A stretch of 64,000 nucleotides of DNA, from assembly GCF_940670685.1 (NCBI RefSeq), contig NZ_OW711693.1, forward strand, positions 434,001-498,000, written 5' to 3'. The stretch comes from Anaeropeptidivorans aminofermentans. GTDB lineage: Bacteria > Bacillota > Clostridia > Lachnospirales > UBA5962. A model generated the notes under the pieces. The model was not told the DNA's origin. It saw nothing but the letters and a program-made list of their open reading frames with translations, and did not search any database. The translations under genes and the position numbers were made by a program. Every line of letters starts with the position of its first letter. The stretch's first letter is position 1. This document shows positions 1 through 64,000 of this stretch, in pieces.

Positions 1-829
1 TACAAAAGATCAAATCCTGGTTATGGGTCTTTCACAGCACGGAACAAGCATTTCAACCTGTGAAGCTATGAAGAAGGCCAAGAGGGAAGGCTACTATACC
101 ATAGGAATTACAGAAGAATTAGGTTCACCTATAACAGAATTAACCGATGAAACGGTTCGCCTTGTTTGTGAGCAGGAAGAAATAGGCCCTGAAACAAGAG
201 GATATACAGAAAGCCTTTTTCAGTTTTATATATTAGCTATTGAAGCGGCAAAGGCCAAGGGGATTCTTGATGAGGCTCAATATAACAAGCTGAACGAAGA
301 TGCAAAATCCCTTATGGAAAATTTTGATACCATTGTCAATGAGAGTATCGCATGGTTTGAAAAACAAAAGCCCGGTCTTCTTGAAATGAATAAATCCTCC
401 ATATCAGGGTATGGGCCGAACTTTCCGACGGCTCTGGAAGCGAGGCTTAAGTTTTTTGAAACCTATGCAAAACCCTGCACAGGCTATGAACAGGAAGAGC
501 AGATGCACGGTCCCTTAAGGGCATATAATGCAAACAACTATATCTTTATGATAGGTTCCGGCGGACCGGAATTAGAGCGTTTACAGGCGCTTTCAAGATA
601 TTATAAAGAGGCCTTTACAAAGCATGTATACGTAATAACCTCAGAAGACATCGAAACGGGGGAGCAAGATTTAAAATTCAGCTACAAAACAACGGATATC
701 CTTTCTCCCATTATTTATGTTGTGCCATTCCAGGTGCTTTCAGCTTTATTGTGTGAAGCAGTTGGCATCGATACCAAGGTAAGCCCTGTGAAAAACCGCT
801 CCGTATCTTCCCATATGAAGAGAGGCTAA
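1..829 (+). CDS. SIS-domain sugar-phosphate isomerase/deglycase, 5' end outside the window
   Basis: The reading frame is open from base 2, so the first in-window ATG at 23 is internal: the residues before it (DQILV) complete the first beta strand of a SIS fold and run straight into GLSQHGTSIST, a typical phosphosugar-binding loop. A second SIS half follows from about NNYIFMIGSGG, and the E-x-x-HGP motif (EEQMHGP) between them is the sugar-isomerase signature of GlmS, AgaS and FrlB-type proteins. These act on amino-sugar 6-phosphates or on 6-phospho-fructosamine adducts in the cytosol. The next intact genes on this side encode a GntR/UTRA regulator and a mannose-family EIIA, the usual company of fructoselysine or glucoselysine deglycases, so a deglycase role is plausible. 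The exact substrate cannot be read from sequence. A hairpin terminator lies 39 bases after the stop. Confidence 0.85.
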   Translation, partial: TKDQILVMGLSQHGTSISTCEAMKKAKREGYYTIGITEELGSPITELTDETVRLVCEQEEIGPETRGYTESLFQFYILAIEAAKAKGILDEAQYNKLNEDAKSLMENFDTIVNESIAWFEKQKPGLLEMNKSSISGYGPNFPTALEARLKFFETYAKPCTGYEQEEQMHGPLRAYNANNYIFMIGSGGPELERLQALSRYYKEAFTKHVYVITSEDIETGEQDLKFSYKTTDILSPIIYVVPFQVLSALLCEAVGIDTKVSPVKNRSVSSHMKRG

Positions 830-867
830 AAAGTTAGAAGTTTTCCCTATTAATGCATTAAATATAT

Positions 868-898
868 AAGGGTTGTTAGGCACCGCCTAACAACCCTT
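868..898 (+). terminator. Hairpin after SIS gene
   Basis: A perfect 14-bp stem (AAGGGTTGTTAGGC paired with its complement) closes a 3-base loop 39 bases after the SIS stop codon. There is only a weak T run after it, so it may work with the AT-rich context or as an RNA-stabilising stem. Confidence 0.65.
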
Positions 899-1112
899 AA
901 CATTCAAATCTATCGATAAAAGAAAAAAATTCTTTACTGGTTTTTAAAGAGCAATCAATACATCCAGCCTGTACAGCATTAGCTGAAAGTAAAACTATAA
1001 GTACAGTGATACTATTCATATGAAATAATGTGTTTTAATAAATCCTTTTTATATTCAGTAAATTTAAAAAGCTTGTTCAGTATAGGAGTTTTTAAAGAAC
1101 CTTCAATATAAC

Positions 1113-1334
1113 TAGAGTGTGCTTGAAAAGTCCAACCCTGCCATAAAAGAAGTGTGACTTCTTCATGAAAATACTGGGAATATGCCGTGCAGTTTTGACC
1201 TAAAACGTCAAAACCTTGCCTCAATATTTTCGCATTGCACAAAAATATAAAGGTATGATATTCTGCGTTTTTCTCTTCGAATTCGCATTTTCTTGCAAAA
1301 TATCCACAGGTTGACTATTTTCTGACATTGCCTA
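1113..1334. mobile_element. MITE-like family A, degraded copy (A4)
   Basis: This stretch between the SIS gene and the GntR gene aligns in order with three better copies at 5520, 47476 and 58712: a left end GAGTGTGCTTGAAAAG, the internal block CCATAAAAG..GTGTGACTTC, a GCGTTTTTCTCTTCGAATTC block and a right end TTTTCTGACATTGCC. Both ends are flanked by TA. The copy is shortened and carries many substitutions, so it is old. An open minus-strand frame of 76 codons crosses it (1012-1242) but has no recognisable domain and no good ribosome binding site, so I do not call it a gene. The rest of 830-1340 holds only the hairpin at 868. Confidence 0.65.
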
Positions 1335-1340
1335 AAAATT

Positions 1341-2099
1341 TTAATCTAATTCTTGCTTTTCGAGTTGTATCTGCTCATCGTCCATTTTTTTGATTTCCAA
1401 AGTATTCGTTATGGAATACAGGTTTCCGATAAAATAATGATTTGTATACTCAAATAATAAATCACCTGTATGCCAAAACAAACTGTACTTAAGCAAAGCA
1501 ATGTCATCGCATTCAAGCCATTTTTTTTGTTCGGCTGTCGGCAGTGTGGCTGAGAATTCAGAGGATAAAAAGCTTCGGGTGATATTTTTACTTTGAAGAT
1601 ATTCATTGAGAGAGCCTTCAAGGGCCTTTACATTTATTTCAGGGACTACTTTAGCCGAAAGATAAGTATATGATAAGGCAAAAGGCTTCCCGTCGCCGTA
1701 CCTAAGCCTTATAAAGTAATGGATATAGTCCCCGTCTTCAAGCTCCATCATTTTAGCCAGAGACGGGTGTTCGCAGGCGCGGATTACCCTGTATTCAATG
1801 ACTTTTATACTGGGAACCATACCAAAATTAATAATATCTTGAGTAAGACTTTTCGTATGGTCACTGGCCATTTTTTTATGGCGCTCATGACTAACAAAGG
1901 AGCCTTTTCTTGGGGTGCGGGTGATGTATTTCTTTTCCCGAAGCCTTGTAAGGGCCTTATTAACGGTCATTCTGCTGGTGTTAAAGAGTTTGCAAAGCTC
2001 ATCTTCCGAGGGTATTTTATACCCATGGTCAAATTCCTTATTTTCAATCTTATCAATAAAGTATGCTTCAATTTCCAAATACTTTGGTATATCTTTCAT
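1341..2099 (-). CDS. GntR family transcriptional regulator with UTRA domain
   Basis: The 252-residue product has an N-terminal winged helix-turn-helix (about residues 5-70, including IPSEDELCKLFNTSRMTVNKAL) and a C-terminal UTRA ligand-binding domain (about 95-235) with the usual block ending in FEYTNHYF. This is the HutC subfamily of GntR repressors, which commonly sense sugar phosphates or amino-acid derivatives. A GGGAG ribosome binding site lies six bases before the ATG. It is transcribed away from the EIIA/HAD genes at 2865-3969, across an intergenic region filled with tandem repeats that each carry a TTGTATACA palindrome, the kind of site HutC-type repressors bind. It therefore probably controls that divergent pair and possibly the SIS operon entering from the left. 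The substrate is not known. Confidence 0.92.
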   Translation of the reverse strand: MKDIPKYLEIEAYFIDKIENKEFDHGYKIPSEDELCKLFNTSRMTVNKALTRLREKKYITRTPRKGSFVSHERHKKMASDHTKSLTQDIINFGMVPSIKVIEYRVIRACEHPSLAKMMELEDGDYIHYFIRLRYGDGKPFALSYTYLSAKVVPEINVKALEGSLNEYLQSKNITRSFLSSEFSATLPTAEQKKWLECDDIALLKYSLFWHTGDLLFEYTNHYFIGNLYSITNTLEIKKMDDEQIQLEKQELD

Positions 2100-2206
2100 A
2101 TGATTCTCCCTGAATATAAATATATATTATTTGTTCTCCTCTAGATATATCATAAGTGTAATTATTATTTATGCAGTTCTCTCCAAGAAATGTATTTGTG
2201 TTATGC

Positions 2207-2640
2207 CATAAGTATACTTTTACTCATACATTTTCCTTCGGGAAATGTATTCGTGAATCAAATCAAGCTTTGCTTGACTATCTTTATATTGTATACATAG
2301 TATAATTTTACTCATACATTTCTCTTCGTGAAATGTATTCGTGAATCAAATCAAGCTTTGCTTGATTATCTTTATATTGTATACATAGTATAATTTTACT
2401 CATACATTTCTCTTCGTGAAATGTATTCGTGAATCAAATCAAGCTGTGCTTGATTATCTTTATATTGTATACAAAAGTATAATTTTACTCATACATTTCT
2501 CTTCGTGAAATGTATTCGTGAATCAAATCAAGCTGTGCTTGATTATCTTTATATTGTATACAAAAGTATAATTTTACTCATACATTTCTCTTCGTGAAAT
2601 GTATTCGTGAATCAAATCAAGCTGTGCTTGATTTGATTCA
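2207..2640. repeat. Tandem array of five ~88-bp units
   Basis: Units starting near 2221, 2309, 2397, 2485 and 2574 repeat with spacing 88, 88, 89 and 89 bases; the last is cut short, and a partial, diverged unit precedes the first from about 2187. Each complete unit carries a short hairpin (ACATTTC..GAAATGT), a second hairpin (TCAAGC..GCTTGA) and the palindrome TTGTATACA (at 2289, 2377, 2465 and 2554). Two related GTATAC-type sites lie at 2212 and 2791. The array occupies the divergent promoter region between the GntR gene and the EIIA gene. No reading frame runs through it. Confidence 0.9.
2608..2640 (+). terminator. Hairpin closing the tandem array
   Basis: A perfect 15-bp stem TGAATCAAATCAAGC with a TGT loop ends the repeat array. 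Followed by an AT-rich stretch, it could stop transcription coming from either side or act as a boundary of the array. The function is an inference. Confidence 0.4.
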
Positions 2641-2814
2641 TATTATATCAGAACTTTGGGAAATAACAAACTATATAATTAATAAATATAAAATTTTGTC
2701 AAGTAATTAATGGATATTGCTTTATCGAGAAATACTGCCGATTGGAGAAGACAGAGCATTTCTTTTGAATTATATGGCTTGCCTTAAATAGTATATACAA
2801 ATATAATTCAGATG

Positions 2815-2823
2815 TGTTATAAT
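2815..2823 (+). promoter_or_regulatory. Extended -10 promoter for EIIA-HAD operon
   Basis: TG-T-TATAAT matches an extended -10 element 41 bases before the EIIA ATG. There is no good -35. A GTATATAC palindrome at 2791-2798 sits just upstream, where a repressor such as the divergent GntR protein could interfere with polymerase. Confidence 0.55.
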
Positions 2824-2864
2824 ATATAAAATTAATATGCAAAAATAGGAAAGGAAGTCTGACA

Positions 2865-3275
2865 ATGAACAGAATTATTCTTGCCTCCCACAGTAATCTT
2901 GCAAAGGGAATGTATGATTCTCTTAAGTTTTTCAATAACGACATAGAAGATTCGGTTTCATACATATGCGCTTATGAAGACGGGCTTAATTTTGAAAATA
3001 CCTTAAGAGAAACCCTTGATCATATCGATGGAGAAAATATCCTTGTATTTACAGATATTATAGGCGGAAGCATTAATCAAACTGCCGTTAAGTTTTTGAA
3101 GTCATACCCGATTCATGTCATTTCCGGCATGAACCTTCCCATGCTTCTGTCGGTGGTTTTTGCGCCGGAGGAGATTAATGATAAAAATATCGATGCATAT
3201 ATAACTCAGGGGAAAGACCAGATTGTTTATATGAATCCGTATATGGCGGATTTAGATGAGGCTCATGATGATTAA
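2865..3275 (+). CDS. PTS system EIIA component, mannose/fructose/sorbose family
   Basis: The 136-residue protein has the EIIA-Man fold with the phosphoryl-accepting histidine at residue 9 (ILASHS) and the TDIIGGS and SGMNLPML blocks of this family. It would take phosphate from HPr and pass it to a mannose-type EIIB. The matching EIIB, EIIC and EIID are not adjacent here; they may lie left of the window, or this EIIA may serve another complex (a second, better-placed EIIA is at 54517). An AGGAAAGGAAG ribosome binding site precedes the ATG. It is 25 bases upstream of a HAD phosphatase with which it forms a two-gene operon. Confidence 0.9.
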   Translation: MNRIILASHSNLAKGMYDSLKFFNNDIEDSVSYICAYEDGLNFENTLRETLDHIDGENILVFTDIIGGSINQTAVKFLKSYPIHVISGMNLPMLLSVVFAPEEINDKNIDAYITQGKDQIVYMNPYMADLDEAHDD

Positions 3276-3300
3276 ATAATGGTATAAGGAGCATTGCTTT

Positions 3301-3969
3301 ATGAATTTAAAAGCTGTTTTATTCGATATGGATGGTTTGCTGCTGGATACAGAAAGGCTGCAAATGGATTGCTGGAAAAAGACCGTTGAAGCTCATAATC
3401 TTGATTTTGACCCCAATATTATGCTTAAGGCCATAGGCGGCTCAAACGGAGAATTCACCCGGTTTATTCGTGAGCAATACGGGGAAGATTTTTCTTTAAA
3501 GGATTTTTTTCATAAAAAGAATGTAATCTTAGATGACCATATTCAAAAACACGGCGTGCCTGTTAAAAAAGGCGCTTTGGAATTGCTTGATTTTTTAGAT
3601 GAAAATAATATAAAGAAATATATCGTAACCTCAACTTATGAAGAAAGGGCTCATATTTTTTTAAACAGCGCTTCCATAATCCACAGGTTTGAAAAAATTA
3701 TCACAGGCTCCCCGGATACCCCGTCAAAGCCGGACCCCTACCTTTATAACCGCTGTATAGAAGTATCCGGCCTTCATAAAGAAAACTGCATCGCCCTTGA
3801 AGATTCCATTAACGGAATAACTGCATGCCATGCGGCAAAGTTAAATGTTATAGGCGTCCCTGATTTGCTTGATTTAAGCCAAGTCCGATCCCCCTATTTA
3901 ATAGGAATAAAAAATGATTTGCTTGAAATAATGTACTGGCTGGAAGATGAAATAAAGATGGTATCATAA
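3301..3969 (+). CDS. HAD superfamily phosphatase, beta-phosphoglucomutase-like
   Basis: The 222-residue protein carries all HAD motifs: nucleophile and acid Asp9/Asp11 in FDMDG, Thr110-Ser111 after a hydrophobic strand, Lys143 (SKPDP) and Glu167-Asp168 (ALEDS). The cap between motif I and II is the small helical type of beta-phosphoglucomutases and sugar phosphatases. It follows the EIIA gene closely and probably acts on a sugar phosphate from the same pathway. It resembles the HAD protein at 56513, which also sits in a mannose-PTS operon, so the two loci share a gene pattern. Substrate unknown. Confidence 0.88.
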   Translation: MNLKAVLFDMDGLLLDTERLQMDCWKKTVEAHNLDFDPNIMLKAIGGSNGEFTRFIREQYGEDFSLKDFFHKKNVILDDHIQKHGVPVKKGALELLDFLDENNIKKYIVTSTYEERAHIFLNSASIIHRFEKIITGSPDTPSKPDPYLYNRCIEVSGLHKENCIALEDSINGITACHAAKLNVIGVPDLLDLSQVRSPYLIGIKNDLLEIMYWLEDEIKMVS

Positions 3970-4036
3970 TGTTTATCTTAATAAAAATAATCTTAAAATC
4001 ATAGAACATTTCAATAAATATTCTTTTACAGATAGC

Positions 4037-4091
4037 AAAGGCCTTTTATCTTTTATCTGCGACTTATTAGTTTTTACAGATAAAGGCCTTT
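4037..4091 (+). terminator. Inverted repeat after HAD gene
   Basis: AAAGGCCTTTTATCT and its near-complement AGATAAAGGCCTTT (one bulged T) enclose a 26-base loop, 68 bases after the HAD stop. The long loop and lack of a T tract make it a weak intrinsic terminator. Confidence 0.45.
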
Positions 4092-4175
4092 AAATTATAA
4101 TCCTACTGTGAAGCATTTCTATAAATATTGCGTAAACGTATAAAAGCATTTATCTGAAGTAATATCATAATAAAC

Positions 4176-4203
4176 TTGACAAAATAAAGCCTAATTGTAT
4201 AAT
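4176..4203 (+). promoter_or_regulatory. Promoter of the erm leader
   Basis: A perfect TTGACA (4176-4181) and a perfect TATAAT (4198-4203) are separated by 16 bases. Transcription would start near 4210, about 30 bases before the leader peptide. Confidence 0.85.
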
Positions 4204-4240
4204 AGTAAATATAATTTACTTTTGGAGGATTCATACATCT

Positions 4241-4270
4241 ATGTGTTGTTTTATTCGCATTCGTAAATAA
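4241..4270 (+). CDS. Erm leader peptide MCCFIRIRK
   Basis: A 9-codon reading frame, ATG TGT TGT TTT ATT CGC ATT CGT AAA TAA, begins 12 bases after a GGAGG. Codons 6-8 read Arg-Ile-Arg. The known ErmD-type leader has Arg-Leu-Arg at the same codons 6-8, and this +X+ pattern makes ribosomes stall when a macrolide or ketolide is bound. The peptide is therefore likely to be the drug sensor of the downstream methyltransferase gene: stalling over codons 4-8 would mask a segment that can otherwise pair with bases just before the erm ribosome binding site. The comparison with ErmDL is from memory of that system. Confidence 0.75.
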   Translation: MCCFIRIRK

Positions 4271-4328
4271 GGTGTACAGAATAAGGAAAGTATAGCATAT
4301 ACTACCTTTATTTTTGTATACCTTTTTT
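4269..4328 (+). terminator. Attenuator hairpin between leader peptide and erm
   Basis: A long hairpin starts at the leader stop codon: AAGGTGTACA pairs with TGTATACCTT (one G-U), then AATAAGG with CCTTTATT, then AGTATA-GCA-TATACT at the tip. It is followed directly by TTTTTT, the form of an intrinsic terminator. The leader codons TTTTATTCG (4250-4258) can instead pair with CGAATAAAA (4335-4343) next to the methyltransferase start, which gives competing structures as in attenuated erm genes. Confidence 0.8.
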
Positions 4329-4361
4329 CGACCCGAATAAAATCGAAGAGGTGTATTTTTT

Positions 4362-5156
4362 ATGTCCAAAAATAAAAATAACAGGCAAAATCCGCCTGTT
4401 TGGGTATCTCAGAATTTTTTAACAAGCCACAAAACCATTCAAAGGCTGCTTTCGAAAACAACGATTTCCCATAAAGACCATCTAATTGAAATAGGCCCCG
4501 GAAAGGGCCATACAACAAGTCATCTTATTGAACTATGTAAAAAGGTAACGGCTGTTGAAATAGACAGGAAGCTATATGAAAGGCTTCTTGAAAAGTTCAG
4601 AAACACTAAAAACTTAACCTTATATAATCATGATTTTCTTCAATGGAATCTGCCTTCTGCCGGAGGGTATAAAGTTTTTTCAAACATTCCCTTCTGTCAT
4701 ACAACGGCAATTATCCATAAGCTTACGGATAATAAAAACCCCCCGAAAGAAACATGGCTTATAATGGAAAAGGGCGCTGCCAAAAGATTTTCAGGGAAGC
4801 CTTGTGAAAGCCAAAAATCTCTTATGTTGAAGCCGTTTTTTGATATCGACATTATTTATCATTTTCTCCGCGACGATTTTCACCCTAAACCAGGGGTTGA
4901 TGTTGTTATGATTTATTTAAAGAAAAAAGAGCGGCCGGATATCATGCCTGCCCAAAAGAAACTATATAAAAAATTTATTGAAAAAGCTTATGAAAATAAA
5001 GGCTCGGGTTTGCGCAGGCTCTTTACAAAAAAGCAATTAACACGGGCTTTTAAAGAAGCGGGGCTTAACGAATTTTATTCAGGTGAAATCCTCTATGTGC
5101 AGTGGCTTTGCCTTTTTCGATGCTATTGCAAATATGTTCTTTCCATTAGAGAATAA
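4362..5156 (+). CDS. erm: Erm-type 23S rRNA (adenine-N6) methyltransferase
   Basis: The 264-residue protein is a KsgA/Erm-fold methyltransferase that would dimethylate A2058 of 23S rRNA and give macrolide-lincosamide-streptogramin B resistance. Motif X (SQNFL, 16-20), SAM motif I (EIGPGKG, 43-49), the acidic motif II (VEIDRK), motif IV NIPF (108-111), the block MEKGAAKRF (135-143) and FHPKPGVD (173-180) are all present. MEKGAAKRF and the lack of a KsgA-type C-terminal domain favour Erm, near the ErmD/ErmK group, over KsgA. The attenuator leader with a short peptide directly upstream supports this. The spacing from an AGAGGTG ribosome binding site fits the chosen start. It is monocistronic, between two terminators. 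No transposase or recombinase flanks it, so there is no direct sign of recent mobility. Confidence 0.88.
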   Translation: MSKNKNNRQNPPVWVSQNFLTSHKTIQRLLSKTTISHKDHLIEIGPGKGHTTSHLIELCKKVTAVEIDRKLYERLLEKFRNTKNLTLYNHDFLQWNLPSAGGYKVFSNIPFCHTTAIIHKLTDNKNPPKETWLIMEKGAAKRFSGKPCESQKSLMLKPFFDIDIIYHFLRDDFHPKPGVDVVMIYLKKKERPDIMPAQKKLYKKFIEKAYENKGSGLRRLFTKKQLTRAFKEAGLNEFYSGEILYVQWLCLFRCYCKYVLSIRE

Positions 5157-5250
5157 TATTCTTTAAAAAATGCAAGGTTAAACTCCTTAAAGAGACTTGC
5201 CGGAAATTAAGGTTACACTTTCCTGAAAATTTAATCGTTAAGCTCTGATT

Positions 5251-5298
5251 AAAAAGCTGATGCCTCTGGGAAAATCCTCAGAAAGCATCAGCTTTTAT
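5251..5298 (+). terminator. Intrinsic terminator after erm
   Basis: AAAAGCTGATGC and GCATCAGCTTTT form a 12-bp stem with an inner TCTG/CAGA extension, 95 bases after the erm stop, ending in a T run. Confidence 0.8.
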
Positions 5299-5407
5299 CG
5301 GCATAATGAAAAATCAATCCTCATTTGTCAAATTATAAAATTCCTCATTAAATTGCATTCCTATTCTTTTAACTTCTCCCAATACCCGGTCAATCCCTTT
5401 TTCTGTA

Positions 5408-5833
5408 TATAGTAAAATAGTTTAATTATAGTAACAAAAACCGTATATTTTGAGTGGCTTAATATAAGTGCTTCTATTATATTAGGCCGTTTATGAAAAA
5501 TGGATTTTTGTTATTACCCTAGGGCGTGTCTGAAAACTCCAAACTCTAGGCTATTTTGCCATAAAACGTGACTTCCTCATCGGAAATACTCAAAATAGCA
5601 CCGCTATTTCTGCGTTTTTCTTCTCAGAATTTTTGCTTCGCAAAAATCACGCTGCGCGTGACCGGACTTCTTTCCGGTTCCATTCGAATTCACATTTTCT
5701 TGCAAACAATACTTTTTCAGCTTGCAAGCTGAAAAATGTATCTCTGCTGTAAAATGATAAATAAACTTTAGTTTATTTATCATTCTTGTCGGTTTGACCG
5801 TTTTCAGACACTGCCTAAGGATATTTTACTATA
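5408..5833. mobile_element. Family B foldback element (B1) split by a family A insertion
   Basis: The left part (5408-5519) starts TATAGTAAAATAG and reads through the family B block (..AACAAAAACCGTATATTTTG..GGCTTAATATAAG..); the right part (5818-5833) ends TATTTTACTATA. Intact B copies elsewhere are about 125-130 bp, so the 300-bp interruption is an insertion. The rest of 5157-6124 has no gene. Confidence 0.8.
5520..5817. mobile_element. MITE-like family A element (A1), inserted in B1
   Basis: A 298-bp element bounded by TA on both sides, with imperfect terminal inverted repeats GGGCGTGTCTGAAAAC (left) and the complement of GGCAGTGTCTGAAAAC (right). Inside are several perfect palindromes, such as TTTTTCAGC/GCTGAAAAA and AATAAAC..GTTTATT. 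Removing it with one TA restores a normal family B sequence, which identifies TA as the duplicated target. Confidence 0.85.
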
Positions 5834-5986
5834 AAATCAGTTATGAGCCGATATTTCTATCTCTTCCTTCATATATTTGACATAAAGAGTATTTCTTTAC
5901 TTCAAATCCCCCTTGTTTTACCATAAAAAACAAAATATATCGACTTTTCCAGGAGCTGTTTGTTTTGAAAGTCAATGTTAAAGCTG

Positions 5987-6030
5987 CAAAAAAGACATTG
6001 TTTCCCTTGATGGAAAACAATGTCTTTTTA
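5987..6030 (-). terminator. Terminator of the APC permease gene
   Basis: AAAAAGACATTGTTTCC pairs with GGAAAACAATGTCTTTTT (one bulged A) around a 6-base loop, with a T run on both strands. It lies about 95 bases past the permease stop, so it serves that minus-strand gene and may act in both directions. Confidence 0.8.
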
Positions 6031-6124
6031 AAATTATTATATGATTTGTTTTTGAAAATTAAGCGTTAGATTTCTTTGCTGTGTATGCTTAATTCTATTT
6101 AAAACTGTCTTTTGATTTTTCAGT

Positions 6125-7453
6125 TTATTTATTATAGTAGCGCTTTACGAGCATATATACCGGCAGGCCCAATAAGGTGATGGCAATGCTGCCGATGGAC
6201 AGAATCCTAGGGCCGCTTCCAGACAGGAACAGCTGGCTTGCCATTACATAGAGGCCGCTTAAAATGGCCAGAATAGGAATAACGGGATATAAAGGCACTT
6301 TGTACTTACGCGGAAGGTCTGGTTTTGTCCTGCGAAGCTTCATAACACAAGCGAAGGTTAAAGTATAGAAAATCCAGCAGGAGAAGACTGCAAGATCCGT
6401 CAGCATATCAAATTTGCCGCTTAAAGAATAAAGGCAGGCTAAAAATCCTACTAAGATAATAGAATTGGCAGGAACCTGATTTTTGTTCAGGCTGCTTAGG
6501 CGGCGGCTTGCAGGCAAAGTGTTCTGGCAGGCCAGCAAATAAGCCACCCGGGAACCGGACATCAGAAATCCGTTGGCAGCGCCGATAACGGAGATGATAA
6601 TGCCGATTTTAATCAGCAAACCGCCTGTCGGCCCGAAAATCTCCATTGCCACGGCGGAAGCGGGAGACTCCAGATTCATCAGCTGGTCCGCCGGTATTAC
6701 CCATAAATAGGCCATATTAATGATGAAATATACCGCCATGATAATAGAAACACCGCCGACGATTGCTCGGGGAAGGTCTCTACCGGGGTTTTTCATTTCG
6801 CCTGCGATAGTACCTACATTAGTCCAGCCCTCGAAGGCAAAAAGCACTGCCAGGAGCGTAGAGCCGAGAACGGCTGCCGAGTTTTTACCCTCTGCCACCA
6901 TCGGGGTAAAGATAGGGTGATTTCCGCTGCCGAAAATAAAGCCAAAAATCATCAGCAGGAACAGCGGTATCAATTTGCATATGGTGGAAACTACTTGAAT
7001 GCCGCCTGCGGTTTTAGAGCCTAATGCGTTCAAAGCCACTAAGGCGATGATTACTGCCATAGCTATGGGAAGAGCGTACTGCATGCCTAAGAAGGCACCC
7101 AGTTCTGAGCCGACCTTAACGCCGTACCCGGCCAGAAAGGCAGGATAGAAGATTACTGTCTGCATCCAGCCGGCCAAAAAACCGATTTTTTCATTATAGA
7201 CCTCACCCAGATAAGCTACCATACCGCCGGTTTTTGGAATCAGAACCGCCACCTCCGCAAAGGTGAGCGCGGCCACGATGCTTGCAAAACCACCGACAAT
7301 CCACGCCAGCATACCCATACCGGGAGCACCGCCTGTGGCCTGATAAATGGCATACGGCTTGAAAAATACGCCGGCGCCGATGACGCAGCCTACGACAATA
7401 GACATGGCCGTTGCAACGCCTAAATTCTTTTTAAGTCCTTGATTATTTTCCAT
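6125..7453 (-). CDS. APC superfamily amino acid permease
   Basis: About 442 residues with twelve hydrophobic segments and the N-terminal APC signature VGCVIGAGVFFKP in the first transmembrane helix. The GIVNAM/WxNVGTIAGEMKNPGRDLP region after helix 6 is typical of the LAT/SteT-like amino acid exchangers, so it probably imports or exchanges neutral amino acids. I place the start at ATG 7453 (protein MENNQGLKKN) because a GGAG lies upstream of it; an in-frame TTG ten codons earlier has no ribosome binding site. Upstream on the same strand is a flavodoxin pseudogene, and the gene has its own terminator. Confidence 0.9.
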   Translation of the reverse strand: MENNQGLKKNLGVATAMSIVVGCVIGAGVFFKPYAIYQATGGAPGMGMLAWIVGGFASIVAALTFAEVAVLIPKTGGMVAYLGEVYNEKIGFLAGWMQTVIFYPAFLAGYGVKVGSELGAFLGMQYALPIAMAVIIALVALNALGSKTAGGIQVVSTICKLIPLFLLMIFGFIFGSGNHPIFTPMVAEGKNSAAVLGSTLLAVLFAFEGWTNVGTIAGEMKNPGRDLPRAIVGGVSIIMAVYFIINMAYLWVIPADQLMNLESPASAVAMEIFGPTGGLLIKIGIIISVIGAANGFLMSGSRVAYLLACQNTLPASRRLSSLNKNQVPANSIILVGFLACLYSLSGKFDMLTDLAVFSCWIFYTLTFACVMKLRRTKPDLPRKYKVPLYPVIPILAILSGLYVMASQLFLSGSGPRILSIGSIAITLLGLPVYMLVKRYYNK

Positions 7454-7623
7454 GTAATTTCTTTTCTCCTTTGCTATCTGCAAAAAATATGTTTGTTTTC
7501 TTTAAACCGCCGATGAAATAATAGCGATTAAGCCTAAAGGATAGGCTGTACGTACTTTTTTTGTGACAATGGTGGAAAAGGATTTTTTGAAAATAAGCTG
7601 CTGAATATGTTTCTTTATGAATC

Positions 7624-8187
7624 TTAATTATAAATAGTTTTGCCAAATTCATATGCTTTTATCAGATAAATTGTCTTGGCAATCTGGGGCTTGCCGTTGG
7701 TATTGCTGCAGCCGCCTGTTTAGTACCATGCCCTTATTATGAAAGCCCGTAAGTTTGCCGGTTAGAACCATAATAAGAAACCATCTGTTCAAATGTATAG
7801 AAAAGTTGTCTGCCGCCGTTATAAGAAATAGACAGTCTTTAGCAGAAAATTTCCATAGGGGGTCCGAAGGCAGATAAGAATTCTCCAGGCGATACAGTAA
7901 AATTGCCCGATAAAAACCTTGATTCCGGCAGAAATTGTCCAGAAGTAAAGAAGAGAGGTACATACAATTAAATCGGCAGTTTTAATCTTCAGTGCAAAAT
8001 CGTTGAAGCCGTTTTTTGCCATATTGCTAAGGATTGCTGCCCACCCTTTTACTTCGGCTATAAGTAAGGATGCAGGCGCACACTTAGGACCGGCTTTTTT
8101 CGTGCCTTCCATAAATGCTTTTGCAAACCGTGCTGTATTTCTATTGGATCGGCCGCCGCCTTGAATGATTAAAATATTCTTCCTGTG
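7624..8187 (-). pseudogene. Remnant of a flavodoxin-family NAD(P)H-dependent FMN reductase
   Basis: Reading three frames in turn gives a coherent flavodoxin-like protein: RKNILIIQGGGRSN-NTA at the start, LKIKTADLIVCTSLLYFWTISAGIKVFI in the middle, KDCLFLITAADNF and TFEQMVSYYG after a frame change, and GFHNKGMV then CSNTNGKPQIAKTIYLIKAYEFG at the end. The first frame breaks near 7890 and at least two further shifts follow. No start codon remains at the expected position, and the usual cysteine motif after EVKG is replaced by WAAI. It is therefore a decayed NADPH-dependent FMN reductase-like gene. The family assignment rests on motif order recalled from this family, and the number of lesions on direct reading. 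Confidence 0.75.
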
Positions 8188-8245
8188 CTTACCTTTAAAC
8201 CCTGTACTTCAATAAAGTTTAAATCATCATGCTCTTCATTATAAC

Positions 8246-8288
8246 AAAAAAAGACATCGCTTTCTATAAAAAAGCCATGTCTTTTTCT
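8246..8288 (-). terminator. Terminator after tRNA-Leu
   Basis: On the minus strand AAAAAGACATGGCTTT and AAAGCGATGTCTTTTTTT form a stem with one mismatch right after the tRNA 3' end, ending in a seven-T run. Confidence 0.75.
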
Positions 8289-8291
8289 TAC

Positions 8292-8375
8292 TGCAGTAGA
8301 CAGGACTTGAACCTGCACGAGTTTGACCTCACAAGATCCTTAGTCTTGCGCGTATGCCAATTCCGCCACTACTGC
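8292..8375 (-). tRNA. tRNA-Leu with anticodon AAG
   Basis: The minus strand folds into a complete cloverleaf: acceptor GCAGTAG/CTACTGC with discriminator A, D arm GTGGCGGAATTGG, anticodon stem CAAGA/TCTTG around the loop CTAAGGA, the long variable arm of class II tRNAs, and the T arm GCAGGTTCAAGTCCTGT. The long variable arm and A discriminator fit leucine. The anticodon AAG reads CUU and, if A34 is deaminated to inosine, CUC as well. CCA is not encoded. Confidence 0.95.
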
Positions 8376-8872
8376 ATATTTATTGTTGTTTGCTGCAACA
8401 AGATGTATTATAATATCTTTGTATGGGTTTGTCAATAAAAAAATTTAAAAAATTTGTTTGCGTATTGACTTTGATTTTGAAGAGAAAAGACCTCAATAAA
8501 AACGACATTTGTTTTAATAATTTTTATAAACAGGAGCGTCTATATTTACAATATCAAAGTTTAAAGACCTAAAGCCATAGCATATTTGCAATAAATGCCT
8601 TTCTAAGCATAATTTGGAAATAAGCCTTTCGATGAAGAGAAAAACAGTATTTTTTTACCGGTTTTATGCTTAATACTTGGAGAATAAATACATTAATCTA
8701 AGAGCCGTATTCTTTATAACATATGAAGAAAAAACTTGCATATGTTTAGCAAACTTGATAAACTATAATGACGTAAACTATGATAGGATAGAGGCAATTA
8801 ATTTGCATCTTAAAATTAAAATTGCCATAAAAAACTAAAACAGAGTTATACAATATAGAGAGGTGTGCCTTA
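8376..8872 (+). other. Intergenic region upstream of secA
   Basis: About 500 bases without a convincing gene. The sequence is AT-rich. A TATAAT at 8764-8769 is the best candidate -10 element for secA, but no -35 is found at the normal distance (a TTGCAT lies 22 bases upstream). I see no strong hairpin and no known riboswitch pattern. Confidence 0.4.
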
Positions 8873-11422
8873 ATGGGTATTATACAGAAAATATTTGGCT
8901 CCTATAGTGACAGGGAGATAAAAAGAATAAAGTCAACAGCCGAGAAGGTGGAGAAGCTGGAGCCTTCTATGGAGGCACTCTCCGACGACGAGCTTAGAGC
9001 AAAAACCGATGAGTTTAAATTAAGATTAAGCCAGGGAGAAACCCTTGATGACCTGCTTCCAGAGGCCTTTGCCGTTGTAAGAGAGGCTTCTAAAAGAGTT
9101 TTAGGCATGCGTCATTTCCATGTTCAGATTCTTGGCGGAATCATTCTCCATATGGGCAGGATTTCCGAGATGAAAACAGGAGAAGGAAAAACCCTTGTTT
9201 CTACTTTGCCTGCATATTTAAACGCCCTTGAAGGAAAGGGAGTTCATATTGTAACTGTAAATGATTACCTTGCAAAGCGTGACTCCGAGTGGATGGGGAA
9301 GGTTCATGAATTCTTGGGCCTTAAGGTTGGCGTTATCCTTCATGACCTTACCAATGAGGAAAGACGCGCGGCATACGGCTGCGACATCACCTACGCCACA
9401 AATAACGAGCTTGGCTTTGATTATTTGAGAGATAATATGGTTGTATTTGAAAAGGACCTTGTTCAGAGGGAACTTCATTACGCCATCATAGACGAGGTTG
9501 ACTCGGTTTTGATAGATGAGGCGAGAACCCCGCTTATTATATCCGGCTCCAGCGGAAAAAGCACCCAGCTTTATAAAGTTGCCGATGCTTTTGTAAAGGG
9601 GCTTAAAAAGGGAAGAATATTAAACGAAGACGAGGCTTTAAACCCCATAACAAGAGCAGATATTCAGGAAGAAGGGGACTTCGTAGTCGATGAAAAGGGT
9701 AAAACCGTTACCCTTACCCAGGAAGGTATTGCAAAGGCAGAGCGTTACTTTGCCATAGAGAACCTTTCAGACCCTGAAAACCTTGAAATTCAGCATCATA
9801 TCAATAATGGCTTAAAAGCCAATTACAATATGCACAGAGATAAGGATTACGTTGTTCAAGACGATGAAATCATTATCGTAGACGAATTTACAGGAAGGCT
9901 TATGCCGGGCAGGCGTTACTCCGACGGTCTTCATCAGGCAATCGAAGCCAAGGAAAACGTAAAGGTAAACAGAGAATCCAAAACCCTTGCAACCATTACC
10001 TTCCAGAATTTCTTCAACAAATATACGAAAAAATCCGGTATGACAGGTACCGCCATGACGGAGGAAGGCGAGTTCAGAGAAATCTACGGCATGGACGTTG
10101 TTGAAATCCCTACCAATATGCCTATGATAAGAAAAGACCTTTCCGACCTTGTATACGGTACAGAAAAGGCTAAATTCAGAGCCGTTGTAAAAGAGATTGC
10201 AGCAAGCTATGAAAAAGGCCAGCCTGTTTTGATCGGTACCATAACCATAGAGAAGTCCGAGGAATTATCCGACCTTTTGAAAAAAGAAGGCGTTCCCCAT
10301 CAGGTTTTGAACGCTAAATACCATGAAAAGGAAGCGGAAATCGTAGCTCTTGCAGGACAGAAGAATGCCGTAACCATCGCCACCAACATGGCAGGCCGCG
10401 GTACTGACATTAAGCTTGGGGAAGGGGTTAAAGAGCTTGGCGGCCTTAAAATCATCGGTACGGAAAGGCATGAATCAAGACGTATCGATAATCAGCTCCG
10501 CGGCCGTTCCGGCCGTCAGGGAGACCCGGGAGAATCCAGGTTTTATATTTCTCTTGAAGACGATTTAATGCGGCTTTTCGGCTCCGATAAAATAAAGAAC
10601 ATGTTCTCTTATGCCATGGAAGAAGACGAGCCCATAGAGCACAATATTCTTTCAAAAGCCATTGAAAACGCCCAGAAAAAGGTGGAAGGAAATAACTTCT
10701 CCGTTCGTAAGCATTTGCTTGATTACGACCAGGTCATGAACGAGCAGAGAGAAATAATATACGGCGAAAGAAACAGGGTTTTAAGAGGCGAAGACTTAAA
10801 AGACCATATCATGAATATGCTGAAGTCCGTTATTGAAAGAACCGTCAATAAATATACAGAAGGCGAAGATAAATCCCACTGGGATATAAATGCCGCCAAC
10901 GAGCAGCTTCTGCCTATATTTAAAAAACCTTTGATAGAAGCGGAGATTGACGATAAGGAAGCCCTTATTGAAAAGCTTTATAATGAAGCCGTTCGAATCT
11001 ACGAAAAGAAAGAAACTGAAATCGGCAGCGAACAAATGAGAGAAGTGGAAAGAGTAATCCTTCTGCGTGTAATAGATCAGAAATGGACTGACCATATAGA
11101 CGATATCGACCAGATGCGCCAGGGTATTACCTTAAGGGCCTATGCCCAGAGAGACCCTCTTCTGGAATATAAATTCGTAAGCTTTGATATGTTTGAGGAA
11201 ATGTCCAATAACATTCAGCTGGATACCGTAAGAGGCTTATTCAATGTAAGAATAGCCGTACAGCCTGAAAGGGAGCAGGTGGCAAAGGAAACCTTTACCA
11301 ATAAGGATGAAAGCGCCAAATCTGCACCGAAAAAGAGGGCAACCCAGAAAGTAGGAAGAAACGACCCCTGCCCATGCGGAAGCGGAAAGAAATATAAGCA
11401 TTGCTGCGGGAAAAACCTATAG
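8873..11422 (+). CDS. secA: Preprotein translocase ATPase SecA
   Basis: The 849-residue protein is the motor of the Sec export pathway: it binds preproteins at the membrane and drives them through SecYEG by ATP hydrolysis. Visible are the Q-motif region ([10 protein letters not shown]), Walker A MKTGEGKT (about 100-107), the [19 protein letters not shown] segment of the DEAD box, the preprotein cross-linking region, NMAGRGTDI and [21 protein letters not shown] of the second helicase domain, and a C-terminal SEC-C zinc motif [14 protein letters not shown] (834-847). The length is normal for Firmicutes. GAGAGGTG precedes the ATG. prfB follows after 13 bases, a pairing common in Firmicutes. Confidence 0.98.
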
Positions 11423-11435
11423 AACGGAGCTTTTT

Positions 11436-12549
11436 ATGATAGAAATGGAACAAATACTTCAGGAGCTTATGCCCTATGAGAAGAATTTAAAGGAAATGGG
11501 GGCTTCACTTTGACTTGGAAGGCGCAAAGAAAAAATTAGCGTCTCTCGAGGAAAGGTCCATGGCTGCGGACTTTTGGACCAATAAAGAGGAGAACCAAAA
11601 AGTTTTACAGCAGATAAAATCTTTAAGAAATAAAATATCTGAGTTTGATGAGCTTGAAAGAGCGTATAACGATGTGCTTACCCTTGCCCAGCTTGTAAAC
11701 GAGGAGGAGGATAAAAGCCTTTTGCCTGAGGTTACGAAGGTCTATAGGGATTTTACCGCCGAATATGAAAAATTAAGAATATCCTCCCTTTTAGACGGAG
11801 AATATGATTTTAATAATGCAATCTTAACCCTGCACGCAGGGGCCGGCGGAACGGAGGCCTGCGACTGGGTTGATATGCTTTTGAGAATGTATCTCAGGTG
11901 GGCTCAGGAACATGGCTATGCTACAGAGATTCTCGATAGCCTTCCCGGGGACGAGGCCGGAACAAAATCTGTAACCATTCAAATTATGGGAGATAACGCC
12001 TATGGCTATTTAAAAAGTGAAAAGGGCGTTCACAGGCTTGTGAGAATATCCCCTTTTGATTCATCGGGAAGAAGGCATACTTCTTTTGCCTCCTGCGACG
12101 TCATGCCGGAGATTGAAGAAGGGGACGATTTTGAAATCGATTCTGATGACCTCCGTATAGATACCTATCGCGCAAGCGGCGCCGGCGGACAGCATGTAAA
12201 TAAAACCGAATCCGCTATACGGATTACCCATATCCCCACTAATATTGTAGTCCAGTGCCAAAACCAGAGAAGCCAGCATAAAAACAAGGAATACGCCATG
12301 AAAATACTAAAAGCACGGATTCTTGAACACAGGCTTTTGGAGCAGGCTTCTTTAAAGCAGAATTTAAGGGGCGAGGTAAAGGAAATTGGCTTTGGAAGCC
12401 AAATCCGTTCTTACGTCTTCCACCCTTATAGCCTTGTGAAGGACCACAGAACCAATACTGAAACGGGAAACACCCAAGCCGTTATGGACGGCGGCCTTGA
12501 TTTATTTATCACGGCATATCTTAAATATATAAAAACCAAAGAAGAATAG
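11436..12549 (+). CDS. prfB: Peptide chain release factor 2 (programmed +1 frameshift)
   Basis: Translation starts at ATG 11436 and reads 25 codons to CTT TGA (11508-11513). A +1 shift at CTT-TGA-C continues from GAC at 11512 to 12549, giving 370 residues. This is the classic RF2 autoregulation: when RF2 is scarce the ribosome waits at UGA and slips. A GGGGG run 11498-11502 lies upstream of the slip site and could act as the stimulatory Shine-Dalgarno-like element. The protein has the RF2 recognition motif SPF (205-207) and the catalytic GGQ (250-252, in GAGGQHVNKTESA). It follows secA by 13 bases, so the two are probably cotranscribed. Confidence 0.97.
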
Positions 12550-12598
12550 ATTAAAGAATAAGAATCATACGGACATGGCTTTTCATTGATAGTTAAGC

Positions 12599-12637
12599 GG
12601 GCATGCCAAGGGCTGTTTCCCTGTGCATGCCCTTTTA
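12599..12637 (+). terminator. Terminator after prfB
   Basis: GGGCATGC/GCATGCCC with an inner AGGG/CCCT stem, followed by TTTTATTA, about 50 bases after the prfB stop. Confidence 0.85.
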
Positions 12638-12640
12638 TTA

Positions 12641-12945
12641 ATATAAGAAGATGTGAACTTAGCGCATCGGGGCAGATGTGATTTATGATAAATTTAAAGT
12701 TATAGTAAAATAATTTGATTACAGTAACAAAAATCCTATATTTGAAGGGCTTAATATAAGCGTTTCTATTATATAAGCTGTCTATGAAAAATAGGCATTT
12801 GTTGCTACTTTAAAGTTATTTTACTATAAACAATAGCAAAGCCGCATATTCGCGCAGGTTTTTGCTGCTTCTTTATAATAAATTTACTTAAAGAACAGAG
12901 TGTACCGGGCTGAAATTTATGTAAATAATCTATGTTTTGTGAATC
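12641..12945. repeat. Three-level nested repeat: F containing C9 containing B2
   Basis: The outer repeat F (12641-12683 and 12891-12945: GAACTTAG..GGGCAGATGTGATTTA, then GTGTACCGGGCTGAAATTTATGTAAATAA) is cut by a family C element (12684-12890, left end ATAAATTTAAAGT, right end ATAATAAATTTACTTA). That in turn is cut at a TA by a full family B element (12701-12828, TATAGTAAAATAA..TTATTTTACTATA). Removing B leaves a normal C sequence, AAATTTAAAGTTAAACAATAGC. The 412-bp gap upstream of the RluA gene contains nothing else recognisable. Confidence 0.7.
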
Positions 12946-12961
12946 TAAGGACGGTTAAAAC

Positions 12962-13915
12962 ATGCGGGAACTAAAAATAAATTCCAAAGATGAAGGCCAA
13001 AGGCTTGATAAATTCCTTTTAAAATACCTTAATGCTTCTCAAAAAAGCTTTATATATAAAATGCTCCGAAAGAAAAACATAAAGCTGAACGGCAAAAAAG
13101 CGGAAGGAAGCGAAATCATTACAGAAGGCGATATGATAAGCCTTTTTCTTGGGGAAGATACCATCAATAAATTTATGACGGAAAAGGAAATTTCAGTTTC
13201 CGCGGGAGCTCTTGATATTATTTATGAAGATGATAATATCATTGCCGTCAATAAGCCCTGCGGCCTTTTGTCCCAGCCGGGAGAAGGAATAAAGGATTCC
13301 GTAAACAGCAGAATCCTCAATTACCTTCATGAAAAAGGGGCATTTGACACCTCGAAGGAAAGCACCTTTACCCCCGGCATCGTAAACCGCCTGGATAGAA
13401 ACACCAGCGGCATTATACTCTGCGGAAAAAACCTAAAAGCGGCTCAAGAGCTTAATAAGCTGATTGCAGACGGGGGCATCGATAAGTATTATTTTGCCCT
13501 TATCCACGGAACTCTTAAAGAAAAGCTTTTTTTAAAAGGCTATCACGAAAAGGACATGCCTTCCAATAAAGTAAAGATAATTTTTGACGAAAAGTCCGGT
13601 ACAAAGGAAGTCTTAACGGAAGTAGAGCCCCTTGAATACAATAATGGTATAAGCTATGTAAAAATAAAGCTCGTTACGGGGAAAACTCATCAAATACGGG
13701 CCCATCTGGAAGCTTCCGGCTATCCTGTATTAGGAGACAGAAAATATTCAGGCGGCTTTCAGGATTACGAAATAAAAAATCAAATGCTCCACGCCGGAGA
13801 AATTATTTTTAATTCCTCGGAAGGGGAATTAGGCTATCTTTCGGGAACTTCAATGAAAGCCCCTGCCCCTAAAGAGTTTCTAAGGATATACAATAAATAC
13901 TTTAAAAAAGCTTAA
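12962..13915 (+). CDS. RluA family pseudouridine synthase
   Basis: The 317-residue protein has an N-terminal S4 RNA-binding domain (about 13-60, RLDKFLLKYLNASQKSFIYKMLRKKNIKLN region) and an RluA catalytic domain with the catalytic aspartate at 145 in VNRLDRNTSG. The NKPCGLLSQ (97-105) and GKTHQIRAHL motifs are also present. RluC/RluD-type enzymes with this layout isomerise specific uridines in 23S rRNA. The exact target cannot be read from sequence. The ATG has only a weak purine tract (GGACGGTTAAAAC) before it. Confidence 0.9.
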   Translation: MRELKINSKDEGQRLDKFLLKYLNASQKSFIYKMLRKKNIKLNGKKAEGSEIITEGDMISLFLGEDTINKFMTEKEISVSAGALDIIYEDDNIIAVNKPCGLLSQPGEGIKDSVNSRILNYLHEKGAFDTSKESTFTPGIVNRLDRNTSGIILCGKNLKAAQELNKLIADGGIDKYYFALIHGTLKEKLFLKGYHEKDMPSNKVKIIFDEKSGTKEVLTEVEPLEYNNGISYVKIKLVTGKTHQIRAHLEASGYPVLGDRKYSGGFQDYEIKNQMLHAGEIIFNSSEGELGYLSGTSMKAPAPKEFLRIYNKYFKKA

Positions 13916-14071
13916 TTACTTTATTTTTGTATATACTAAAACAAAGAAATAAATGCTACAAAAAACGTATGTTTCGTTTCCTGCAGCTGCTTGCTTTAGT
14001 TTTACCCTATATTATTATATTTTTAAAATACATTCTTTAAAATAAAAATCCTTATTCAAGGGAGGTTTCTT

Positions 14072-14812
14072 ATGAAGGCTATTATTCTTGCGGCAGGGTA
14101 TGCCACGAGGCTTTATCCTCTTACCCTTAATATGCCCAAGGCGCTTTTGCCGATAAACGGCAAGCCGATACTGGATTATATCGTTGATGAAATTAACACC
14201 ATAAAAGCAATTGATGAAATTTATCTCGTAAGCAACCATAAATATGCTGAAAATTTCTTTCAATGGGCGGAAGATAGGAATTCCCCTAATATTACCGTTC
14301 TTGACGACGGCACTTTAAGCGACGAAGATAAAAAAGGCGCCATCGGAGACATAAAATTCGTTATTGATGAAAAAAATATAGATGACGATGTATTGATTAT
14401 CGCAAGCGATACATTCTTCACCTATAAATTAATCGATTTTTATAATTATTATAAAGAAATAGATAAAGACTGCGTGTGTGCAGAGGAAGTTGAAAGCATA
14501 GAGGATTTGCGAAGGTTTGCCGTTGCAATTCTTAATGAAGATAAAAAAATCATGAAGCTTATTGAAAAACCTGCAGAGCCTCCTTCAAACATAGGGGTAT
14601 ATGCCACTTATATCTATAAGAAGGAAACGGTTCCTCTTTTTGATTTATATCTTAAGGAAGGCAATAAGCCGGACGCTCCGGGATTTTTCCTTCAGTGGCT
14701 CCATAATAAAAAAGACGTTTACGCCTATATTTTTGATGGACGCTGCTTTGATATTGGGACCCCGGAAGCCTATGAAAAGGTTCAAAAGGATTTTTCAGAA
14801 GAAAATAAGTAG
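14072..14812 (+). CDS. Sugar-phosphate nucleotidyltransferase family protein
   Basis: The 246-residue protein starts with the nucleotidyltransferase signature LAAGYATRLYP (7-17) followed by the lysine-containing block MPKALLPINGKPILDYI. It has a DTFF metal-binding aspartate and an RCFDIGTPEAY motif near the C-terminus typical of enzymes that make NDP-sugars from sugar-1-phosphates and NTPs. It lacks the C-terminal left-handed helix domain of GlmU. The product could be dTDP-, UDP- or CDP-linked, or a choline-phosphate type. GGGAGG lies before the ATG. It is flanked by repeats on both sides and appears monocistronic. Confidence 0.85.
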   Translation: MKAIILAAGYATRLYPLTLNMPKALLPINGKPILDYIVDEINTIKAIDEIYLVSNHKYAENFFQWAEDRNSPNITVLDDGTLSDEDKKGAIGDIKFVIDEKNIDDDVLIIASDTFFTYKLIDFYNYYKEIDKDCVCAEEVESIEDLRRFAVAILNEDKKIMKLIEKPAEPPSNIGVYATYIYKKETVPLFDLYLKEGNKPDAPGFFLQWLHNKKDVYAYIFDGRCFDIGTPEAYEKVQKDFSEENK

Positions 14813-14909
14813 TCTGTTTTAATTTGAACAGGGGCTGAAAAGAGGCTAAAACATGCCCTTTACAGTCCCTTTGGTTTTGATGAAAAGCCATGAGCTTAGG
14901 AAGGATAGC

Positions 14910-15194
14910 TAATTTAAAGTTAAGAAGCAGCAAAGCCGCGTATTCACAAAAGCTTAAAAATGCATCGTTTCCGAAGGAAATATTTAGCTTGAGACAGTTA
15001 TACTCAAATAAAAGTAAATTCACTATAAAATAAGAGAAAAGCAAATTGACAAGGATACTATTTCATTTCTAATTAAGCATAACGGTTTGGCATACTGGAT
15101 AATTTAAATTTCATTATATAAATTTTTTGCAGCATTTATTACTTATTTTACTGTAAATAGGTTTCGATACCTCTTTACAAAAAGTTTACTATAT
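14910..15194. repeat. Composite family C/D repeat remnant (C10)
   Basis: The left side matches family C (AATTTAAAGTTAAGAAGCAGCAAAGCCGCG-type sequence, AAATGCATCGTTTCCGAAGG), the middle matches the family D block (ACTCAAATAAAAGTAAATTC and AAGCAAATTGAC), and the right end is CAAAAAGTTTACTATATA. It fills most of 14813-15238 before queG and may supply its promoter region. Boundaries are approximate. Confidence 0.5.
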
Positions 15195-15238
15195 AAAATA
15201 AGGAAAAAAGCCGAAAAACAAAGAAAGGGATTTATATT

Positions 15239-15292
15239 ATGAAGCTTTGGTATATCCCACTGTCGAAGGAAGAGCGTATATGGAGAATTTAG
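15239..15292 (+). CDS. Possible 17-codon upstream reading frame overlapping queG
   Basis: ATG AAG CTT TGG ... AGA ATT TAG encodes MKLWYIPLSKEERIWRI and is preceded by AAAGAAAGGG. It ends 12 bases inside queG in another frame, so it could couple translation to queG, or it could be the displaced original start region of queG after a frameshift. There is no homology evidence that the peptide is made. Confidence 0.3.
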   Translation: MKLWYIPLSKEERIWRI

Positions 15293-16287
15293 TTTATCAA
15301 TATGCAAAAGATCATGAGCTTGTAGCAGGCATTTGCGATGCTAAGAGACTTGTTCCCCCTGTGGATATTGGAAAGATTGCAACCCCATTTACGGAATCTA
15401 ATAAAGAGATGCGTCTTGACCCTTTGCGTATCATGCCCTCGGCAAAATCAATTATTGTAATCGGCATGGGATATAATAAAAAAGATAATTTTAGGCATGA
15501 TAATGAAATAAGAGGAATAATATCAAAAGGGGCAATCGGCCTTGATTATCATAAAAGGCTGAAAGAGCATCTTTTAGCTATAGGAAATCTCATAGAAAAT
15601 GCCGGCGGAAGCTATGAAATATTCGTAGATACAGGGCCTCTTATTGAAAGGGAGCTTGCAAAGAAAGCAGGCATAGGCTTTCAAGGGAAAAACTGCCTTA
15701 TCATAAACGAAAAGCTGGGCTCATTTTTTTATATCGGCCATATGCTCACTGATATAGGGCTGAAGTTTTCAAAGCCCGTCAATACAGAAGATATCCTATG
15801 CAATACCTGTGACAGGTGTATCAAAGCCTGCCCGGGGAAGGCTCTTTCGGAAGGATATAAATTTTCCTATGAAACTTGTGTTTCCTACCTTACCCAAAAG
15901 AAAGAAAAACTCACGGAAAAGGAAATGGAAATTATGGGCCGTTCCATCTATGGCTGCGATATCTGCCAGAATGTCTGCCCTTATAATAAGGGCAAATACG
16001 CGGAAGAAATCAAAGACATTGATTTAAGGTTTCCAAGGATAGAAAACTTTATCGGCCTTAACAATAAAGAATTTAAAGAAACCTACGGCAATACTTCTGC
16101 CTTCTGGAGAGGAAGAAGCATTCTCACAAGAAATGCTTTGATCGCCGCGGGAAATTCAGGGGACGAAAAAGCTTTGGAATTTTTAGAAAATATGCTTAAA
16201 AGCCCCTCTGAAAACGCAAGATATGCAGCGCAATACAGTATAAATAAACTGAAATTGAAATATCTTCCTTTAAATAATTGTAAATGA
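15280..16287 (+). CDS. queG: Epoxyqueuosine reductase QueG
   Basis: The 335-residue protein contains two [4Fe-4S] motifs (CNTCDRCIKACPGKAL and CDICQNVCP), the cobalamin-binding N-terminal region with IVIGMGYN and DTGPLIERELAKKAGIGFQGKN, and a C-terminal HEAT-like tail (RGRSILTRNALIAAGN..). It carries out the last step of queuosine biosynthesis in tRNA, reducing epoxyqueuosine. I chose ATG 15280, with GAAGGAAG upstream, over an in-frame TTG at 15247. A short frame starting at 15239 overlaps this start. The CorC-type gene follows after 52 bases. Confidence 0.92.
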   Translation: MENLVYQYAKDHELVAGICDAKRLVPPVDIGKIATPFTESNKEMRLDPLRIMPSAKSIIVIGMGYNKKDNFRHDNEIRGIISKGAIGLDYHKRLKEHLLAIGNLIENAGGSYEIFVDTGPLIERELAKKAGIGFQGKNCLIINEKLGSFFYIGHMLTDIGLKFSKPVNTEDILCNTCDRCIKACPGKALSEGYKFSYETCVSYLTQKKEKLTEKEMEIMGRSIYGCDICQNVCPYNKGKYAEEIKDIDLRFPRIENFIGLNNKEFKETYGNTSAFWRGRSILTRNALIAAGNSGDEKALEFLENMLKSPSENARYAAQYSINKLKLKYLPLNNCK

Positions 16288-16339
16288 GATATATCTCTGC
16301 TATAATTTTCTAAAGTTTAATAAAATAGGGAGTGATTTT

Positions 16340-17596
16340 GTGCCTGATGGTCCTGAGCCCCTAAGTTCGGCTCACATGTTTATTTTTATTCTATGCCTTT
16401 TACTGTCAATGTTTATTTCGTCTTCGGAGTTTTCTCTTACGACCCTCAGTAAAATAAGGCTAAGAGAGATGGTTGCAGAAAATGTAAAGAATGCTTCTTT
16501 AGTGGAAAAGCTTTTGAATAACACCCATAAGCTTACTTTAAGCCTTCGGGTAGGCAGCAATTTAGCCAAATTCGGTGCTATGGCCATAGCACTTAAAGCC
16601 GCCGTGAATTTAATAGAAAACGATAATACGGCAATGGCTCTTGCGGCAGTTATTCTTTCCTTTTTTCTGCTGATTTTCTGTGAAATCATCCCTAAAAGCC
16701 TTTCCAGTCAAAATTCTGATAAAATGTCTTTAAAGGTTGCAAAGCCTGTAAACTTCATGGTTATTCTCCTTACGCCAATCGTTGCTTTTATCAATGTGAT
16801 TTCCGGATTTTTCATAAAGCTTCTCGGCGGAAACAAAAATAAGCCTCTTCCGGCCATAACGGAAGCGGAAATCATGACCATGATTAATATGGGGCAGCAG
16901 GAGGGTATTTTAGAGATAAATGAACAGCAGATGATAAGCAATGTCTTTAGCTTCGGCGATTATAAAGCCAAGGACGTTATGGTTCCAAGGCCGGATATTA
17001 CAGCCATAGAAATCGGAACGCCTTATGAAGAAATCGTCGAGCTTTTCAAAGAGGAAGGCTATTCAAGGCTTCCCGTTTATGAAGATACCCCTGATACAAT
17101 CATAGGCATACTTTATCTAAAAGACATAGCCTTTTTGCAAAAAGAGGAATTTGACCTGAAAAAATGCATGCGTGAGCCTTTTTATACTTATGAGCTTAAA
17201 CCCACATTAGAACTTTTTGCCACTATGAAGGAAAAGGGCATTTCCATGGCCATCGTCCTTGATGAATACGGCGGAACAGCGGGATTAGTTACCATAGAGG
17301 ACTTTATCGAGGAAATCGTCGGCGACATTTCCGACGAATATGACGACATTGAAAATGAAATCGAAGTTGTCAAAGAAGATGAATATATCGTAGACGGCAG
17401 CACAAGGCTGGATACTGTAAATGAAATGCTTGGCATACGTCTTGAAAGCGAAGATTTTGACTCCGTAGGCGGCTATGTCATGGGCATATTAGGCCGTATT
17501 CCTGAAGAAGGGGACGAAGTCGAGCAGGATAATATTCGTTTTAAAGTGGAATCTCTCGATAAAAACAGAATTGAAAAAATAAGAATCTTTACTTAA
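16340..17596 (+). CDS. CorC/HlyC (CNNM)-type membrane protein with CBS domains
   Basis: The 418-residue protein starts with GTG after GGGAG. Residues 1 to about 170 form a DUF21/CNNM membrane domain with several hydrophobic helices. A CBS pair follows (VMVPRPDITAIEI.., YSRLPVYEDTPDTIIGILYLKDI, AIVLDEYGGTAGLVTIEDFIEEIVGDISDEYD), and the last ~75 residues form the CorC_HlyC domain. This family is linked to Mg2+ or Co2+ efflux, and CBS domains usually bind adenine nucleotides; the 'hemolysin' name is historical. It lies 52 bases after queG and ends at a strong terminator. Confidence 0.92.
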   Translation: MPDGPEPLSSAHMFIFILCLLLSMFISSSEFSLTTLSKIRLREMVAENVKNASLVEKLLNNTHKLTLSLRVGSNLAKFGAMAIALKAAVNLIENDNTAMALAAVILSFFLLIFCEIIPKSLSSQNSDKMSLKVAKPVNFMVILLTPIVAFINVISGFFIKLLGGNKNKPLPAITEAEIMTMINMGQQEGILEINEQQMISNVFSFGDYKAKDVMVPRPDITAIEIGTPYEEIVELFKEEGYSRLPVYEDTPDTIIGILYLKDIAFLQKEEFDLKKCMREPFYTYELKPTLELFATMKEKGISMAIVLDEYGGTAGLVTIEDFIEEIVGDISDEYDDIENEIEVVKEDEYIVDGSTRLDTVNEMLGIRLESEDFDSVGGYVMGILGRIPEEGDEVEQDNIRFKVESLDKNRIEKIRIFT

Positions 17597-17602
17597 AATT
17601 TT

Positions 17603-17630
17603 ATCCCTTTAACCATAGTTAAAGGGATTT
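17603..17630 (+). terminator. Terminator after CorC-type gene
   Basis: ATCCCTTTAAC and GTTAAAGGGAT form an 11-bp stem with a CATA loop and a short T run, seven bases past the stop. Confidence 0.8.
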
Positions 17631-17645
17631 GTAATATTAAAACAT

Positions 17646-17887
17646 AAGGAGGTTACGGTAATGTATCGCTCAAGGTATCCCTGTTAGAATTTATACGCAG
17701 TTAAGTTTAAAACTATCTCGGCAGCATTTGAAATAGTTTTAGATTTAGCGGCCCGTGATATAGCAAGCAAACTTTTATCAGGTTCTTTCTGTAAGCCCGG
17801 CTTATGTTTACAGACGATAAAGAGCCCACGCGGACCTCCGAGGATTTTTAATTATGACTATAATTAAAAATCAAGGAGTAATTTTAT
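17646..17887 (+). promoter_or_regulatory. Structured leader of the AAC(6')-like gene
   Basis: This 240-base leader carries a strong Shine-Dalgarno (AAGGAGGT, 17646-17653) with an 8-codon frame, and stems AAAACTAT/ATAGTTTT (17709-17740) and CTGTAAG/CTTATG-TTACAG (about 17788-17812). An ACCTCC (17834-17839) in the loop of CGG/CCG can pair with either that first Shine-Dalgarno or the second one (AAGGAG, 17873). Finally a 13-bp hairpin GATTTTTAATTAT/ATAATTAAAAATC (17843-17872) ends directly before the second Shine-Dalgarno. The arrangement suggests regulated translation of the acetyltransferase. It resembles the published aac/aad leader in logic, but I cannot show sequence homology. Confidence 0.6.
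17661..17687 (+). CDS. Putative leader peptide MYRSRYPC
   Basis: Eight codons, ATG TAT CGC TCA AGG TAT CCC TGT TAG, start 8 bases after a near-perfect AAGGAGGT. A ribosome binding site this strong on so short a frame argues that it is translated for regulation. It contains Arg-Ser-Arg, another +X+ pattern, but aminoglycosides are not known to stall on it. Confidence 0.55.
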   Translation: MYRSRYPC

Positions 17888-18427
17888 ATGAAAATAGTAA
17901 ATATGAATAAAATTTCTAAAGAACAAATAAACCAGGCGGCCCGGATTCTTACAGAGAGCATTCCAGAAGGCTGGCCGGATTTTCAAAGCGCTATGAAAGA
18001 AATTCAGGAGCGGCTGGTTCCGGAAAATACCATTCTTGTTGCCATAGAAAATGATGAAGTAATCGGCTGGGGCGGCATGCTGAAGCCGGTTTATAATGGC
18101 AATGTTTTTGAGCTTCACCCTCTTGCCGTAAGAAAGGATATGCGAAGAAAGGGCGTAGGCCGTGCAATCGTTAAAGCGCTTGAAGATGCGGCCAGAGATA
18201 AAGGCGGCTTAATTATTTATGTTGGAGCCGATGATGAAAGAGAAGGCGGTGAAACTTCTCTTGCTTATGCAGATTTATTCCATAATCTTCCTGAGAAATT
18301 AGCGGAATTTAAACCGGGAACCCATCAAACGGGATTTTATATGAAGCTCGGATATAAAATCATAGGTGTTATGCCCGACGCCAATGGCATTGGAAAGCCG
18401 GATATTTTTTTGGCTAAGCGGCTGTAA
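17888..18427 (+). CDS. AAC(6')-like aminoglycoside N-acetyltransferase (GNAT)
   Basis: The 179-residue protein is a GNAT enzyme: acetyl-CoA loop RRKGVGRA (86-93), the N-terminal block EGWPDFQSAMKEI, ELHPLAVR (75-82), ETSLAYADLF and the C-terminal GFYMKLGYKIIGVMPDANGIGKPDIFLAKR. The order ELHPLVVR, TSLS..DLY, FYxKxGYxIVGVxPDANGxGKPDI is that of the AAC(6')-I family, which acetylates the 6'-amino group of aminoglycosides. The family match is from memory; actual resistance would need testing, because many chromosomal members are weakly active. The long structured leader with a strong short frame suggests induction. It is monocistronic. Confidence 0.8.
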   Translation: MKIVNMNKISKEQINQAARILTESIPEGWPDFQSAMKEIQERLVPENTILVAIENDEVIGWGGMLKPVYNGNVFELHPLAVRKDMRRKGVGRAIVKALEDAARDKGGLIIYVGADDEREGGETSLAYADLFHNLPEKLAEFKPGTHQTGFYMKLGYKIIGVMPDANGIGKPDIFLAKRL

Positions 18428-18447
18428 ATTTTTGGCTCAATCAGATA

Positions 18448-18494
18448 TATAGTAAAATAAACTTTTGTCACTACTTTAAGGCTATTTTACTATA
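18448..18494. mobile_element. Family B minimal element (B3)
   Basis: A 47-bp piece keeps both family B ends (TATAGTAAAATAA and CTATTTTACTATA) with the interior deleted. It lies just after the acetyltransferase gene. Confidence 0.65.
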
Positions 18495-18552
18495 ATATTT
18501 TATTTTCAGCTTAAAGCTGGATTTTAATCATGTTTTATTGGCTTTAAACCTA

Positions 18553-18586
18553 TAAGCAGGGAAAAGATTTCTCTTTTTCCTGCTTA
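18553..18586 (+). terminator. Intrinsic terminator after acetyltransferase gene
   Basis: TAAGCAGGGAAAAG and CTTTTTCCTGCTTA pair (one G-U) around a 6-base loop and are followed by TTTCTGTT. Confidence 0.75.
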
Positions 18587-18727
18587 TTTCTGTTAATTTA
18601 CTATATATTTTCTGTAGATTTTTAATAATTGCAGTATATTTTGAAGCCTTTAGGTTCATGAAATGCCCTTTTTGACAATTGACTTATATAAAATTAAATT
18701 GTATATTAATTACGAGCTATTATGGAT

Positions 18728-18962
18728 TATAGTAAAATAATTTAATTATAGTAACAAAACCGTATATTTTGAATGGCTTATGGTAAATTTGATTTTCTTC
18801 CGCAGTAAGAAACGGACTCCAAGAAGGCATAAAATCAAGGAAAAGCAAATTTACAACGCTGCTGTTTTACTTTTATTTGAGTATGATATAAGCGTTTCTA
18901 TTATATTAAAGCCGTTTATGAAAAATAGGCTTTTGTTACTGCCTTAAAGCTATTTTACTGCA
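18728..18962. mobile_element. Family B element (B4) carrying a family D insertion
   Basis: Family B ends (TATAGTAAAATAATTTAATT and AGCTATTTTACTGCA) flank a ~105-bp family D block at about 18781-18884 (TGGTAAATTTGATTTTCTTC..GCAAATTTAC..TTTATTTGAGTA). The D block has its own foldback arms (AAATTTG-TTTTC/GAAAA-CAAATTT). The rest of 18428-19439 includes a truncated B end at 19046-19070 and an F-type repeat at about 19305-19400. Confidence 0.7.
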
Positions 18963-19439
18963 TTTAAAATACCGGCGGCATATTTCTGCTGCGGCTATAG
19001 TTTCTCTTAATATTAAAAAGGCTGATATAAAGGTTTTACATCAATTATAGTAAAATAATTTGGTAGCAAAGGCTTGGTTAAAAAGGATATTCCCTTTATC
19101 GCTAATAAAAGAGATTGTTAATTTTAAGTGAGCGGAGTATAAATCAAAGCTTTGTTACGCTATATTTGTTTTACCATACTTTAGCAGGCGGAAAGAGAAG
19201 TTTGTTTCCGGCGGCAATTTTATTTATAGGGATTAGGAATGCTCTGAAAAAAGGCGTTTGTAAAGGGCTTTTTTTCTGTGCATTTGTTGCCGAGGCAAAG
19301 GTACTTTATTGAGGAGCAGGGCGGCTGTGATTTAAAGATGTCCTGCAAATTTAGGGTGTACCGGGTTAGGCTTTATGTAAATAAATCTATATTTTGTTGT
19401 TTTCCTGTTATTGGCCATATATTGAAAAAAGGAGAAAAT

Positions 19440-20195
19440 ATGAGACGTATTTTAGAAATATGTGCAGACAGCTTTGAATCAGCCAAAGCGGCTGAATTAG
19501 GGGGAGCGGACAGGCTGGAGCTTTGCGGAAGCCTTTTAATCGGTGGTGTAAGCCCTTCTATAGAGCTTTTTAATCTTATAAAAAGAAATATCGATATAAA
19601 AATAAATGTACTGATCAGACCGAGATTCGGTGACTTTTTATACACGCCTTACGAATTTGAAATAATAAAGAATGAGGTTCGGCTTTTTAAAGAAAAAGGC
19701 GCCGACGGAATCGTTATAGGAATGCTCATGCCCGACGGAAACCTTGACGTAAAGAGGCTTAAAGAGCTTAAAGATATTGCAGGCCATATGCATATAACAT
19801 TACATAGGGCCTTCGACTTATGTTCCGACCCTTTCAGGGCATTGAAAGAAGCAAAAGATTTAGGCTTTTCTTCTATACTTACATCAGGCCAGAAAAATAA
19901 AGCCATTGACGGCATGGCGCTTATCAATCAGCTTCAGGAGGAAGAAAAGGATATTGAAATCATGGCAGGAAGCGGCATGGGCGAGGCTTCCGTTAAGACA
20001 TTTCTTGAAAACACCTGTATCAATGCCTTTCATATGTCCGGAAAAAAAACACTGGATAGTGCCATGGTTTACAGGAAGGACGGGGTAAATATGGGCCTTC
20101 CTTTAATGAGTGAATATGAGCTGTGGCAGACGGATACAGCGGAAGTTCAAAAGGTAAGGGCGCTTATAGACGGATTCAATCCAAAAGGACGATAA
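19440..20195 (+). CDS. cutC: CutC family protein (TIM barrel)
   Basis: The 251-residue protein begins MRRILEICADSFESAKAAELGGADRLELC and contains VLIRPRFGDFLYTPYE, ADGIVIGML, ITLHRAFD and ILTSGQ, the ordered CutC signatures. CutC is a TIM-barrel protein historically linked to copper homeostasis, but its biochemical role is unsettled. The start at 19440 has AAAGGAG before it; longer readings upstream run into an F-type repeat and lack a ribosome binding site. It is the first gene of a tight operon with a transglutaminase-fold protein (20-base gap) and a ROK kinase (19-base gap). This context points to a metabolic role with peptides or sugars rather than to copper. Confidence 0.9.
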   Translation: MRRILEICADSFESAKAAELGGADRLELCGSLLIGGVSPSIELFNLIKRNIDIKINVLIRPRFGDFLYTPYEFEIIKNEVRLFKEKGADGIVIGMLMPDGNLDVKRLKELKDIAGHMHITLHRAFDLCSDPFRALKEAKDLGFSSILTSGQKNKAIDGMALINQLQEEEKDIEIMAGSGMGEASVKTFLENTCINAFHMSGKKTLDSAMVYRKDGVNMGLPLMSEYELWQTDTAEVQKVRALIDGFNPKGR

Positions 20196-20215
20196 ATTTA
20201 TCAGGAGGACTTAAT

Positions 20216-22741
20216 ATGCTTGAGACAGATTTAAAAGAACAAATTGATTTGCTCTTTGAGGAAAGCCTGAAAAATTTTACGCCTTTGGCAGATGAAATAT
20301 TAAACAAGCTTTCCGGCCTTTCAGAAGATGAAAAATATCTTATGAAATATATTTACGGTAATCTTCCCATCTCGGATATAGGAGATTACGGCTTTGAAAC
20401 CTATTTAAGCTTTGTAAAGCATTCAATTTTTGTAAGGGAAAACACCCCATGGGGAAAATCCGTTCCCATGGAGCTTTTTTTGACAGATGTTCTTTTCCCG
20501 AGAATCAACAATGAAAAAATAGAAGACCATAGGAAAGCCCTTTACGATATTTTTTATAAATATGTAAAAGACATGAAGGATATGTATCAGGCCGTGGCAG
20601 AGATTAATTACGCAAGCCTTGAATACGGAACTTATAGGCTTCCCAGCAGAAGAACGGCTTCTCCTATGACATTTTTAAAAAGAACTTTCGGCCGATGCGG
20701 AGAAGAATCTACTTTTTTAACTGCCGTTTTAAGAAGCATCGGCATTCCCGCAAGGCAAATTTATACCCCAAGATGGCCCCACTGTGATGACTGTCACGCA
20801 TGGGTTGAAGCATGGTGTGACGGAAGCTGGCATTATCTCGGCGCCTGTGAGCCGGAACCGTTTCTTGATAAGGGCTGGTTTGATGCGGCTTCTGCAAGAA
20901 GCATGCTGCTTCATTGCAGAGTATTTAATAATACTAAAAATTATCCTGATAAAATAACAAAAGAAGGCCCTGTAACTACTTTAAGCAGAACAGAAGCTTA
21001 TGCAAAAACCGCAAGGCTTCATATTAAGGTCGTAAACGAAAAGAAAGAGCCGGTAAAAGGCGCTCTTATTTCCTTCCAGCTTATTAATTATGCCCAGTTT
21101 TCTTCTATAAGCGATATTTATACCGACGAAAAGGGTGAAGCATCGATTGTTACAGGCCTTGGCAGTTTAAATATCCATGTATCCAAAGACGGATATTTTA
21201 CTGAAAAGCTTATCAATACCAATATAGAAAATGAAATAGTAATAGACTTTTCCAAGGCGAGCGACAGCCCTGCAGAGTCTGTTACAGACTTTGATATGGT
21301 TGCCCCTCCCGATGCCGGAAATATCAGGAAGTCTCTTTCCAAGGAAGAACTTGCCGCCCATAAGGAGAAGTTTAAAAGGGCGGCGGAAATAAGAGACAAA
21401 AGAGAAAGAGAAAGCATCGCCTTAGTTTCGGAATATACCAACGACAAAAGCTTCATAGACGAAAAAGAACTTTCAACTATTTTAGAGGATGCAAAGCTTA
21501 ACGGCAAAGAAGCTCTTAAATTTTTAAATGAGGCTGAAAATGGATATTCTTATCTTCTTCTTAAGGCCCTTGACCCAAAGGACCTTGCGGATATGGACGC
21601 CGAAGTCCTTAAAGAGCATGTAGAACTCAGCCTTCCTTATAAAGATGAATACGAAAAAGACATCTTTGTTAAATATGTGCTTAACCCCAGAATAAGCTTT
21701 GAAGAAATCACCCCCTTCCGTTCCTTTATCCATAAGTTTTTTACGGAAGAAGAAAGAGCAAATTACAGAAATCATCCTGCCCTTCTTTGGGTATATATTG
21801 CCGATCATATAAAAACAATAGAAGAAAAGAACTTTTCTGATATCTGCGCGTCCCCCGAAACAATGCTTAAATTAAAAGAGGGGAACAAAAGAAGCAGAGA
21901 TATCCTATTTGTTGCTGTATTAAGAAGTATAGGCATTGCCGCAAGGCTTAATCCTATTACTAAAAATCCTGAATATTTAAAAGACGGGGAATTTGTATCG
22001 CCTGTAGAGGAATTAAATCTTTGGGGAAGGCTTGAGATAGACGCTGATAGAAATGAAGAATTTACCTACGGAACCAATTGGACCATAGGCAGGCTGGAAA
22101 ATGGCGATTATAAAACATATAATGTCAGCGTAAAGCCTTGGGAGCTTTCGGAAATAAAGCTTCCGGCAGGGTATTACAGGATTATAACCGCAAACAGGCT
22201 TCCAAACGGCAATACCCTGAATAAAAGGTATGATTTCAAGCTTTCTGAAGGCGAAAAGAAATCTATTTCTATAGAGCTTCGGCATTTTGATTTAAACCAG
22301 ATGCTTCTCAATATAAAGCTTAATGATTTTAAGCTTTCTAAGGATAATTCCGATGTGTTTATTTCAAGCCTTACGGGTAAAGAAAAGAGCCTTGTTCTCT
22401 GGCTCTCGGCAGGCGAAGAGCCGACAGAGCATATTTTAAACGAAATGGCAGACAGCGCTGGGAATTTTAATAAGCTTGATTTAAATATTATTTTTATAGC
22501 AAAAGATGAAAAAGAATTTGAAAACAAGAATATTAAACGGGTAATGAGTCTTATTCCTAAAATTGTGCTTTGCATAGACAGGGATTTTTATATGCAGGAG
22601 CCTATAGCAAGAAATCTTTATGTTGATCCGGGGAAACTTCCCCTTGTTATGGTCACTGAAAAGGGGCTGAAAGCAATCTATGCTTTCAGCGGATACAATG
22701 TAGGAATGGCAGATTTGGTGGCGAAGATTGTGAAAAATTAG
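20216..22741 (+). CDS. Large transglutaminase-fold protein, paralog 1
   Basis: The 841-residue protein starts at ATG 20216 after AGGAGG. It has no signal peptide or membrane segment, so it is probably cytosolic. Residues ~150-215 form a papain-like transglutaminase core: Cys161 in GRCGEES, His194 in CHAWVEAW, then WHYLGACEPE where the usual third-triad aspartate is not obvious. An Ig-like carboxypeptidase-regulatory-type fold follows (~275-330, LHIKVVNEKKEPVKGA..). A second, degenerate core lies around residues 555-590 (RDILFVAVLRSIGIAAR) without its cysteine. The C-terminus (~720-841) looks thioredoxin-like (LVLWLSAGEEPTEH..). The GRCGE motif is also found in peptide:N-glycanases, so cleavage of amide bonds in modified peptides is possible. 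Substrate unknown. A paralog lies at 31954. Confidence 0.8.
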   Translation: MLETDLKEQIDLLFEESLKNFTPLADEILNKLSGLSEDEKYLMKYIYGNLPISDIGDYGFETYLSFVKHSIFVRENTPWGKSVPMELFLTDVLFPRINNEKIEDHRKALYDIFYKYVKDMKDMYQAVAEINYASLEYGTYRLPSRRTASPMTFLKRTFGRCGEESTFLTAVLRSIGIPARQIYTPRWPHCDDCHAWVEAWCDGSWHYLGACEPEPFLDKGWFDAASARSMLLHCRVFNNTKNYPDKITKEGPVTTLSRTEAYAKTARLHIKVVNEKKEPVKGALISFQLINYAQFSSISDIYTDEKGEASIVTGLGSLNIHVSKDGYFTEKLINTNIENEIVIDFSKASDSPAESVTDFDMVAPPDAGNIRKSLSKEELAAHKEKFKRAAEIRDKRERESIALVSEYTNDKSFIDEKELSTILEDAKLNGKEALKFLNEAENGYSYLLLKALDPKDLADMDAEVLKEHVELSLPYKDEYEKDIFVKYVLNPRISFEEITPFRSFIHKFFTEEERANYRNHPALLWVYIADHIKTIEEKNFSDICASPETMLKLKEGNKRSRDILFVAVLRSIGIAARLNPITKNPEYLKDGEFVSPVEELNLWGRLEIDADRNEEFTYGTNWTIGRLENGDYKTYNVSVKPWELSEIKLPAGYYRIITANRLPNGNTLNKRYDFKLSEGEKKSISIELRHFDLNQMLLNIKLNDFKLSKDNSDVFISSLTGKEKSLVLWLSAGEEPTEHILNEMADSAGNFNKLDLNIIFIAKDEKEFENKNIKRVMSLIPKIVLCIDRDFYMQEPIARNLYVDPGKLPLVMVTEKGLKAIYAFSGYNVGMADLVAKIVKN

Positions 22742-22760
22742 TTAAGGGTGTGTAAGTTTC

Positions 22761-23720
22761 ATGGATTATTATATTGGCGTAGATTTAGGCGGCACAAGCA
22801 TTAAAACGGGAATAGTTGATGAAAACTATAAAATATCGGGAAGCGGGACGGTACCTACAAGCCTTCCGAAAACACCTGAGGAAATCGGTATGCTTATTAA
22901 AGAAAGCGTGGACCTTGCGCTTAAGGACGCAGGAAGGACCATGGACGAGATTAAATGGGCAGGAATCGGCATCCCGGGAATCGTAGATGCTAAAAATGGG
23001 GTTGTAGGCTTTGCCAGCAATTTTAATTTCAGAGATGCAAAAATGGCTGAAATTTCCCAAAGGCTTTTAGGGGTTCCCGTATATATAGAAAATGACGCAA
23101 ATGCGGCGATTTACGGAGAAATGCTAAACGGCTCTGCCAAGGGCTGCAAAAATGTTGTGATGCTTACTTTAGGCACGGGGGTAGGCGGCGGCGTTATCAT
23201 AAACGGAAGCATCTATTCAGGCTTTAACAGCCAAGGGGCGGAGCTTGGCCATGTGGGCATATTCTACGGCGGGGAAAAATGCCTTTGCGGGCATACAGGC
23301 TGTATAGAAATGTACTGTTCTGCAACGGCCCTGATCAAACAGACGAAAAGGGCTATGGAACTGGCACCTGAATCCATTCTATGGGATATGGCAAAGGGAA
23401 GCCTTGACAATGTTGACGGCAGGATTGCCTTTGACGCCATGAGAAAAGGTGACAAAGCGGCAAAGTCCGTAGTTAGTCAATATACCGATTACCTTGGATA
23501 TGCCGTAGTGAACTATATCAATATTTTTCAGCCGGAAATGATTGTTTTAGGCGGTGGCATCAGTTATCAAAAGGATATTATACTTGAGCCTTTAAGGGAA
23601 TATGCTAGGAAACATGCCTTAGGATACACCCCTGAAAGCCATACGAAAATAGAGTGCGTAAGCCTTGGAAATGATGCAGGGATTATAGGAGCTGCTTTTT
23701 TAGGGCAGAGCTTTAGTTAG
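22761..23720 (+). CDS. ROK family sugar kinase (glucokinase-like)
   Basis: The 319-residue protein has the phosphate-binding DLGGTSIKTG (8-17), the catalytic-base region IENDANAAIYGE, GTGVGGGVI, and the ROK zinc motif around CLCGHTGC. No helix-turn-helix is present, so it is a kinase rather than a repressor. ROK kinases phosphorylate glucose, N-acetylmannosamine, N-acetylglucosamine or related sugars. It is the last gene of the cutC operon and lies beside a peptide importer, so the sugar may come from a glycopeptide or muropeptide. That link is inference. Confidence 0.9.
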   Translation: MDYYIGVDLGGTSIKTGIVDENYKISGSGTVPTSLPKTPEEIGMLIKESVDLALKDAGRTMDEIKWAGIGIPGIVDAKNGVVGFASNFNFRDAKMAEISQRLLGVPVYIENDANAAIYGEMLNGSAKGCKNVVMLTLGTGVGGGVIINGSIYSGFNSQGAELGHVGIFYGGEKCLCGHTGCIEMYCSATALIKQTKRAMELAPESILWDMAKGSLDNVDGRIAFDAMRKGDKAAKSVVSQYTDYLGYAVVNYINIFQPEMIVLGGGISYQKDIILEPLREYARKHALGYTPESHTKIECVSLGNDAGIIGAAFLGQSFS

Positions 23721-23775
23721 AAACGGCTGCAGCTTCTTGTAAAAATCAGGACTTTTACGAGGTTACTTGCAGAAA

Positions 23776-23818
23776 AAAGGTTGAGTTTCAAGGCTTTAGC
23801 CTTGGAACTCAACCTTTC
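23776..23818 (+). terminator. Terminator of the cutC operon
   Basis: GGTTGAGTTTCAAGGC and GCCTTGGAACTCAACC form a 16-bp stem (one G-U) with a TTTA loop, 58 bases after the ROK kinase stop. Confidence 0.8.
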
Positions 23819-23870
23819 CCTCAGCAGTATAAAGCCCTGCCTACAGTGCTAAATGCTGTTTGCCTATACT

Positions 23871-23914
23871 TATAGTAAAATAGATTTTTGTCGCTAATTT
23901 AAGGTTATTTCATT
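23871..23914. mobile_element. Family B minimal element (B6)
   Basis: TATAGTAAAATAG..AAGGTTATTTCATTA: a 44-bp internally deleted family B copy, similar to B3, lying between two terminators. Confidence 0.55.
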
Positions 23915-23950
23915 AAAAAGCCTTTGGGATTTATCCCAAAGGCTTTTTTT
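23915..23950 (+). terminator. Second strong terminator
   Basis: AAAAAGCCTTTGGGA and TCCCAAAGGCTTTTT form a perfect 15-bp stem with a TTTA loop and a seven-T tail. Confidence 0.85.
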
Positions 23951-24093
23951 ACGTTTTTTTTACAATGGCTGTAAGACCTTAGGATTCATACACCGATTAT
24001 TTTTACTGTAAGAAATGCACAAAGGCTTATTTTGTATATTTGTGTAAAATACTAATAAAAACAGGTAAAGTAAATTGTGTTGATTTTATTCTG

Positions 24094-24122
24094 TTGACAA
24101 AGCATCGCTAATATAATATTAT
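24094..24122 (+). promoter_or_regulatory. Promoter of the ROK regulator gene
   Basis: TTGACA (24094-24099) and TATTAT (24117-24122) are 17 bases apart, about 135 bases before the start codon. Confidence 0.6.
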
Positions 24123-24177
24123 TATCATCATAAAAATAATTGATGTAAAACATGCCTTTTTAATAAACCATAATAGC

Positions 24178-24199
24178 GTATATTATATGCATAATATAC
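24178..24199. promoter_or_regulatory. Candidate operator upstream of the ROK regulator
   Basis: GTATATTAT and ATAATATAC form a perfect 9-bp inverted repeat separated by ATGC, between the promoter and the start codon. It is a plausible autoregulatory site. Confidence 0.4.
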
Positions 24200-24256
24200 A
24201 AAATACATTCCACAAAAATTTAATGCTAAAAATTTACTTGTATGGAGGTTTTAGTT

Positions 24257-25414
24257 TTGTCATATGCGGACGCAAGCGCGAAAAATAACAGCGCTCAATC
24301 AATATTAAACGCAGTAAGAAGAAGCTATCCTGTCACAAGGCTTGAGCTTTCTGAAATGACAGAGCTAAGCATACCCAGTGTTTCAAGGATTTTGTCAAGG
24401 CTTTTTGAAGAAGGTTATCTGGAGGAAGTAAGCTCAACCTCCGGGGGCTTAGGCAGAAAAACAAAGCTTATAACCCTTAAAGACAGATGCGTACTGACCG
24501 CCGGAACGGAATATGACGGTGAGAGCCTTAAAGTATCTATTATAGATGAGAAGGGGAGAATCGTTACCTTTAAAACCTATGATACTAAAAGGCTTGAGAA
24601 AGAGCCAAGAGCTGTCTGCGAGATCATCTACGATAAAATCAGGAATTTATTTCATGATGAAAAAATTAATATTGAGCGGCTTTTTGGCATAGGCATTTCC
24701 CTTCCCGGCATTATAAACAACGAATCGGGAGAAGTAATGTTTTCCGCTCAGCTTGGCTGGAAGAACGTAAAACTCCAGTCTATTATGGAGGAAGTCTCCG
24801 GGATAAACTGCGTTATCGATAACGATATTAAATCGGCGGCCTATGCCGAATACAATAAGGGTGTTGCCAAAAATTCAAAGATTTCCGTTTTGCTTTATTT
24901 TGGCACAGGTCTTGGTTCGGCAGTAATTATAGACGGCAATGTTTTAAGAGGCGTTACCAACAGTGCCGGTGAGCTTGGACATATCACCCAGGACATAAGC
25001 GGAATATTATGCACCTGCGGAAAAATAGGCTGTATGCAGACGAATATCGCCAAAAAGTTTATTCTTGAAGAGGCCGGTAAGTTTTCAGACGTAAAAACCG
25101 TGGGAGAGCTTTTAGATGTTTCCCGGGCGGGGGAAAAGTGGGCCGAGAGAATCGTAAACAGATTTGTTACTTATGCAGCCTTGGCAGTAGATACGGCTGT
25201 ATGTGCCTATAATCCCGATACGGTAATATTTTGCGGTGATCTTATTAACGATACGCCGGAGCTTTATGACGAAATATGTAAAGTTTACTACAACAATTAC
25301 ATCTGTGAGTATTTAAGGGATACCTTTGAAATCAAGCAGTCCACCTTTGAAGGAAACGCAAGCATCGTGGGCATCGGAATGCTTGCCGCGGAAAAATTCT
25401 TTAAAACCGTATAA
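24257..25414 (+). CDS. ROK family transcriptional regulator (NagC/XylR type)
   Basis: About 385 residues: an N-terminal winged helix (SAQSILNAVRRSYPVTRLELSEMTELSIPSVSRIL region) followed by a ROK domain with GTGLGSAVII, the IDNDIKSAAYAE block and the zinc motif CTCGKIGCMQT. I chose TTG 24257 because GGAGG (24244-24248) lies 8 bases before it; the in-frame ATG at 24242 overlaps that ribosome binding site and has none of its own. NagC-type regulators respond to sugars or sugar phosphates. Its position directly before the oligopeptide importer suggests it controls those genes, with the ROK kinase product or substrate as a possible signal. Confidence 0.88.
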   Translation: MSYADASAKNNSAQSILNAVRRSYPVTRLELSEMTELSIPSVSRILSRLFEEGYLEEVSSTSGGLGRKTKLITLKDRCVLTAGTEYDGESLKVSIIDEKGRIVTFKTYDTKRLEKEPRAVCEIIYDKIRNLFHDEKINIERLFGIGISLPGIINNESGEVMFSAQLGWKNVKLQSIMEEVSGINCVIDNDIKSAAYAEYNKGVAKNSKISVLLYFGTGLGSAVIIDGNVLRGVTNSAGELGHITQDISGILCTCGKIGCMQTNIAKKFILEEAGKFSDVKTVGELLDVSRAGEKWAERIVNRFVTYAALAVDTAVCAYNPDTVIFCGDLINDTPELYDEICKVYYNNYICEYLRDTFEIKQSTFEGNASIVGIGMLAAEKFFKTV

Positions 25415-25503
25415 GAGCTGATTTTGCTTTCAGCTTGCATAAAGATTACGGGCAGAGCTAACATATTTTTCTTGAAATTCAGTACATGGTTTTATTTCTC
25501 AGT

Positions 25504-25524
25504 TAAAAAACTTAAAGTTTTTTA
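25504..25524. promoter_or_regulatory. Palindrome before the peptide-binding protein gene
   Basis: TAAAAAACTT-A-AAGTTTTTTA is a perfect 10-bp inverted repeat 31 bases before the start codon of the solute-binding protein. It could be an operator or a hairpin in the 5' end of the mRNA. Confidence 0.35.
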
Positions 25525-25555
25525 TAAATAATAAAGTTAAGAAGGAGATGCTTAT

Positions 25556-27175
25556 ATGAAATTTAAAAAGGGTATCGCACTGGCTTTAGCCACGGTCTTC
25601 CTCCTTGCCGGATGTGGAAAGGGTGCTGAGCAGCCTGCTCCAAGTGAGTCTGCTCCTGCTACTTCATCTGAAAAACCGGCAGAAACTCCTGCTGAGTCAA
25701 AGGCTCCCGAAAGCACTGTAGCTTATGACAAGGATATCGTAATAGCAGTAAACAACAACTTCATCACTATGGATGCTCATGCCGGAAGAGACTCATTATC
25801 AAACAGCGCAATAGCAACCATGATGGAAGGCCTTGTAGAATACGACAAAGACCTTCAGCTTCAGCCATGTCTTGCAGAAAAATGGGAGATATCTGATGAT
25901 GCAAAAACGTATACCTTCTATTTAAAACAGGACATAAAGTTTACAGACGGCGAGCCATTTAACGCAGAGGCAGTTAAAGTAAATATTGACCGCGTTATGG
26001 ACGAATCCAAGGCCCTTCGTCATGCAAGAACATTTAATACCACTGAAAAAGTTGAAGTAATAGATGAATATACCATATCCGTTACTTTAAAAGACCCTTA
26101 CATGGCATTTTTAAGCAGACTTGAGGCTTTCAAGATTATGTCTCCTAAGGCTATCACAGAAGATGAAGCAGGCCTTGCAAAACATCCTATCGGAACAGGT
26201 CCCTTTGTTTTCAAAGAGTGGGTTGAAGGCGACCATATGACAATCGTTAAAAACCCAGACCACCGCAATGCAGATCAGATAGGCGTTGACAGCATAACAT
26301 ATAAATTCGTTCCTGAAAACGGCTCAAGAGTTGCTATGCTTGAAACAGGCGAAGCAGACATTATTTTCCCTATGCCTAATGAAATGATGGAGAAGATTAA
26401 AGACAATACCAATATCGTAACTGAAATTAAACCTTCTACAGTTTGCAGATACGTAACCATGAACCAGCTGAAAGAGCCTTTCAACGACGTAAGGGTTCGT
26501 AAAGCATTAAACCACGCTATTGATAAAGCTGCATACATACAAGTTGTAAAGGGCGGCTACGGCGCACCATTAAACTCAGCGCTTTCTCCTGTTCTTCCTT
26601 TCTACGCAGATCATGATCCATATGAATATGATGTGGAAAAAGCGAAGGCCCTTCTTGCAGAAGCCGGATATCCAGATGGATTTAAAGCTACTATCTGGGG
26701 AAACACAGAAACAGAAACAGTTAAAGGTATGAACTTCATTAACCAGCAGCTTTCCCTTATAGGCGTTGAAATCGAAGTTATGCCTATGGAAGAAGGTACC
26801 CTTTCAACAAAGGTTTATGATACTACACCTGAAACTACAGAGCTTGAAATGTGGTATGTTAGCTGGTCTGCATCAGACCCGGATAACGCTGTAAGAAGCA
26901 CATTCCAGTCTGAAATGGTTCCTCCTGCAGGCGCAAACACAAACTATTACAATAATCCTGCAGTTGACGCGGCGATTGCAAACGGAAACAAAGCTACTAC
27001 ATTCGAAGACCAGTATGAATATTACAAAGAGGCACAGGACCTTATATGGGACGATGCAGTTTGGATGTTTATGGGAATCGACCAGACAATTATCGCAAAA
27101 CAGGCTTATATTACAGGCGCTAATTTAGGTGCTTCCGGAAGCGGTCTTGACCTTAGAGTCGTAGGCGTTAAATAA
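25556..27175 (+). CDS. ABC transporter solute-binding lipoprotein, family 5 (peptide)
   Basis: The 539-residue protein has a lipoprotein signal peptide with lipobox LAGC (Cys20), a Ser/Pro/Glu/Ala-rich linker (to about residue 55), and a family-5 binding domain (LAEKWEISDDAKTYTFYLKQDIKFTDGEPFNAEAVK, GTGPFVFKEW, VRKALNHAIDKAAYI). It would capture oligopeptides or dipeptides, or occasionally nickel or sugars, at the outer face of the membrane and hand them to the permease encoded downstream. GAAGGAGATG precedes the ATG. A strong hairpin and a repeat block separate it from the permease genes, which may set the usual excess of binding protein over permease. Confidence 0.93.
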   Translation: MKFKKGIALALATVFLLAGCGKGAEQPAPSESAPATSSEKPAETPAESKAPESTVAYDKDIVIAVNNNFITMDAHAGRDSLSNSAIATMMEGLVEYDKDLQLQPCLAEKWEISDDAKTYTFYLKQDIKFTDGEPFNAEAVKVNIDRVMDESKALRHARTFNTTEKVEVIDEYTISVTLKDPYMAFLSRLEAFKIMSPKAITEDEAGLAKHPIGTGPFVFKEWVEGDHMTIVKNPDHRNADQIGVDSITYKFVPENGSRVAMLETGEADIIFPMPNEMMEKIKDNTNIVTEIKPSTVCRYVTMNQLKEPFNDVRVRKALNHAIDKAAYIQVVKGGYGAPLNSALSPVLPFYADHDPYEYDVEKAKALLAEAGYPDGFKATIWGNTETETVKGMNFINQQLSLIGVEIEVMPMEEGTLSTKVYDTTPETTELEMWYVSWSASDPDNAVRSTFQSEMVPPAGANTNYYNNPAVDAAIANGNKATTFEDQYEYYKEAQDLIWDDAVWMFMGIDQTIIAKQAYITGANLGASGSGLDLRVVGVK

Positions 27176-27256
27176 AGATTGATGGTTTCAGTTTTTTCGG
27201 CTTAAATCTTTAACGGACTTATTTGAATTACCTTCATGATTATTTATAACAAGTCC

Positions 27257-27282
27257 TTACGGGAGGCTTTGGCCTCCCGTAA
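27257..27282 (+). terminator. Hairpin between binding-protein and permease genes
   Basis: TTACGGGAGGC and GCCTCCCGTAA form a perfect 11-bp stem with a TTTG loop but no T run. Such intercistronic stems often protect the upstream message or partly attenuate transcription. Confidence 0.6.
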
Positions 27283-27297
27283 AGGCTGTAAAGGAAG

Positions 27298-27612
27298 TAT
27301 AGTAAATTAATTTAAGATGAAACTGAATTTTATTGGTAAAAAACTTAAATGTAATTTACAGGCTTATGCTTGTATCCTTTTTAAGTTCGCAGCGTATAAG
27401 ATAAATTCAGATATAGTAATCGCCATAAAGCTATTGAAGCAAAGATTTTATCATAAAATTATTACTATACCTTTTAACTTGATTTACTATATTAATTTTA
27501 CAATAGATACTTGGATTAATATGAAATAGCGATATTGTCAATTTGCCTTTCTTTAATTTTATACGCTTTAAATCCAAATACTTGCAGCGGAATAAAAGCA
27601 AATTGACTGTAC
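27298..27612. repeat. Composite foldback repeat inside the peptide ABC operon
   Basis: A family C/B-like end TATAGTAAATTAATTTAAG (27298) pairs with TTGATTTACTATATTAATTT near 27480-27500, followed by a family D block in reverse orientation (GAAATAG..TGTCAATTTGCCTTTC..GCAGCGGAATAAAAGC..AATTGACTGTAC). It separates the binding-protein gene from the permease genes without other content. Confidence 0.55.
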
Positions 27613-27645
27613 ATTTTAAGCAAAGCGGTAGAGAGGAGCAGGCCA

Positions 27646-28566
27646 ATGGGGCGCTATGTATTGAAGAGATTGCTTGAGACAATCCCTTTATTGATTGTTG
27701 TTTCATTTGTTATTTTTATGTTTATACGACTTATTCCGGGGGACCCGGCAAGGCTTCTTGCAGGCCAGGATGCAACCCTGGAAGAGGTTGAGGCCCTTCG
27801 TGAGCTTAACGGTCTTAACGACCCTTTGCCTGTTCAATATGCTAATTATATAAAAAATGTTTTGTCAGGCGATATGGGAAGATCACTTAAAACGGGGGAT
27901 TTGGTTTCAAATATGCTTTTTCCAAGATATAAACCAACTATAACTCTTGCGTTTATGTCTATGGGCTGGGCTCTTGTAATGGGGCTTGTAATTGGTATTT
28001 TTTCGGCGGTTTTCAGAGGAAAATGGCCCGACTATATGGGAATGCTTATTGCGGTAACAGGGATTTCCCTTCCGTCCTTCTGGACAGGTCTTATGCTGAT
28101 ACAGATACTTTCGGTTAAATACAGGCTGCTTCCGACAGGCGGCATGGAAGGCCTGAGAAGTTATATTATGCCGTCTATTACCTTAGGAGCAGGAATCATG
28201 GCGATGATAGCCAGATTTTCCCGTTCCGAAATGATAGAAACACTTAGAAATGACTATATAAGGACTGCCCGTGCAAAGGGCCTTAATGAAGTAGAAGTAA
28301 TTTCAAGACATGCTTTAAGAAATTCAATGATACAGGTTATGACCATAATAGGCCTTCAGTTCGGCTTTCTTTTGGGAGGCTCTGTTATTGTAGAAACCGT
28401 ATTCAGTATTCCCGGCCTTGGAAGGCTTTTGATAGATTCAATCAATTTCAGAGATTATACGGTTATCCAGGCGGAGCTTATGATATTTTCCACCCAGTTT
28501 ATTATGATTAATCTTATAGTTGATGTGCTCTACGGCGTTCTTAATCCTAAAATCCGGTATAATTAG
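27646..28566 (+). CDS. Peptide ABC transporter permease, OppB/DppB type
   Basis: 306 residues with six hydrophobic segments, the N-terminal MGRYVLKRLLETIPLL segment of DppB/OppB proteins, the conserved GDMGRSL loop, and the cytoplasmic coupling motif (MIETLRNDYIRTARAKGLNEVEV..HALRNS). It forms half of the membrane pore of the importer. AGAGAGGAG precedes the ATG. Confidence 0.95.
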   Translation: MGRYVLKRLLETIPLLIVVSFVIFMFIRLIPGDPARLLAGQDATLEEVEALRELNGLNDPLPVQYANYIKNVLSGDMGRSLKTGDLVSNMLFPRYKPTITLAFMSMGWALVMGLVIGIFSAVFRGKWPDYMGMLIAVTGISLPSFWTGLMLIQILSVKYRLLPTGGMEGLRSYIMPSITLGAGIMAMIARFSRSEMIETLRNDYIRTARAKGLNEVEVISRHALRNSMIQVMTIIGLQFGFLLGGSVIVETVFSIPGLGRLLIDSINFRDYTVIQAELMIFSTQFIMINLIVDVLYGVLNPKIRYN

Positions 28567-28728
28567 GTTTTGCGGATTGGGTAATGAAGCTTTAAAGCTT
28601 AATTGCCTTTAAGTTTTTTGAACTGCCATTTTGAACCCGAAAGATGTCGGGCTAATGATACTGCTTTAATAGCATCATTAGAATTTGCGAAGCAAATTTT
28701 CTGAGAAAACTGAAAAGGAGTGCTTCTT

Positions 28729-29574
28729 TTGAACGACAACAGTCCCTTTAAAATATTTATGAAAAAGTTTATGCGGAGGAAAACCTCCGTTGTAGCAGCA
28801 GTGTTCATTGTGCTTTTGCTGCTGATGGCATTATGCGGAGAGCTTCTCGCTCCTTACGGAGCGTCAGAATTTGACTATGCAAATGTCCTTTCAGGGCCTA
28901 CCTCGGCTCACCCCTTCGGAACAGACGATTTTGGAAGGGATATTCTTTCAAGAATTATTGTAGGTTCAAGGCTCAGTCTTTCTGTATCTCTTTCGGCTGT
29001 TACCTTTGCCGCCGTTTTCGGAACGGCCTTAGGCCTTGTCAGCGGATACTTCGGCGGCCTTCTTGATAAAATCGTTATGAGGGTATGCGATATTATGTTC
29101 TCATTTCCAGATATTATCCTTGCCATAGCTATTGTTGCCGTAATCGGGCCAGGGCTTCAAAACGTTATTATCGCCGTTGCCATATTCGGTGTGCCTTCTT
29201 TTGCGCGAATCATGAGAGGTGCGATGCTTGCCCTGAAACAAAGCCTTTATGTGGAGGCAGCCCGCTCTATCGGCGTTAAAAACTCCAGAATTATATTCGT
29301 ACATATTTTTCCCGGAGCATTTTCAACCATGATTGTAAATTATACTATGAGAATCGGTACGGCTATTTTATCCGCTTCTTCTCTTAGTTTTCTTGGAATG
29401 GGGGCAAAACCCACCGACGCAGAGTGGGGAGCAATGCTCAGTATGGGGAGGACCTATTTGAGTACAGCGCCGCATGTCGTGTTTTTTCCGGGTTTTGCAA
29501 TATTTTTGACGGTTCTTGCCTTTAACCTTCTGGGTGATGGCTTGAGAGATGCATTAGACCCCAAAATAAAATAA
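28729..29574 (+). CDS. Peptide ABC transporter permease, OppC/DppC type
   Basis: About 281 residues with the OppC N-terminal domain, the HPFGTDDFGRDILSRIIVGSRLSL motif, and the EAA coupling loop (YVEAARSIGVKNSRIIFVHIFPG). I place the start at TTG 28729, 8 bases after AAAAGGAG; an upstream in-frame GTG at 28720 overlaps that site. It partners the OppB-type permease. A 160-base spacer with small hairpins separates the two. The ATPase genes follow after 14 bases. Confidence 0.93.
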   Translation: MNDNSPFKIFMKKFMRRKTSVVAAVFIVLLLLMALCGELLAPYGASEFDYANVLSGPTSAHPFGTDDFGRDILSRIIVGSRLSLSVSLSAVTFAAVFGTALGLVSGYFGGLLDKIVMRVCDIMFSFPDIILAIAIVAVIGPGLQNVIIAVAIFGVPSFARIMRGAMLALKQSLYVEAARSIGVKNSRIIFVHIFPGAFSTMIVNYTMRIGTAILSASSLSFLGMGAKPTDAEWGAMLSMGRTYLSTAPHVVFFPGFAIFLTVLAFNLLGDGLRDALDPKIK

Positions 29575-29588
29575 GGTAGGTAATAAAT

Positions 29589-30605
29589 ATGTCACAAACA
29601 GCTGAGAAAGTATTGGAATTAAAAAATCTAAAAACAGAGTTTATTACAAAGGACAGTCGTCTGACAGCTGTAAACGGAGTATCCTTCCACATTAATAAAG
29701 GTGAAATATTAGGCCTTGTGGGAGAATCCGGCTGCGGAAAAAGCGTTACCTCCCTTTCTATAATGCGTCTTTTCAGAGATACACCAGGTAAGATTACGGA
29801 AGGCGCCGTATATTATAAAGGCGAGAATATAACGGATATTTCCGAGCGGGAAATGGCTGTTATCAGAGGGCAGGATATCTCCATGATATTCCAGGAGCCT
29901 TTGACAAGCCTGAACCCTGTTATGAGAATCGGGGACCAGCTTGTTGAGACGATTCTGAAGCACACGTCTAAAACAAAGCATGAGGCGATGGAAATCGCCA
30001 AGGGAATGCTTCGAAAAGTAGGTATTCCAAGAGCAGATGAAATCGTAAGAGAATATCCCCATCAGCTTTCGGGAGGAATGAATCAGAGGGTAATGATTGC
30101 CATGGCCATGAGCTTAAATCCTCAGGTATTAATCGCAGACGAGCCGACCACGGCCCTTGACGTTACCATTCAGGCTCAGATTCTTGAACTGATGCGCCAA
30201 ATCAATAAAGACCACGGCATGAGCATTCTGCTTATCACCCATGACTTAGGGGTGGTTGCGGAAATGTGCCAGAGGGTTGTTGTTATGTACGCCGGCAGAA
30301 TCGTAGAGGAAGCAGAGGTTGTGAAGCTTTTTAAATCTCCTTTGCATCCTTATACAAAAGGCCTGATTAATTCCGTCCCCGTATTGGGCAGGCGGGTCGA
30401 AAGGCTTGAATCTATTCCCGGTAACGTTCCGACCCTTTCAAAAATGCCTAGCGGCTGTAAATTTGCCCCAAGGTGCTTAAAGAAAATGGATATTTGTGTT
30501 GAAAAAGAACCGCCCATATTTAATATTGACGAAGGCGGAGAAATCAGAAAATGCCGCTGCTGGCTTATGAAGGATTTAGAAAACAGCAAGGAGGGTGAAG
30601 CATAA
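29589..30605 (+). CDS. Peptide ABC transporter ATP-binding protein, OppD/DppD type
   Basis: 338 residues. Walker A GESGCGKS, Q-loop, ABC signature (LSGGMNQRV), Walker B (VLIADEPTTALDVT) and H-loop (LLITHDLGVVAEM) are all intact. The C-terminal oligopeptide-transporter extension with the Cys motif (CKFAPRC..C..CRC) suggests a bound iron-sulfur cluster, as seen in many DppD proteins. It energises import together with the next gene, whose ATG overlaps this stop by one base, which implies translational coupling. Confidence 0.95.
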   Translation: MSQTAEKVLELKNLKTEFITKDSRLTAVNGVSFHINKGEILGLVGESGCGKSVTSLSIMRLFRDTPGKITEGAVYYKGENITDISEREMAVIRGQDISMIFQEPLTSLNPVMRIGDQLVETILKHTSKTKHEAMEIAKGMLRKVGIPRADEIVREYPHQLSGGMNQRVMIAMAMSLNPQVLIADEPTTALDVTIQAQILELMRQINKDHGMSILLITHDLGVVAEMCQRVVVMYAGRIVEEAEVVKLFKSPLHPYTKGLINSVPVLGRRVERLESIPGNVPTLSKMPSGCKFAPRCLKKMDICVEKEPPIFNIDEGGEIRKCRCWLMKDLENSKEGEA

Positions 30606-31567
30606 TGTCTAAAGTCCTTGTTGAAGTAAAGGATTTAAAAAAGGAATTTGAAGTAAAAAAAGGCTTTATGGCTAAAAAACAGTCTCTGAAAGCCGTTGAC
30701 GGAATTTCCTTCGATATCCATGAAGGGGAGACTTTAAGCCTTGTTGGAGAGTCCGGCTGCGGGAAATCCACCACAGGAAGGCTTGTTTTAAAGCTCCTTC
30801 CCTTAACCTCCGGCAAAGTTATTTTTGACGGAGCCGATATTACAAATTTTGACGATAATAAAATGCGTCCTTTGAGAAAAAACATGCAGATGATTTTCCA
30901 GGACCCTTATTCTTCTTTGAACCCGAGAATAAAAGTAAAGGACTTAATTTCCGAGCCTTTGCTTGTCCATACGGATATGAGCAAAAAGGACAGATATGAT
31001 AAAGTAAGAGAGCTTCTTGAAATCGTAGGCCTTGACGGTGACAATATGGAAAAATACGCCCATGAGTTTTCCGGCGGCCAAAGGCAGAGAATCGGCATCG
31101 CAAGAGCCCTTTCCGTAAATCCGAAGCTTATCGTAGCAGACGAGCCTGTATCTTCTCTTGACGTTTCCATTCAGTCACAGGTTTTAAACCTGATGCAGGA
31201 CTTACAGGAGGAATTTGGCCTTACATACCTTTTTATATCCCATAATTTAAGTGTTGTTGAACATATCAGCAACAGAGTATGCGTTATGTATCTTGGAAGG
31301 CTTGTAGAAATAGCCACAAGGGACGATTTATACGCAGCCCCCAAACACCCGTATACAAAGGCGCTTCTTTCCGCCGTTCCAATACCCGACCCTGAGGTGA
31401 AGCAAAACAGGCTCATTCTCAAAGGGGATATTCCAAGCCCGGTAAATCCTCCGTCTGGCTGCAATTTCCATACAAGATGCCCTGACTGCATGGAAATCTG
31501 TAAAAGGGAAGCCCCGCCTGTGAAGGACTTTGGAAACGGCCATAAAGCGGCTTGTCATTTATACTAA
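30605..31567 (+). CDS. Peptide ABC transporter ATP-binding protein, OppF/DppF type
   Basis: 320 residues with Walker A GESGCGKS, signature FSGGQRQRIGIARAL, Walker B LIVADEPVSSLDVS, H-loop FISHNLSVVEH and the OppF C-terminal Cys motif (CNFHTRCPDCMEIC). It is the partner ATPase of the previous gene. The operon ends here, followed by element E and a terminator. Confidence 0.95.
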   Translation: MSKVLVEVKDLKKEFEVKKGFMAKKQSLKAVDGISFDIHEGETLSLVGESGCGKSTTGRLVLKLLPLTSGKVIFDGADITNFDDNKMRPLRKNMQMIFQDPYSSLNPRIKVKDLISEPLLVHTDMSKKDRYDKVRELLEIVGLDGDNMEKYAHEFSGGQRQRIGIARALSVNPKLIVADEPVSSLDVSIQSQVLNLMQDLQEEFGLTYLFISHNLSVVEHISNRVCVMYLGRLVEIATRDDLYAAPKHPYTKALLSAVPIPDPEVKQNRLILKGDIPSPVNPPSGCNFHTRCPDCMEICKREAPPVKDFGNGHKAACHLY

Positions 31568-31570
31568 TTT

Positions 31571-31726
31571 TAGGGCATGTTCCCACAAATCTAAGCAGGC
31601 ATCAAAAAGTGCATTATTACGCCATACTGCGTTAGCGTCTCCTGGCAGACTTCTCTCCAGTATAGCGTCGCCGTCCTTCCTTGTTTGGCTAATCTGCACG
31701 CTTATATAGTGGGAACATGCCTTTAG
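31571..31726. mobile_element. MITE-like element E (single copy here)
   Basis: About 150 bp with terminal inverted repeats GGCATGTTCCCAC and GTGGGAACATGCC (13 perfect bases), flanked by TA at 31571 and TA at 31724. The interior includes a foldback around CTCCTGGCAGACTTCTCTCC. It starts four bases after the OppF stop codon and has no coding capacity. Confidence 0.65.
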
Positions 31727-31747
31727 TATAAAAATAATATTGTATCT

Positions 31748-31774
31748 AAGGCTTCCGGCTTCGCCGGAAGCCTT
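31748..31774 (+). terminator. Terminator of the peptide ABC operon
   Basis: AAGGCTTCCGGC and GCCGGAAGCCTT form a perfect 12-bp stem with a TTC loop. The T run is weak. Confidence 0.65.
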
Positions 31775-31784
31775 ATGGCTATAG

Positions 31785-31929
31785 TATAGTAAATTTGCTT
31801 TTCTTCCGCAGTATGGAACAGGCTTTAAAAAGGCATAAAATCAAGGAAAAGCAAATTTACAATGCTACTGTTTTACTTTTATTCGAGTATAAATAGGTTT
31901 TGTTGTTTCTTTATAAGAAATTTACTATA
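31785..31929. mobile_element. Family C/D composite element (C12)
   Basis: TATAGTAAATTTGCTTTTC on the left, the family D interior (GGCATAAAATCAAGGAAAAGC, TTTTATTCGAGTATA) and a family C right end (CTTTATAAGAAATTTACTATA) lie immediately before the second transglutaminase-fold gene. Its right end is 24 bases from that start codon. Confidence 0.65.
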
Positions 31930-31953
31930 TATAAAACAGACAAGAGGTGTAAA

Positions 31954-34476
31954 ATGTTATTTTCTGCCCAATTAAAAAATGAAATCGATTTGGCCTATGA
32001 AGAAAGAAGCTTCCTAGTAGGTCCTTTTATAAAAGAAATCAGCGAAAAAATAAAAGATATCTCCGATGAAGAATACCGATATGCTGTGAAGCTTATTTAT
32101 ACAAGGCTTCCTTTGAGCGATATCTATGATTATTCTTTTGAGCTTTATATGAAATATGTGGAAAACGCGTTTTTTACAAGAAGAACCATGCCTTGGGGAG
32201 AAGATATTCCCCTTGATATTTTTCTTTCCGACGTTTTATTCCCCAGAATAAACAATGAAAAGCTTGATGGCAGCAGAGACTATTTTTACAATCTCATAAA
32301 GGACCGTATTAAAGGAAAATCCATGTACGACGCCATTGTTGAGATTAATTATTTCTGCTTTGAAGAAGCCACTTATGAATCTACAGACATGAGAACCCTT
32401 GCGCCAACCTCCTTAATTAAAAGTGCTTATGGAAGATGCGGGGAAGAAGCCGTATTCGGCGTAAATATTTTAAGAAGCGCAGGCATCCCTGCCCGCTCCG
32501 TCTATACGCCCCGATGGGCCCATTGCGACAGTAACCATGCTTGGGTAGAAGCATGGGCAGACGGCAAATGGCATTACCTCGGGGCCTGTGAGCCGGAGGA
32601 GGTTCTTGACAGAGGCTGGTTTACCCAGGCGGCTTCAAGAGCAATGATTATAGAAAGCAGGAGCTTTTATTTCAACAAAAGTTTAAGCCCTGATACAGAA
32701 GCCATAAAAGACGGCCATCTTTATAATCTAAACCTGACGAAGGCCTACGGAAAGGCGGAAACAGTCACCGTAAGACTTAAGGATATAAACGGAAACCCTA
32801 TAGAAAAGGCCAAAATATCCTTTGAAGTCATTAATTTTATGGAGCTTACGCCTCTTAATTATTTATATACGGATAAAGAGGGAAAGGCAGAATTGACCAC
32901 AGGCTTCGGAAGCATTCATCTCCATATATCCAAAGACGGAAACTATATGGAAAGGCTTATCAATACAAAAGAAGAAGAAAATATAGAGCTTATATTCATT
33001 CCCTGTACATTGGAAGAAAGAATATGGGAATTTGACACCCATGCTCCTGTAGATCCGGGCAACAAGGTTCAAAAGCTTTCGGAAGAAATCATCTTAAGGC
33101 ATAAAGAAAAGACCAGCAATGCCCTTAACAAAAGAAGGCAAAAGGAAGAGGGCTTTGCCCCGTCGCCTTCTGATTTAAAGGCCTACGAAGGCCTTTCCGA
33201 AAAAGAGCTTGAAGAAATTCTCTGTATGGCAAAGGGCAACAAAGACGAACTATTAAAATTCTTAAATGAAGATGAAACAGGATACGCAGGAAGGCTCTTA
33301 AAGACCTTAAATAAAAAGGATTATGTGGATTTGGAAGCTTCTATCCTTCAAAAGCATTTATCTCATGCGCTGCAATATAAAAATGATTACGACGAAGAGA
33401 TATTTATAAACTATATCTTAGCGCCAAGGATATATGTTGAGCATTTGACAGATTACAGAGAATTTATCTGCAATTACTTTTCTGAAGAGGAAAAAGAAAC
33501 CTTCAGAAAAAATCCTTTGGCAATAGGCCATTATATAGAGAAAAATATTTCCTACAGAGAAGATGAGGAGCTTCCCAATATTATCGTAAGCCCTAAAGGC
33601 GCATTGACCATAAAAAATGCCAACCCTATAGGGAAAAAGCTTTTATTTACCGCCATCTGCAGAAGCCTTGGTATTCCTTCTGTTATTGCTCCGGATACTA
33701 TCGTAAACGAGTATTATCAAGACGGAAAGTTCCATGCCGTTGAAAAAGGTGAAATAAAAGACTGTGCCCTTAAAATCAATCTGCAAGAAGGGATAAACTG
33801 GGCATATAATACAAACTGGTCTATTGGGGTCCTTGAAGACGGGGAGTTTAAAAGCCTTCGCTTCCGAAACATGGACATTAACTATGACAATATCCCCCTT
33901 AGGAGCGGCTTCTACAGAGTCATCACAGGAAACAGGCTGCCAAGCGGCGATATTTTAGCTAGGATTCATACCTTTACCATAAACCCCGGTGAAAAGAAGG
34001 AAATCGAGCTTTCTCTCCGCCCTGCCAATATAGAGGATATGCTGAACCATGTAGAAGTAGGGGACTTTAAAGTTAAGGGCCATAAGGGCAATAAAATGGA
34101 TGTTTCAAGCCTTTTGTCAGAAAACAATAATATTCTTTTCTGGCTGCAGGAAAACCATGAGCCCAGCCAGCATATTTTAAATGAGCTTATAGAGCATAAA
34201 GAAGCATTTTTAGAAAAAGATGTAAGCCTTCTTTTTATTCTTAAGGAAGCAGCAGCGGCACAGAACAGTCTTATTGCAAAGGCTATGAAAGAACTCAATA
34301 TTAATTACTGTATAGATGAAGGCTTTGCCAATTGCGAAACCTCCGCAAGAAGAGTATATGTGGACCCTGAAAGGCTTCCTTTAATTATCGCAAGCAGAAA
34401 TAAGCTGAATTCCATATTTGCCATCAGCGGCTATAATGTGGGAACGGCGGATATGCTGTTAAAGATAATTCTTTAA
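31954..34476 (+). CDS. Large transglutaminase-fold protein, paralog 2
   Basis: The 840-residue protein is collinear with the one at 20216. It shares GRCGEEA (Cys162), NHAWVEAW (His195), WHYLGACEPEEVLDRGWF, the Ig-like insert (VTVRLKDINGNPIEKAKISFEVINF), the degenerate second core (LLFTAICRSLGIPS) and the thioredoxin-like C-terminus (ILFWLQENHEPSQHILNELIEH) ending SGYNVGTADMLLKIIL. No signal peptide. The start follows AAGAGGTG. The two paralogs bracket the ROK regulator and the ABC importer, and both keep the active-site Cys and His, which argues for two related but distinct substrates. Function unknown; an amidase, peptidase or transferase on imported peptides is my best inference. Confidence 0.8.
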   Translation: MLFSAQLKNEIDLAYEERSFLVGPFIKEISEKIKDISDEEYRYAVKLIYTRLPLSDIYDYSFELYMKYVENAFFTRRTMPWGEDIPLDIFLSDVLFPRINNEKLDGSRDYFYNLIKDRIKGKSMYDAIVEINYFCFEEATYESTDMRTLAPTSLIKSAYGRCGEEAVFGVNILRSAGIPARSVYTPRWAHCDSNHAWVEAWADGKWHYLGACEPEEVLDRGWFTQAASRAMIIESRSFYFNKSLSPDTEAIKDGHLYNLNLTKAYGKAETVTVRLKDINGNPIEKAKISFEVINFMELTPLNYLYTDKEGKAELTTGFGSIHLHISKDGNYMERLINTKEEENIELIFIPCTLEERIWEFDTHAPVDPGNKVQKLSEEIILRHKEKTSNALNKRRQKEEGFAPSPSDLKAYEGLSEKELEEILCMAKGNKDELLKFLNEDETGYAGRLLKTLNKKDYVDLEASILQKHLSHALQYKNDYDEEIFINYILAPRIYVEHLTDYREFICNYFSEEEKETFRKNPLAIGHYIEKNISYREDEELPNIIVSPKGALTIKNANPIGKKLLFTAICRSLGIPSVIAPDTIVNEYYQDGKFHAVEKGEIKDCALKINLQEGINWAYNTNWSIGVLEDGEFKSLRFRNMDINYDNIPLRSGFYRVITGNRLPSGDILARIHTFTINPGEKKEIELSLRPANIEDMLNHVEVGDFKVKGHKGNKMDVSSLLSENNNILFWLQENHEPSQHILNELIEHKEAFLEKDVSLLFILKEAAAAQNSLIAKAMKELNINYCIDEGFANCETSARRVYVDPERLPLIIASRNKLNSIFAISGYNVGTADMLLKIIL

Positions 34477-34574
34477 TATTAAATATCTAATCAATTCCAT
34501 ATGTTGATGTCATGCTTTGCTTTACTATACTGATACATTATGATAAACTTAATTATGAACAGTAGGCGGATATA

Positions 34575-34814
34575 TATAGTAAATTTCAAGTTAAACAGTA
34601 ATAAAACTGTATATTTCTTGAATTCATATGAAATAGAAGCGTTGTCAATTTACTTTTCTTTTATTTTATATTCCCTAAAGCCAAATATTTACGGCGGTGT
34701 AAAAGCAAATTGACTGTACGAGGATTCAAAAATGTCCTGTTTCCAAAGGAAATCCGTATTTTTGAATCCGTAGTGATTCGGTTTTTGTTACTTCTTTATA
34801 AGAAATTTACTATA
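34575..34814. mobile_element. Family C element carrying a family D insertion (C11)
   Basis: Family C ends (TATAGTAAATTTCAAGTTAAAC and TTCTTTATAAGAAATTTACT-ATA) with a C core (CAAAAATGTCCTGTTTCC..GGAAATCCGTATTTTTG), split by a reverse D block (GAAATAGAAGC..GTCAATTTAC..GTAAAAGCAAATTGAC). It fills most of 34477-34838. Confidence 0.7.
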
Positions 34815-34838
34815 CCTTATTACAATCAGGAGGGAATT

Positions 34839-36266
34839 ATGGACTATCGAAGCTTTATATCAGATTTAATAGAAAAACGCGCAGATGAATTTATATCCAT
34901 AAGCGATGAAATTTGGGGCTATGCAGAGCCGCGCTTTAGAGAGTATAAATCATCAAAGCTCCAGCAGGATTATATGAAAAATCAGGGCTTTTCCATTAAA
35001 GCCGATTTAGCGGGAGAAGAAACTGCTTTCATTGCGGAATTCGGAAGCGGAAAACCTGTTATTGCATTTTTAGGAGAGTTCGACTCTTTATCCGGTCTTT
35101 CGCAGGAAGCCGACGTTACCAAACACTGCCCCGTTGAGAAAAACGGCGAAGGCCACGGCTGCGGCCATAATCTTCTTGGAACAGCGGCGCTTGCAGCTAC
35201 GGTTGCCTTAAAGGAATATATGGAAGCAAATAACCTTCCCGGAACCATCCGCTATTATGGCTGCCCTGCAGAGGAAAACGCCGGCGGAAAAGCATATCTT
35301 GTAAGAGACGGTTATTTTAATGACTGTGACATCGCTCTTACATGGCACCCGGGAACAGTAAACAGAACCGTAGGAAACGGCTCTCTTGCGAATTTCAGAG
35401 TATTTTATACATTCCACGGCACATCAAGCCACGCCGCAGGAGCACCCCATTTGGGAAGGTCTGCTCTTGACGCGGTAGAGCTTATGGACGTTGGGGTTAA
35501 CTATATGAGAGAGCATATGATAGATGAAGCCCGTGTTCATTATGCCATCACAAATCCCGGAGGAACAGCGCCAAACGTTGTTCAGGCGGAAGCTCAGGTT
35601 CTTTATGCCATCAGAGCCCCACAGGTAACCCAGGTAAAAGAGCTTTTTGAAAGAGTTAACGATATTGCAAAAGGCGCTGCCCTTATGACCCAGACAAAAG
35701 TTGACATAAGGCAGGTTGCCGCATATTCAAACTACATAGGAAACGATTCAATAGCAAAACAGCTTGACGCCAATATGGACCATTTCCTTCCGATCGGATA
35801 TACTGATGAAGAAATCGAATACGCCAAAAAATTCCAAGAGGTTATTACTGATTTAGATAAGGCTAATTTGAAATCCGCCGCGGAAAAGCTTGTAGGTAAA
35901 CTTGAAAGCAAAAAAATTCTGGAAATGCCTTTGTTCGACTTTCTTGCCCCTTATAAATCAGAGGCAGGCTCCGGCGGCTCTACAGACGTTGGTGACGTAA
36001 GCTGGGTAGTTCCTACAGGTCAAGTAAATACCGTATGCTGGGCAGCAGGAACAGCAGGCCATTCATGGCAGGTAGTCGCCCAAGGCAAATCCTCCATCGC
36101 CCATAAGGGAATGTTCCTTGCGGCTAAGGTAATGGCAGCAACAGCATATGAATATCTTACAAACCCTCAGCTTGTTGAAGAAGCGAAGAAGACTTGGCTT
36201 GAAATGCTTGACGGAGAAACTTATCCGAATCCATTGCCGAAAGATGTTAAACCTGCAATATGGTAA
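34839..36266 (+). CDS. M20 family amidohydrolase, AbgB-like
   Basis: 475 residues from ATG 34839 (CAGGAGGG upstream; longer in-frame readings run into the repeat). It contains the M20D metal site pattern: HGCGHN (His106, His110), CPAEENAGGKA with the catalytic glutamate pair, TWHPG, and SSHAAGAPHLGRSALDAVEL of the dimerisation domain, plus DVGDVSWVVP near the C-terminus. This is the layout of AbgB (p-aminobenzoyl-glutamate hydrolase) and other aminoacyl-amide hydrolases that cut N-acyl or amide bonds. It is cytosolic. It follows the second transglutaminase-fold gene across a repeat, so both probably process what the ABC importer brings in. Confidence 0.9.
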   Translation: MDYRSFISDLIEKRADEFISISDEIWGYAEPRFREYKSSKLQQDYMKNQGFSIKADLAGEETAFIAEFGSGKPVIAFLGEFDSLSGLSQEADVTKHCPVEKNGEGHGCGHNLLGTAALAATVALKEYMEANNLPGTIRYYGCPAEENAGGKAYLVRDGYFNDCDIALTWHPGTVNRTVGNGSLANFRVFYTFHGTSSHAAGAPHLGRSALDAVELMDVGVNYMREHMIDEARVHYAITNPGGTAPNVVQAEAQVLYAIRAPQVTQVKELFERVNDIAKGAALMTQTKVDIRQVAAYSNYIGNDSIAKQLDANMDHFLPIGYTDEEIEYAKKFQEVITDLDKANLKSAAEKLVGKLESKKILEMPLFDFLAPYKSEAGSGGSTDVGDVSWVVPTGQVNTVCWAAGTAGHSWQVVAQGKSSIAHKGMFLAAKVMAATAYEYLTNPQLVEEAKKTWLEMLDGETYPNPLPKDVKPAIW

Positions 36267-36272
36267 AATAGA

Positions 36273-36312
36273 AAAAAGGACTGCTGCAAATTTGTTTTGC
36301 AGCAGTCCTTTT
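36273..36312 (+). terminator. Terminator after M20 gene
   Basis: AAAAGGACTGCTGCAAA and TTTTGCAGCAGTCCTTTT form a 17-bp stem with a four-base loop, seven bases after the stop. Confidence 0.9.
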
Positions 36313-36333
36313 CGTATAAAGCCTTTTGGGCTT

Positions 36334-36470
36334 TATAGTAAATTTAAAGTTAAACAGCAGCAGCCATATATTCACACAGGCTCAAAAATGTACTGTTTCA
36401 GAAGGAAATCCGTGTTTTTGAGCCTACTGAGAATAGGCTTTTGCCGCTTCTTCATAATAAATTTACTTTA
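36334..36470. mobile_element. Family C foldback element (C1)
   Basis: A near-complete 137-bp family C copy, TATAGTAAATTTAAAGTTAA..AATAAATTTACTTTA. The two halves are complementary over most of their length (CAGGCTCAAAAATGTAC against GTGTTTTTGAGCCTA). Confidence 0.75.
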
Positions 36471-36574
36471 AACAAGATTTTATCAGAATAAAAGCTTTCC
36501 TTAAAATTTAATACATTTGCAGCTGCTAAAAAGTTTAAAATCCTCTGTTTTCTTACGCCAAGGCTATAGGTTTT

Positions 36575-37567
36575 TTATCTTCCGCTATAATAAAACTTCT
36601 TAATCATTCGGATATCATCGCCGAAAAACTTGCAGAAGGCATAACTTCCCTGGATTCTTGAAATAAGTCTTTCGGTATATTTTGCTTCAAGTTCTTCAAC
36701 GGAAAGATTGGTAGAAATTATTGTATGCCTTTTTTCAAGTATTCTGCTGTTTATAATATTAAATAAGGCCGTTTGTGTGGCAAGGGTGTCAAATTCTGTG
36801 CCTAAGTCGTCAATAATCAATAAGTCTACAGTATAAAAGAAATTTACCTGCTCGTCGGGCTCTTCCATTTCATCACGGTTAAACCTTGCGTCTTCTATGG
36901 TTTTAAATAAATGGCCTGCCGTTGCGTATAGAACGGTCTTTCCTTTGTTTAAAACGTCTTTTGCGATGCAATTGCAAAGGAATGTTTTGCCAAGGCCGAC
37001 ATTTCCGTAAAATAGAAGATTGGCAAACTTATTTTCAAAATCCGTGGCAAATTCCATGGATTTTTGATAAATTACCTGCATTTTGCTCCTGGGGGAAAGG
37101 CCTTCATTGGGATCCTTCTCATCGGAATAAAAGCTAAAATCAAAAGTGTCAAAATTTTCTCTTTCCAATACTTCATGAAGATTTGATATAAGATAAAATT
37201 TTTCTATGAGCTTCTGGGAAAAGCAGGAGCATTTTTTATTTTCTGCAAATCCTGTATCATTGCATTTGGGGCATTGATAAATATTCGTAAGATAATCCTT
37301 AGGAAAAGAGCTGTTTTCAAAAAGAACTCTTTTTTCGGCCGTAAGCTGAAGATTTTTTGCTTTTATCTCAGCAATGGCATCGGTATTTCCCGAAAGAGCA
37401 TATTTCGTAATTAAAATGCCAGTTTTTGTAAGCTCCTCATCTATTTGTCTGATACGGGGAATGGCTTCGTAGACCTCTTCTTTTCTTTTATTTAAAAGCC
37501 TTCCTGCGTCTTGCCTTAATCTGTCGTAATCTCTTAAAATATCCTTATAAATTTTACTATTATCCAT
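36575..37567 (-). CDS. dnaI: DnaI/DnaC-like replicative helicase loader
   Basis: 330 residues: a coiled N-terminal helicase-binding region, a zinc motif (Cys99, Cys102, Cys113, Cys115), then an AAA+ domain with Walker A GNVGLGKT (188-195) and Walker B LLIIDDLG (249-256), sensor I STNLS and RLISRI arginine-finger region. It would load the DnaB-type helicase at oriC or during restart. Its start codon overlaps the stop of the DnaD-like gene by one base, so they form an operon. Gene symbol by analogy with Bacillus. Confidence 0.85.
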   Translation of the reverse strand: MDNSKIYKDILRDYDRLRQDAGRLLNKRKEEVYEAIPRIRQIDEELTKTGILITKYALSGNTDAIAEIKAKNLQLTAEKRVLFENSSFPKDYLTNIYQCPKCNDTGFAENKKCSCFSQKLIEKFYLISNLHEVLERENFDTFDFSFYSDEKDPNEGLSPRSKMQVIYQKSMEFATDFENKFANLLFYGNVGLGKTFLCNCIAKDVLNKGKTVLYATAGHLFKTIEDARFNRDEMEEPDEQVNFFYTVDLLIIDDLGTEFDTLATQTALFNIINSRILEKRHTIISTNLSVEELEAKYTERLISRIQGSYAFCKFFGDDIRMIKKFYYSGR

Positions 37568-38595
37568 TATAATTTATCCTTCAGCCCTTTCATTAGAAGC
37601 TCTGCTTCCATTTTTTCGAGGGTTTCATAATCTCTTTTTCTCTGATTAAAATTTGCAAAACGATTGACCCTTTGGTTTTGCTTATTTGGTGCAGGTTTTT
37701 CTTTTCCTTGGTTTTTCTTTTTAAATTCATCTTCAAGTCTTTTTATGTCTTCTATGGTTTGAACATTTTCGTCCTTCCAGCCTTTTATGATTTTTTCGGC
37801 ATATTCAAATTGCCCCTTGCCGGTTGCAAGCACTGTCTTTCCGCAGGCTTCCAGTATGATATTCAGAGGCATTGCGTATTCTTTAAGCCATCTTTCCATG
37901 TATTCTGTTTCTATGGGAGCCGGGTTTCTTCCGCTTAGGCCAAGAGCCTTAAGAATCTGTCTGTAGTCTTTATTGAAGGCATCAATATAATCTTCTGCCT
38001 TTTCAATACTGTCTATTTTATTTTCTGCCCAGTCTATGGCGACACTTTCTATGTAATTCATATGTTTATGGCCATTTTTCCCGCAGTATTCAAGCATGTA
38101 TATGATAAGATCCACAGGAAGCCTGAGCCAGTCATAGAAGCTGTAGAGGGTGCTTAATTCCTTGGCGTTTAAAAGCCTGCCCAGTATTTTTTCTGCCGAA
38201 GCAAAAAGGGTGTTTATTTCCTCATAAGAGCTTTTATAAAGCTCTAATTCCTTAGGGGAATAGGAAGGAGCGGTTTTTATGATGTCTTCTATCTTTTCTT
38301 CTTCCCCGGAAGAAAGAGGAAGAAATTCTATACGAAATTCATTATTTTCTTTCGTTATTTTCACTAATTCCTTCTCTTCCCAGTATTCCCACGCCCTGAT
38401 TACGTCAGACTCCAAAAGCCTGAAAACTTCCGCAAGGGCATGATTTGTAATGCTTTCACCGGAAACATCCATATTCCTTAAAGCATAGATGTAAATGCAG
38501 GAATAGGCCGGCGGAGCATAGGGCATATGCTGGTCTATAAAGCCGTTGAGTATAACGGTATAATCTTTTTTTGTCGTTAATTTAATTTCTGTCAT
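37567..38595 (-). CDS. DnaD-domain primosome protein
   Basis: 342 residues. The N-terminal part is a winged helix (NHALAEVFRLLESDVIRAWEYWEEKELVKI). Two DnaD/DnaB2-type C-terminal domains follow: ..AEKILGRLLNAKELSTLYSFYDWLRLPVDLIIYMLEYC.. and ..ETEYMERWLKEYAMPLNIILEAC.., then a basic low-complexity tail. Proteins of this type open or remodel DNA at the origin and recruit the DnaI-helicase complex. It is upstream of the DnaI-like gene in the same operon and downstream of a cluster of DnaA-box sequences. The domain assignment is from motif reading. Confidence 0.85.
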   Translation of the reverse strand: MTEIKLTTKKDYTVILNGFIDQHMPYAPPAYSCIYIYALRNMDVSGESITNHALAEVFRLLESDVIRAWEYWEEKELVKITKENNEFRIEFLPLSSGEEEKIEDIIKTAPSYSPKELELYKSSYEEINTLFASAEKILGRLLNAKELSTLYSFYDWLRLPVDLIIYMLEYCGKNGHKHMNYIESVAIDWAENKIDSIEKAEDYIDAFNKDYRQILKALGLSGRNPAPIETEYMERWLKEYAMPLNIILEACGKTVLATGKGQFEYAEKIIKGWKDENVQTIEDIKRLEDEFKKKNQGKEKPAPNKQNQRVNRFANFNQRKRDYETLEKMEAELLMKGLKDKL

Positions 38596-38691
38596 AATAA
38601 AACCTCATTTAATAATTTCTCCTATAAGTATACCATAAGCCGAATGTATCAGAAACGTAATTTTAATGCATACACATAAAATTATCCACAG

Positions 38692-38942
38692 AAATTTCAT
38701 TCTGTGGATAATTCTGTGAATAAGTATTTTGGAAATTTCAGAGTTATTAACAAAGTTTTATTAAAAATTTAATATAAAGCTTATAAGAGATGCTGATTTT
38801 CAAAAAAACCTTAAAAACATGGAATAATAAAATCCTGATAGAATAAGGCTTTGAGCCGTGTATTCAAAAAAATTAAAAGAGGAATTTCTTGTAATAAAGG
38901 GTTCATAAGTGAAAATCAATTTTCTGTGGATAATGTGGATAA
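38692..38942. promoter_or_regulatory. Cluster of five DnaA-box sequences
   Basis: Perfect TTATCCACA at 38692-38700 and its reverse TGTGGATAA at 38703-38711, a variant TGTGAATAA at 38715-38723, and two directly adjacent TGTGGATAA at 38925-38933 and 38934-38942. An AT-rich stretch lies between the groups. The first three are 100-125 bases upstream of the DnaD-like start codon; the last two overlap the 3' end of murC, where they encode LST-LST. This looks like DnaA control of the primosome operon or a DnaA-titration site. Confidence 0.75.
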
Positions 38943-40313
38943 ACCTGTTAATAGAAGTGATTCGCCCAGTAAATATACGTCTCCGGCACCCATAGTTATC
39001 AACATATCATTGGGGACAGATTTTTCAAGGAGAAAATCTTCTGCTTCTTTAAAACTACTAAAGTAATAAACTTCTTTGCCGGTTTTTCTGATTTCTTCGA
39101 CAAGATTCATAGAATGGATTCCTAAGGTGTCGGTTTCTCTGGCAGAATAAATATCCGTGACGATTACTGCGTCTGCATCTTCAAAGGCGCCTGCAAATCT
39201 GTCTAAAAGAGCCTTTGTTCTGCTGTAGGTATGAGGCTGAAAGATGCAGTATATTTTATTATGCTTAAATTTTTTTGCGGCGGAAAGGGTTGCGGCGATT
39301 TCCGTAGGGTGATGGGCATAATCATCTATAATGGTTATGCCGTTAAAGGAGCCTTTAAATTCAAAACGCCTTTTAGCCCCTTCAAAGTTTTCAAGGCCTA
39401 TTGCGATTTCCTCAGGAGAAAGCCCAAGAAAAGTACATGCGGCAAAAGAAGCAAGAGAGTTTTCCACATTGTGAAGGCCCGTTACATCAAGATTTATACT
39501 TTTTATGAAGGAATCTTTATAATAAATGTCGAAGGCAGGCTTTCCGTCTTCGGAAAATATAATATTTTTTGCCTGATAATCTCCTTCTGTAATTCCGTAG
39601 GTTATTATTTGGCATTCCACATTGTCGATAATGGAGTCAAAGTTTTTAATGCCTGTATTTATAACAAGACAGCCGTCCTTTGAAATGTTTTTCGCAAAAT
39701 GATTAAAAGAAGCTTCCATTTGCTCCATGGTTTTAAAATAATCTGTATGGTCTTTATCAATATTTAGGATTATGCCCACATAAGGAAAAAATTTCAGGAA
39801 GCTGTCAAAATATTCGCAGCTTTCCGCAACAAAAAAATCAGAATTTCCAACCCTGAAATTAGAACCGATGGCCTTAAAGATGCCTCCTACATTTATGGTA
39901 GGGTCTTTTTCGGCTTCAAGGAGTATTTTTGAAATCATGGTCGTCGTCGTTGTTTTTCCGTGGGTTCCCGATACGGCGACGGACTTTTTATAACAGCCCA
40001 TAATAACCCCCAGAAGCTCGGCCCTGTCGATAATTTTAATGTTTTTATCCCGAGCCGATACCATCTCGGGGTTATCCTCTTTCACTGCTGCGGTATATAC
40101 TACAAGGTCGCAATTATCTGCGATATTTTCGTAGCTTTGGCCTATTAAAATGTCTATGCCTATGGATTTTAAATGCTCTGTAAGAGAAGAAGCTTTATTG
40201 TCGGAGCCTCTTACATGCATGCCTTTGCTTTTGAGAATTTCTGCAAGTCCGCTCATGCTTACGCCGCCTATGCCGATGAAGTGAACGTTTTTATAATTGT
40301 TTAAGTCTATCAA
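38916..40313 (-). CDS. murC: UDP-N-acetylmuramate-L-alanine ligase
   Basis: 465 residues. It joins L-alanine to UDP-MurNAc in the cytosol, the first amino-acid addition of peptidoglycan synthesis. The N-terminal Rossmann motif HFIGIGGVSMSGLAEIL (11-27), ATP loop VSGTHGKTTTTTMI (114-127), NIDKDHTDYF, the DDYAHHPTEI motif and FQPHTYSRT are all typical for MurC. The C-terminus ends LSTLSTEN, encoded by two DnaA-box sequences, so protein and DNA signal overlap. It is transcribed in the same direction as the DnaD/DnaI-like genes but separated by about 320 bases. Confidence 0.97.
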   Translation of the reverse strand: MIDLNNYKNVHFIGIGGVSMSGLAEILKSKGMHVRGSDNKASSLTEHLKSIGIDILIGQSYENIADNCDLVVYTAAVKEDNPEMVSARDKNIKIIDRAELLGVIMGCYKKSVAVSGTHGKTTTTTMISKILLEAEKDPTINVGGIFKAIGSNFRVGNSDFFVAESCEYFDSFLKFFPYVGIILNIDKDHTDYFKTMEQMEASFNHFAKNISKDGCLVINTGIKNFDSIIDNVECQIITYGITEGDYQAKNIIFSEDGKPAFDIYYKDSFIKSINLDVTGLHNVENSLASFAACTFLGLSPEEIAIGLENFEGAKRRFEFKGSFNGITIIDDYAHHPTEIAATLSAAKKFKHNKIYCIFQPHTYSRTKALLDRFAGAFEDADAVIVTDIYSARETDTLGIHSMNLVEEIRKTGKEVYYFSSFKEAEDFLLEKSVPNDMLITMGAGDVYLLGESLLLTGLSTLSTEN

Positions 40314-41184
40314 TTTTATACCACCAATCTATATATACTAAATTGCTTAAAAAACATCTGATTAAAAATAAAAGCTGATTTTCAAAATTGGGCATTTTAA
40401 GCATACCAGATAAAAATTTCTATTATAAGTATACTATAAATTATTTTATTTAAAACAATTTTTTGAAATTAAAAGCAGGTATTTTATTAAAAAAAATTAA
40501 AAATAAAGAATATTGTTCGATTATTTATTTCACGCAAGTGATTAAGCAGACGCTTATCAAGAGAAAATTGAATAAAAAATGCAAGAAAAATGATATATAG
40601 AAAGATTGATGTCGATTAATGATGAATATGGTCAATATTTACAAATAACAGTGTGAAGTAGAAAAATATTTAAAAACGGTAATGCAACTTGCTTAATATT
40701 TTAATAAAATAATAAAAAATATTGTAATATTGGTTAAGGTTGTGGTATTATTAGAGCGCAAGGAAGTTTCTGGTTTTACAACAGGAGTTGACATAATAAA
40801 AAATATGTATTCTATTCCTTTTCAGGAATAAAAGAGCCTTTTATAAAAACAGAAACGGACAGATGGCGTTATAGCCCTGTCCTTAGGTAACGTCCAAAAA
40901 ATACGCTATGCTTTTTGAAAGATATAATTAAATGGCTAAAAGACTTATATGATGTCTTATGCGAAACTCACTTTAAAGCCTAAGTGAGAGATTCTTAAAG
41001 GATATACCTTTAAACTGATCTTCCTGCTAAAAGTAATTAAACTGCAAGTTCTTTATAAGGAACCTGCATTTGATTAAAAATAAAATAGTTTGTACTGCTA
41101 TACGGCTATGCAGGGCATTCTATTATTATTTATATGACTATATACATAAAAAACACATTAGGTACCAGAGAGGAGAACGTATTT
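40314..41184 (+). other. Long structured region upstream of spoVG
   Basis: About 870 bases without a gene. A TTGACA at 40788-40793 is a likely -35 (the -10 is weak, TATTCT near 40809). Downstream, hairpins follow one another: GGACAG..GGC/GCC..CTGTCC (40857-40882), AGAC..GTCT (near 40950), CTCACTT/AAGTGAG (40967-40988), and TGCA-GTTC/GAAC-TGCA (41043-41068). If transcribed, this gives spoVG a 5' leader of nearly 400 bases. No known riboswitch was recognised. Confidence 0.45.
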
Positions 41185-41493
41185 ATGAACATAACAGATG
41201 TAAGAGTGAGAAAGGTTAACAAGGATGGTAAAATGAAAGCAGTTGTTTCCGTTACGTTTGATAACGAGTTTGTTGTGCATGACATTAAGGTTATTGAAGG
41301 GGACAAAGGTCTTTTCATAGCTATGCCCAGCAGAAAAACAGTTGACGGTGAGTTCAGGGATATAGCGCATCCTATTAACTCTGAAACCAGAGAGTGCATT
41401 CAAGCATCGATCCTTGAAAGGTATGAGAAGGCTCTTTTAGAGGAAGAAGCTACATCTGCAATGTTACAGGAAGTAGCTGCTGATGTAGAGTAG
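41185..41493 (+). CDS. spoVG: SpoVG family regulator
   Basis: 102 residues beginning [52 protein letters not shown]. This is the complete, highly conserved SpoVG core, followed by an acidic tail. SpoVG is a small site-specific DNA/RNA-binding protein that affects septation, sporulation or virulence genes. I chose ATG 41185 with AGAGGAG upstream; an in-frame ATG at 41134 adds 17 residues not found in the family. Its presence suggests a spore-forming lineage but does not prove sporulation. Confidence 0.95.
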
Positions 41494-41663
41494 ATTTATT
41501 GAATAAGTCAGGCCTTCGAATTTCAAAGCCTAATAGGCTTCAGGTCAAATTTTGGGCTTTGTTCCCCATAGCCGTGGTTCCTGTGAACATGATCTGAGTG
41601 CCTGCAGAAAATAAGCTGATGCTTTTTCAATAGGTTTGGAATTAGGTTGCCTTATACGGGAAG

Positions 41664-41741
41664 CTCAAAAAGTCATTTTCCTATGTTTAGGAAATTCTGT
41701 AAGGCTTTTTATTTTAAAAGCCTTACAGAAGGGCTTTTGAG
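41664..41741 (+). ncRNA. Three-way-junction hairpin cluster 3' of spoVG
   Basis: An outer stem CTCAAAA/TTTTGAG encloses two hairpins, TTTCCTA-TGTT-TAGGAAA (41677-41694) and CTGTAAGGCTTTT/AAAAGCCTTACAG (41697-41728). The second could serve as the spoVG terminator; the complete fold looks like a small structured RNA. The remainder of 41494-42294 contains no convincing gene. A TATAAT at 41996-42001 and a GTATAC at about 42090 may belong to the HPr promoter region. Confidence 0.45.
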
Positions 41742-42294
41742 TAAAGGCGGTTTATAATCTAATTATGGGCTACCTAAATAATGTTTCGTCGTATTTCATA
41801 AATTAACTTTTTATTATTTCTATATTTTACAAAATCATAGAAATTTCATTTCTTTTATGGGCCGTAAAGGGCCTTTTTCTTTAGTTGATTCCATTTCCAC
41901 GATTCATTGTACTAAATGCCAAAATCCTCTTATGTTAAAATTCTACAATACCCTATTAATTGTAATAAGCCTATGGGCAAACGTACAAAAATTGGTGTAT
42001 AATTGAGATATTCCACATGATATACTACATTTTAAGGAATTCTAATGAACAAACTTTGTGTACAATCAATGATTTGAGACAAAAAGTATACTTTGATATT
42101 CTTTAGGGTTTGTTTGTCTTGACGCCGGAGGGTAAAGTCTGATTTTCTCATAGAATAAAATGCAGTATAAAGTTAAATAGTGTGATGATAAGAATCGGGC
42201 TTAGATATTTTCTAAAGCCTTCTATTTTTAATACAGAAAAAATGCATAACCCTTGGCAGACGGAGAATTATATCAATAGAAGGGAAAGATAAAA

Positions 42295-42561
42295 ATGTAT
42301 ACAGAAGATTTAGTTGTAAAAAATAAAACAGGATTTCATGCAAGACCGGCTTCCCAGCTGACAAAGTTTGCTCAGCAGTTTAAAAGCGAAGTTGTCGTAT
42401 TTATTGCGGAAGGCTCAAAAGAGGTTAATTTGAAAAGTGTAATAAGCATACTTTCAGCCCAGATAAAGCAAGGCACAGAAATAGAGCTTAGAGTATCCGG
42501 CCCTGATGAAGAAACAGCGGGCCCAGCCCTTGCAGAATTTATAAACAGCCTTACAGAGTAA
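42295..42561 (+). CDS. ptsH: PTS phosphocarrier protein HPr
   Basis: 88 residues with the phosphorylated His15 in FHARPA and the regulatory serine (Ser48, in NLKSVISI) that HPr kinase modifies in Firmicutes. HPr takes phosphate from Enzyme I (45169) and gives it to EIIA proteins such as those at 2865 and 54517. AGAAGGGAAAG precedes the ATG. In many Firmicutes ptsH and ptsI are adjacent; here a PRD regulator gene and a repeat cluster lie between them. Confidence 0.93.
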   Translation: MYTEDLVVKNKTGFHARPASQLTKFAQQFKSEVVVFIAEGSKEVNLKSVISILSAQIKQGTEIELRVSGPDEETAGPALAEFINSLTE

Positions 42562-42615
42562 ATATTATTTTAATGATAAAAAAGCTTAAATTTTAATGAT
42601 GGGAAGTGAGCCATT

Positions 42616-44646
42616 ATGGATTTAAACAGCAGATGCGTAAAGCTTTTAATAAAGATAGCCAAAGAAAATTCCGGAATAGGGCTTCATAAGCTTGCTCTTG
42701 AATTTGATATTACAAGGCGGGTTTTAAGCTACGACATTGCAAAAATCAACGAATGGCTCAAGCATTACAATTTAGGCGCAGTTCATATAGCCGAAGGAAA
42801 AGCCTTTGTAGGAGAAGGCTCTAAGGAGGAAATAATCCGTAAGGCCGAGGCCTTTGACGGATATATTTATTCCATAGAGGAAAGAAGAGCAATCGAGTAT
42901 TTATATATCGCTTTAAGCGCAGAGCCTGTAAAGGTAGAGTTTCTCGTTGATTTTTTTGACGTAAGCTATAATACGATAATTGCAGATATTAAGGAGCTTA
43001 AAGCTTATCTAAAAGAAAATAAAATTGCGCTTACAAGCTCCGGAAAAAAAGGCTATGTAATTTACGGAGAAGAGGGCATTATAAGAAAGATCATCGGTGA
43101 GAAATTTCAGTTTATGGAAGAAGGCCATCCGAGAGAAATATTTTTTGCCATTATTCAGGAGTCTCTTATGAGCCTTACAGGAATAGACTGCGATTTCTTA
43201 TCCTTTGCTCAAAATGCCGTGAAAGGCCTTGAAAGCTCCGTAAGCACAACGAAGCTTCTCACGGATATGGATTATAGCATTGCCATGATTTTAGTTTCCT
43301 GTATCAGAAGCAGGAAAGGCTTTTTCTTTTCCATAAATAATCAAGAGAAGGCCGCCATCGAAAAGGCTCAAGGCTATGACGCAATACAGAAGATGACGGA
43401 GCGTTTTAATGAAATTGCTTTAAGCTTACCAGGAAGCGAAGTATATTATATCACCATTTTGTTTCTTGGAACAAGGAACTTTGAAGGGGTATCGCCGGAA
43501 AGTGACGATTATCATATAGACGTTTTTTTTAAAAGGCTCATATCCGATTTTGAAAGAGCGGCCTGCGTTTATTTTCCCAAAGAGGAATATTTGCATAATC
43601 TGATGTTTTCCCATATCCGCTCTATGTATTACAGGCTGAAATACGGGGTTCATATAAAAAATTATCTCCTTCCCCAGATAAAATCCATGTATCCCGATAA
43701 TTTCTTTTTCACCAAAAAAGCTCTTGAAATATCCGCCGGCGGAATATTTAAAATGATAACGGAAGAAGAAGCTTCCTTCATATGCACTTATATGACAAGC
43801 CTCCTTAATGCCAAGGAAAGCAAGAATAAATCAAGGCTTCCTTTAATCGGTATTTGCTCTTTGGGGGCAGATACATCAGTTTTTTTGAGAGAGCAGCTGA
43901 TAGATTTTTTAGGAGATAATTTTTCTTATGAGTTTATAACAAATGATTCTGTTGATGCTGAAAAGGCATATGCTTATTGCGTAATCGTATCTGCTGTGCC
44001 GCTGGAAAAAGAATATGAAAATGTCGTATACACAGATGCAATACTTACTTCCGGCGATAAGAGAAAAATACTTTGTGCCGTAAATAAGAAAAATACTAAA
44101 AGCGCTGTTGGCTTTGATGTTTCAGAAATTATAGATGCTGTGAAAAAGCATTCTGTCATTCAGGACGAAGACGGGCTCTATCTTGAGCTTGTAAAGCTGC
44201 AAATGAGGGGCGCAGGGGGAAAAGGCATTGAAGGGAATCATATTGCTCTTCCCGAGCTTCTTAAAAAAGAAGGAACTGTCATAAAGGCCCTTCCTATATC
44301 TTTTGATTATGCTTTGCTTGAGGCCTGCAAAGGCCTTGCTAAAAATGCAGAGCTTATAGATTTTTACATGAAGCAAATGATAGACCATGGACAAAAAGAT
44401 AAAAGCGTGTATGAATTTGTTCCGGGCTTTGGCCTTGAATACTTCCATGATCCGGCGGGAGAAGTAGGGGTCAGTATAACATTATTTGAGGAAGAAAGAC
44501 TTATAGCCTACGGAAAAAGACTTAAAGGCCTCGTTGTATTATCCTGTATAGACAATAAATCTCATTATAAACTTTTAAGAAGCATTTATGAGTTTTTTGA
44601 AAAAGCAGATAATATAAAAATGCTTATGAAAAACGCAGATTATTAA
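42616..44646 (+). CDS. PRD-domain transcriptional regulator (BglG/MtlR-like)
   Basis: 676 residues: two N-terminal helix-turn-helix segments (to about 150), PRD1 (~180-270), PRD2 (~295-395, LHNLMFSHIRSMYYRLKYGVHIKNYLLPQIKSMYP), an EIIB-like domain with Cys in ICSLGADTS (~412-500) and an EIIA-like C-terminus (~530-676, VPGFGLEYFHDP). Such proteins are activators or antiterminators whose activity is set by phosphorylation from HPr and EII components. Its place between ptsH and ptsI is unusual and suggests it either controls the general PTS genes or a nearby PTS. The number of intact phosphorylation sites cannot be judged reliably by eye. Confidence 0.8.
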   Translation: MDLNSRCVKLLIKIAKENSGIGLHKLALEFDITRRVLSYDIAKINEWLKHYNLGAVHIAEGKAFVGEGSKEEIIRKAEAFDGYIYSIEERRAIEYLYIALSAEPVKVEFLVDFFDVSYNTIIADIKELKAYLKENKIALTSSGKKGYVIYGEEGIIRKIIGEKFQFMEEGHPREIFFAIIQESLMSLTGIDCDFLSFAQNAVKGLESSVSTTKLLTDMDYSIAMILVSCIRSRKGFFFSINNQEKAAIEKAQGYDAIQKMTERFNEIALSLPGSEVYYITILFLGTRNFEGVSPESDDYHIDVFFKRLISDFERAACVYFPKEEYLHNLMFSHIRSMYYRLKYGVHIKNYLLPQIKSMYPDNFFFTKKALEISAGGIFKMITEEEASFICTYMTSLLNAKESKNKSRLPLIGICSLGADTSVFLREQLIDFLGDNFSYEFITNDSVDAEKAYAYCVIVSAVPLEKEYENVVYTDAILTSGDKRKILCAVNKKNTKSAVGFDVSEIIDAVKKHSVIQDEDGLYLELVKLQMRGAGGKGIEGNHIALPELLKKEGTVIKALPISFDYALLEACKGLAKNAELIDFYMKQMIDHGQKDKSVYEFVPGFGLEYFHDPAGEVGVSITLFEEERLIAYGKRLKGLVVLSCIDNKSHYKLLRSIYEFFEKADNIKMLMKNADY

Positions 44647-44660
44647 ATTTATAATTGAAC

Positions 44661-44799
44661 TATAGTAAATTTAAAGTTAAATAGTAGCAAAGCCGTATAT
44701 TCACGAAGGCTCAAAAATGTACCGTTTCCGAAGAAAATCCGTGTTTTTGAGCCTTAAGGGAATAGGCTTTTGCTACCTCTTCATGATAAATTTACTATG
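44661..44799. mobile_element. Family C foldback element (C2)
   Basis: A nearly complete 139-bp family C copy, TATAGTAAATTTAAAG..GATAAATTTACTAT. The GGCTCAAAAATGTACCG arm is complementary to the GTGTTTTTGAGCC arm. Confidence 0.8.
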
Positions 44800-44889
44800 C
44801 TATGAAACAATATAGCAGTCAATTTACTTTTGCTTTATTTTAGTCTTTTTGAGCTAAATGTTCACAGCGGAATAAAAATAAATTGACTA
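44800..44889. mobile_element. Family D element (reverse)
   Basis: GAAACAATATAGCAGTCAAT..CACAGCGGAATAAAAATAAA: a family D block directly after C2, with complementary ends GTCAATTTACTTTT and AAATAAATTGAC. Confidence 0.55.
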
Positions 44890-45118
44890 TAGTAAAATAG
44901 CTTTAAGGCAGTAACAAAAACCTAATTTTCATAAACGGCTTAATATAGTCGAAACGCTTATATCAAGCCATTCATAGTCAACAAAGATTCAAATATCTTT
45001 GTTGACTGCAAGGGGATGTGAACCTGAAAACACTTTTACAGTTTCCCTATAAGTGTTTTCAGGTTCACTAAGTATAAAATATATGATTTTTATTACTGTA
45101 ATTAAACTATTTTACTAG
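44888..45118. mobile_element. Family B element (B7, reverse) with an inserted double hairpin
   Basis: Family B ends (TATAGTAAAATAGCTTTAAG and ATTAAACTATTTTACTAGA) flank a ~100-bp insert (about 44974-45074). The insert folds into two perfect hairpins, AGTCAACAAAGAT/ATCTTTGTTGACT and GTGAACCTGAAAACACTT/AAGTGTTTTCAGGTTCAC. The element ends 50 bases before ptsI, so the ptsI promoter must lie within or very close to it. Confidence 0.65.
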
Positions 45119-45168
45119 ATATGTAAGAAACAGACTTTTGAAATAAAACAATTCAGTGGGGTGATTAT

Positions 45169-46899
45169 ATGAAAAAAGTAAAGGGCTTAAGTGCGTCAAA
45201 AGGTTACGCCATAGGCGAAATGGTAGTAAAGGGAAAGCATACGAAAGAAACCCCTAAGTTTTCCATAACAGATTATAAGGCTGAAGAGCTTCGCTTTAGA
45301 AAGGCCCAGGCGGAATATAACAAAGAGCTCGACGCGCTTTATATAAAGACGAAAGAAGAAATAAGTGAAAATGACGCTGAAATATTTCAGGCATATCAGA
45401 CGATACTTCACGATGAGGAGCTTTTCGGAAAAGCCCTGAAACGAAGCGCGGAAGAAATGGTTAATATAGAATATGCCATAGAATGCGAATGCAATGAAAT
45501 TGTGGCTATTTTTGAAACCATGGACGACGAGTATCTTAGAGAAAGAGCTACAGATATTCAAAACGTATGCAAGAAGGTAATCGAAATACTTCTCGGCGGA
45601 GAAAATGATTTTCTCAACGAAATAGAAGGAAAATCGGACCTTATTATTGTAGCCGATGATTTGGCCCCTTCCGAAACCGTAGTGATAGATAAGACAAAGC
45701 TTAGAGCCCTTGTTACGGAAAAGGGCGGTGTGACTTCTCATACGGCTATTTTAGCCAAGGCTATGGGGATTCCTGCTATCGTCGGTGCAAGCGGGATATT
45801 GGCTGTTGCCGAAACAGGGGAGAAAGCCCTTGTAAATGCCTTTAAAGGCGAAATTATACTGGAACCGACAGCAGAAGAGGAAAAGAGCTTTGCGCTTCTT
45901 AAAGAAGAATATGACAAAAAGAATAAGGTTTACAAGGAGGCTGAAAAAGCTCCTGCCATAAGCCTTGACGGAGTTAAAATGAATGTGAACATAAACTCCG
46001 GCGATAAAGAAAGCATGGAAATATTTAACCCTGATGTATGCGACGGCATCGGTCTTTTCAGAACAGAGTTCCTCTATATGGACGGAAATGATTATCCCGA
46101 TGAAGAGCGTCAGTATAAGGTATACAGCACCATAGCAGAAAAGGCCAAGGGCAAGGAAGTTATCATAAGGACCCTTGACATCGGCGGCGATAAGGAAGTC
46201 CCTTATATGAATCTTCCGAAGGAGGACAATCCCTTCTTAGGTTATCGGGCTATCAGAATATGCCTTAATGAGCCGGAAATATTTATGACCCAGTTAAGGG
46301 CCATATTAAGGGCTACAGCTCATGGCAATATTAAAATCATGTTTCCCATGATTGTGAACCTTGAAGAGGTTTTAAAGGCTAAGGAAATGGTAGAAAAGGC
46401 TAAAAAGCAATTGCTTGAGGAAGGTCATAAAGTTTCTGAACACGTTGATATAGGGATAATGATAGAGACGCCTGCTGCAGTTATGCTTAGCGATGTTTTG
46501 GCAGAGCATGTGGACTTTTTCAGCATCGGCTCCAATGACCTTATCCAATATACAACGGCAACAGACCGATTAAATGAAAAGGTTCAGCATTTATATGACT
46601 GCTGCAATATTTCATTTTTACGCTCGGTGAAAATGATTGCTGAAAATGCAAAGAAAGCCGGCAAATATATAGGCATATGCGGAGAAACGGCTTCAGAAGC
46701 CATTTTGATTCCTTTATGGCTTGCACTGGGTATAGATGAGCTGAGCGTTGCCCCTTCCCAATTAGGAAAAGTGAAATACCTTATAGGCCGCATGGCAAAA
46801 ACAAGCGTTCAGGAGCTTATGAATGAAGTTATGAGCATGCACAAAATAGAAGATGTAAGAGCAAGGCTTGAAAGTTTCCTTGAAGAAATAGATAGATAA
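45169..46899 (+). CDS. ptsI: PTS Enzyme I (phosphoenolpyruvate-protein phosphotransferase)
   Basis: 576 residues, full length. The N-terminal domain carries the active-site His191 in GGVTSHTAILA; the C-terminal PEP-binding TIM barrel contains DGIGLFRTEFLYMD, TLDIGGDKE, the PMIVNLEEV region, FSIGSNDLIQYTTATDR and the catalytic Cys in GICGETASE. It starts sugar phosphorylation by moving phosphate from PEP to HPr. GTGGGGTG precedes the ATG. A terminator follows. Confidence 0.97.
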   Translation: MKKVKGLSASKGYAIGEMVVKGKHTKETPKFSITDYKAEELRFRKAQAEYNKELDALYIKTKEEISENDAEIFQAYQTILHDEELFGKALKRSAEEMVNIEYAIECECNEIVAIFETMDDEYLRERATDIQNVCKKVIEILLGGENDFLNEIEGKSDLIIVADDLAPSETVVIDKTKLRALVTEKGGVTSHTAILAKAMGIPAIVGASGILAVAETGEKALVNAFKGEIILEPTAEEEKSFALLKEEYDKKNKVYKEAEKAPAISLDGVKMNVNINSGDKESMEIFNPDVCDGIGLFRTEFLYMDGNDYPDEERQYKVYSTIAEKAKGKEVIIRTLDIGGDKEVPYMNLPKEDNPFLGYRAIRICLNEPEIFMTQLRAILRATAHGNIKIMFPMIVNLEEVLKAKEMVEKAKKQLLEEGHKVSEHVDIGIMIETPAAVMLSDVLAEHVDFFSIGSNDLIQYTTATDRLNEKVQHLYDCCNISFLRSVKMIAENAKKAGKYIGICGETASEAILIPLWLALGIDELSVAPSQLGKVKYLIGRMAKTSVQELMNEVMSMHKIEDVRARLESFLEEIDR

Positions 46900-46907
46900 A
46901 AAATACC

Positions 46908-46937
46908 AAAAGGCGGTGTATTTACACCGCCTTTTTT
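46908..46937 (+). terminator. Terminator after ptsI
   Basis: AAAAGGCGGTGTA-TT-TACACCGCCTTTTTT, a 13-bp perfect stem with a T run, eight bases past the stop. Confidence 0.92.
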
Positions 46938-47010
46938 ATGCGCCAAGGCCAATGAACCTAGAGAACAGAATAAATCGGTTTATCGGTAAATGAACTTAAA
47001 AACCTAAGTA

Positions 47011-47354
47011 TATAGTAAATTTATTATAAAGAAGCGGCAAAAGCCTATTTCCTTGAGGCCCATGATTATCAAACAAAAAATCAGCATGATAACCATAAAA
47101 AACCTCACTTAAAAAAGGTCCGGGCTTATGTCAGAACTTTTTGAAGTTTGCTTCGTGTAAAAACATGAACTTCCTTCGGAACATAGGAGCACAGTGGAAT
47201 TGCCTTTATATTGCAAAAGTTATAAGGCTTCCAATATATAAAATCAAATAAAGACAGTTTTACAAAAGGCCATTTATTCTATTTTTTCTATAGTGCATTT
47301 TTAAACCTAGGTAAATATATGGCTTTGCTGTTGTTTAACTTTAAATTTATTATA
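47011..47354. mobile_element. Family C element with inserted G block (C3)
   Basis: Family C ends (TATAGTAAATTTATTATAAAG and TTTAACTTTAAATTTATTATA) flank the usual GAAGCGGCAAAAGCC and AAATATATGGCTTTGCTG arms. In the centre is a G block (GTGGAATTGCCTTTATATTG..CAATATATAAAATCAAATAAAG) that also interrupts the copy at 58351. A reverse family D block follows at about 47361-47452. Confidence 0.6.
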
Positions 47355-47475
47355 TTTATACTTGATTCAATGAGAAATAGTATTATTGCCAATTTGCTTT
47401 TCTCGTATTTTAAGCCGTCTCAATCCAAATATTAAAAGTAATTGGCCCTATAGCCTTAAGAAAACCTATTGAGAC

Positions 47476-47763
47476 TAGGGCGTGTCTGAAAACTCCAAAT
47501 TCTAGGATATTTTGCCATAAAAGTGCGACTCCATCGTCGTAAATCCTCAAGATATGCCTGGGTAAACCTGCAGCTACACTTTTAGCATTATGCTAAAAGT
47601 GTATGGCATGCTATCTTGTCGGTTTTCTCCTCGAATTCACACTTCCTTACAAACAATACATTTTTAGCTTATAAGCTAAAAATGTATTTCTGCTGTAAAG
47701 TAATAAATAAACTTTAGTTTATTTATTATTCTTGTCAGTTTTCCGGTTTTCAGACACTGCCTA
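47476..47763. mobile_element. MITE-like family A element (A2)
   Basis: 288 bp flanked by TA, left end GGGCGTGTCTGAAAACTCC, right end GGTTTTCAGACACTGCC. The interior has perfect palindromes CTTTTAGCAT/ATGCTAAAAG and ACATTTTTAGCTTA/TAAGCTAAAAATGT. Confidence 0.85.
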
Positions 47764-48059
47764 GGATAAGGTCATAATCTAAATTTTATTATATTAATTT
47801 CCTATCGAAATTTTTGTATAGTTTAATGTAAAAAGGTTATAAAAATAACAAGTAAAGTATTTTATTGAAATAATCAAATATTAAAGCATAAATTAATGCA
47901 GTTATGGCCAATTGGTTTTTTGTTTTTCAAGCTATTTCCTATAAACAGTTTTATAACTATAAGTCTTAAATTATATTAACATTAAGAATTTTAATAAAAT
48001 TATATTTAAATGTAATAAAATGGAATTAATTCGTTATTATATTCACATAAAAAATAAAA

Positions 48060-48124
48060 TTTTTTTATTTTATTGAATAAAATAAAAAAATATTATTGAC
48101 ATAAATCAATTAAGCCCTGATAAT
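48060..48124 (+). promoter_or_regulatory. Promoter and A/T palindrome upstream of gnd
   Basis: A perfect inverted repeat of at least 14 bp per arm (TTTTTTATTTTATT-G-AATAAAATAAAAAA, 48061-48089) ends six bases before a TTGACA (48096-48101), with GATAAT (48119-48124) at 17-base spacing. A repressor bound to the palindrome would compete with polymerase. A related ATTGAATAAAA lies upstream of the PTS operon at 51381. Confidence 0.5.
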
Positions 48125-48209
48125 ATAAGTAATCATTTTTATATAATTTTAAAAGGAATAAACCTTTAAAAGAATCAAATACAGTTTTTATTGCGAAAGG
48201 AGTTTTTTT

Positions 48210-49616
48210 ATGGGTACGTCTTATATAGGCGTTTATGGAATGGGAGTAATGGGCCAGAGCATTGCTTTAAATATAGCGAATCATGGCTACAAGACAGTTG
48301 TTTATAACAGAAGTGAAGCCAAAACAAAAAGCTTTTTGGAATCTATAGATAATAAAAATATTTCAGGAGCCTACTCCCTGGAAGAATTTTTGAATTCTCT
48401 CGAATCTCCCAGAAGAATTCTTCTTATGCTTACGGCAGGCCCTGTTGTAGATAAGGCAATAGACGAGATCATTCCTTATCTTGATAAGGATGATATTATT
48501 ATAGACGGGGGAAACACCTACTTTAAGGATACCATACGAAGAGAGGCCTGCCTTAAAGAAAAGGGCATCGGCTTTATTGGGGCAGGGGTATCCGGCGGAG
48601 AAAAGGGCGCTCTTGAAGGGCCAAGCATTATGCCTTCCGGTGAAAGAAAAACCTATGAAGCCGTTGAAAAGCTTTTGATGGATATATCCGCGAAAACTCC
48701 AGACGGCTTTCCCTGCTGTACGTATATAGGGCCTGACGGGTCCGGTCATTTCGTGAAAACTGTCCATAACGGAATAGAATATGCCGATATACAGATAATC
48801 TGCGATATTTATCAGCTTATGCGTGATGTAGGGGGAATGAACGCAGAGGAAATGCAGCAGGTATTTGAAAAATGGAACGAAGGAAGACTGAACTCCTATT
48901 TAATAGACATTACATCTAAAATACTTAAGAGAAAAGATGAAGAAACAGGAAAGCCTATTTTAGACATTGTCCTTGATACGGCAGGCCAAAAAGGCACCGG
49001 AAAATGGACTTCTATGGAGGCGCTTGACCTTGGTGTTCCTGTTCCAAGTATTGTAGAATCGGTTTTCGCAAGATATCTTTCGGCCATGAAAGAGGACAGG
49101 GTAAAGGCATCAAAAGTATTTCAGCAGGCAGAAAGAAAGCCTGTTTTAGACAAGGCCCGTTTCATAGAGGATTTAGAAAATGCCCTTTATGCTGCAAAAA
49201 TCTGTGTTTATGCCCAGGGCTATCAGCTTCTGCAGGAGGCTTCGAATCATTATCATTGGGACCTTGATTTAGGGGAAATTTCTTTAATCTGGCGTGAAGG
49301 CTGTATTATAAGAGCGGCATTTTTAAACGATATTAAAAAGATTTATTCTCAGGAAAAAAATATAAGCAATTTAATGCTTTCAGAGCTTTTTTCAAAAGCC
49401 CTTAAGGAATCTTATGAAGGTTTTAGAAGGACATGTATTATGGCTATAGAAAACGGAATCCCTGTTCCCGGCCTTATGAGCACATTATCTTATTTTGATG
49501 CTTACAGGACTGAAAACTCTTCAGCTAATCTTCTTCAGGCTCAGAGGGACTTTTTCGGAGCCCATACCTATGAAAGAGTTGATAAAGAAGGATTCTTCCA
49601 TACGGTTTGGGAATAA
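48210..49616 (+). CDS. gnd: 6-phosphogluconate dehydrogenase, decarboxylating
   Basis: 468 residues. It oxidises 6-phosphogluconate to ribulose-5-phosphate and CO2 with reduction of NAD(P). Present are the nucleotide motif GVYGMGVMG (7-15), IIDGGNTYFKDT, GAGVSGGEKGALEGPSIMPSG (124-144), the catalytic Lys183 with HNGIEY (186-191), and DTAGQKGTGKWTSMEA. GAAAGGAG precedes the ATG. It is monocistronic, followed by a terminator. An RpiR regulator and a PTS/aldolase operon lie next to it, which suggests shared control of sugar-acid metabolism. Confidence 0.96.
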   Translation: MGTSYIGVYGMGVMGQSIALNIANHGYKTVVYNRSEAKTKSFLESIDNKNISGAYSLEEFLNSLESPRRILLMLTAGPVVDKAIDEIIPYLDKDDIIIDGGNTYFKDTIRREACLKEKGIGFIGAGVSGGEKGALEGPSIMPSGERKTYEAVEKLLMDISAKTPDGFPCCTYIGPDGSGHFVKTVHNGIEYADIQIICDIYQLMRDVGGMNAEEMQQVFEKWNEGRLNSYLIDITSKILKRKDEETGKPILDIVLDTAGQKGTGKWTSMEALDLGVPVPSIVESVFARYLSAMKEDRVKASKVFQQAERKPVLDKARFIEDLENALYAAKICVYAQGYQLLQEASNHYHWDLDLGEISLIWREGCIIRAAFLNDIKKIYSQEKNISNLMLSELFSKALKESYEGFRRTCIMAIENGIPVPGLMSTLSYFDAYRTENSSANLLQAQRDFFGAHTYERVDKEGFFHTVWE

Positions 49617-49636
49617 AATTTTATAAGGCTATAAAA

Positions 49637-49669
49637 CAAAACGGCACATAGGAAATATGTGCTGTTTTA
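49637..49669 (+). terminator. Terminator after gnd
   Basis: AAAACGGCACATA and TATGTGCTGTTTT form a 13-bp stem (one G-U) with a GGAAA loop. Confidence 0.75.
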
Positions 49670-49680
49670 CTATCGTATAA

Positions 49681-49814
49681 TATAGTAAATTTAAAGAGAA
49701 AAAGTAACAAATCTTATATTCACGAGGGTTCGAAATATACTGTTTCCGAATAAAATCCTTGTTTTTGAATCCTCGGTATTGGTTTTTGTTACTTCCTTAT
49801 AAGCGACTTGCTAT
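49681..49814. mobile_element. Family C foldback element (C4)
   Basis: A 134-bp family C copy: TATAGTAAATTTAAAGAG..TACTGTTTCCGAATAAAATCC..TTATAAGCGACTTGCTATAG. Confidence 0.7.
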
Positions 49815-49979
49815 AGTATTTTCGTGAAAAAATAATGATTTTACGGCAGAAGGATTGAGAAGGAATTTTCATGCTTTTTTATAAAATCAAATAACTTTAT
49901 TTTTATTTTTCTGGATTTTTTTTAAATTTTCATATAAACTCTAATAAAAGCGCAATTTACTATGAGAAGGATGAAAACT

Positions 49980-50834
49980 ATGAAAAAAACAATAGCCTTA
50001 AAAATAAAATCCTTATACAGAGATTTAAGCAGAAAAGAAAAGATGATTGCCGACTTTGTACTTGAACATCCTAACGATATCGGAAACGACTCCATCAGTG
50101 ATGCTGCCGCAAAAATAGGCGTTGCCGACTCAACGCTTTTTCAGTTTGCTAAAAAAATGGGTTATCAGGGATTTAAGGATTTTAAAATCGCTATTTTAAC
50201 CCAGGAAACCAGTTCCACCGCTGCCATACATGAAAAGATTACAAAAAATGATAACGAGCTTGAGATTGCCCTCAAGGTATTCGATTCCAATATACAGACC
50301 ATTAAAGATTCAAAGGCCTTGCTAAACGGTGACAGCTTAAGAATAGCGGGAGAGATTATACAAAGCTCCAATATGCTTACCTTTTTCGGCCTTGGGGCAT
50401 CTGCTGTAGTTGCAGAAGACGGTTTTCATAAATTTTTACGTTCGCCTATTACCTGTCAGCATAGCTTTGATTATCATAATCAGCTTATTATGGCTTCTCT
50501 TATGACGGAGAAGGATTGCGCTATTTTAATATCCCATACAGGCATCACTGTTGAAATGATAAAGATAGCCAAGCTTGTAAAGGAGCGAAAAGGAAAGCTG
50601 ATTGCCATCACAAGCTATCCCCATTCGGAAATAGCAAAGCTTGCAGATGTGGTCTTTGTATCTACTGCCGAAGAGGTAGTATACCGTTCAGAAGCCCTTG
50701 CTTCAAGAATAACCCAGCTTACAATCATCGATGCTCTTTACGTTATAACAATGTTTAAAAACGAAGAGCTTTCACAAGACACCCTCTGCCGTGTAAGAGA
50801 AATCATATCAAAATCCAAAAAACATGAATATTAA
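49980..50834 (+). CDS. MurR/RpiR family transcriptional regulator
   Basis: About 284 residues: an N-terminal helix-turn-helix of the RpiR type (LSRKEKMIADFVLEHPNDIG..ISDAAAKIGVADSTLFQFAKKMGYQGFKDFK) and a C-terminal SIS domain (LTFFGLGASAVVAEDGFHKFLR, AILISHTGITVEMIKIAKLVKERKGKLIAITSYPHSEIAKLAD) that would sense a phosphosugar. ATGs at 49962, 49971 and 49980 are in frame; I prefer 49980, with AGAAGG nine bases upstream. It lies between gnd and the mannose-family PTS operon, so it probably regulates one or both. Confidence 0.9.
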   Translation: MKKTIALKIKSLYRDLSRKEKMIADFVLEHPNDIGNDSISDAAAKIGVADSTLFQFAKKMGYQGFKDFKIAILTQETSSTAAIHEKITKNDNELEIALKVFDSNIQTIKDSKALLNGDSLRIAGEIIQSSNMLTFFGLGASAVVAEDGFHKFLRSPITCQHSFDYHNQLIMASLMTEKDCAILISHTGITVEMIKIAKLVKERKGKLIAITSYPHSEIAKLADVVFVSTAEEVVYRSEALASRITQLTIIDALYVITMFKNEELSQDTLCRVREIISKSKKHEY

Positions 50835-50878
50835 AAGCTTTATTTTCTAATAACCCCAGAGCCTGTATTAAAACAGTT

Positions 50879-50961
50879 TATAGTAAATTTAAAGTGAAGA
50901 AGGAACAAGACCCTATATTTACATGGGTTTTTGTTCCTTTTTTATGGGAAACTTGCTATTG
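50879..50961. mobile_element. Family C element, internally deleted (C5)
   Basis: TATAGTAAATTTAAAGTG.. to GGGAAACTTGCTATTG; only the outer arms remain, giving an 83-bp hairpin with ATGGG/CCCTAT-type inner pairing. Confidence 0.6.
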
Positions 50962-50968
50962 GCTGTTT

Positions 50969-51096
50969 TATAGTAATATACTTAAACAGGATAACAAAAA
51001 GCGTATATTTTGAATGGCTTCATTTAAGTGCTTCTATAGATGAAGCCGTTTATGAAAAATAGATTTTTATTACTGCCTTAAAGCTATATTACTATA
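50969..51096. mobile_element. Family B foldback element (B8)
   Basis: A complete 128-bp copy: TATAGTAATATACTTAAAC..AAAGCTATATTACTATA, with the arms GTATATTTTGAATGGCTTC and GAAGCCGTTTATGAAAAAT. The rest of 50835-51571 is AT-rich, with an ATTGAATAAAA at 51381 and a TATAAT near 51405 that may belong to the PTS promoter. Confidence 0.75.
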
Positions 51097-51571
51097 ATAT
51101 TCCTTGGGGCTTTTTTTATTTGGTTGAGAAAAACAGAAGCTTTATACTGTATTTACACTGATTTAAGTATAAAATCAGCTGAAATTGGAAGATTATATCC
51201 TTAAGGCTATTAGAAAAAGGTAAAGAAGCGCCTTAAGAATATAGCAGATAATTCTTGTTGTTTTTTCAGGTGCAAAATTTGTATATTTACCTATAAATTT
51301 TAAATTACTACCAAAAAATAAGGGGGCTATTTAGCTAAACTCACGAATAGGATAATTTTTGTAGTTTTTTTATTTTTAATATTGAATAAAAATAATTTTT
51401 TTTATATAATGCTCTTATACACAAAATTTTTTTATTAATATACTGATTTAATATTTCATAGAAAGGGGGGCAGCAAAGTTATTTTGCTGTTGGGGAATTT
51501 GCAATTTAGTTTTTGGACAAAATGAATTGCATAATGAATTGTTTTAAATTTAAAAGCGAGGAGGAAAAGGA

Positions 51572-52345
51572 ATGGAAATGACAACTTTGCAATGCTTGCT
51601 CATTGCAATATGGGTAGGCCTTGTTCAGTCAAGGTCTTTACTGGGAGGAGCGACGACGACGCTGCGCTTTACTCCTATGATGACAGGCCTTATTTGCGGC
51701 ATCGTGCTTGGTGATGTGGCAAATGCTATGATTATTACTGCTGCGATTCAGCTTATTTACATGGGTGTATTCTCCCCGGGAGGACAAATGCCTTCAGAGC
51801 CTTGCGTTGCAACGGCATTGGCGGTACCTGTAGCAATCCTTGGAAACTTAGAGCCGGAGGCGGCTGTTGCGATCGCTGTTCCTGTAGGCCTTTTAGGAAG
51901 CTACCTTTACCAGTTTAGATTTTTCATCAATACTTTCGTAATAAAAATTACCGACAGAAATGCAGAAAATGTAGACCATAAGGCATTAACGAGGTCTATT
52001 GTTTTCTATCCGATATTGGTATCCTTTTTAATATTCATACCATTCATGTTTATTGCGCTTAAATTCGGTGCTCCCGTTATTGCAGATTTTGTTGCACAGA
52101 ACGCCAGCGGAAGAATATTCCATGTTTTATCCGTTATCGGAAGCGGCCTTGCGGCTATCGGTATCGCCCTTACTATTTATGTTATCGGAAAGAAAAACTA
52201 CATCGTATTTTTCCTTCTTGCATATTTTGTAGCGGTTATGCTTAAGCCTTTAAACATTAATATGGCTACTTATGCGATTATCGGCGCTATTGTTGCTTTC
52301 GTATATATTCTCTGCAAGTCGGAAGCGGCAGCAAGAAATTCTTAG
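51572..52345 (+). CDS. PTS EIIC component, mannose/fructose/sorbose family
   Basis: 257 residues, strongly hydrophobic with about seven to eight membrane segments. The N-terminal block (IAIWVGLVQSRSLLGGATTTLRFTPMMTGLICGIVLGD) and MGVFSPGGQMPSEPCVATALAVP are characteristic of ManY/AgaC/SorA-type EIIC. It forms the sugar channel with EIID. GAGGAGGAAAAGG precedes the ATG. EIID follows after 14 bases. Confidence 0.93.
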   Translation: MEMTTLQCLLIAIWVGLVQSRSLLGGATTTLRFTPMMTGLICGIVLGDVANAMIITAAIQLIYMGVFSPGGQMPSEPCVATALAVPVAILGNLEPEAAVAIAVPVGLLGSYLYQFRFFINTFVIKITDRNAENVDHKALTRSIVFYPILVSFLIFIPFMFIALKFGAPVIADFVAQNASGRIFHVLSVIGSGLAAIGIALTIYVIGKKNYIVFFLLAYFVAVMLKPLNINMATYAIIGAIVAFVYILCKSEAAARNS

Positions 52346-52359
52346 AAGGAGGGTAAAAA

Positions 52360-53223
52360 ATGAGTGAAACAGTACAGAAATCAGTTAATTTAAAGCCTGA
52401 GGAAATCACAAAAAAAGACGTATTCTGGGCATGGCTGCGTTTTTATTTTGTAAATGAGATTCCTCACTCTTTTGACCGTTATATAGCTCCCTCTCTTCTT
52501 TGGGCGCTGATTCCTATTTTACGGAAGCTTTATAAAGATAAAGATGAGCTTAGAGAAGCTTATAAAAGACATCTTCTTTTCTTTAATACCCAGATTTCAT
52601 GGGGCGGCGGTACAATTACAGGCATTATGGCTTCTCTTGAGCAGGCCAGAGCCCAAGAAGTTTACAATAACCAAGAAATTACCGTTACAGACGACTTGAT
52701 ATATAACACAAAGGCCGGATTAATGGGTGCCTTGGCCGGTATCGGAGACTCTATTGACTCAGGTACCGTTCAGTATATTTTTATAGCCATAGCTATCCCA
52801 TGGGCGCAGCAGGGCTCTGCCATAGGAGCGCTTTTCCCCTTTATCTGTTTTTCCCTTTATCAGGTATTTATCGGCTGGAACTTTGCAAACATGGGATTCT
52901 CCCTTGGACGCTCCGCAGCTACGGAAATCGTTGCCGGCGATTCCATGCAGAACATTATAGAAGGTCTTTCTATCTTAGGTCTTTTTATGATGGGTATTCT
53001 TGCAGCCAACTACGTTAAAGTTACTTCTTCTCTTACATGGGCTATTTCCGGTAAGGAATTTATCCTTCAGGAAATCCTTGATAAGATTCTTCCGGGCCTT
53101 CTACCTATTACTGTTGTAGGCGGCGTATATTTCTTCTTTGTAAAGAAGGGCTTAAACGTTACAAAGGCGCTTATCGGCCTTACGGTTATCCTTGGTGTGC
53201 TTGGAGCCATAGGCTTATTATAA
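52360..53223 (+). CDS. PTS EIID component, mannose/fructose/sorbose family
   Basis: 287 residues. The long N-terminal cytosolic part (ITKKDVFWAWLRFYFVNEIPHSFDRYIAPSLLWALIPILRKLY) and the GALAGIGDSIDSGTVQYIF and GWNFANMGFSLGRSAATEIV motifs identify EIID. A C-terminal membrane anchor follows. It works with the preceding EIIC. A strong hairpin 10 bases downstream may uncouple it from the EIIB/EIIA genes. Confidence 0.93.
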   Translation: MSETVQKSVNLKPEEITKKDVFWAWLRFYFVNEIPHSFDRYIAPSLLWALIPILRKLYKDKDELREAYKRHLLFFNTQISWGGGTITGIMASLEQARAQEVYNNQEITVTDDLIYNTKAGLMGALAGIGDSIDSGTVQYIFIAIAIPWAQQGSAIGALFPFICFSLYQVFIGWNFANMGFSLGRSAATEIVAGDSMQNIIEGLSILGLFMMGILAANYVKVTSSLTWAISGKEFILQEILDKILPGLLPITVVGGVYFFFVKKGLNVTKALIGLTVILGVLGAIGLL

Positions 53224-53232
53224 AATCAAAAT

Positions 53233-53274
53233 TTAGCGAACTTGAAAAGCCTTCGGACTTTCAGGTTCGCTAAC
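53233..53274 (+). terminator. Hairpin between EIID and EIIB genes
   Basis: TTAGCGAACTTGAAA and TTTCAGGTTCGCTAA form a 15-bp stem (one G-U) with an inner CC-TTCG-GG-like tip. There is no T run, so it may be an attenuator or mRNA end stabiliser. Confidence 0.6.
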
Positions 53275-53280
53275 CTATTA

Positions 53281-53490
53281 ATAATAAAAAGGCACGAACT
53301 TAGAAATAGGGCAGATATAATTTTAAGATACCCTGTGGACTTAGAAAGCACCAGTGCTGATTTGCAAGGCAAATCGAAATTTTATTAATACAAAAAGATA
53401 CGAACTTAGAAACGAAGGCAAATGTGGTTTAAATATGCTCTGGGTGCTTAGGAAGTATCGGTATAGATTTGGAGAGCAAATTTATATCTT
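53281..53490. repeat. Two diverged tandem copies of repeat F
   Basis: Copies at 53281-53385 and 53386-53490 share AAAAAG-ACGAACTTAGAAA, GGCA-AT-T, TAAG/AATAT-CTCTG and GATTTG-AGGCAAAT blocks in the same order. Related blocks occur at 12641 and 19305. Identity is modest, so this is an old repeat. Confidence 0.5.
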
Positions 53491-53627
53491 TAGTAAATTT
53501 ATCATGAAGAAGCAGCAAAAGCCTATTCCCTTAAGGCTCAAACCCACGGGTTTCTTTCGAAAACGGTATAATTTTGAGCCTTCGTGAATATACGGCTTTG
53601 CTACTATTTAACTTTAAATTTACTATT
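53491..53627. mobile_element. Family C foldback element (C6, reverse)
   Basis: A 137-bp copy in reverse: TAGTAAATTTATCATGAAG..AACTTTAAATTTACTATT. The arms AAGGCTCAAACCCACGGG and AATTTTGAGCCTTCG pair. A TTGACA (53629) directly after it and a TGGTATAGT extended -10 (53688-53696) may drive the EIIB gene. Confidence 0.7.
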
Positions 53628-53877
53628 ATTGACATATTCGGTCGGAAATTAAATAAAAAAGCATCTCTGTGAATATTTTTGGAAATATGGTATAGTTTAT
53701 TTATACTAATAAGGATTTAGTATATTCATTCTGTGCCAAATAAGGCTTAAATCTAAAAATGCAAAAGATTATTATAACGATAAGTTTCTTTTGTATTTTC
53801 AGATTATATTCTTTCTATCAGGCTATTTTCATTTATTTCCGATTCCTTGAAACTGAATAACCAAAGGAGATGATATT

Positions 53878-54372
53878 ATGGGAAGCGTAAAACTTGCAAG
53901 AGTTGACGAACGCCTTGTTCATGGTCAGGTTATGACGAACCTTTCCAAAAGTGCCGGGGCAAACGCAATTTTTATAGTAGATGATGAGGTTGTAAAGGAT
54001 GATTTTATGAAGACTATTTTCATAAGCTCCGGTTCCAGAACGGGCCTCACAGTTAAAATATTCAGCGTAGACGACGCGGTAGAATATTGGAACACAAAGC
54101 AGTTCGACAATCACAACGTAATTTTGCTTACGAAAAACATAAGCACGATTTACGAAATCGTAAAAAAAGGAATTCCTGTTACGGAGCTTAACCTTGGAGG
54201 CATTGCGAAAAGGCCTGCAACTACTTATATCATAAATGCCGTTGCCATAGATAAGGAAGCGGCAGATAAGCTGAAAGACCTTAGAGACAGCCATAAGGTT
54301 AATGTATATTTCCAGAGCATTCCTTCAAACCCCAAGGTTGACCTTGACGAGGCCTTGAAAAAATTTGCTTAA
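53878..54372 (+). CDS. PTS EIIB component, mannose/fructose/sorbose family
   Basis: 164 residues. The phosphorylated histidine is in RVDERLVHGQV (His15), and NLGGIAKRP and VYFQSIPSNPKVDL complete the family pattern. It takes phosphate from EIIA (54517) and gives it to the sugar crossing EIIC-EIID. AAAGGAGATG precedes the ATG. The gene is 650 bases from EIID because of inserted repeats, unlike the tight spacing normal in such operons. Confidence 0.93.
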   Translation: MGSVKLARVDERLVHGQVMTNLSKSAGANAIFIVDDEVVKDDFMKTIFISSGSRTGLTVKIFSVDDAVEYWNTKQFDNHNVILLTKNISTIYEIVKKGIPVTELNLGGIAKRPATTYIINAVAIDKEAADKLKDLRDSHKVNVYFQSIPSNPKVDLDEALKKFA

Positions 54373-54516
54373 TAAACTTTGGGGCCTATAGTTCATAGGC
54401 CCTGCTTTATAAGCCTTATAAGAATGATTTTATAAGCTTATGCTTATATCATTTTAAAATGAATTATATTAATAATATTTAGGGAAAAGGAATTTATTAA
54501 GAATGGAGTTGGCTTT

Positions 54517-54933
54517 ATGGTAGGAATTAGCCTTATTTGTCACGGAAAGATGGCCGAAGGCATGAAAGACAGCGTAGGACTTATTATAGGAGAACAAAAA
54601 CAATTTAATGTGCTTGGCCTTTTTGAAGGAAATGATTTCGATAAATTTACAAATGACGCCTATGAAACCATAGCAGGTTCAGACGATGGGCAAGGGGTTT
54701 TGGTATTTGTGGATTTATTGGGCGCCTCTCCCTATAATGCCGCCTCTATGAACGTTACAAAATTAAGAGAAAATAATATCAATATCCGTGTGATAACAGG
54801 GGTGAATCTTCCAATGTTAATAGAAGCCTTTATGCAAAGGGAGATTGCAGAGAGCCTTGACGAGCTTTACCCTGCAATTTTATCATCGGGAAAGAACAGC
54901 ATAACAGAGTTATTTGAGGAATTAGGAAAGTAG
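54517..54933 (+). CDS. PTS EIIA component, mannose/fructose/sorbose family
   Basis: 138 residues with His9 in SLICHGKMAEG and the FVDLLGASPYNAA and TGVNLPMLIEA blocks. It carries phosphate from HPr to the EIIB encoded just upstream. The next gene follows after nine bases, so the PTS runs into a catabolic operon. Confidence 0.93.
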   Translation: MVGISLICHGKMAEGMKDSVGLIIGEQKQFNVLGLFEGNDFDKFTNDAYETIAGSDDGQGVLVFVDLLGASPYNAASMNVTKLRENNINIRVITGVNLPMLIEAFMQREIAESLDELYPAILSSGKNSITELFEELGK

Positions 54934-54942
54934 GCGGTAATT

Positions 54943-55881
54943 ATGGCAAAAGTATTAATTACTCCCCGATCCTTCGCTCAATACAGCAAGGAGCCTTTCG
55001 CGCTTCTTGAAAAGAACGGCATTGAGATTATAAAAAATCCCACTGGCGCTATATTGAAGGAAGCAGAAATGCTTGATTTTGTAAAGGACGTAGAGGGCAT
55101 TATCGTAGGGGTAGACCCCTTGGATAAAAGCATTCTTGAAAATGCCCCGAAGCTTAAGGCTATTGCAAAATACGGCGTGGGAACAGATAATATTGATTTG
55201 GACTATTGCGAAGAAAAGGGAATAAAGGTTTCAATCACATTAAACGCAAACAGCAGCGCTGTTTCCGACTATGCCTTTTCTCTAATGCTTGCAGCGGCAA
55301 GAAGGCTTGTGGAAATAGATAAAGGTTGCAGAAAAGGCGACTGGAGCAAGAAAACCAGCATTGATGTATACGGAAAGAAGCTCGGCATTTTAGGGCTTGG
55401 CCATATAGGCAGAGGCCTTTGCGAAAGGGCAAAGGGCTTTCAAATGGAAGTCTATGCTTACGATATATATAAAGATGAAGAATATATAAAATCCAATCAT
55501 ATAAAATTTACTTCTGTGGAGGAAATTTTCAGGGAATGCGATTTTATATCAGTTCATCTTCCGTTAACCGATGATACAAGGCATATGATAGATGAAAAAA
55601 TGCTTGAAAAGGCCAAGAAAAACCTTGTTATAGTGAATACGGCAAGAGGCGGCATTATAGACGAGGAGGCGCTTTATCAGGCTTTAAAAAACGGCACCAT
55701 TTACGGCGCCGGTATAGATGTATTTGAAGAAGAACCACCGGAAAACTCAAAGCTTCTTACCCTTGAAAATGTTGTTGCAGGGGCCCACAGCGCCGCTTCA
55801 ACCATAGGGGCAGTAGACAAAATGAGTACCATGGCAGCAGAAAATATTGTAGAATCATTGAAGGAAAAAGGGGTGCTTTAA
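54943..55881 (+). CDS. D-isomer-specific 2-hydroxyacid dehydrogenase
   Basis: 312 residues with the NAD-binding GILGLGHIGRGLCERA, HLPLTDDTRHMI, NTARGGIIDEEAL, DVFEEEPP and the catalytic histidine in GAHSAAST. It resembles phosphoglycerate dehydrogenases and 2-ketogluconate reductases. It lacks a C-terminal ACT domain, so it is not a full serine-pathway SerA. Between a PTS and a KDPG-type aldolase it more likely interconverts a 2-keto sugar acid (or its 6-phosphate) with a hydroxy acid. The stop is directly followed by the aldolase ATG. Confidence 0.88.
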   Translation: MAKVLITPRSFAQYSKEPFALLEKNGIEIIKNPTGAILKEAEMLDFVKDVEGIIVGVDPLDKSILENAPKLKAIAKYGVGTDNIDLDYCEEKGIKVSITLNANSSAVSDYAFSLMLAAARRLVEIDKGCRKGDWSKKTSIDVYGKKLGILGLGHIGRGLCERAKGFQMEVYAYDIYKDEEYIKSNHIKFTSVEEIFRECDFISVHLPLTDDTRHMIDEKMLEKAKKNLVIVNTARGGIIDEEALYQALKNGTIYGAGIDVFEEEPPENSKLLTLENVVAGAHSAASTIGAVDKMSTMAAENIVESLKEKGVL

Positions 55882-56520
55882 ATGGATAAGCTTGATATCA
55901 TAAGAAGAATCGGACAGGAAAAAATAGTGGCAGTCATCAGGGCCAATTCATCTGAAGAAGGCCTTAAAATCGTGGACGCCGTAGTAAAAGGCGGCATAAA
56001 GCTGATTGAGCTTACATTGACAGTTCCCGGAGCCATCGATATTATTAAAGAGCTTGTAAAAAAATATGACGGTGAAGACGTAGTCATAGGTGCAGGAACC
56101 GTCCTCGATTCGGAAACAGGCAGGCTTGCAATTCTTTCCGGGGCTAAATTTGTTGTTTCTCCAAGCCATAATTTAGACTTGATAAGGCTTTGCAACCGAT
56201 ATAGGGTTCCTATAATGCCCGGTGCTCAGACTGTAAGCGAGGTAATTGCAAACCTTGAAGCAGGGGCGGATATTATAAAAATATTCCCCGGAGACGCTTA
56301 TTCTCCTAAAATAATAAAAAGCTTTAACGGCCCGCTTCCACAGGGATTATTTATGCCTACAGGCGGGGTTTCTGTTGAAAATGCGGCAGAATGGCTTAAA
56401 ACAGGCGCTTATGCCATAGGAACAGGCTCAAGCCTCACAAAGGGAGCCCAGACAGGTGATTTTAATGCCATTACAGAAGAAGCTAAGAGATTTGTTGCGG
56501 CGGTAAATAAAAATGACTAA
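55882..56520 (+). CDS. KDPG/KHG-type bifunctional aldolase
   Basis: 212 residues. KIVAVIRANSSEEG, the proton-relay glutamate in LIELTLTVPGA, VVIGAGTVLD, VSPSHN, PIMPGAQTVSE, the Schiff-base lysine in ADIIKIFPGD and MPTGGVS are all present. It would split 2-keto-3-deoxy-6-phosphogluconate, or a related acid, into pyruvate and glyceraldehyde-3-phosphate. It starts at the base after the dehydrogenase stop and overlaps the HAD gene by 8 bases. No 6-phosphogluconate dehydratase or glucosaminate-6-phosphate ammonia-lyase gene is adjacent, so the exact acid is open. Confidence 0.92.
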   Translation: MDKLDIIRRIGQEKIVAVIRANSSEEGLKIVDAVVKGGIKLIELTLTVPGAIDIIKELVKKYDGEDVVIGAGTVLDSETGRLAILSGAKFVVSPSHNLDLIRLCNRYRVPIMPGAQTVSEVIANLEAGADIIKIFPGDAYSPKIIKSFNGPLPQGLFMPTGGVSVENAAEWLKTGAYAIGTGSSLTKGAQTGDFNAITEEAKRFVAAVNKND

Positions 56521-57169
56521 AAAAAGCTGTATTATATTTGATATGGACGGCTGCCTTGTAGATACGGAAAGAGCCTATATCAGAGCATGGGATAAGGCCT
56601 TTAAAAAAGAAGGAATTCCTATTAAGCTATCCATAATTGAATCCTGGACGGGAAAGGGCTATATTTATATCAATAATTATATCGCTGATTACGTAGGCAG
56701 TGAGGAAAAAATGCTGATGCTTCGGGGCCTTCGGGAAGAAATCTTCTGGGAAGAACTTTACGGCGGCGAAATTCCTCTTATGCCCTACACAGAGGAAATG
56801 CTTCAATTCGTAAAGGATCATCATCTTCTTATGGGGGTTGCTTCTTCTACCGTTCAGGAAAAAGCGGAAAAAATATTAAAGCATTTTAATATTTATGATT
56901 TGTTTGACTTTAGGGTTTTCGGCAATATGATTCAAAATCATAAGCCGGCCCCGGATATATATGAAAAGGCAATTTCACTTTCGGGAAAAACGAAGGAAGA
57001 ATGCATAACCTTTGAAGATTCTGCTTCCGGGGTTATGGCAGCCAATGCAGCGGGAATAGACGTAATCTATGTTCCCGATTTGGGCGCAAGAGCGCCGGAA
57101 GACGCTGATCTATTCAAAGAGGTTTCTTCTTTTAAAGAAGGAATCCATATATTGAGGGAAATTATATAA
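56513..57169 (+). CDS. HAD superfamily phosphatase, beta-phosphoglucomutase-like
   Basis: 218 residues with nucleophile Asp10 and Asp12 in FDMDGCLVDTE, GVASSTVQEKA (motif II), HKPAPDIYEKA (motif III lysine) and TFEDSASGV (motif IV). It overlaps the aldolase by 8 bases and the next gene by 1 base, so all are translated together. It is similar in length and motifs to the HAD protein at 3301, next to the other mannose-family EIIA. Likely substrate: a sugar phosphate of this pathway. Confidence 0.88.
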   Translation: MTKKSCIIFDMDGCLVDTERAYIRAWDKAFKKEGIPIKLSIIESWTGKGYIYINNYIADYVGSEEKMLMLRGLREEIFWEELYGGEIPLMPYTEEMLQFVKDHHLLMGVASSTVQEKAEKILKHFNIYDLFDFRVFGNMIQNHKPAPDIYEKAISLSGKTKEECITFEDSASGVMAANAAGIDVIYVPDLGARAPEDADLFKEVSSFKEGIHILREII

Positions 57170-58110
57170 TGGATATAAAAGAGTATGTGATACGGTATGG
57201 TGTAGTTGCAGGAAGGCGCTTTTATCCTCCTGAAAAGCTCCGTTTTATTATGGGTCTTTTAAAAGAACTTGACCAGATGAAAATCCCTGTTGATGTAAAG
57301 GAAGGGAAAAAGGCCCAGAGAAAAGCATATAATTTATACGCAGGGGATTTAGAAAAATCCCCCTTTATCCTGTCGGCTTATTATGACACTCCGCCTAAAA
57401 GCTTCGGTTTCATAAGGCATAAGGTTTTTGATGCTAAAAATGATTCCTACGGATATAAAATATCTGTTTTAATTGCTATGGCTCTTATAGCAATAACAGG
57501 CGCTTTGCTTATCCAGTATGTGTTTAAGCCTGTGTGGACAGACGGCATATTTGATTTCAGAGATATTTTATATATACTGCCGACTCTTATAGTAGTTTAT
57601 CTTCTTTTTAAATATAGAAACGGCATAGGAAATGCCAATAATCTCATTAGAAATACCTCAGGAGTCATCGCGGCTCTTGTATTTGCAGAAAAGCTCGGTC
57701 TTAAAGAAAAAAAGAAAATTGCATTTGCCTTTACGGATTTTGGCTGCATCAACCGTTTCGGTGATTATATGCTTAGAGACAGCCTAAAAGAAAAGATAGA
57801 CCATAAAACCATTATTTTACTGGACTCCATAGGGGCGGAAGAAGGCCTGTCTGTTTTATACAGCAAATCTGCAAAAGAGCATATAGAAAAGCTCAAGGCC
57901 TCAAAGACATACGAAAATGTTTATTTTCAGCCCATCACAGACGAGAATAATACTTATGCAAGGATATATAAAAACTATATGGTCATAACTTCCGGCAGGC
58001 CCTTTCAGGGAAGCATTTATATAAACAAAGCCAATACCCTAAAAGATAACGATATTAATGAGGAAAATATTAATCTTACAGTAGATATTTTAAACGAGCT
58101 GATTTCTTAA
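57169..58110 (+). CDS. Membrane protein resembling a degenerate M28 peptidase
   Basis: 313 residues. FILSAYYDTPP stands where M28 aminopeptidases have a metal-binding His-x-Asp, NANNLIRNTSGVIAALVFAEKL stands where they have N-D-N-xSG, and AFAFTDFGCINRFGDYML where they have the Glu-Glu motif. All three metal-ligand positions appear changed (His to Tyr, Asp to Asn, Glu lost). Two hydrophobic helices (about 100-120 and 130-150) are inserted between the first two blocks. I infer an inactive M28-fold membrane protein. It is the last gene of the PTS-aldolase operon and starts within the HAD stop. Confidence 0.6.
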   Translation: MDIKEYVIRYGVVAGRRFYPPEKLRFIMGLLKELDQMKIPVDVKEGKKAQRKAYNLYAGDLEKSPFILSAYYDTPPKSFGFIRHKVFDAKNDSYGYKISVLIAMALIAITGALLIQYVFKPVWTDGIFDFRDILYILPTLIVVYLLFKYRNGIGNANNLIRNTSGVIAALVFAEKLGLKEKKKIAFAFTDFGCINRFGDYMLRDSLKEKIDHKTIILLDSIGAEEGLSVLYSKSAKEHIEKLKASKTYENVYFQPITDENNTYARIYKNYMVITSGRPFQGSIYINKANTLKDNDINEENINLTVDILNELIS

Positions 58111-58124
58111 AGTACCTTTCCCCT

Positions 58125-58161
58125 AATGCCCCATAGCCTATTTAAGGCGTGGGGCATTTTT
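58125..58161 (+). terminator. Terminator of the PTS-aldolase operon
   Basis: AATGCCCCA/TGGGGCATT with an inner GCCT/AGGC stem, followed by TTTTT, 15 bases after the stop. Confidence 0.85.
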
Positions 58162-58226
58162 AGACTATTAAAATATGGAAATTTGAGGTAATATTATAGT
58201 ATACTATGAATGAAACCAAGCGATAG

Positions 58227-58350
58227 TATAGTAAATTTGATTTTCTTCCGCAGTAAGTAATGGATACCCAAAAGGCATAAAATCAAAGAAAAGTAAATTT
58301 ACAACGCTATTATTTTACTTTAATTCGAGTATAAAATATGTTTTTGTTAC
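58227..58350. mobile_element. Family D element with B/C remnant
   Basis: TATAGTAAATTTGATTTTC..GGCATAAAATCAAAG..GTAAATTTACAACG..AATTCGAGTATAAAA, followed by a short GTTTTTGTTAC remnant directly before the next element. Confidence 0.55.
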
Positions 58351-58589
58351 TATAGTAAATTTCATATAAAGAAGCAGCAAAAGCCTATTCCCATCAGGCT
58401 CAGAAACACGGATTTCCTTCGGAAACATAGTGAAATTGCCTTTATACCATAATAGGCCATAAGGCTTTTAATATATAAATCAAATAAAGGCAGTTTCACA
58501 AAGGCGATTTACTATATTTCTTTTAAAGCGCATTTTTGAACCTGTGTGAATATATGGCTTTGCTGCTGTTTAATTTTAAATTTACTATA
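58351..58589. mobile_element. Family C element with inserted G block (C7)
   Basis: Family C ends (TATAGTAAATTTCATATAAAG and TTTAATTTTAAATTTACTATA) with an 89-bp G block at 58427-58515. The block has its own foldback arms: TAGTGAAATTGCCTTTATA against TAAAGGCAGTTTCAC. The same C-plus-G combination occurs at 47011. Confidence 0.65.
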
Positions 58590-58711
58590 CCTTGAAACTA
58601 TTTTGCTATGGGCTTGATTAATGCCAGGCGAAGTTGAAAAAAGATAAGAATAAGCTCGTAAATCCTTTAAACAAGGGTCCGCTTAAGTTATCAAATCTAT
58701 TTTAAGCTTGC

Positions 58712-59024
58712 TAGGCAGTGTCTGAAAATAGTCAAACCGCTAAGAATAATAAATAAACTAAAATTTATTTATTATTTTACAGCAGAAATACATTTTTCAG
58801 CTTTAAAGCTGAAAAAGTATTGTTTGCAAGAAAATGTGAATTTGAATAGAACCAGAAAGAAGTCCGGACGTTAAGAATAATGCCCTTGGCATTCTTCTCA
58901 GGTTTTTGCGAAGCAAAAATTCTGAGAAGAAAAACGCAGAAATAGCAGAGCTATTTCGAGTATTTTCGCTGATGAAATTACGCTTTTACGGCAAAATAGA
59001 CTTTTGTTTGGACTTCACGCCCTA
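58712..59024. mobile_element. MITE-like family A element (A3, reverse)
   Basis: 313 bp flanked by TA on both sides. The left end GGCAGTGTCTGAAAATAGTC and right end GGACTTCACGCCC match the family A ends in reverse. The interior holds the AATAAATAAAC palindrome, ATTTTTCAGC/GCTGAAAAA and GTTTTTGCGAAGCAAAAAT. Confidence 0.82.
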
Positions 59025-59134
59025 ATATAATTCATAGTAAATGAGTAAAAAGGCCATAATAGTATATAGTAATTCAGACGGAAACATATATTAAGTCATT
59101 AATTTTTAAAATAGATACTTAAGGAGGTATTGCA

Positions 59135-60925
59135 TTGGCAAAGAAAAGAAGCGAAATAGACGATAAATTCAAATGGAAAATTACGGACCTTTTAGAATCG
59201 GACGAGCTTTGGCAAAAAGAGTATGATATAGCCCTTAAAATGATAGAGGATTTTTCAAGGTTTAAGGGGACCCTTTCTAAATCTGCCGAGAATCTTTTTG
59301 AATGTTTAAAGGCATCGGAAGAAGTATCCAACAGAGCAGAAAAGGTTTACGTATACGCTAATTTAAGGCTTAGGGAAGATACGGCAGATTCCCTTTATCA
59401 GGGCTTAAGCGATAAAGCAGGGGTTTTAATGGTAAAGCTTTCTGCTGCCATGAGCTTTATTGAAACAGAGATTCTTGAAGCAGGGGAAGAAAAAATAAAA
59501 ACCTTTTTAAATGAAAAGCCGGAGCTTAAAAAATATACCCACTATCTTTCGGATATCTTAAGACTTAAGGATCATATTTTAAGTCATGAAATGGAGGAGC
59601 TTCTTTCAAACGCCGCTGAAATAGGCGGCGGGCCTTCCAATATTTTTGCCATGTTAAACAATGCGGACATGGATTTCGGAACCGTTCAAGATGAAAACGG
59701 AAACGAAGTGAAGCTTACCCACGGCAAATTCATATCTCTCATGGAATCAAAAAACAGAGCAGTAAGAGAAAACGTATTTAAAGCATTTTACAAGGCCTAT
59801 ATCAGCCATAAAAATACCCTTGCATCTATATATAACGCAAGCGTTAAAAAGGACGTATTCTTTGCCCGCCAGAGAAAATATGATACAGCTGTTGAAATGA
59901 GCCTTAACGCCAACAATATTCCCTTAGAGGTTTACCATAATTTAATAAAGGCCGTTGAAAATAATTTAAAAAGCCTTCATAAATACGTAAATGTGAGAAA
60001 AAGGGCATTAGGCCTTGATGAAATCCATATGTACGATATTTATACACCTATTGTAAAAGACATTAACACCAGCATAGAATTTGAAGAAGCCAAGGAAACG
60101 GTTTTAAAAAGCCTTGCCCCTATGGGGGAAGAATATGTGAAAGCCGCAAGAGAAGGCATGGAAAACGGCTGGCTTGATATATACGAAAATGAAGGAAAAG
60201 ATTCAGGCGCATTTTCATGGGGAACCTATTCCTGCCATCCCTTTGTGCTTTTGAACTTTGATAATAAAATAGATGATATGTTTACCCTTGCCCATGAAAT
60301 GGGCCATGCTATGCATAGCTTTTATACCTCCAATAATCAGCCGTATATTTACGGGGATTATACCTTGTTTGTGGCAGAAGTTGCATCTACGGTAAATGAA
60401 GCCCTTCTTATGGAGTACCTTCTTGAAAATACGGAAGATGAAGCCATGAAAAAATACCTTATTAATTATTATATGGAGCAGTTTAGAGGAACCCTTTTCA
60501 GACAGACCATGTTTGCGGAATTTGAGCTTAAAACCCATGAAATGGCCGAAAAGGGTGAGCCCCTTACAAAAGAGAGCCTGAATAAAATATATAGAGACCT
60601 AAACAGAAAATATTACGGCGATGAAATCATCCTTGATGAAGAAATTGATTACGAATGGTCAAGGATACCTCATTTCTACAGGCCTTTCTATGTTTATCAA
60701 TATGCAACGGGATATTCTGCAGCTATCGCTTTTTCAAGAAGGATTTTAGAGCAAGGAGAATCTGCCGTAGAAGAATATAAAGGCTTTTTAAAAAGCGGTT
60801 CAAGCGATTACTCTATCAATATTCTCAAAAAAGCAGGGGTTGATATGTCTACTCCTCAGCCTGTAGAGGAAGCCTTAAAGGTTTTTGCTTCTCTCGTCGA
60901 TAAATTTGAAGGATTTTTAAATTAA
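59135..60925 (+). CDS. pepF: Oligoendopeptidase F (M3B)
   Basis: 596 residues starting at TTG 59135 with AAGGAGG eight bases upstream. The zinc site is HEMGH (His387-His391, in FTLAHEMGHAMHSFYTS), with the third ligand glutamate in the EVASTVNEALLMEYLL segment, and the C-terminal IPHFYRPFYVYQYATGYSAAIAFSRRI of PepF. It cuts medium-size peptides in the cytosol after import. No neighbours are in its transcription unit. Confidence 0.96.
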   Translation: MAKKRSEIDDKFKWKITDLLESDELWQKEYDIALKMIEDFSRFKGTLSKSAENLFECLKASEEVSNRAEKVYVYANLRLREDTADSLYQGLSDKAGVLMVKLSAAMSFIETEILEAGEEKIKTFLNEKPELKKYTHYLSDILRLKDHILSHEMEELLSNAAEIGGGPSNIFAMLNNADMDFGTVQDENGNEVKLTHGKFISLMESKNRAVRENVFKAFYKAYISHKNTLASIYNASVKKDVFFARQRKYDTAVEMSLNANNIPLEVYHNLIKAVENNLKSLHKYVNVRKRALGLDEIHMYDIYTPIVKDINTSIEFEEAKETVLKSLAPMGEEYVKAAREGMENGWLDIYENEGKDSGAFSWGTYSCHPFVLLNFDNKIDDMFTLAHEMGHAMHSFYTSNNQPYIYGDYTLFVAEVASTVNEALLMEYLLENTEDEAMKKYLINYYMEQFRGTLFRQTMFAEFELKTHEMAEKGEPLTKESLNKIYRDLNRKYYGDEIILDEEIDYEWSRIPHFYRPFYVYQYATGYSAAIAFSRRILEQGESAVEEYKGFLKSGSSDYSINILKKAGVDMSTPQPVEEALKVFASLVDKFEGFLN

Positions 60926-60931
60926 GAAAAT

Positions 60932-60972
60932 TATATCAAGGCTTTGAGGAAAGGTCTCAAAGCCTTGATATA
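60932..60972 (+). terminator. Terminator after pepF
   Basis: TATATCAAGGCTTTGAG and CTCAAAGCCTTGATATA form a perfect 17-bp stem with a 7-base loop. Confidence 0.8.
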
Positions 60973-60990
60973 AATATACGGACGTTTGCT

Positions 60991-61241
60991 TATAGTGAAA
61001 CAATGAATTACAGTAATAAAAACCGTATATTTTGAATGGTTTAATATAGTGGTTCTATATATTAAGCCGTTTATGAAAAATAGGTTTTTGTTAGTACCTT
61101 AGTCTTGTTTTGCTATAGTGAAACAAATGAATTACAGTAACAAAAACCGTATATTTTGAATGGCTTAATATAGTGGTTCTATATATTAAGCCGTTTATGA
61201 AAAATAGGTTTTTGTTAGTACCTTAGTCTTGTTTTGCTTTA
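60991..61241. mobile_element. Two nearly identical family B elements in tandem (B9, B10)
   Basis: Copies at 60991-61117 and 61114-61241 share a TATAGTGAAACA start, the GTATATTTTGAATGG..TTAATATAGTGGTTC core and the TTAGTCTTGTTTTGCT end, and differ at only a few bases. They meet at a common TATA. The second copy ends just before the ribosome binding site of the HD-domain gene. Confidence 0.85.
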
Positions 61242-61261
61242 AACTTCAGGGAGGGTGCCTT

Positions 61262-62494
61262 TTGAAAGTATGTATTAATGATATGCTTCATGTCTTTGCT
61301 TTTGTTTTGGATAACGTTGAAAAGGAGATTGTGGGGGTTGTAACAAATCATGCCGAAAGGATTGCTTACGTATGCACAAAGCTTGGCCGGCAGTTTGGCC
61401 TTAATGAATATGAGCTTTCCGACCTTTCCGCCTGTGCTATTCTCCATGACAGTGCAATCCTTGAATATATCGAAGAAGAGCACTGTGCAGAGAGCGGTAT
61501 AAAGGCAAAAAACAAAAGGGGGAAAAAGGGGCATTGTATCGTAGGAGAACAGAATATAAAGAACTTCCCCTTTTATGGAAGCATTGAAAATGTGATACTT
61601 TATCATCACGAGAATTTTGACGGAAGCGGCCCCTTCGGGAAGAAAAAAGCCGAAATACCACTATACTCAGCGCTTATACATATGGCCGATGATCTTGACG
61701 TGAAATTCGGCCTTTACGATATGGACGATGTAAAATATGATGCTATTCAAAAGTATCTTGCAGAATATACCGATAAACACTATGCTAAGGTCCATGTAGA
61801 CGCATTTTTATCTCTTTTCACCAAAGAAGAAATAAATAAAATGAATCAGGATAGAATAGAGGAAACTTTAGCAGAGAGCCTTGTCTGCTATTACAGGGAG
61901 TATTCGCCGGATGATCTTATTGCTTTTTCAACCGTATTTGCAAAGCTCATAGACTATAAATCAGGCTTTACGGGCAGGCACTCTCATGAAATAGCCAAAA
62001 AGGCCGCTTTCATGGGTCGGTTCTATGGCTTTGACAAAGAAGAGCAGGCAAAGCTATATCTTGCAGGGGCCCTCCATGATATAGGAAAGCTTGTAGTAAA
62101 CAGCGATATTTTGGAAAAGCCGGATAAGCTTACGGAAGACGAATATATATATGTACAAACCCATGCGTATTATACATATGCAATACTTAAAAAGGTAAGG
62201 GGTTTTGAAGAAATAACAAGATGGGCAGCCCTCCATCATGAAAAGCTGAACGGGAAAGGCTACCCCTTTGGGCTTACGGCAAAGGATTTAAAGTTTAACG
62301 AGAGGCTTATGGGCTGCCTTGACATCTATCAGGCCCTTGTGGAAGAAAGGCCTTATAAGAAGGTATATTCCCATGAAGAAGCCATTGCCATTCTTAGGAA
62401 AATGGGCAGTTCAGGATATATAGATAAAAATATTACAGAAGATATTAACGAGGCCTTCGGTAAAAATCAAGGACAGTATAGTAAAGAAGCTTGA
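61262..62494 (+). CDS. Tandem HD-domain protein with C-terminal HD-GYP domain
   Basis: About 410 residues from TTG 61262, preceded by AGGGAGGG. The N-terminal half contains an HD-like region (NHAERIAYVCTKLGRQFGLNEYELSDLSACAILHDSAI, then YHHENFDGSGPFG). The C-terminal half is a standard HD-GYP phosphodiesterase domain (GRHSHEIAKKA, GALHDIGKL, HAYYTYAIL, ALHHEKLNGKGYP, MGCLDIYQALVEERPYK). HD-GYP enzymes hydrolyse cyclic di-GMP or related cyclic dinucleotides. No transmembrane or receiver domain is present. The first copy keeps only part of the metal-binding residues and may be regulatory. Confidence 0.85.
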   Translation: MKVCINDMLHVFAFVLDNVEKEIVGVVTNHAERIAYVCTKLGRQFGLNEYELSDLSACAILHDSAILEYIEEEHCAESGIKAKNKRGKKGHCIVGEQNIKNFPFYGSIENVILYHHENFDGSGPFGKKKAEIPLYSALIHMADDLDVKFGLYDMDDVKYDAIQKYLAEYTDKHYAKVHVDAFLSLFTKEEINKMNQDRIEETLAESLVCYYREYSPDDLIAFSTVFAKLIDYKSGFTGRHSHEIAKKAAFMGRFYGFDKEEQAKLYLAGALHDIGKLVVNSDILEKPDKLTEDEYIYVQTHAYYTYAILKKVRGFEEITRWAALHHEKLNGKGYPFGLTAKDLKFNERLMGCLDIYQALVEERPYKKVYSHEEAIAILRKMGSSGYIDKNITEDINEAFGKNQGQYSKEA

Positions 62495-62655
62495 ATTACG
62501 ATAGGCTGAAAGAAGGCTTATGGTACTTAAAAACAAAAAGGCTTTTTCTAAGCTTAATACAAATTGCAATAAACGAATAATTTGCAGCTGCAGCCGAATT
62601 ATCTTGAAACCGAAGTGACAAAGTACTGCAAAATATTCTCTGATATTTTGCAGTT

Positions 62656-62794
62656 TATAGTAAATTTATCATGAAGAAGCAGCAAAAGCCTATTCCCTTA
62701 AAGCTTAAAAACACGGACTTCCTTCGGAAACGGTACATTTTTGAGCCTTCGTGAATATACGGCTTTGCTATTATTTAACTTTAAATTTACTATA
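62656..62794. mobile_element. Family C foldback element (C8, reverse)
   Basis: A complete 139-bp reference-quality copy: TATAGTAAATTTATCATG..AACTTTAAATTTACTATA. It lies in the 354-base gap before the HIT gene, which contains nothing else recognisable. Confidence 0.85.
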
Positions 62795-62848
62795 AGCGAT
62801 AGGCACTTCGGGTGAAATAAATTCTACGATAAATGAAAGGAGATTTTT

Positions 62849-63262
62849 ATGGACCATTGTATTTACTGCAAAATCATCAAAGGGGAATTACCGAGCTATA
62901 CCATATATGAAGATGATAATTTTAAGGCTATACTTGATATTTTTCCATCTTCTCTGGGGCATACGCTGATTATTCCAAAGCATCATTATCAGGGCCTTTT
63001 TGATTTAGGAGAAAAGGAGTCTAAAGAGATTATCAACTTTTCAAAGAAAATAGCAGGGGTATTGAAAGAGGTACTGGGCTGCGACGGTATGAATATCCTT
63101 CAAAATAACGGACAAGCTGCCGGCCAAACAGTATTTCACTACCACATGCACCTGATACCAAGATATGAAAATGATACGATTAATATGGGCTGGAAGCCCC
63201 TGGAGCCTACCCAGGAGGAGCTAAAACTTACTCTTGATAAAATAAAAAGCGCAATAAAATAA
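62849..63262 (+). CDS. HIT family protein (Hint-like nucleotide hydrolase)
   Basis: 137 residues: CIYCKIIKGELPSY with a zinc-type Cys pair at the N-terminus, GHTLIIPKHHY and the histidine triad HYHMH (His97, His99, His101) followed by LIPRY. HIT proteins of this size hydrolyse adenosine phosphoramidates or dinucleotide polyphosphates. GAAAGGAG precedes the ATG. Own terminator. Confidence 0.94.
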   Translation: MDHCIYCKIIKGELPSYTIYEDDNFKAILDIFPSSLGHTLIIPKHHYQGLFDLGEKESKEIINFSKKIAGVLKEVLGCDGMNILQNNGQAAGQTVFHYHMHLIPRYENDTINMGWKPLEPTQEELKLTLDKIKSAIK

Positions 63263-63266
63263 ACAA

Positions 63267-63310
63267 AAAAAGAGACTGCCGCAAAATTTATTTTGCGGCA
63301 GTCTCTTTTT
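63267..63310 (+). terminator. Terminator after HIT gene
   Basis: AAAAAGAGACTGCCGCAAAA and TTTTGCGGCAGTCTCTTTTT form a 20-bp perfect stem with a TTTA loop. Confidence 0.93.
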
Positions 63311-63361
63311 GTTTGAAGCCCTTTGGGCTTTAAATAAGATAATATAGGAATATACTTGAAT

Positions 63362-63491
63362 TATAGTAAATTTCACACAAGGATGTAATAAAAATCTATT
63401 TTTCATAAACGGCTTAAATATATAGAATCCCTATATTTAAGCCATTCAAAATATACGATTTTTATTACTGTTTCATTTGAATTTTACTATA
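63362..63491. mobile_element. Family B foldback element (B11, reverse)
   Basis: A complete 130-bp copy: TATAGTAAATTTCACAC..CATTTGAATTTTACTATA, arms AATCTATTTTTCATAAACGG and ATTCAAAATATACGATT. The rest of 63263-63759 has no clear gene. Confidence 0.75.
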
Positions 63492-63759
63492 ATATGAAAC
63501 AGCAGCATTGTCAGATGGAACAGGAAAAAGTCCTGACTGGATTAAAATACTCTTTACGGTATTTTGCGGAGCAAAATTCTTATTACTTTTTTTCTTATTT
63601 TATGCCCTCACAGAGCCTAATCCTTATTGTAGAATTAATTTTTCCTCCGGTAACCGGGCTATGTTGAAGTTATGAGTTCTGGTTTTGCAAGAACCCCTTT
63701 TATGGGAATAGGGGCCGCCTTTTGAGGTATGCATAATCATTTGGATTTTACTGCTTTAT

Positions 63760-64000
63760 TTAATTATAATCTTTTTCTATAAGCTCTATTTTATCCCATA
63801 TGGAAGAGATTTTTACAATCTCTGTATTATTTAAAAGCCTTTGGTATTTGCTGTCTATAAATTCCTCTGCTTCTTTCTGCTGGCTGTTTTTTATATCTGA
63901 TTTGAGGCTTTCCATATCCGGTGCGTTCATCAGCTTTATAATATAAATCTCACCGTTATTCATAATAGGAGGATAAACACTTAATAAATCAAGGTATAAA
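63760..64000 (-). CDS. Unknown protein, 3' end only
   Basis: The minus-strand frame is open from the right edge of the window to the stop at 63760, ending IWDKIELIEKDYN. An in-frame ATG at 63963 has no ribosome binding site, and the frame continues upstream of it (LYLDLLSVYPPI), so the real start lies outside. The visible ~79 residues are charged and helical. I do not recognise the family. Confidence 0.45.
   Translation of the reverse strand, partial: LYLDLLSVYPPIMNNGEIYIIKLMNAPDMESLKSDIKNSQQKEAEEFIDSKYQRLLNNTEIVKISSIWDKIELIEKDYN

Follow-up and report, generated by a model that had tools for sequence, protein, structure and literature searches.

A predicted macrolide-sensing leader-peptide attenuator of tlrB type upstream of an erm gene in Anaeropeptidivorans aminofermentans

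Upstream of an erm gene of Anaeropeptidivorans aminofermentans lies what we consider likely to be an attenuator in which a leader peptide senses macrolides and controls an Erm methyltransferase; its layout is that of the tlrB attenuator of B. subtilis. It is very likely that the leader device is real, and the leader probably halts ribosomes under macrolide, switching erm on. The attenuator is of a kind already known; to judge by our searches of open-access literature, what is new is an Erm lineage that combines RIR leaders with a nested attenuator of the tlrB type.

Results

Anatomy of the erm leader region

In the window (the whole stretch of DNA that was analysed, 64,000 nt), the erm gene is preceded on the forward strand by a predicted promoter, TTGACA-16-TATAAT (4176..4203), with 12 of 12 consensus bases. 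Downstream of it the leader Shine-Dalgarno sequence (SD), GGAGG (4226..4230), stands before a nine-codon frame, MCCFIRIRK (ATGTGTTGTTTTATTCGCATTCGTAAATAA, 4241..4270), which runs from the ATG at 4241 to the TAA at 4268-4270 and whose R6-I7-R8 forms a +X+ motif. Judged by its sequence, this is a putative +X+ macrolide-arrest leader, that is, a short SD-led R/K-x-R/K frame conserved upstream of a macrolide-resistance gene. A sequence-only reading of this DNA had pointed out the promoter and the frame, together with a large terminator hairpin starting at the leader stop codon, and all three are present: the predicted terminator, P3 (4269..4328), pairs 4269-4286 with 4306-4324 and carries a run of six T at 4323-4328. 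P3 was omitted by a pattern scan, its stem and loop lying beyond the size limits of that scan.

The 91 nt between the leader stop codon and erm hold one long hairpin. The minimum-energy fold is a single rod, with helix P1 outermost, followed by P2 and then by the terminator from 4269/4324 inward. In P1, the sequence AUACAUCU (4233..4240), located between the leader SD and the leader ATG, pairs with the erm SD (4348..4356, comprising GAGG at 4348-4351 and the P1 3' arm at 4349-4356). P2 pairs leader codons 3-6 (4248..4257) with 4334..4343. The same reading had proposed an alternative pairing between codons 4-6 and the erm start region; the helix exists, but its partner lies directly upstream of the erm SD rather than at the erm start. 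Nor is it an alternative to the terminator, since P2 is nested around it and the two coexist in the minimum-energy fold. The region 4209-4375 folds at -49 kcal/mol, as compared with a mean of -25.7 (s.d. 3.4) for 200 shuffled sequences, none of which was as low (z = -6.8).

A second Arg-Ile-Arg frame with a GTG start, (M)YRIRKV, is found at 4272-4295, in the terminator stem just past the leader stop. It is absent from all other members of the 33-locus set described below, and is probably due to chance. A known Rfam family at the attenuator was considered and rejected; the only gathering-level Rfam match of the window is a tRNA at 8292-8375. A tRNA gene search of the window likewise gave a single gene, a tRNA-Leu (anticodon AAG) at 8291-8376 on the reverse strand. 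Downstream of erm there is an element of about 290 bases (approximately 5522-5816) with inverted ends, GTGTCTGAAAAC (5526-5537) and GTTTTCAGACAC (5800-5811). The stretch 5500-5760 of this element has 52 matches in the genome, including itself and a few reverse-strand self matches, and the element looks like a member of a MITE-type repeat family.

The erm gene and its relatives

The gene at 4362..5156 (forward strand, 264 aa) is assigned to the Erm 23S rRNA methyltransferases by a curated model: its product scores 232.8 bits against the broad NCBIfam Erm model NF000499 (cut-off 212), and scores far under the respective cut-off of each of the named NCBIfam Erm models listed. Its best PDB match is the ErmC' structure. 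The top relative in a plasmid collection is 40.6% identical, and the search of viral contigs found none. A homologue elsewhere in the same genome, 30% identical, is probably the housekeeping KsgA/RsmA.

Protein searches yielded 33 Erm-like loci including the window, with L003, a KsgA-like gene, left out of the count. These fall into a near group, consisting of the window and 20 loci at 46-64% identity (n=21), and a remote group (n=12) at 36-40%. Within the family of the window, one of seven genomes has the gene. In a tree of 32 rows (L026 and L028 omitted), where strong support is lacking for most inner branches (9 of 28 are starred), the rows closest to the window belong to other families; moreover, L015 and L016 come from different families and share one and the same protein and leader. 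The simplest reading of these two observations is that erm has moved between lineages.

A nested fold with a covarying leader helix

Single-sequence folds of 20 loci at fixed thresholds contained the terminator (at least 10 minimum-energy pairs) in 19 loci, P2 in 18, P1 in 16, and all three helices in 15; L011 has the peptide and lacks the nested fold. The helix between the leader and the pre-SD segment, P2, covaries. When P2 partners were swapped among 16 loci, cognate pairs had a mean of -11.99 as compared with -8.93 (s.d. 0.60) for shuffled ones, and none of 20000 shuffles, which do not allow for kinship of the loci, was as low. For P1 the same test is weak because the helix is almost invariant, and 188 of 20000 shuffles were as low. 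The swap test was run without L005, L009 and L011 (long inserts or another layout) and without L016, whose leader and protein are the same as those of L015.

We also built a 14-row model alignment, without L004, L005, L006, L009, L011 and L016. Its P1 columns are 91.8% paired, and it contains 20 pairs changed on both sides, as compared with 13.6 (s.d. 2.1) after shuffling (4 of 500 as high) and with 8-16 on slid structures, in an alignment that puts part of P2 wrongly, so that P2 cells pair only 52% there. The covariance model made from these rows gave held-out scores of 82.0 bits for L004, 80.9 for L047, 68.7 for L006, 44.6 for L009, 34.4 for L032 and 28.8 for L005; among the sequences given to it, L011 and nine remote Erm loci went unreported, and L016 and L026-L028 were left out of this test.

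The tlrB terminator likewise lies in an SD-sequestering hairpin, the published account identifying no overlapping antiterminator; the stalled ribosome is taken to keep the terminator as well as the SD-sequestering hairpin from forming, with a NusG-dependent pause that keeps polymerase and ribosome in step (PMC6851288). As modelled, the window appears to follow this plan, with a terminator within an SD-sequestering hairpin and conserved helices free of a competing antiterminator.

This bears on a switch of the ermK type, in which stalling would let an antiterminator form and compete with the terminator. The window shares with ermK, which has been reviewed as a terminator/antiterminator transcriptional attenuator (PMC5418344), an Erm gene, a leader peptide and a terminator; the gene family is the same, the leader is of the +X+ type, and the 3' arm of the terminator can pair with the erm SD once a ribosome blocks the 5' arm. 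However, that competing pairing would hide the SD and not help expression, and P1, P2 and P3 coexist, none of them excluding another. Compared with the published descriptions, on which our comparison with the ermD and ermK RNAs is based throughout, no antiterminator is seen among the conserved helices of the window type. A terminator/antiterminator switch was therefore rejected for these mutually compatible helices; one that forms only on ribosome-bound RNA, and with it an ermK-type attenuator, appears unlikely.

Modelled effect of a ribosome stalled at codon 7

To the tlrB-type fold we applied static folding, placing a ribosome with an assumed footprint of 4244-4275 so that codon 7 was in its P site; this model ignores ribosome bulk and timing. 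In the window, such a ribosome reduces pairing of the terminator 3' arm from 0.98 to 0.32 and changes the terminator energy from -23.9 to -9.9 kcal/mol. Terminator pairing drops by at least 0.2 in 11 of 20 loci, a count in which the T-run was picked automatically and is wrong or doubtful in several; in L004-L006, which have longer leader ends, the codon-7 ribosome is without effect on it. With regard to a NusG-dependent pause of the tlrB kind, the motif TTNTTT occurs near the terminator in 10 of 16 loci (5.1 expected), being in part the terminal T-run itself.

Static folding does not support release of the erm SD by the codon-7 ribosome, either in the window or in the mean over 20 loci. In the window, opening the SD costs 8.6 kcal/mol without this ribosome and 9.2 kcal/mol with it; the corresponding means for the 20 loci are 11.3 and 12.4, the cost being lower in only 7, and the probability that the SD is unpaired falls from 0.20 to 0.02. 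Only ribosomes at codons 1-4 make opening cheap in the window (1.8-3.7). This would be explained if the bulk and timing of the ribosome matter, if it is the next ribosome that opens the SD, or if erm is controlled mainly at the level of transcription.

ErmC-type translational attenuators combine a short leader, drug stalling and a hidden SD. The window has the short leader and the hidden SD, and presumably the drug stalling; unlike the ErmC type, which is without a terminator, it has one, as well as another arrest peptide. If the hairpin merely hid the erm SD, and the T-run were no working terminator, control would be purely translational. The near invariance of P1 and the upstream pairing of SD bases in 16 of 20 loci would fit such a device, and ermC-type control is described as being of this sort (PMC5418344), but the window stem is strong and directly followed by six T, a terminator-like stem is present in 19 of 20 loci, and modelled stalling acts on the terminator and not on the SD. 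We regard purely translational control as improbable.

The leader peptide is under selection

By itself, the peptide motif is within chance expectation in 64 kb: the two strands of the real sequence contain 3 SD-led frames of 7-13 codons in which R-x-R starts at codon 5-8, and five shuffled sequences contain 2, 0, 3, 1 and 2. The leader stands out from chance by its position before erm and by the fact that it recurs. We screened 360 nt upstream of the match in all 33 loci for frames of 5-16 codons, by one rule and with no SD filter, and found an R-I/L-R frame in 20 of the 21 near loci, in none of the 12 remote ones, and in 3.5% of 3300 shuffled upstream regions. The near-group leaders include MCASIRIRK (from a Pelotomaculum MAG, L001), MCSIFRIRK, MYGIFRIRK, MIGFARIRK and MSIFIRIRK, and further MPMFIRLR, MIGYIRIR, MGICIIRIR and MYASMRLRK.

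We compared the codons of 20 leaders, namely L047 and 19 erm leaders, the duplicate L016 not being counted. Each of them has both arginines, encoded by 3 and 4 different codons, which argues that the peptide is under selection. The motif starts at codon 6 in 14 of these leaders; between the arginines, 18 have Ile and 2 have Leu. The idea that the window leader is a natural variant testing which residue can sit between the arginines did not hold, Ile being the rule of the lineage and that codon having already been included in a deep mutational scan of ErmDL, which spans codons 2-8 (PMC8298421).

The one near locus lacking a leader is L032 (63% identity), in which the 5' half of the attenuator is replaced by other sequence and the 3' half is kept. 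Having no leader, its gene would be expected to be expressed constitutively, and L032 is possibly a natural constitutive form.

Other frames were seen among the remote loci. In L025-L028 a frame of 14 codons ends in Arg-Val-Arg; it lies upstream of the Erm match, at a distance of 327 nt, and before frames resembling the ErmC leader. L034 has an upstream R-D-R frame. The frames before the remote Erm genes L022 and L024-L028 are ones that we take to resemble the ErmC leader.

It is very improbable that the leader is a chance frame before a constitutive erm: R-x-R is not rare in short SD-led frames and R-x-R frames of other kinds occur near 5 of the 12 remote Erm genes (four of these near-copies), but the division between near and remote loci, the synonymous arginine codons, the covariation, and the confinement of the leader to a single region of the Erm tree (on the 32-row tree, R-I/L-R needs two label changes as compared with 10.0 for shuffled labels) all speak against it.

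Attenuators beyond the near erm loci

In the genome of the window, a search for a second attenuator at E up to 1 returned only the site itself and its own reverse strand, and a search for an RlmA-II partner found no RlmA zinc ribbon at E 0.001. A class-wide scan with the covariance model gave matches in 10 of 391 genomes, three of them weak (L043, L044 and L045). One genome holds a second attenuator copy, L047 (170-1523, reverse strand), whose leader MGIIIRIRK precedes an interrupted erm; the later frame of this erm runs into sequence resembling an APH-family phosphotransferase.

Among the weak matches, L043 is a plain hairpin. L044 (1382, forward strand; leader MSIAFIRLR) and L045 (1512, forward strand; leader MGISFRRLR) each lie before a gene that encodes both a methyltransferase domain and an RlmA zinc ribbon, and their ribosome-binding site, GAGGTGTATTTTT(T)ATG, is very similar to that of the erm attenuator. 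Model matches at E 0.001-0.01 per genome are what chance would give over hundreds of genomes; with scores at that level, we accepted L044 and L045 because of the +X+ leader right before an RlmA gene. Leaders of tlrB homologues are already in print, 180 R/K-x-R/K leaders having been predicted before such genes (PMC6851288), and what our analysis adds is their likeness to the erm attenuator.

An order-wide scan gave matches in 19 of 295 genomes; L091 is the L005 attenuator, 12 others are weak, and L009 and L011 were missed. Nine of the 12 weak matches (those other than L089, L094 and L095) have no R-x-R frame, L085 having a K-x-K frame. RlmA searches gave 42 matches in 196 genomes; the start region was recognised in 29 of the 32 loci examined, and three of the RlmA loci have a leader ending in RLR, namely L044, L045 and L069, the last without a model match.

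Discussion

We propose a nested attenuator that works as follows, inferring its drug dependence, stall site, readthrough, SD release and feedback. Without drug, ribosomes would complete MCCFIRIRK and depart, and the RNA would close as one long hairpin, the inner part ending transcription and the outer part hiding the ribosome-binding site of erm. A macrolide or ketolide in the exit tunnel would stall the ribosome when Ile7 occupies its P site and Arg8 its A site. The footprint of this ribosome (about 4244-4275) would extend over the P2 arm that lies in the leader and over the terminator base, so that RNA polymerase would continue into erm. The stalled ribosome, or the next one on the leader, probably adds to induction by opening the erm SD, and methylation of A2058 would then stop the stalling in a feedback.

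Among known systems, tlrB (yxjB, RlmA-II) is close in several respects. Both leaders have nine residues with R-x-R near the end, and in both the terminator sits within a hairpin that sequesters the SD and takes in the motif codons, without an antiterminator in the published description (PMC6851288). The target gene in each case is an rRNA methyltransferase acting near the macrolide site, and the two peptides have Phe-Ile-Arg-x-Arg in common. They differ in that the window gene is erm (A2058) and tlrB encodes RlmA-II (G748), and in that the middle residue of the motif is Ile in the window, where Lys follows the motif, and Tyr in tlrB. The tlrB leader, MIIQFIRYR, is reported to stall with tylosin and not with erythromycin, with Tyr8 in the P site (PMC6851288).

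The attenuator had been described as ErmD-like, and this is true of the peptide: a leader with Arg-x-Arg precedes an Erm gene, as in ermDL-ermD of Bacillus licheniformis, and Arg-Ile-Arg at codons 6-8 does occupy the positions of Arg6-Leu7-Arg8 in ErmDL, for which +X+ stalling is known experimentally (PMC8298421). It is not true of the RNA, which has the tlrB-type plan, with a 91-nt nested hairpin where the ermDL-ermD intergenic region has 276 nt (PMC8298421). The window leader further differs from ErmDL in having Phe4-Ile5 and in ending at codon 9.

Drug range appears to us the fresher question, as the lineage has both ErmDL-like SMRLR and TlrB-like FIRIR peptides. The near-Erm series extends from L030, which has Ser4-Met5-Arg6-Leu7-Arg8 in common with ErmDL (PMC8298421), to FIRIR in the window and L007 and FIRLR in L008. 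Stalling of ErmDL with telithromycin needs Arg or Lys at positions 6 and 8 and is harmed by some residues at 5, the text of the scan naming harmful changes at residues 5, 6 and 8, spurious ones at 4 and none at 7 (PMC8298421). With erythromycin, as described there, it is residues 4 and 5 on which stalling depends, the arginines having hardly any influence; nearly all changes of Ser4 are harmful to this stalling, Ala and Gly excepted (PMC8298421). Ser stands two residues before the first Arg in 4 of our 20 leaders, and Ala or Gly in none. We predict that the lineage may hold natural alleles of different drug range. A bolder proposal, which we hold only tentatively, is that one horizontally moving nested attenuator, whose likeness is also found before RlmA-like genes, carries a series of peptides from ErmDL-like to TlrB-like, that the residues before the motif set the inducing drugs, and that the window leader, with Phe in place of Ser, Ala or Gly, responds less well to erythromycin than to ketolides and 16-membered macrolides. 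The lineage offers about 20 natural leaders in which Arg is fixed, Ile is almost fixed and the N-termini vary, and these could serve to test which nascent-chain residues decide drug specificity.

The locus brings together, within one conserved lineage, the +X+ erm leaders and the tlrB nested attenuator, which have been studied apart. In addition, it points to Erm genes that fall outside the named Erm models scanned, a group that seems to move between bacterial families together with its switch.
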